In this document: piece after piece, positions 1 to 11,708 of the stretch | How the letters are laid out: every line of letters begins with the position of its first letter | Position numbering within the stretch: position 1 is the first letter of the stretch | NCBI GenBank assembly: GCA_017622635.1 | Contig: JAGAQS010000089.1 | Span: 1-11,708, forward strand | Direction: 5' to 3' | Source of the DNA: Ruminococcus sp. | GTDB taxonomy: Bacteria > Bacillota > Clostridia > Oscillospirales > Ruminococcaceae | Length of the DNA: 11,708 nucleotides | The notes under the pieces: generated by a model | What the model saw: only the letters and a program-made list of their open reading frames with translations | Told to the model about the DNA's origin: nothing | Database searches by the model: none | Position numbers and translations under genes: made by a program

Positions 1-113
1 ATGATTACCTCTAATCCGTTCTCCTTTCATAATTCTCTGTATCAACGCTTGGTTTTCGCTTAATGTGATACAGGTACACGAAAGCACAATATCCTGATTA
101 TACCTCATTATAT
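1..113 (-). other. Leader or partial unknown gene leaving the left edge
   Basis: This stretch is the start of a minus-strand transcription unit whose body lies outside the window. A consensus promoter at 120-148 should start RNA near 113. A reading frame is open from an ATG at 108 to the edge (36 codons, beginning MRYNQDIVLS), but that ATG lies only about 5 nt after the predicted start and has no ribosome binding site, so it may not be translated. The RNA can form an 8-bp hairpin (37-44 with 66-73, 21-nt loop), followed by a Shine-Dalgarno-like AAAGGAG (minus strand, 27-21) with no start codon at normal spacing before the edge. A second such motif, GAGGT, lies at 12-8. I do not recognise the peptide. 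It could be a leader peptide, a 5' untranslated region or a true N-terminus. Confidence 0.4.
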
Positions 114-119
114 GGGTAT

Positions 120-148
120 ATTATAACACATATAAACACAATTGTCAA
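120..148 (-). promoter_or_regulatory. Sigma-A promoter P2, firing left
   Basis: On the minus strand, TTGACA (148-143) and TATAAT (125-120) are separated by exactly 17 nt, a perfect vegetative consensus. Its upstream side overlaps a small inverted repeat, TCAATA-TTTT-TATTGA (145-160), which resembles the half-sites of the larger repeat at 209-260. It should drive the gene lying left of the window. Confidence 0.8.
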
Positions 149-184
149 TATTTTTATTGATTGTTTTGTAACTCCTTTTGTCAT

Positions 185-213
185 ATTATAACATTAAACT
201 TTTAAGAAGTCAA
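185..213 (-). promoter_or_regulatory. Sigma-A promoter P1, firing left
   Basis: On the minus strand, TTGACT (213-208) and TATAAT (190-185) are separated by 17 nt, with a TG-type extension just upstream of the -10 box. It lies about 65 bp upstream of P2, so the unit to the left appears to have tandem promoters. Its -35 box sits in the left arm of the inverted repeat at 209-260. Confidence 0.65.
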
Positions 214-260
214 TAAAAATACACTCATACAGAAGTTTGGGCAATGGTATTTTTATTGAC
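209..260. repeat. Perfect 14-bp inverted repeat between divergent promoters
   Basis: GTCAATAAAAATAC (209-222) is matched exactly by its reverse complement at 247-260, with a 24-nt spacer. The outer end of each arm forms part of a -35 box: TTGACT of the leftward promoter and TTGACA of the rightward one. This geometry suits a dimeric regulator acting on both promoters, though duplicated promoter sequence in opposite orientation would look the same. Confidence 0.7.
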
Positions 261-284
261 ATAACTGTTATTTTGATGTATAAT
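256..284 (+). promoter_or_regulatory. Sigma-A promoter of the DHFR-like gene
   Basis: TTGACA (256-261) and TATAAT (279-284) are 17 nt apart, a perfect consensus. RNA should start near 291, giving a leader of about 32 nt before the GTG at 323. Confidence 0.85.
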
Positions 285-322
285 ATTACTGATATAAATC
301 ATAATTTGCAGAGGTAAAAAAC

Positions 323-853
323 GTGAGAAAAATCAGTTTATTTATAGCAATGAGTCTTGACGGATATATTGCGGATAGTAAAGGCAGTGTTGACTGGCTG
401 AGGGGGCAGGACGATGATAATGAAAACGTTGACACCTATTCTGAGTTTGTAAAGAATATTGATACTGTTTTAATGGGCTGGAATACTTATCATCAAATTA
501 TTATTGAACTTTCCCCGAATGAGTGGGTGTATAATGATTTTACAACTTACGTTATTACACATAACAAACAGACTTCATCTGAAAAAATTCGGTTTGTAAA
601 TGTAAATCCTGTCAGTTTGGTAAAAAAGTTACAGAAAGAAAACGGGAAAGATATTTGGATATGTGGAGTGGCTGACATTGTTCAACAGTTGATAAATGAA
701 AATTTAATTGACTGCTATTACATTACTGTAATTCCAACGCTTTTAGGTTCAGGTATCAGGCTTTTCGGAAATGTCGGGAATGAAATTAAATTAAAACTGG
801 TCGGCACACAGTCATATAATGGTATGACAGATTTAATCTATACAAGAAGATAA
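323..853 (+). CDS. Dihydrofolate reductase family (RibD C-terminal domain-like) protein
   Basis: This 176-residue cytoplasmic protein has the DHFR/RibD C-terminal NADPH-binding fold, like the YyaP/YwjB group. Visible landmarks are SLDGYIAD at 11-18 (family S-x-DG-x-IA), the VLMGWNTY segment at 49-56 (family MGR-x-TY, with W replacing R), IWICGVADIVQQL at 111-123 (usual GG reads CG here) and PTLLGSGIRLF at 138-148. These match reductase-fold proteins, but true folate reduction is not shown; members of this group are mostly of unknown substrate. The start is GTG at 323, chosen because GAGGT (311-315) lies 7 nt upstream; an ATG further in would cut the first beta strand. The gene stands alone, with its own consensus promoter and a terminator right after the stop. 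Its codons look AT-richer than those of groEL, so acquisition by transfer is possible but not shown. Confidence 0.85.
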   Translation: MRKISLFIAMSLDGYIADSKGSVDWLRGQDDDNENVDTYSEFVKNIDTVLMGWNTYHQIIIELSPNEWVYNDFTTYVITHNKQTSSEKIRFVNVNPVSLVKKLQKENGKDIWICGVADIVQQLINENLIDCYYITVIPTLLGSGIRLFGNVGNEIKLKLVGTQSYNGMTDLIYTRR

Positions 854-860
854 AAATAAA

Positions 861-905
861 CCCGAAAGCAGTTTTTAAACTGTTTTCGGGCTTTGCATTT
901 TTATA
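861..905. terminator. Bidirectional intrinsic terminator
   Basis: CCCGAAAGCAG (861-871) pairs with CTGTTTTCGGG (880-890), 11 positions with one G-U-type pair and an 8-nt loop. A T-rich tract follows on the plus strand (892-903) and a T-rich tract (reading TTTATTTTTA) lies on the minus strand beyond 861. It sits between two convergent genes and should end both the DHFR-like transcript and the groES-groEL transcript. Confidence 0.85.
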
Positions 906-931
906 AGAATCTGACTGACGTTTATTATTTA

Positions 932-2560
<1,629 letters not shown>

Positions 2561-2590
2561 TCATTCTCCTTTTAAAAAAATGAACAGGGA

Positions 2591-2924
<334 letters not shown>

Positions 2925-2928
2925 TTAT

Positions 2929-2956
2929 ATTTTACCACCTTTTTTCAATAAATCAA
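2929..2956 (-). promoter_or_regulatory. groESL promoter
   Basis: On the minus strand, TTGATT (2956-2951) and TAAAAT (2934-2929) are 16 nt apart, placing the start of RNA within CIRCE. A TATAAT slightly downstream (2928-2923) is an alternative -10 box with poorer spacing. Vegetative sigma with HrcA control is the expected arrangement. Confidence 0.65.
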
Positions 2957-3085
2957 GAGTATTCGCAAAACTTTCACAAAAAACAGTGATATGCATAATT
3001 ATATATAATTTTTGTGGAAAAATATGTATATATTTTTTAAAAATATGAATTGTAATTGATTTATGTGAAAAATAATGCAAATGAC

Positions 3086-3114
3086 TTGAAATTTCCGGAA
3101 AAGTATGTTATAAT
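3086..3114 (+). promoter_or_regulatory. yajC promoter, extended -10
   Basis: TTGAAA (3086-3091) and TATAAT (3109-3114) are 17 nt apart, and TG at 3106-3107 gives an extended -10. RNA should begin near 3121, leaving a leader of about 50 nt. The 2894-3169 interval between groES and yajC holds only this promoter, the groESL promoter and CIRCE; I see no gene in it. Confidence 0.8.
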
Positions 3115-3169
3115 ATTTGTTACATTTAATTTAAAGCCGTAATATCGGCAGAATGGAGAGTTTTATATT

Positions 3170-3694
3170 ATGAAGAAAAAGTTAACGGGTTTACTGACAG
3201 CGGTATCAGCTTTATTATATTCATCGTCGTTTTTTGCAATGACGGCGTTTGCGGACGGTGAAGGAAGTGCGGAAACAACTGCCAACGCCACAGCCGCCGC
3301 CGGTACGGGTTCTGTTTTCTGGACACTTATTTTCCCTCTTATAATTATGTTCGCAATGCTTTACTTGATTGCTATCAGACCGCAGAAAAAGCGTGAACAG
3401 GAACTCAAGAATATGCAGGAAAGCTTGCAGGTCGGTGACGAAATCGTAACAGGCGGAGGAATCGTGGGAATCGTTGTGGCAACAGGTGATGACACTGTTG
3501 TTATCGAGACAGGCGGAGCAAGACACAAACTCAGAATAAAAACATGGGCTATAACAGAAAACGTTACCGCACAGGAACGTGTAAAGGAAGCCAAAGCCGC
3601 AGCATCAAAGAAAACGGATTCGGGACTTGCTTCCGCAGGTATTGTTGAGGACGAGCCTGAAAAGAAACCGAAGAAAAAGAAGAAAGAGGAATAA
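3170..3694 (+). CDS. yajC: Preprotein translocase subunit YajC
   Basis: YajC is a small membrane partner of the SecDF-SecYEG translocase. The family core is clear: a membrane helix at about 49-68, the IRPQKKREQELKNMQESLQ segment at 69-87, then a soluble domain with VGDEIVTGGGIVGIV at 88-102 and a strand-rich stretch to about 130. At 174 residues it is much longer than a usual YajC (about 100). The extra parts are an N-terminal 28-residue signal-peptide-like sequence (MKKK, hydrophobic stretch, AFA before D29) followed by an Ala/Thr-rich linker, and a C-terminal Lys/Glu-rich tail (about 135-174). If the signal is cleaved, the protein would be N-out with one helix, the topology of ordinary YajC. 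ATG at 3170 follows TGGAGAG (3154-3160). The next gene lies 56 nt downstream, separated by a hairpin that may limit readthrough. Confidence 0.92.
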   Translation: MKKKLTGLLTAVSALLYSSSFFAMTAFADGEGSAETTANATAAAGTGSVFWTLIFPLIIMFAMLYLIAIRPQKKREQELKNMQESLQVGDEIVTGGGIVGIVVATGDDTVVIETGGARHKLRIKTWAITENVTAQERVKEAKAAASKKTDSGLASAGIVEDEPEKKPKKKKKEE

Positions 3695-3703
3695 TAATAT
3701 GTG

Positions 3704-3750
3704 CCTCCGCATAGAATTGTGTTAACAATTTTTGTGCGGAGGTTGTTTTT
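3704..3750 (+). terminator. Terminator-like hairpin holding the next gene's ribosome binding site
   Basis: CCTCCGCA (3704-3711) pairs perfectly with TGCGGAGG (3735-3742). An inner stem AATTGT/ACAATT (3715-3720 with 3725-3730) closes a GTTA loop, and the right arm is followed by TTGTTTTT (3743-3750). The GGAGG in the right arm (3738-3742) is the only ribosome binding site for the ATG at 3751, 8 nt away. The structure can act as the yajC terminator, and any readthrough RNA would have the binding site hidden. Confidence 0.75.
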
Positions 3751-4143
3751 ATGCGTCGTAAAAGCGTATGGACAAACAGTCTGCTTAGTATAACACTGTC
3801 TGTCCTTATAAGTATAATGTTTATAATTTTATCGTCTGTTATATTGGCGATAGTGATGTATTACGTTCTCGGTGATATGAAAGTATCGTCTGTTTTTGCG
3901 GCGGTTGCGATTTGTGCGGGGACGTATTCGGCAACTTATCTGTGCGGAAAGTACCGCCGTAAACGTGGCATTGCGGAGGGTGTCATGTGCGGAGTTATTA
4001 TATATACAATCATGTCAATATGCGGAGTTGTTTTTCTCGGAGAAATCACGGGTGTAAAAAAGCTCCTCCTGCTTGTTCTGTCGGGAGGAGCAGGAGGAGT
4101 TACGGGCGTAAATTCAAAACGTCCGAAAAACTATATGGAGTAA
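3751..4143 (+). CDS. Small four-helix membrane protein (TIGR04086-like)
   Basis: The 130-residue protein has four predicted membrane helices at about 8-40, 47-66, 74-95 and 103-120, short loops, a basic patch KYRRKRG (67-73) between helices two and three and a Gly-rich SGGAGGVTG near the last helix. Length, topology and position right after yajC match a Clostridia family that I recall as TIGR04086; members have no known function, and its link to Sec is only by neighbourhood. The start has GGAGG 8 nt upstream, inside a hairpin. No separate promoter is evident, so expression may rely on readthrough from yajC. The 3' part of the gene (4056-4099) also encodes, on the other strand, what looks like the htrA terminator; the stop is one base from the end of htrA. 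Confidence 0.75.
   Translation: MRRKSVWTNSLLSITLSVLISIMFIILSSVILAIVMYYVLGDMKVSSVFAAVAICAGTYSATYLCGKYRRKRGIAEGVMCGVIIYTIMSICGVVFLGEITGVKKLLLLVLSGGAGGVTGVNSKRPKNYME
4056..4099 (-). terminator. htrA intrinsic terminator inside the convergent gene
   Basis: On the minus strand, CTCCTCCTGCT (4099-4089) pairs perfectly with AGCAGGAGGAG (4073-4063), an 11-bp GC-rich stem with a 15-nt loop, directly followed by C and six T (4062-4056). It begins about 45 nt after the htrA stop, a normal distance. On the plus strand no T tract follows, so it should act in one direction only. It lies wholly within the coding sequence of the 3751-4143 gene. Confidence 0.8.
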
Positions 4144-4144
4144 A

Positions 4145-5506
4145 TCAGTAATTACCTGAAGTATCTTCCATGAGTTTAAATTCTATATCATAATATGTTA
4201 TTTTTCCGTTTTTGTCAACGTTTGCACACTTTGCAGTTACTTTGTCACCTGCACCGTATTTACTGCTTATAGCGTCATAGAGTTCGTCATAGGTTTTAAC
4301 GGGTGTACCGTCAATTTCCGTAATGAAATCACCTGCTTTGAGGTCTGTGTTTGCAATGTCGCAGTCCTCGCTTACAGAGTCTATATAAACGCCCTCAAAA
4401 CCGTCGGGGAGTTCATATCCGAGAGCCTGTTCTATAAGTATAAGTTTTTCGGGGGAGTCCATGTCAATAAGTGTTATTCCTATTCTGAAACGTCCCGAAA
4501 CATATCCGTTGTCTATAAGTTCTTCAATAACGGGCATAGCGTCGTTTATTGTTATTGCAAAACCGAGACCCTCAAAACTTGAACTTACATATTTTGATGA
4601 TGTTATTCCGATAACCTGACCGTACATATTAACCAATGCACCGCCTGAATTTCCGGGGCTTATATCGGCGTTTGTCTGTATGCAGTTCATTTCAAAACCC
4701 GTTGTGTCACTGCGGATTTTACGGTTTACTGCCGAAATGATACCGTCTGTAACGGTGTTTGAAAGTCCTGCGGGGTTTCCGACCGCTATTACCTGTTCAC
4801 CTACAATTGCCTCGTCGGAGTTTCCGAAAAGTGCAGGTACAAGTTTAGTACCGTTTACTTTTATAACGGCGATATCTGTCTTTGAGTCTCTGCCTATGAT
4901 TTCGGCATTGTATTCTTTGCCGTCGGTGGTATGGATTGTGTGATAGCCGTCAGCCTGAAGAACGTGTGCATTTGTCACAATATAGCCGTCCTCTGAAATT
5001 ACAACACCTGAACCCGTTCCCGAAAGGGTGGTGTGTGCAGAATTGCTGTATGTGTAAATTTCAACGATAGAATCCTTTACAGCAGCCGCAGCACCTTCAA
5101 TAGTGTATCTGCCGTTTTCGTCAACGAAATTGCTGAGGTCGTTTGCACCTTCGGGTTTTTTATTCTGATAAAGTACGACGTGCTGTGAAGTTTTAAGCTG
5201 TTCAATAAAGCCGTTGCTTCTGTATATATCGTTTGCTATTCCGTACACGGCAAGTGCGGCGGCAAGCAGGATAATCATGACAAACAGGAATATAATGAAC
5301 TTTTCACCGCCTGTACTTTTTCTTGTACGTATATTTTCGGGAGGGTCGGGGAAAACAGGGTCATTTTCTTCAAAGTAAGACGGTTCGTACTCATCATAAG
5401 CAGGCATTTTTTCCTGATTATAATATTCCTGTTCATTTTTTTCGTGTTTCGGAATATAGGAGTTGTTCTGTTCCGAATCGTTTCGGGAAGTGTAATTTTC
5501 GTCCAT
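4145..5506 (-). CDS. htrA: Membrane-anchored HtrA/DegP-family serine protease
   Basis: HtrA proteases degrade or refold misfolded exported proteins on the outer face of the membrane. The 453-residue product has an acidic, Tyr/Asn-rich cytoplasmic N-terminus (1-66), one membrane helix (about 69-90), a trypsin-like protease domain (about 135-335) and one PDZ domain (about 340-445). The triad is visible: H181 in VTNAHVLQ, D211 in SKTDIAVIKV and S287 in DISPGNSGGALVN, with AVGNPAGL upstream as expected. The PDZ carries DLKAGDFITEIDG (388-400). ATG at 5506 has AAAGGAG 5 nt upstream. The gene follows the kinase by 24 nt, so the two are co-transcribed; this parallels CssRS control of htrA genes in Bacillus, suggesting a secretion-stress response (inference). 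It ends at the terminator at 4056-4099. Confidence 0.95.
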   Translation of the reverse strand: MDENYTSRNDSEQNNSYIPKHEKNEQEYYNQEKMPAYDEYEPSYFEENDPVFPDPPENIRTRKSTGGEKFIIFLFVMIILLAAALAVYGIANDIYRSNGFIEQLKTSQHVVLYQNKKPEGANDLSNFVDENGRYTIEGAAAAVKDSIVEIYTYSNSAHTTLSGTGSGVVISEDGYIVTNAHVLQADGYHTIHTTDGKEYNAEIIGRDSKTDIAVIKVNGTKLVPALFGNSDEAIVGEQVIAVGNPAGLSNTVTDGIISAVNRKIRSDTTGFEMNCIQTNADISPGNSGGALVNMYGQVIGITSSKYVSSSFEGLGFAITINDAMPVIEELIDNGYVSGRFRIGITLIDMDSPEKLILIEQALGYELPDGFEGVYIDSVSEDCDIANTDLKAGDFITEIDGTPVKTYDELYDAISSKYGAGDKVTAKCANVDKNGKITYYDIEFKLMEDTSGNY

Positions 5507-5530
5507 TGTTGCTCCTTTCGGTATCCTGAT

Positions 5531-6961
5531 TTACAGGCTGTTTTGTTTTTCGGGTACTTGTATCTGAAATTCCGTATATTCCCCGTATACGCTTTTTACG
5601 ACTATATGACCGTTGTTTATACGTAATATTCTTCTTGAAATGGAAAGACCCAGACCGAGACCCGTTGTGTCTTTTCCTCTTGACGAATCCGTTTTGTAGA
5701 AGCGGTCAAATACCTGTGGTATTTCAGAATCTTTCAGACCGTCGCCCGTATTTTTTATACCTACTATGCACATATCATTTTCCTTTTCAAATCTGAAAGA
5801 AATTTTTCCGCCCTCATTTACGAACTTTACGGCGTTTTCTATAAGGTTGTATACAACCTGTTGCATAAGGTCAGGGTCAACGACGGCAACAAGTCTTTCG
5901 CTGTCAAGTTCTTCAATTTCAATATGTTTTGCTTCAATCTTCTTTTCAAACATGAAAACAGTTTTTATAACGAGGTCTGTGAGATTTGTCTCTTTGAAAT
6001 TCGGTGTCAGTGTACCTGATTCAAAACGGCTCATATTAAGCATTGAACTTATAAGTATTTTCAGACGCTGTATTTCGTTGGAAACAAGGATAAGATATTC
6101 ATTGCGTCTGTTTTTTGGGATAGTGCCGTCAAGTATTCCGTCCACGAATCCGCCTATTGTTGTAATGGGTGTACGCAGTTCATGTGAAACGTTTGCAATA
6201 AATGTCTTGCTTGTTTCCTCGCTTTTTTCTACGTTTGAGGCAAGAGTATTTATATATTTGACTGTTTCGCCGTAAAAACCTGCCGTATCGGTTTTTATTT
6301 TTTCGGAGAAGTCACCCTGTGAATATTTTTTTATTATTCTTATCATGTCATCTGTATATGAAGTATATTTCCTTACTCTTTTTTTCATGACTATATATGC
6401 GGAAATTATAATTAATATTGAAATCAGTGAATAGACAAGAAATATCTCCATTGTAAACATACTTATGTTATATGTACTTCCGTAAATCAGCGAATACATT
6501 TTACGGGAGGGCATATTTTTATATTTTACAAGAAACTGACTCCCATATAAAAGATAAGGTTCGTCTTTTGAGATACCTTCGGAATCAAAATCAAGATATT
6601 CTTTTTTGTCGATATGTGTTTTTATACTGTCCTGAATGGGTATATTGTTTTTGTTTTCTGAATCTGCCGAAAATATACATTTTCCGTTTTCGTCGTAAAT
6701 GTATATCATCAGGTTATGCTGTTCCATGAATATTCCGTGAAATTTTTTAGCAGATTCAGTGTCTGTACTGCCTGTACTGTTGTATTCTTCTTTCATACAG
6801 CTTATGAAAAGATTTCCGACTGTTTTCAGCTTTTCAAGTTCGGTACGTTTGTAAATCGAAGAAGTCAGGCTTATAATTACAACACCGATTAGAATAATAA
6901 TGGATATTATCATCAGCATGGAAAAATGGAACAGTCTGTTATATGAATTTTTGCTGTCCAA
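5531..6961 (-). CDS. Membrane sensor histidine kinase
   Basis: This is the sensor of a two-component system, phosphorylating the OmpR-type regulator encoded upstream. The 476 residues show membrane helix 1 (about 14-34), an extracytoplasmic sensor region (about 37-165), helix 2 (about 169-192), a HAMP-like linker (about 193-245), the dimerisation/phosphoacceptor domain with H260 in FIANVSHELRTPITT, and an ATPase domain with N box YNLIENAVKF (371-380), G1 NTGDGL (404-409), F box FDRFYK (418-423) and G2 TGLGLGLS (433-440). All catalytic motifs are present. The start is TTG at 6961, supported by AGGGGTGAT just upstream; the first Met, at codon 15, would cut into helix 1. That binding site is in the right arm of a perfect hairpin. 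The sensor domain has no family I can name. The kinase is 493 nt from its regulator, unusual for such pairs, and 24 nt ahead of htrA. Confidence 0.95.
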   Translation of the reverse strand: MDSKNSYNRLFHFSMLMIISIIILIGVVIISLTSSIYKRTELEKLKTVGNLFISCMKEEYNSTGSTDTESAKKFHGIFMEQHNLMIYIYDENGKCIFSADSENKNNIPIQDSIKTHIDKKEYLDFDSEGISKDEPYLLYGSQFLVKYKNMPSRKMYSLIYGSTYNISMFTMEIFLVYSLISILIIISAYIVMKKRVRKYTSYTDDMIRIIKKYSQGDFSEKIKTDTAGFYGETVKYINTLASNVEKSEETSKTFIANVSHELRTPITTIGGFVDGILDGTIPKNRRNEYLILVSNEIQRLKILISSMLNMSRFESGTLTPNFKETNLTDLVIKTVFMFEKKIEAKHIEIEELDSERLVAVVDPDLMQQVVYNLIENAVKFVNEGGKISFRFEKENDMCIVGIKNTGDGLKDSEIPQVFDRFYKTDSSRGKDTTGLGLGLSISRRILRINNGHIVVKSVYGEYTEFQIQVPEKQNSL

Positions 6962-6970
6962 CAGAAATCA

Positions 6971-6992
6971 CCCCTGTTTAATAAAACAGGGG
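6971..6992 (-). promoter_or_regulatory. Hairpin occluding the kinase ribosome binding site
   Basis: On the minus strand, CCCCTGTTT (6992-6984) pairs perfectly with AAACAGGGG (6979-6971) around a 4-nt loop. The closing GGGG continues into TGAT, forming the AGGGGTGAT ribosome binding site before the TTG start at 6961. No T run follows, so it is not a terminator; it looks like a translation gate at the end of the structured leader. Opening by heat, a ligand or ribosomes is possible but unproven. Confidence 0.65.
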
Positions 6993-7308
6993 ACAGTCAA
7001 CGACTCCTACTTCGTTCATAAGAAGTGGGAGCTTGTCATAATCCGGTAGTGCAGACGACTTTAAATCTCCTACCTCTTTAGAATACTATAGAGCAGACTG
7101 ACATAACATTATGGGACAGCTGACAATGCCCCTTGTACACAAGATATACTCGCATACAACTGTAAGCGGTACTGATACTTCCCAGCCTTACAGTAAAATT
7201 TTTGTTGTTACGCTTAAGATTTTACATACTGTACGGTTAAACAGTAAAACCTGATATCTTAACTTGTCAAGTTTCCTGTGAGTGCCTTTGACGCAACGGT
7301 TTTCTCAC
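6972..7308 (-). ncRNA. Large structured RNA between response regulator and kinase
   Basis: About 340 nt have no credible reading frame but several nested pairings (minus-strand RNA). A closing helix GTTGCG/CGTAAC (7297-7292 with 7212-7207, one G-U) encloses TCAA/TTGA (7291-7288 with 7270-7267) and TTAAGAT/ATCTTAA (7262-7256 with 7220-7214), forming a three-way junction. The second arm contains a further stem, ACTGT/ACAGT (7245-7241 with 7232-7228). Then follow CTGTAAG/CTTACAG (7193-7187 with 7166-7160), GGTAG/CTACC (7074-7070 with 7049-7045), a near-perfect 10-bp stem (7031-7022 with 7013-7004) and the hairpin at 6992-6971. A promoter places the 5' end near 7308, about 11 nt before the first helix. 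It may be the 5' leader of the kinase-htrA mRNA, an independent RNA, or an omega-RNA/HEARO-type RNA of an IS200/IS605-related element. I cannot settle the family by eye. Confidence 0.6.
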
Positions 7309-7344
7309 CATTTTATATTAACATAATTTTTGTGTTTATGTCAA
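6996..7344 (-). mobile_element. Candidate IS200/IS605-derived miniature element without transposase
   Basis: On the minus strand, TTGAC occurs at 7344-7340 and again at 7000-6996, right after a strong hairpin (7031-7004, stem of ten with one mismatch). IS200/IS605 elements insert 3' of a short target such as TTGAT or TTAC, have subterminal hairpins and end in a related sequence, so a unit of 344 bp from 7339 to 6996 would fit. A weak hairpin ACATAA/TTATGT lies at the left border (7341-7336 with 7326-7321). A third TTGAC at 7270-7266 makes the left boundary uncertain. No TnpA, TnpB or IscB coding remnant is visible. The insertion would explain the unusual gap between regulator and kinase. Confidence 0.35.
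7315..7344 (-). promoter_or_regulatory. Promoter of the structured RNA / kinase-htrA unit
   Basis: On the minus strand, TTGACA (7344-7339) and TAATAT (7320-7315) are 18 nt apart with TG one base upstream of the -10 (extended -10). RNA should start near 7308. It gives the kinase and htrA a promoter separate from that of the response regulator. Confidence 0.65.
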
Positions 7345-7352
7345 GTAATTTC

Positions 7353-7412
7353 AAAAAACAAAAGGAGGCAACGGCATTCCTCCCCGACCTGATATGTCGG
7401 ATAGGAATGCCG
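7353..7412 (-). terminator. Long hairpin with competing terminator stem after the response regulator
   Basis: On the minus strand, CGGCATTCCT (7412-7403) pairs with AGGAATGCCG (7381-7372), and an inner CCGAC/GTCGG (7400-7396 with 7388-7384) extends it. The long stem is 8 nt from the T tract, too far for a standard terminator. A second stem, GGAGG (7383-7379) with CCTCC (7368-7364), lies directly before TTTTGTTTTTT (7363-7353), as in an intrinsic terminator. The two stems share 7379-7381, so they compete. The site may end the regulator transcript or act as an attenuator upstream of the kinase. Confidence 0.55.
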
Positions 7413-7454
7413 CAAATTTGATGAAGTCCCCGTTTGATTTTATACTTTCGGAAA

Positions 7455-8162
7455 TTATTCATCTTCCTCAACTTTAAATTTATATCCTACTCCCCATACT
7501 GTTTCAAGAGACCATTTGTCAGAAACGTTGGCGAGTTTTTCACGCAGTCTTTTTATGTGAACGTCAATTGTACGTGAATCACCGTAATACTCAAATCCCC
7601 ATACTTCATCAAGAAGCTGGTCACGGGTATAAACTCTGTTGGGATTTGAAGTAAGGTAATAGAGGAGTTCAAGTTCTTTCGGCGGTGTATCAATACTTTT
7701 ACCGTTTACTTTAAGTTCATAGCGTGTCATATTTACCGAAAGCTTATCATAGCGTACTTCCTTTATTTCGGGTTCGGGGTTTGAACTGCCGACACGTCTT
7801 GTAACCGCATTTATACGTGCGATTACTTCCTTTGCGTCAAACGGTTTTACAATATAGTCGTCAGCACCGAGGTCAAGACCTATAATTTTGTCAATAGTTT
7901 CGCCCTTTGCGGTAATCATGATAATCGGTACATTTGATTTTTTTCTTATTTCACGGCATACCTGCCAGCCGTCCATGCTGGGAAGCATAATATCAAGCAG
8001 GACGATATCAGGTTTTAATGCATTGAATTTTACAACGGCTTCCGCTCCGTCATGAGAAAGAATCACACCGTATCCGTCTTTTTCAAGGTAAAGCCTGAGC
8101 AGGTCACATATATTTTTATCATCATCTACAATAAGAACTTTCAGACTTTTTTCGTTTGCCAT
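7455..8162 (-). CDS. OmpR/PhoB-family response regulator
   Basis: The 235-residue cytoplasmic transcription factor should be phosphorylated by the kinase encoded downstream. The receiver domain (about 7-120) shows the acidic pair D13/D14 in VLIVDDDKN, phospho-acceptor D57 in DIVLLDIMLP, T84 in IMITAK and K106 in DDYIVKPFDA, all the canonical switch residues. A linker leads to a winged-helix DNA-binding domain (about 136-232) with PPKELELLYYL, DQLLDEVWGF, SRTIDVHIKRLREKL and TVWGVGYKF. ATG at 8162 has GAGGG 9 nt upstream. It has a consensus promoter of its own and is followed by a hairpin/terminator, so transcription of the kinase may be partly uncoupled from it. Likely targets are htrA and its own operon (inference from context). 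Confidence 0.95.
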   Translation of the reverse strand: MANEKSLKVLIVDDDKNICDLLRLYLEKDGYGVILSHDGAEAVVKFNALKPDIVLLDIMLPSMDGWQVCREIRKKSNVPIIMITAKGETIDKIIGLDLGADDYIVKPFDAKEVIARINAVTRRVGSSNPEPEIKEVRYDKLSVNMTRYELKVNGKSIDTPPKELELLYYLTSNPNRVYTRDQLLDEVWGFEYYGDSRTIDVHIKRLREKLANVSDKWSLETVWGVGYKFKVEEDE

Positions 8163-8207
8163 TTTATTATACCCTCTTTCTTTATTTTAAAAGCAATATT
8201 TACTAAT

Positions 8208-8236
8208 ATTATACTGCAAATTTTCTGTAATGTCAA
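8208..8236 (-). promoter_or_regulatory. Response regulator promoter
   Basis: On the minus strand, TTGACA (8236-8231) and TATAAT (8213-8208) are 17 nt apart, a perfect vegetative promoter, with RNA starting near 8201. The 8163-8457 interval holds this promoter, the divergent promoter at 8388-8417, AT-rich sequence and short TCTGAAA repeats; I see no gene in it. Confidence 0.85.
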
Positions 8237-8376
8237 TTAAATTCTGAAATTATCACAGGAAATACAAAATACTTTTTTATAATAATCTCAAATAATATAC
8301 TTCTGATTTATATATTACTATATTTTTACGTTGAAATCAGATAAATTATATTTTATTGCCGAATGTGATTTAAAAT

Positions 8377-8432
8377 TCTGAAAATACTTGATTTTATATT
8401 ACATTACGTGTTATAATATAATCTGAAAATAC
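8377..8432 (+). repeat. 11-bp direct repeat bracketing a promoter
   Basis: TCTGAAAATAC occurs at 8377-8387 and 8422-8432, exactly 45 bp apart, just upstream of the -35 and just downstream of the -10 box of the RING-finger gene promoter. A shorter copy TCTGAAA lies at 8243-8249 near the divergent regulator promoter. OmpR-type regulators often bind direct repeats, so this could be a target of the neighbouring regulator, though the spacing is larger than a normal single site. Confidence 0.4.
8388..8417 (+). promoter_or_regulatory. Promoter of the RING-finger gene
   Basis: TTGATT (8388-8393) and TATAAT (8412-8417) are 18 nt apart, with TG at 8409-8410 giving an extended -10. RNA should start near 8424, within the second copy of the 11-bp repeat. 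Confidence 0.7.
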
Positions 8433-8457
8433 AGCAGTGAAGAACGGAGGTATGATT

Positions 8458-9387
8458 ATGAATTTTGTCGGAGAAAAATGTGTTTTCTGCGGAGAAGTCT
8501 TTAAGGACGGGGACGACGTTGTTGTTTGTCCAGAATGTGGTTCGCCTCATCACAGAGAGTGCTATAAAAAAGAAAACAGATGTGCAAATATTGCATTGCA
8601 CTGAACAGGTGAAAAGTGGAAAAGTACCGTAACCGAAGAAAAAACGGAAACAACGGATAATAAAGAATGTCCCGTTTGTAAGTTTCCTAACAATCCGTCG
8701 GACGCAGAAAAATGTGTGATATGCGGTGCAGGTCTGAACGACAATGAAAGTCATAAAAGTGAAGCAACCCACGGTGAAGGTATATATGTAAACCACAGTA
8801 CAGGGTTCAACCCCGAAGAAGATATGGGAGGGGCTACTCTCAGGGAAATATCTATGTTTGTAAATACAAATACTTTTTATTATATACCTGTTTTTAAGAG
8901 AATGAAAGACATAGGTTCAAAGATTTCGTTTAATTTTTCATGTTTTATATTTCCGTCATTTTATTTTGCAAACAGAAAAATGTGGCTGTGGGCAATAATT
9001 TACGCTTTTGTCAGTGTACTTTTTAATCTTCCCGCTTCGGTCATGATTATGGCGGAAAGCGGAGTATTTACGGAAAATATGCTTAATTTCATATACGAAA
9101 ATCAGGGTGTTATTGAAACACTTCAGTCAATATGCGGGTGGGGTTCATGGCTTACAAGACTTCTGCTCTGTCTTTTTGCAAACTGGATTTATTTTAAGTT
9201 TGCACTGAAAAACCTGAAACGTATAAAAATGCACAGCAGAAATGAAAGCCTTAATCTCAACATTGTTGCGGCGGTAGGCGGAGTAAAGCCGTTGAATATT
9301 ATTATAATTACACTTATTACTCTGTCGTTTTCTCTTATTTCAATGGTCGGAATAACAATGTTTCTGAACGTAATGGCGGTCGCCTGA
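8458..9387 (+). pseudogene. RING-finger / DUF2628-like membrane protein gene with in-frame TGA
   Basis: The frame runs from ATG 8458 (GGAGG 7 nt upstream) to TGA 9385 and is broken only by TGA at 8602-8604, codon 49. Before it is a RING-like zinc domain: C8, C11, C24, C27, H31/H32, C35, C42. After it, in the same frame, come a second zinc ribbon (C71-x2-C74, C86-x2-C89) and a membrane part with a DUF2628-like segment SFNFSCFIFPSFYFANRKMW (about 157-176), then hydrophobic stretches to the C-terminus. Reading codon 49 as sense gives a continuous 309-residue protein of the kind found in Ruminococcus-type Clostridia. The TGA could be a single-base nonsense mutation, for example from GGA, or a recoded or leaky stop; I see no SECIS-like hairpin. 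No good ribosome binding site precedes a restart. Function is unknown. The strong promoter and intact remainder suggest a recent event. Confidence 0.75.
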
Positions 9388-9408
9388 CAGAATAATATAA
9401 AACACCTA

Positions 9409-9437
9409 TTGACAAAAGCACCGATTTACAGTAAAAT
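9409..9437 (+). promoter_or_regulatory. CPBP gene promoter nested in a terminator arm
   Basis: TTGACA (9409-9414) and TAAAAT (9432-9437) are 17 nt apart. RNA should begin near 9444, inside the hairpin loop of the structure at 9414-9469. RNA from this promoter therefore lacks the left arm and has a free ribosome binding site, while readthrough RNA from upstream would form the whole hairpin. Confidence 0.7.
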
Positions 9438-9469
9438 TATTCTATACTGTAAACAGAGGTGCTTTTTTT
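9414..9469 (+). terminator. Two-part terminator hairpin directly before the CPBP start codon
   Basis: AAAAGCACC (9414-9422) pairs with GGTGCTTTT (9458-9466), and an inner 9-bp stem TTTACAGTA/TACTGTAAA (9425-9433 with 9445-9453) continues it; seven T follow at 9463-9469. It should end the upstream RING-finger transcript. The right arm contains AGAGGT (9455-9460 region), the ribosome binding site of the ATG at 9470. Confidence 0.8.
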
Positions 9470-10438
9470 ATGAAAACAAAATCAGGAATATTTGAAGAAT
9501 CTTCACATTCCCTTGCTTCTCCGTCACTGCCCGTGCAGATTTTTTCATTTGTCATTGTGTTTGCGATTATATATATACTTGAAGCAATTATACCCTCGTT
9601 TGTTTCGGTTACGCCTATGATGGAGGAAATGAAGTCACAGGGTATGCTTGACGGCACTAAAGAAATTACTTTAAAAAATTCAATGGCTGCGGCAACAATA
9701 ATTTCGGCATCTCCGAAAGTGATGATACCGTCTTTACTGTCAACGGTTTTCGGAACAATTACAAGCATTATATACTGCCGTAATATAGAGGTGCGTCCTG
9801 TAAGTTCAATGGGTGTCAGAAAAAACAAGCTTGTACCTCATTATCTTGTCGGACTTGCCGTAGGTATTGCAATGATGAGCGTGATAACACTTTTAAGCGT
9901 GGTTACGGGTGTGAACAGTATTTCCCTTTGCAGTAATATAAACGTCGGAATAATACTTCTGTATCTTCTCGGCTTTTTTGTACAGGGAATGAGTGAGGAG
10001 TTTATTTTCCGTGGGTATCTTATGACAACAATCGGCGGTCATCATTCACCGTTGCTTGCGGTCGGTATAAGTTCGGCAGCATTTGCACTTGCCCACGCCG
10101 CAAACCCCGGTTTTAACGTACTTTCGTGTATAAATCTTATATTGTTCGGAGTATTTGCAGGTGTATACATGATTTGCTTTGATGATATATGGGGAGTTTG
10201 CGGTATACATTCAATATGGAACTTCATGCAGGGAAATTTCTACGGTATCAGTGTAAGCGGTACGGGTAATACCGAATCTGTTTTCCGTACATCAGCTGTT
10301 ACCGAACACGGCTGGTTAAGTGGCGGAGAGTTTGGTATAGAGGGCAGTATATTTACTACACTCGTTCTTTCCGCAGGTATAGTAACAGTGCTTATGAATA
10401 TCAGAAAAAAATCAAAGACCGAAAAAAAGGAACTGTAA
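9470..10438 (+). CDS. CPBP-family intramembrane glutamic endopeptidase
   Basis: CPBP (CaaX protease and bacteriocin-processing/Abi) proteins are multi-pass membrane proteases related to Rce1. The 322-residue product has about eight hydrophobic segments and the three family motifs: EEFIFRG (E176, E177, R181), FALAH (H209) and HSIWN (H247, N251). These are the predicted active-site residues, so it is probably active. In bacteria the family is linked to bacteriocin self-immunity, peptide maturation and signalling, but nothing here fixes the substrate. ATG at 9470 has AGAGGT 8-9 nt upstream. It has its own promoter and a terminator overlapping its last codons, so it is a single-gene unit. The basic tail IRKKSKTEKK (311-320) is predicted to be cytoplasmic. 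Confidence 0.92.
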   Translation: MKTKSGIFEESSHSLASPSLPVQIFSFVIVFAIIYILEAIIPSFVSVTPMMEEMKSQGMLDGTKEITLKNSMAAATIISASPKVMIPSLLSTVFGTITSIIYCRNIEVRPVSSMGVRKNKLVPHYLVGLAVGIAMMSVITLLSVVTGVNSISLCSNINVGIILLYLLGFFVQGMSEEFIFRGYLMTTIGGHHSPLLAVGISSAAFALAHAANPGFNVLSCINLILFGVFAGVYMICFDDIWGVCGIHSIWNFMQGNFYGISVSGTGNTESVFRTSAVTEHGWLSGGEFGIEGSIFTTLVLSAGIVTVLMNIRKKSKTEKKEL

Positions 10439-10458
10439 TAAAAAAAACAGTTCCTTTT
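10425..10458. terminator. Bidirectional terminator between CPBP and hsp20 genes
   Basis: AAAAGGAACTG (10425-10435) pairs perfectly with CAGTTCCTTTT (10448-10458), with an A-rich 12-nt loop. T tracts are present in both directions (10455-10458 on plus; T opposite 10428-10422 on minus). The left arm includes the last two sense codons of the CPBP gene, whose stop is at 10436-10438, and the right arm is 7 nt from the hsp20 stop. Confidence 0.85.
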
Positions 10459-10464
10459 GTATTG

Positions 10465-10890
10465 TTATCTTATTTCAAGTCTTTTTGTCACGGGTTCTTC
10501 ATGTTTCTTTTTGGGGAGTTCGATTGTGAGAATACCGTTTTTGTATTCCGCATTGATTTTTTCGGTATTTACGTCTGAAATATCAAAACTTCTTTTGTAT
10601 GAACTGCAGGAACGTTCACGGCGGATATATTTGTCACTGTCGTTTTTTTCGTCCGAACAGTTTTTCTTTTCAGCCGAAATAACAAGATATGAATCTTTGA
10701 TGTCAATGTTTATATCGTCTTTTTCAAATCCGGGAAGTTCCGACTCCATAACATATTTGTCACCATTGTCTCTGATGTCTGTACGGCAGGAATTTACCTG
10801 CATACTGTCATTGAAAAAGTCTCTGTCAAGTTCATTGAAAACGTTGAAAAGGTTAAAAGGGTTTCTGCCGAATGGTGCGATACCGTACAT
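10465..10890 (-). CDS. Small heat-shock protein (Hsp20/alpha-crystallin family)
   Basis: Small heat-shock proteins form oligomers that hold unfolding proteins without ATP. The 141-residue protein has a short hydrophobic N-terminus with GRNPFNLFNVFNELD (8-22), an alpha-crystallin domain (about 34-128) with YVMESELPGF (46-55) and the signature AEYKNGILTIELPK (114-127), and a C-terminal LEI (138-140) like the I-x-I anchor. I start it at ATG 10890, which has GGAGG (10905-10901) 10 nt upstream; an in-frame ATG at 10899 is only one base from that site, too close. A loop insertion NCSDEKNDSDK (77-87) is Asp/Lys-rich. No CIRCE precedes it; the leader shares TTGTA/TACAA motifs with the divergent XRE gene. 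It ends at the terminator at 10425-10458. Confidence 0.93.
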   Translation of the reverse strand: MYGIAPFGRNPFNLFNVFNELDRDFFNDSMQVNSCRTDIRDNGDKYVMESELPGFEKDDINIDIKDSYLVISAEKKNCSDEKNDSDKYIRRERSCSSYKRSFDISDVNTEKINAEYKNGILTIELPKKKHEEPVTKRLEIR

Positions 10891-10953
10891 AAAAAACATA
10901 CCTCCATTATTATTTTAACGGGTTGCTTTATATATTATTTCCGTTTTTTTATA

Positions 10954-11059
10954 TTGTATGCACGGTTTATACAACGTATCATATGTATTTTACAAAAAAT
11001 ACAATTATTTTTTAGTTTGTAAATACAACATATATGCTGTAAAATAATTAAGTATACAA
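10954..11059. promoter_or_regulatory. TTGTA/TACAA motif cluster between hsp20 and the XRE gene
   Basis: The motif TACAA occurs at 10970, 10991, 11000, 11024 and 11055 and its complement TTGTA at 10954 and 11017 (start positions). One pair forms a perfect palindrome, TTGTA-AA-TACAA (11017-11028), and 10985-11002 is another inverted repeat, GTATTTT/AAAATAC. A candidate hsp20 promoter on the minus strand, TTGTAA (10995-10990), 18 nt, TATAAA (10971-10966), lies within the cluster. The XRE product encoded alongside is the obvious candidate binder, but this is inference. Confidence 0.45.
11017..11045 (+). promoter_or_regulatory. XRE gene promoter
   Basis: TTGTAA (11017-11022) and TAAAAT (11040-11045) are 17 nt apart; both boxes are imperfect. 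The -35 box is the left half of the palindrome at 11017-11028, a position suited to self-repression. Confidence 0.5.
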
Positions 11060-11083
11060 TTTTTAAAGGAATGAGTGGTATAT

Positions 11084-11425
11084 ATGCATAACCATTTATA
11101 TTTGTATCCTAATCTAAAGACAGTAAGAAAATCAAAGTTTTCTCAAAAGGAACTGGCGGAACTTATAGGAATATCACAGCAGGAAATAAGCCGTTATGAA
11201 TGTGGTGAAACAAAAGCACCCGTAAATTTCATAAAGGACGTTGCAGATATATGCGGTGTAAGTACCGATTATATTTTCGGACGTTCAAGAAGTACAGCAG
11301 ATATGTTGTCGGAAGAAGAATTTGAAATGCTGGAACTTTTCAGCAAACTTTCCGAAGAAAACAAAATAAAAATAATGGAACGGGCAGAAGTTCTTTTTGA
11401 AATGCAGGAAAGAAGTGAACTATGA
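11084..11425 (+). CDS. XRE-family helix-turn-helix transcriptional regulator
   Basis: The 113-residue protein has an N-terminal Cro/CI-type DNA-binding domain (about 9-67) with SQKELAELIGISQQEISRYE (20-39) as helix-turn-helix and a PVNFIKDVADICGVSTDYIFG motif (46-66), typical of small Firmicutes repressors. The C-terminal half (about 74-113) is a charged helical segment, perhaps for dimerisation. I prefer ATG 11084; a GTG at 11075 would add three residues but lies only 4 nt after AAAGGA (11065-11070), whereas the ATG is 13 nt away, which is long. It is translationally coupled to the next gene through an ATGA overlap. Likely targets are its own promoter and perhaps hsp20, given the motif cluster between them. 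Confidence 0.85.
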   Translation: MHNHLYLYPNLKTVRKSKFSQKELAELIGISQQEISRYECGETKAPVNFIKDVADICGVSTDYIFGRSRSTADMLSEEEFEMLELFSKLSEENKIKIMERAEVLFEMQERSEL

Positions 11426-11708
11426 ATTACAGAATAATTATATACGGAAAGAAAAGTCCGTATTTCTATTTTTTTGACGAGCGTCTGAAAGAATATGGTA
11501 TTGATGCGGAAATCTGTTATATCAACGAGTGTGATATAACAGAAAAGATTGGTCTGAATAAATATTATACTGCGGTTATTTTCAGTGACGGAAATGAAAC
11601 AGGTACGATTGAATGTATTTCTGAGATAAAGAAACGTTTTTCCGAACTGCCTGTAATTGTTGTTTCCTACAATTCGGTTTACAGAATATGCAGGAAATTT
11701 ATAGATGC
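11422..11708 (+). CDS. Receiver-like domain protein, cut by the right edge
   Basis: The frame starts at ATG 11422, overlapping the XRE stop by four bases (ATGA), with AGGAAAG (11406-11412) as ribosome binding site inside the upstream gene. Ninety-five codons are visible, with no stop before the edge. The pattern resembles a response-regulator receiver fold: strand RIIIYG (4-9), helix FYFFDERLKEYG (15-26), strand AEICYI (29-34), strand YYTAVIFSD (48-56), helix and strand PVIVVSYNS (76-84). D56 in IFSDG sits at the phospho-acceptor position, but the acidic pair after the first strand is missing (GKKS instead), so it may be a pseudo-receiver. Coupling to an XRE regulator suggests that it modulates or works with that regulator. 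The family is uncertain. Confidence 0.6.
   Translation, partial: MNYRIIIYGKKSPYFYFFDERLKEYGIDAEICYINECDITEKIGLNKYYTAVIFSDGNETGTIECISEIKKRFSELPVIVVSYNSVYRICRKFID

Follow-up and report, generated by a model that had tools for sequence, protein, structure and literature searches.

TnpB, the ancestor of Cas12, uses guide RNAs that usually come from the tnpB transcript itself, the flank past the right end of the element becoming the guide, and 'peel, paste and copy' is a model for TnpB-assisted maintenance of such elements. Stand-alone omega RNAs encoded apart from their nuclease, as is the RNA analyzed here, were reportedly described by Altae-Tran et al. in 2021, for IscB rather than TnpB. Among the closest described systems are the omega RNAs (reRNAs) of IS200/IS605 and IS607 TnpBs, which, as far as the available text of the sources goes (PMC8612924, PMC11061315), likewise have a scaffold near the right end with the flank as guide, insertion next to a transposon-adjacent motif (TAM) and homology to tnpB 3′ ends, whereas the present RNA is predicted to arise as a separate transcript from its own promoter; its element lacks tnpB, and a module, here called M, lies near its 5′ end. 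The palindrome-associated transposable element (PATE) of IS605 in Halanaerobium hydrogeniformans is, like ours, a short element reduced to its ends and devoid of tnpA; it combines a left end (LE) and a right end (RE) with the final 58 nt of tnpB, and differs in that it is a single copy for which the available part of the source mentions neither a promoter nor a 5′ RNA module (PMC7290912).

The window, i.e. the whole stretch of 11,708 nucleotides analyzed here, comes from Ruminococcus sp. and carries a structured region between the genes of a response regulator and a histidine kinase (Table 1). A preliminary description had proposed a gene-free structured RNA of about 340 nt at 6972–7308 with its own extended −10 promoter, which might control the kinase-htrA mRNA as its leader (riboswitch or thermometer type) or be of mobile origin. 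The absence of a gene, the structure and the promoter were all borne out: no open reading frame of at least 60 amino acids overlaps 6972–7308; the minus strand from 7310 to 6966 folds with −101.8 kcal/mol versus −81.6 ± 4.7 kcal/mol for shuffles (z = −4.33, none of 100 shuffles as good); and the promoter at 7344–7315, with TG ahead of the −10 hexamer, is the best among eight promoter-like matches in 6900–7500, scoring 10 of 12, with a mean of 2.0 such matches in shuffles of the same region.

A search of 60 relatives gave two loci with the same regulator–kinase pair, L008 in genome G003 and L018 in genome G002, and in both the genes are separated only by a short gap that lacks the RNA element. 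Compared with L008, the window has exactly 425 extra bases, located after TTCAT and showing no target duplication, with the boundary falling between ..GACTTCAT and TGTCCCC... The suggestion of a mobile origin was right, as this is an exact insertion with transposon ends, and the initial observation holds, but the actual element is larger than 340 nt, extending over the left-end hairpin. The idea of a kinase-htrA leader is not supported, the RNA being absent from both relatives; a riboswitch or thermometer was rejected given an empty locus in these relatives, homologues at other loci and no credible Rfam match. Nothing in the window exceeded a gathering threshold of Rfam 15, and with E values up to 5 allowed, 6900–7460 gave four weak matches (E 0.18–3.4) of 14.5–16.2 bits against cut-offs of 60–100. 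A group I intron or IStron, considered in view of known motifs, was discarded, as no supporting element was seen. Two structural details survived in part. The 9-bp hairpin over the kinase ribosome binding site (RBS) exists, but it is host sequence outside the RNA element, because both insertion-free relatives carry it; the GTTGCG/CGTAAC helix of a proposed three-way junction can form in the window, but by eye its conservation in relatives is partial.

Table 1. Positions of the element, its parts and the neighboring genes in the window
Feature	Position	Strand	Basis or remark
htrA-like protease gene	4145–5506	−	
Histidine kinase gene, downstream of the insertion	5531–6961	−	HisKA, HATPase_c (Pfam)
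Host hairpin over the kinase RBS, outside the element	6971–6992	−	also in L008 and L018, both without the insertion
Predicted 20-nt guide, host flank TGTCCCCTGTTTTATTAAAC	6976–6995	−	20/20 match in G003 empty site
Entire insert, 425 bp, IS200/IS605-type without tnpA and tnpB (PATE/MITE-like)	6996–7420	−	junctions versus G003 empty site
Type A TnpB guide-RNA (omega RNA) scaffold, to GTTGAC	6996–7185	−	alignment A3 with L149, L004, L145
Right-end hairpin CTCCCACTTC..GAAGTAGGAG	7004–7031	−	aligns with right ends of other A3 rows
Module M, P1 around hairpin P2, possible H-type pseudoknot	7214–7262	−	alignment A2; models R1, R2
5′ hairpin GTGAG/CTCAC	7278–7308	−	GTGAGAAAACCGTTAC..AAGGCACTCA found again in other type A copies
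Sigma-70 promoter TTGACA-18-TAATAT, TG before −10	7315–7344	−	predicted start ~7308
Left-end hairpin (GGCATTCCT..AGGAATGCC)	7373–7411	−	homologous left ends in L002, L024, L037, L048, L110, L113, L149
TTCAT, TAM/target site	7421–7425	−	
OmpR-type response regulator gene, upstream of the insertion	7455–8162	−	Response_reg, Trans_reg_C (Pfam)

Within the element, the left-end hairpin is followed by the promoter, the 5′ hairpin, M (~50 nt), the omega-RNA scaffold and the right end, and the promoter points to the kinase gene. The left-end hairpin received no terminator call in a terminator scan. The element is present as a single copy in its own genome and shares subterminal hairpins at both ends (LE and RE) with the tnpB-carrying element L149. 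TTCAT lies directly before the left end in all seven same-genus copies of the window's scaffold type (type A) with a readable left end, namely the window copy, L002, L024, L037, L048 (a remnant without scaffold), L110 and L113; the remaining type A copies have a left end that is either unreadable (contig ends, decay) or of another kind (G465, G336). The same motif precedes the left end of L149 and, by eye, that of the tnpB element L004. Elements with a second scaffold type (type B) have TTTAT in front in 13 of 13 cases, of which nine were identified by pattern and the other four by eye. The decayed type A copies L003 and L011 lie ~1 kb apart on one contig (G002:C35), among genes that by eye encode sugar ABC transporter permeases.

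The 3′ part of the element is similar to tnpB genes of relatives over their 3′ end and 3′ untranslated region. Identity of the scaffold is 75% over 155 nt to the tnpB 3′ end of L149 (G142) and 72% over 154 nt to that of L004 (G026), which is a TnpB gene by Pfam (Cas12f1-like_TNB, OrfB_IS605); the tnpB 3′ end of L145 is linked to the window scaffold through homologues in G465 and G336. Nine tnpB-less scaffolds and these three tnpB-linked ones were aligned (A3), leaving out L110, despite its computed coordinates, and L003, L112 and L123, which have no readable right end. In the consensus fold, 96.8% of paired cells are formed versus 84.6% in shuffled alignments (0 of 500 as good) and 39–49% in slid controls. 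Both-sided changes affect 21 of 37 pairs and 69 cells (23.5 cells in shuffles), each count reached by 0 of 500 shuffles, while further pair types are no more numerous than in shuffles (45 versus 44.4; 248 of 500). Compensatory changes, whose absence from homologous loci had been named beforehand as grounds for abandoning the structured RNA, are thus abundant, both in the scaffold and in M (see below). Since the scaffold is homologous to that of tnpB elements and left ends and TTCAT are common to both, the window element can be classified by sequence as a PATE-like element of the IS200/IS605 type that lacks tnpA and tnpB and has an omega RNA.

The first 20 bases of the window's flank match the empty site of G003 at 20 of 20 positions. 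There, TTCAT stands immediately ahead of them, whereas the window has TTGAC, and no TTCAT, in that place. The G002 site has two mismatches to the guide and lacks TTCAT. Such a guide/TAM arrangement is the one predicted for the cutting of empty sites and the sparing of the occupied site. The predicted guide overlaps the self-complementary host hairpin over the kinase RBS, which could hamper the guide if the transcript runs on.

The genome of the window, whose assembly is ~69% complete, yielded neither a type A TnpB nor a match to the Y1 transposase TnpA (PF01797), so that the window copy may now lack a partner protein. The sole TnpB found there, L021 (G000:C271), is closest (83%) to L137, a TnpB linked to another scaffold type (type D), and is only 24–26% identical to the type A proteins L004 and L145, in a comparison that did not include L149; the guide RNA of L021 is unreadable because the gene sits at a contig end. 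PF01797 was matched in two of six genomes searched, G142 and G465, and not in G026, G014 or G123, all of which have M copies. G142 contains both tnpB and M elements of type A.

Module M was first picked up through blastn matches to M alone at other places, and the models R1 and R2 followed. Its fold consists of the helix P1 (UUAAGAU/AUCUUAA) and the hairpin P2, and in the window GGUU can pair with AACC of the P2 loop; across copies, this possible contact between the P2 loop and bases upstream takes the form GGUU/AAYC. The alignment A2 contains 36 distinct M sequences, L032 and L035 having been added by hand. Paired cells amount to 92.7% versus 84.3% in shuffles, with slid controls at 26–51%, and both-sided changes occur in 9 of 18 pairs and 56 cells (15.8 cells in shuffles; 0 of 500 for each). 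All nine of these pairs belong to P1 and P2, and the loop pairing shows no both-sided change in A2. Distant copies outside these counts, e.g. GAGGTT..AACCTC and GGGTT..AATCCC, agree by eye with the loop pairing. The outermost pair of P2 is unformed in 20 of the 36 sequences. M itself has no match in Rfam; the possibility that it is a known small ribozyme was dismissed, as a comparison of M-bearing loci with Rfam gave no ribozyme match.

Including the window's own genome in each case, M was found in 14 of 125 genomes of the genus, 3 of 394 in a sample of the order and 7 of 398 in a sample of the phylum, with three copies in G787 and eleven in G879; in the family of G465 it occurs in 2 of 87 genomes. 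Genome searches over 40 genomes used stricter filters and give lower bounds. Named matches to M comprise 38 stretches from Ruminococcus, Oscillospiraceae and Clostridia MAGs. A blastn search of plasmids and phages returned no match, and two exact patterns gave 0 hits in viral contigs.

What follows M was classified for 40 non-redundant copies from the genus, G465 and G336 (41 rows, with L053 double-listed, and without one G026 copy on contig C19). Type A scaffolds follow in 13 cases, type B in 12 plus L034 (B-like by eye), type D in 5 and a CRISPR repeat (type C) in 9. Type B scaffolds match the tnpB loci L133, L146 and L140, and type D scaffolds match L144, L131, L152, L148 and others. RAGATH-18 (RF03064, cut-off 44.9 bits) was recognized behind M at 75.5 bits in L022 and 73.6 bits in L086, the two of five type D loci that were compared with Rfam; a second match in L086, of 69.4 bits, does not belong to the copy behind the M that was found. 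According to the available text of PMC11061315, RAGATH-18 is the guide RNA of IS607 TnpBs, and 64% of RAGATH-18 RNAs adjoin TnpB. The type D loci L022 and L023 have by eye near-matching inverted stretches at both ends, ending in ..GCGG, and by the same inspection look like IS607-like elements with an M-capped RAGATH-18 and no tnpB.

In the phylum and family samples, a scaffold is recognizable by eye behind M in 13 of the 15 loci inspected, the two others being L166, which is cut short, and L168. Scaffolds of G787 and G858 match tnpB 3′ ends, while those of G879, G861, G600 and G708 have no tnpB partner among 61 tnpB loci. The G879 scaffold (L164) resembles sot0042 (RF02656), with 41.2 bits under the curated gathering cut-off of 88; the Rfam name stands for sense overlapping transcript, whereas the G879 RNA stands alone. 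M precedes several unrelated guide scaffolds, including two IS605 types, RAGATH-18/IS607 and other Firmicutes types. At L168 (G708), a convincing M (E = 3.6e-5) lies before a gene that by eye resembles acetate/butyrate kinase.

The type C units are confined here to one genome, G026, where nine units of ~162 bp consist of a promoter, M and a CRISPR repeat (loci L013, L015, L017, L019, L020, L046 and L049), and the flank occupies the position of the spacer. By its look, the repeat presumably resembles that of type I-C systems, and it is identical to the repeat of an array with cas1 on contig C40 of the same genome. M was not found near this array in the two loci examined; M as the leader of the normal G026 array was dropped as an explanation, as M was not found in the leader that was read. 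Only one unit has two repeats: at L020:1401–1625 on the minus strand, repeat, spacer and repeat stand behind M as a miniature array located off the cas1 contig. The neighborhoods of three units were inspected, and each of these units is situated within or next to phage genes (portal, methyltransferase/terminase, transposition protein); other units adjoin, by eye, non-phage genes. In RNA anti-CRISPRs (Racrs), solitary repeats are often preceded by promoters, as far as the available text of PMC10651486 describes them. The type C units are similar to these in having a promoter and, with the exception just described, a single repeat, as well as in the phage context of three units, but differ in that M is placed between promoter and repeat and in that they come from one genome here. 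They are candidate RNA anti-CRISPRs with a 5′ module.

As far as seen, M appears to be a feature of stand-alone guides. Model R2 with E values up to 1 gave no match in 61 tnpB loci, i.e. those of 95 TnpB matches for which the locus sequence was examined, and the notion that M is a part of tnpB elements was rejected on this result; the narrower model R1 gave only two weak matches in 31 tnpB loci (E 0.31 and 0.97). As a positive control, R2 gave 10 copies in seven of nine loci, which says little because most of these sequences had gone into building the model, but R2 recovered unseen M copies in other genomes. In 37 of 49 copies, the 130 nt ahead of M include a promoter with a score of 10–12 of 12, versus ~4% of shuffles, with three copies too near contig ends left out. 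For type B, 11 of 12 copies have 8–10 nt between the end of the −10 hexamer and the aligned M segment, and five of the six G879 copies examined have 11 nt there, which places M right at the start of the predicted RNA. Types A, C and D show a spacing of ~30–65 nt where a promoter was found, and in the window a hairpin comes first.

Given the observed insertion and its junctions, the homology and covariation of the scaffold, the ends and TTCAT common with a tnpB element and the 20/20 guide match, we consider it probable (roughly 80%) that this is a protein-less IS200/IS605 element located 3′ of TTCAT, i.e. a self-contained guide-RNA gene that depends on TnpB in trans and has M as a 5′ cap. In this reading, a non-autonomous element of this family integrated 3′ of TTCAT, in the gap separating the regulator gene from the kinase gene, bearing in place of tnpB a promoter, the 5′ hairpin, M and a type A omega-RNA scaffold, and host DNA beside its right end would be transcribed as the guide. 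Judging from homology and the guide/TAM configuration, TnpB supplied in trans would load this RNA and may cut the empty site left by excision or present on the sister chromosome, and repair would then keep or copy the element, favoring its retention. The position and distribution of M suggest that it probably stabilizes guide RNAs transcribed apart from the effector, shielding them from 5′ end-dependent decay until they are bound, as they would have neither the tnpB mRNA nor protection by TnpB at birth. As for the neighboring genes, the kinase now lies downstream of the guide-RNA promoter and may have lost its coupling to the regulator gene.

The element could be a dead relic, an old tnpB element with its coding part deleted and its RNA no longer used, as the assembly of the window's genome yielded no matching TnpB or TnpA, the element is single-copy and decayed copies exist elsewhere (L003, L011 and L048). 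A simple deletion, however, would add neither a promoter nor M; the scaffold pairing is kept, with both-sided changes, and promoter, M and scaffold are retained in many copies elsewhere, which makes this account unlikely. Co-option of the insertion as a regulator of kinase-htrA, e.g. through a kinase promoter or TnpB processing near the RBS, would fit the direction of the promoter and the overlap of the guide with the RBS hairpin. We regard it as very improbable, as the gene pair exists without the insertion in two relatives, homologues occupy other loci and nothing suggests selection at this site.

M-capped guides could be decoys that load TnpB, or Cascade in the case of type C, non-productively and inhibit it in the manner of RNA anti-CRISPRs; the G026 units, with the phage context of three of them, their likeness to Racrs and an array of the same repeat with cas1 on one contig, in two loci of which no M was found, speak for this, but in types A and B the transposon ends and the insertion next to a TAM are retained, which fits elements whose guide serves maintenance, so that we find a decoy function improbable. 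M might instead be an antitermination or RNA-polymerase-binding element of the boxA or put kind rather than a stability cap. It is promoter-proximal, and the G336 copies have CTCTTTGAAAAG or TTCTTTGAAAAG at its 5′ edge, which we take to be close to the boxA consensus; the boxA-like letters vary by eye across copies, however, and no terminators are shown downstream of M, leaving this reading equally doubtful. We see about even odds that M is a so far undescribed RNA domain dedicated to guides acting in trans, a pseudoknot at their 5′ end that was repeatedly joined to unrelated scaffolds (several TnpB types and solitary CRISPR repeats) and would let them work, or interfere, apart from the effector gene.

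The literature, searched mostly at the abstract level, offered no account of M or of any 5′ domain shared by omega RNAs that lack tnpB, which is weak evidence of novelty. The elements described here keep only the guide and would depend on a protein from elsewhere; they share a 5′ RNA domain that was missing from the examined tnpB loci. If M stabilizes or licenses trans-acting guides, it would explain the persistence of protein-less elements, help to find further examples and supply guide-RNA engineering with a natural 5′ part. As it also stands before solitary CRISPR repeats, M connects the guide RNAs of transposons with putative RNA anti-CRISPRs. Should the dedicated-domain reading be true, Firmicutes would contain a class of mobile, protein-less guide-RNA genes, of which the window element is one.

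Apart from the element, the plus strand at 8458–8604 and onward contains a gene that by eye resembles that of a zinc-ribbon/RING-type protein, with an in-frame stop codon (TGA, 8602–8604); both L008 and L018 read through at this position, and their copies of the gene are intact there.
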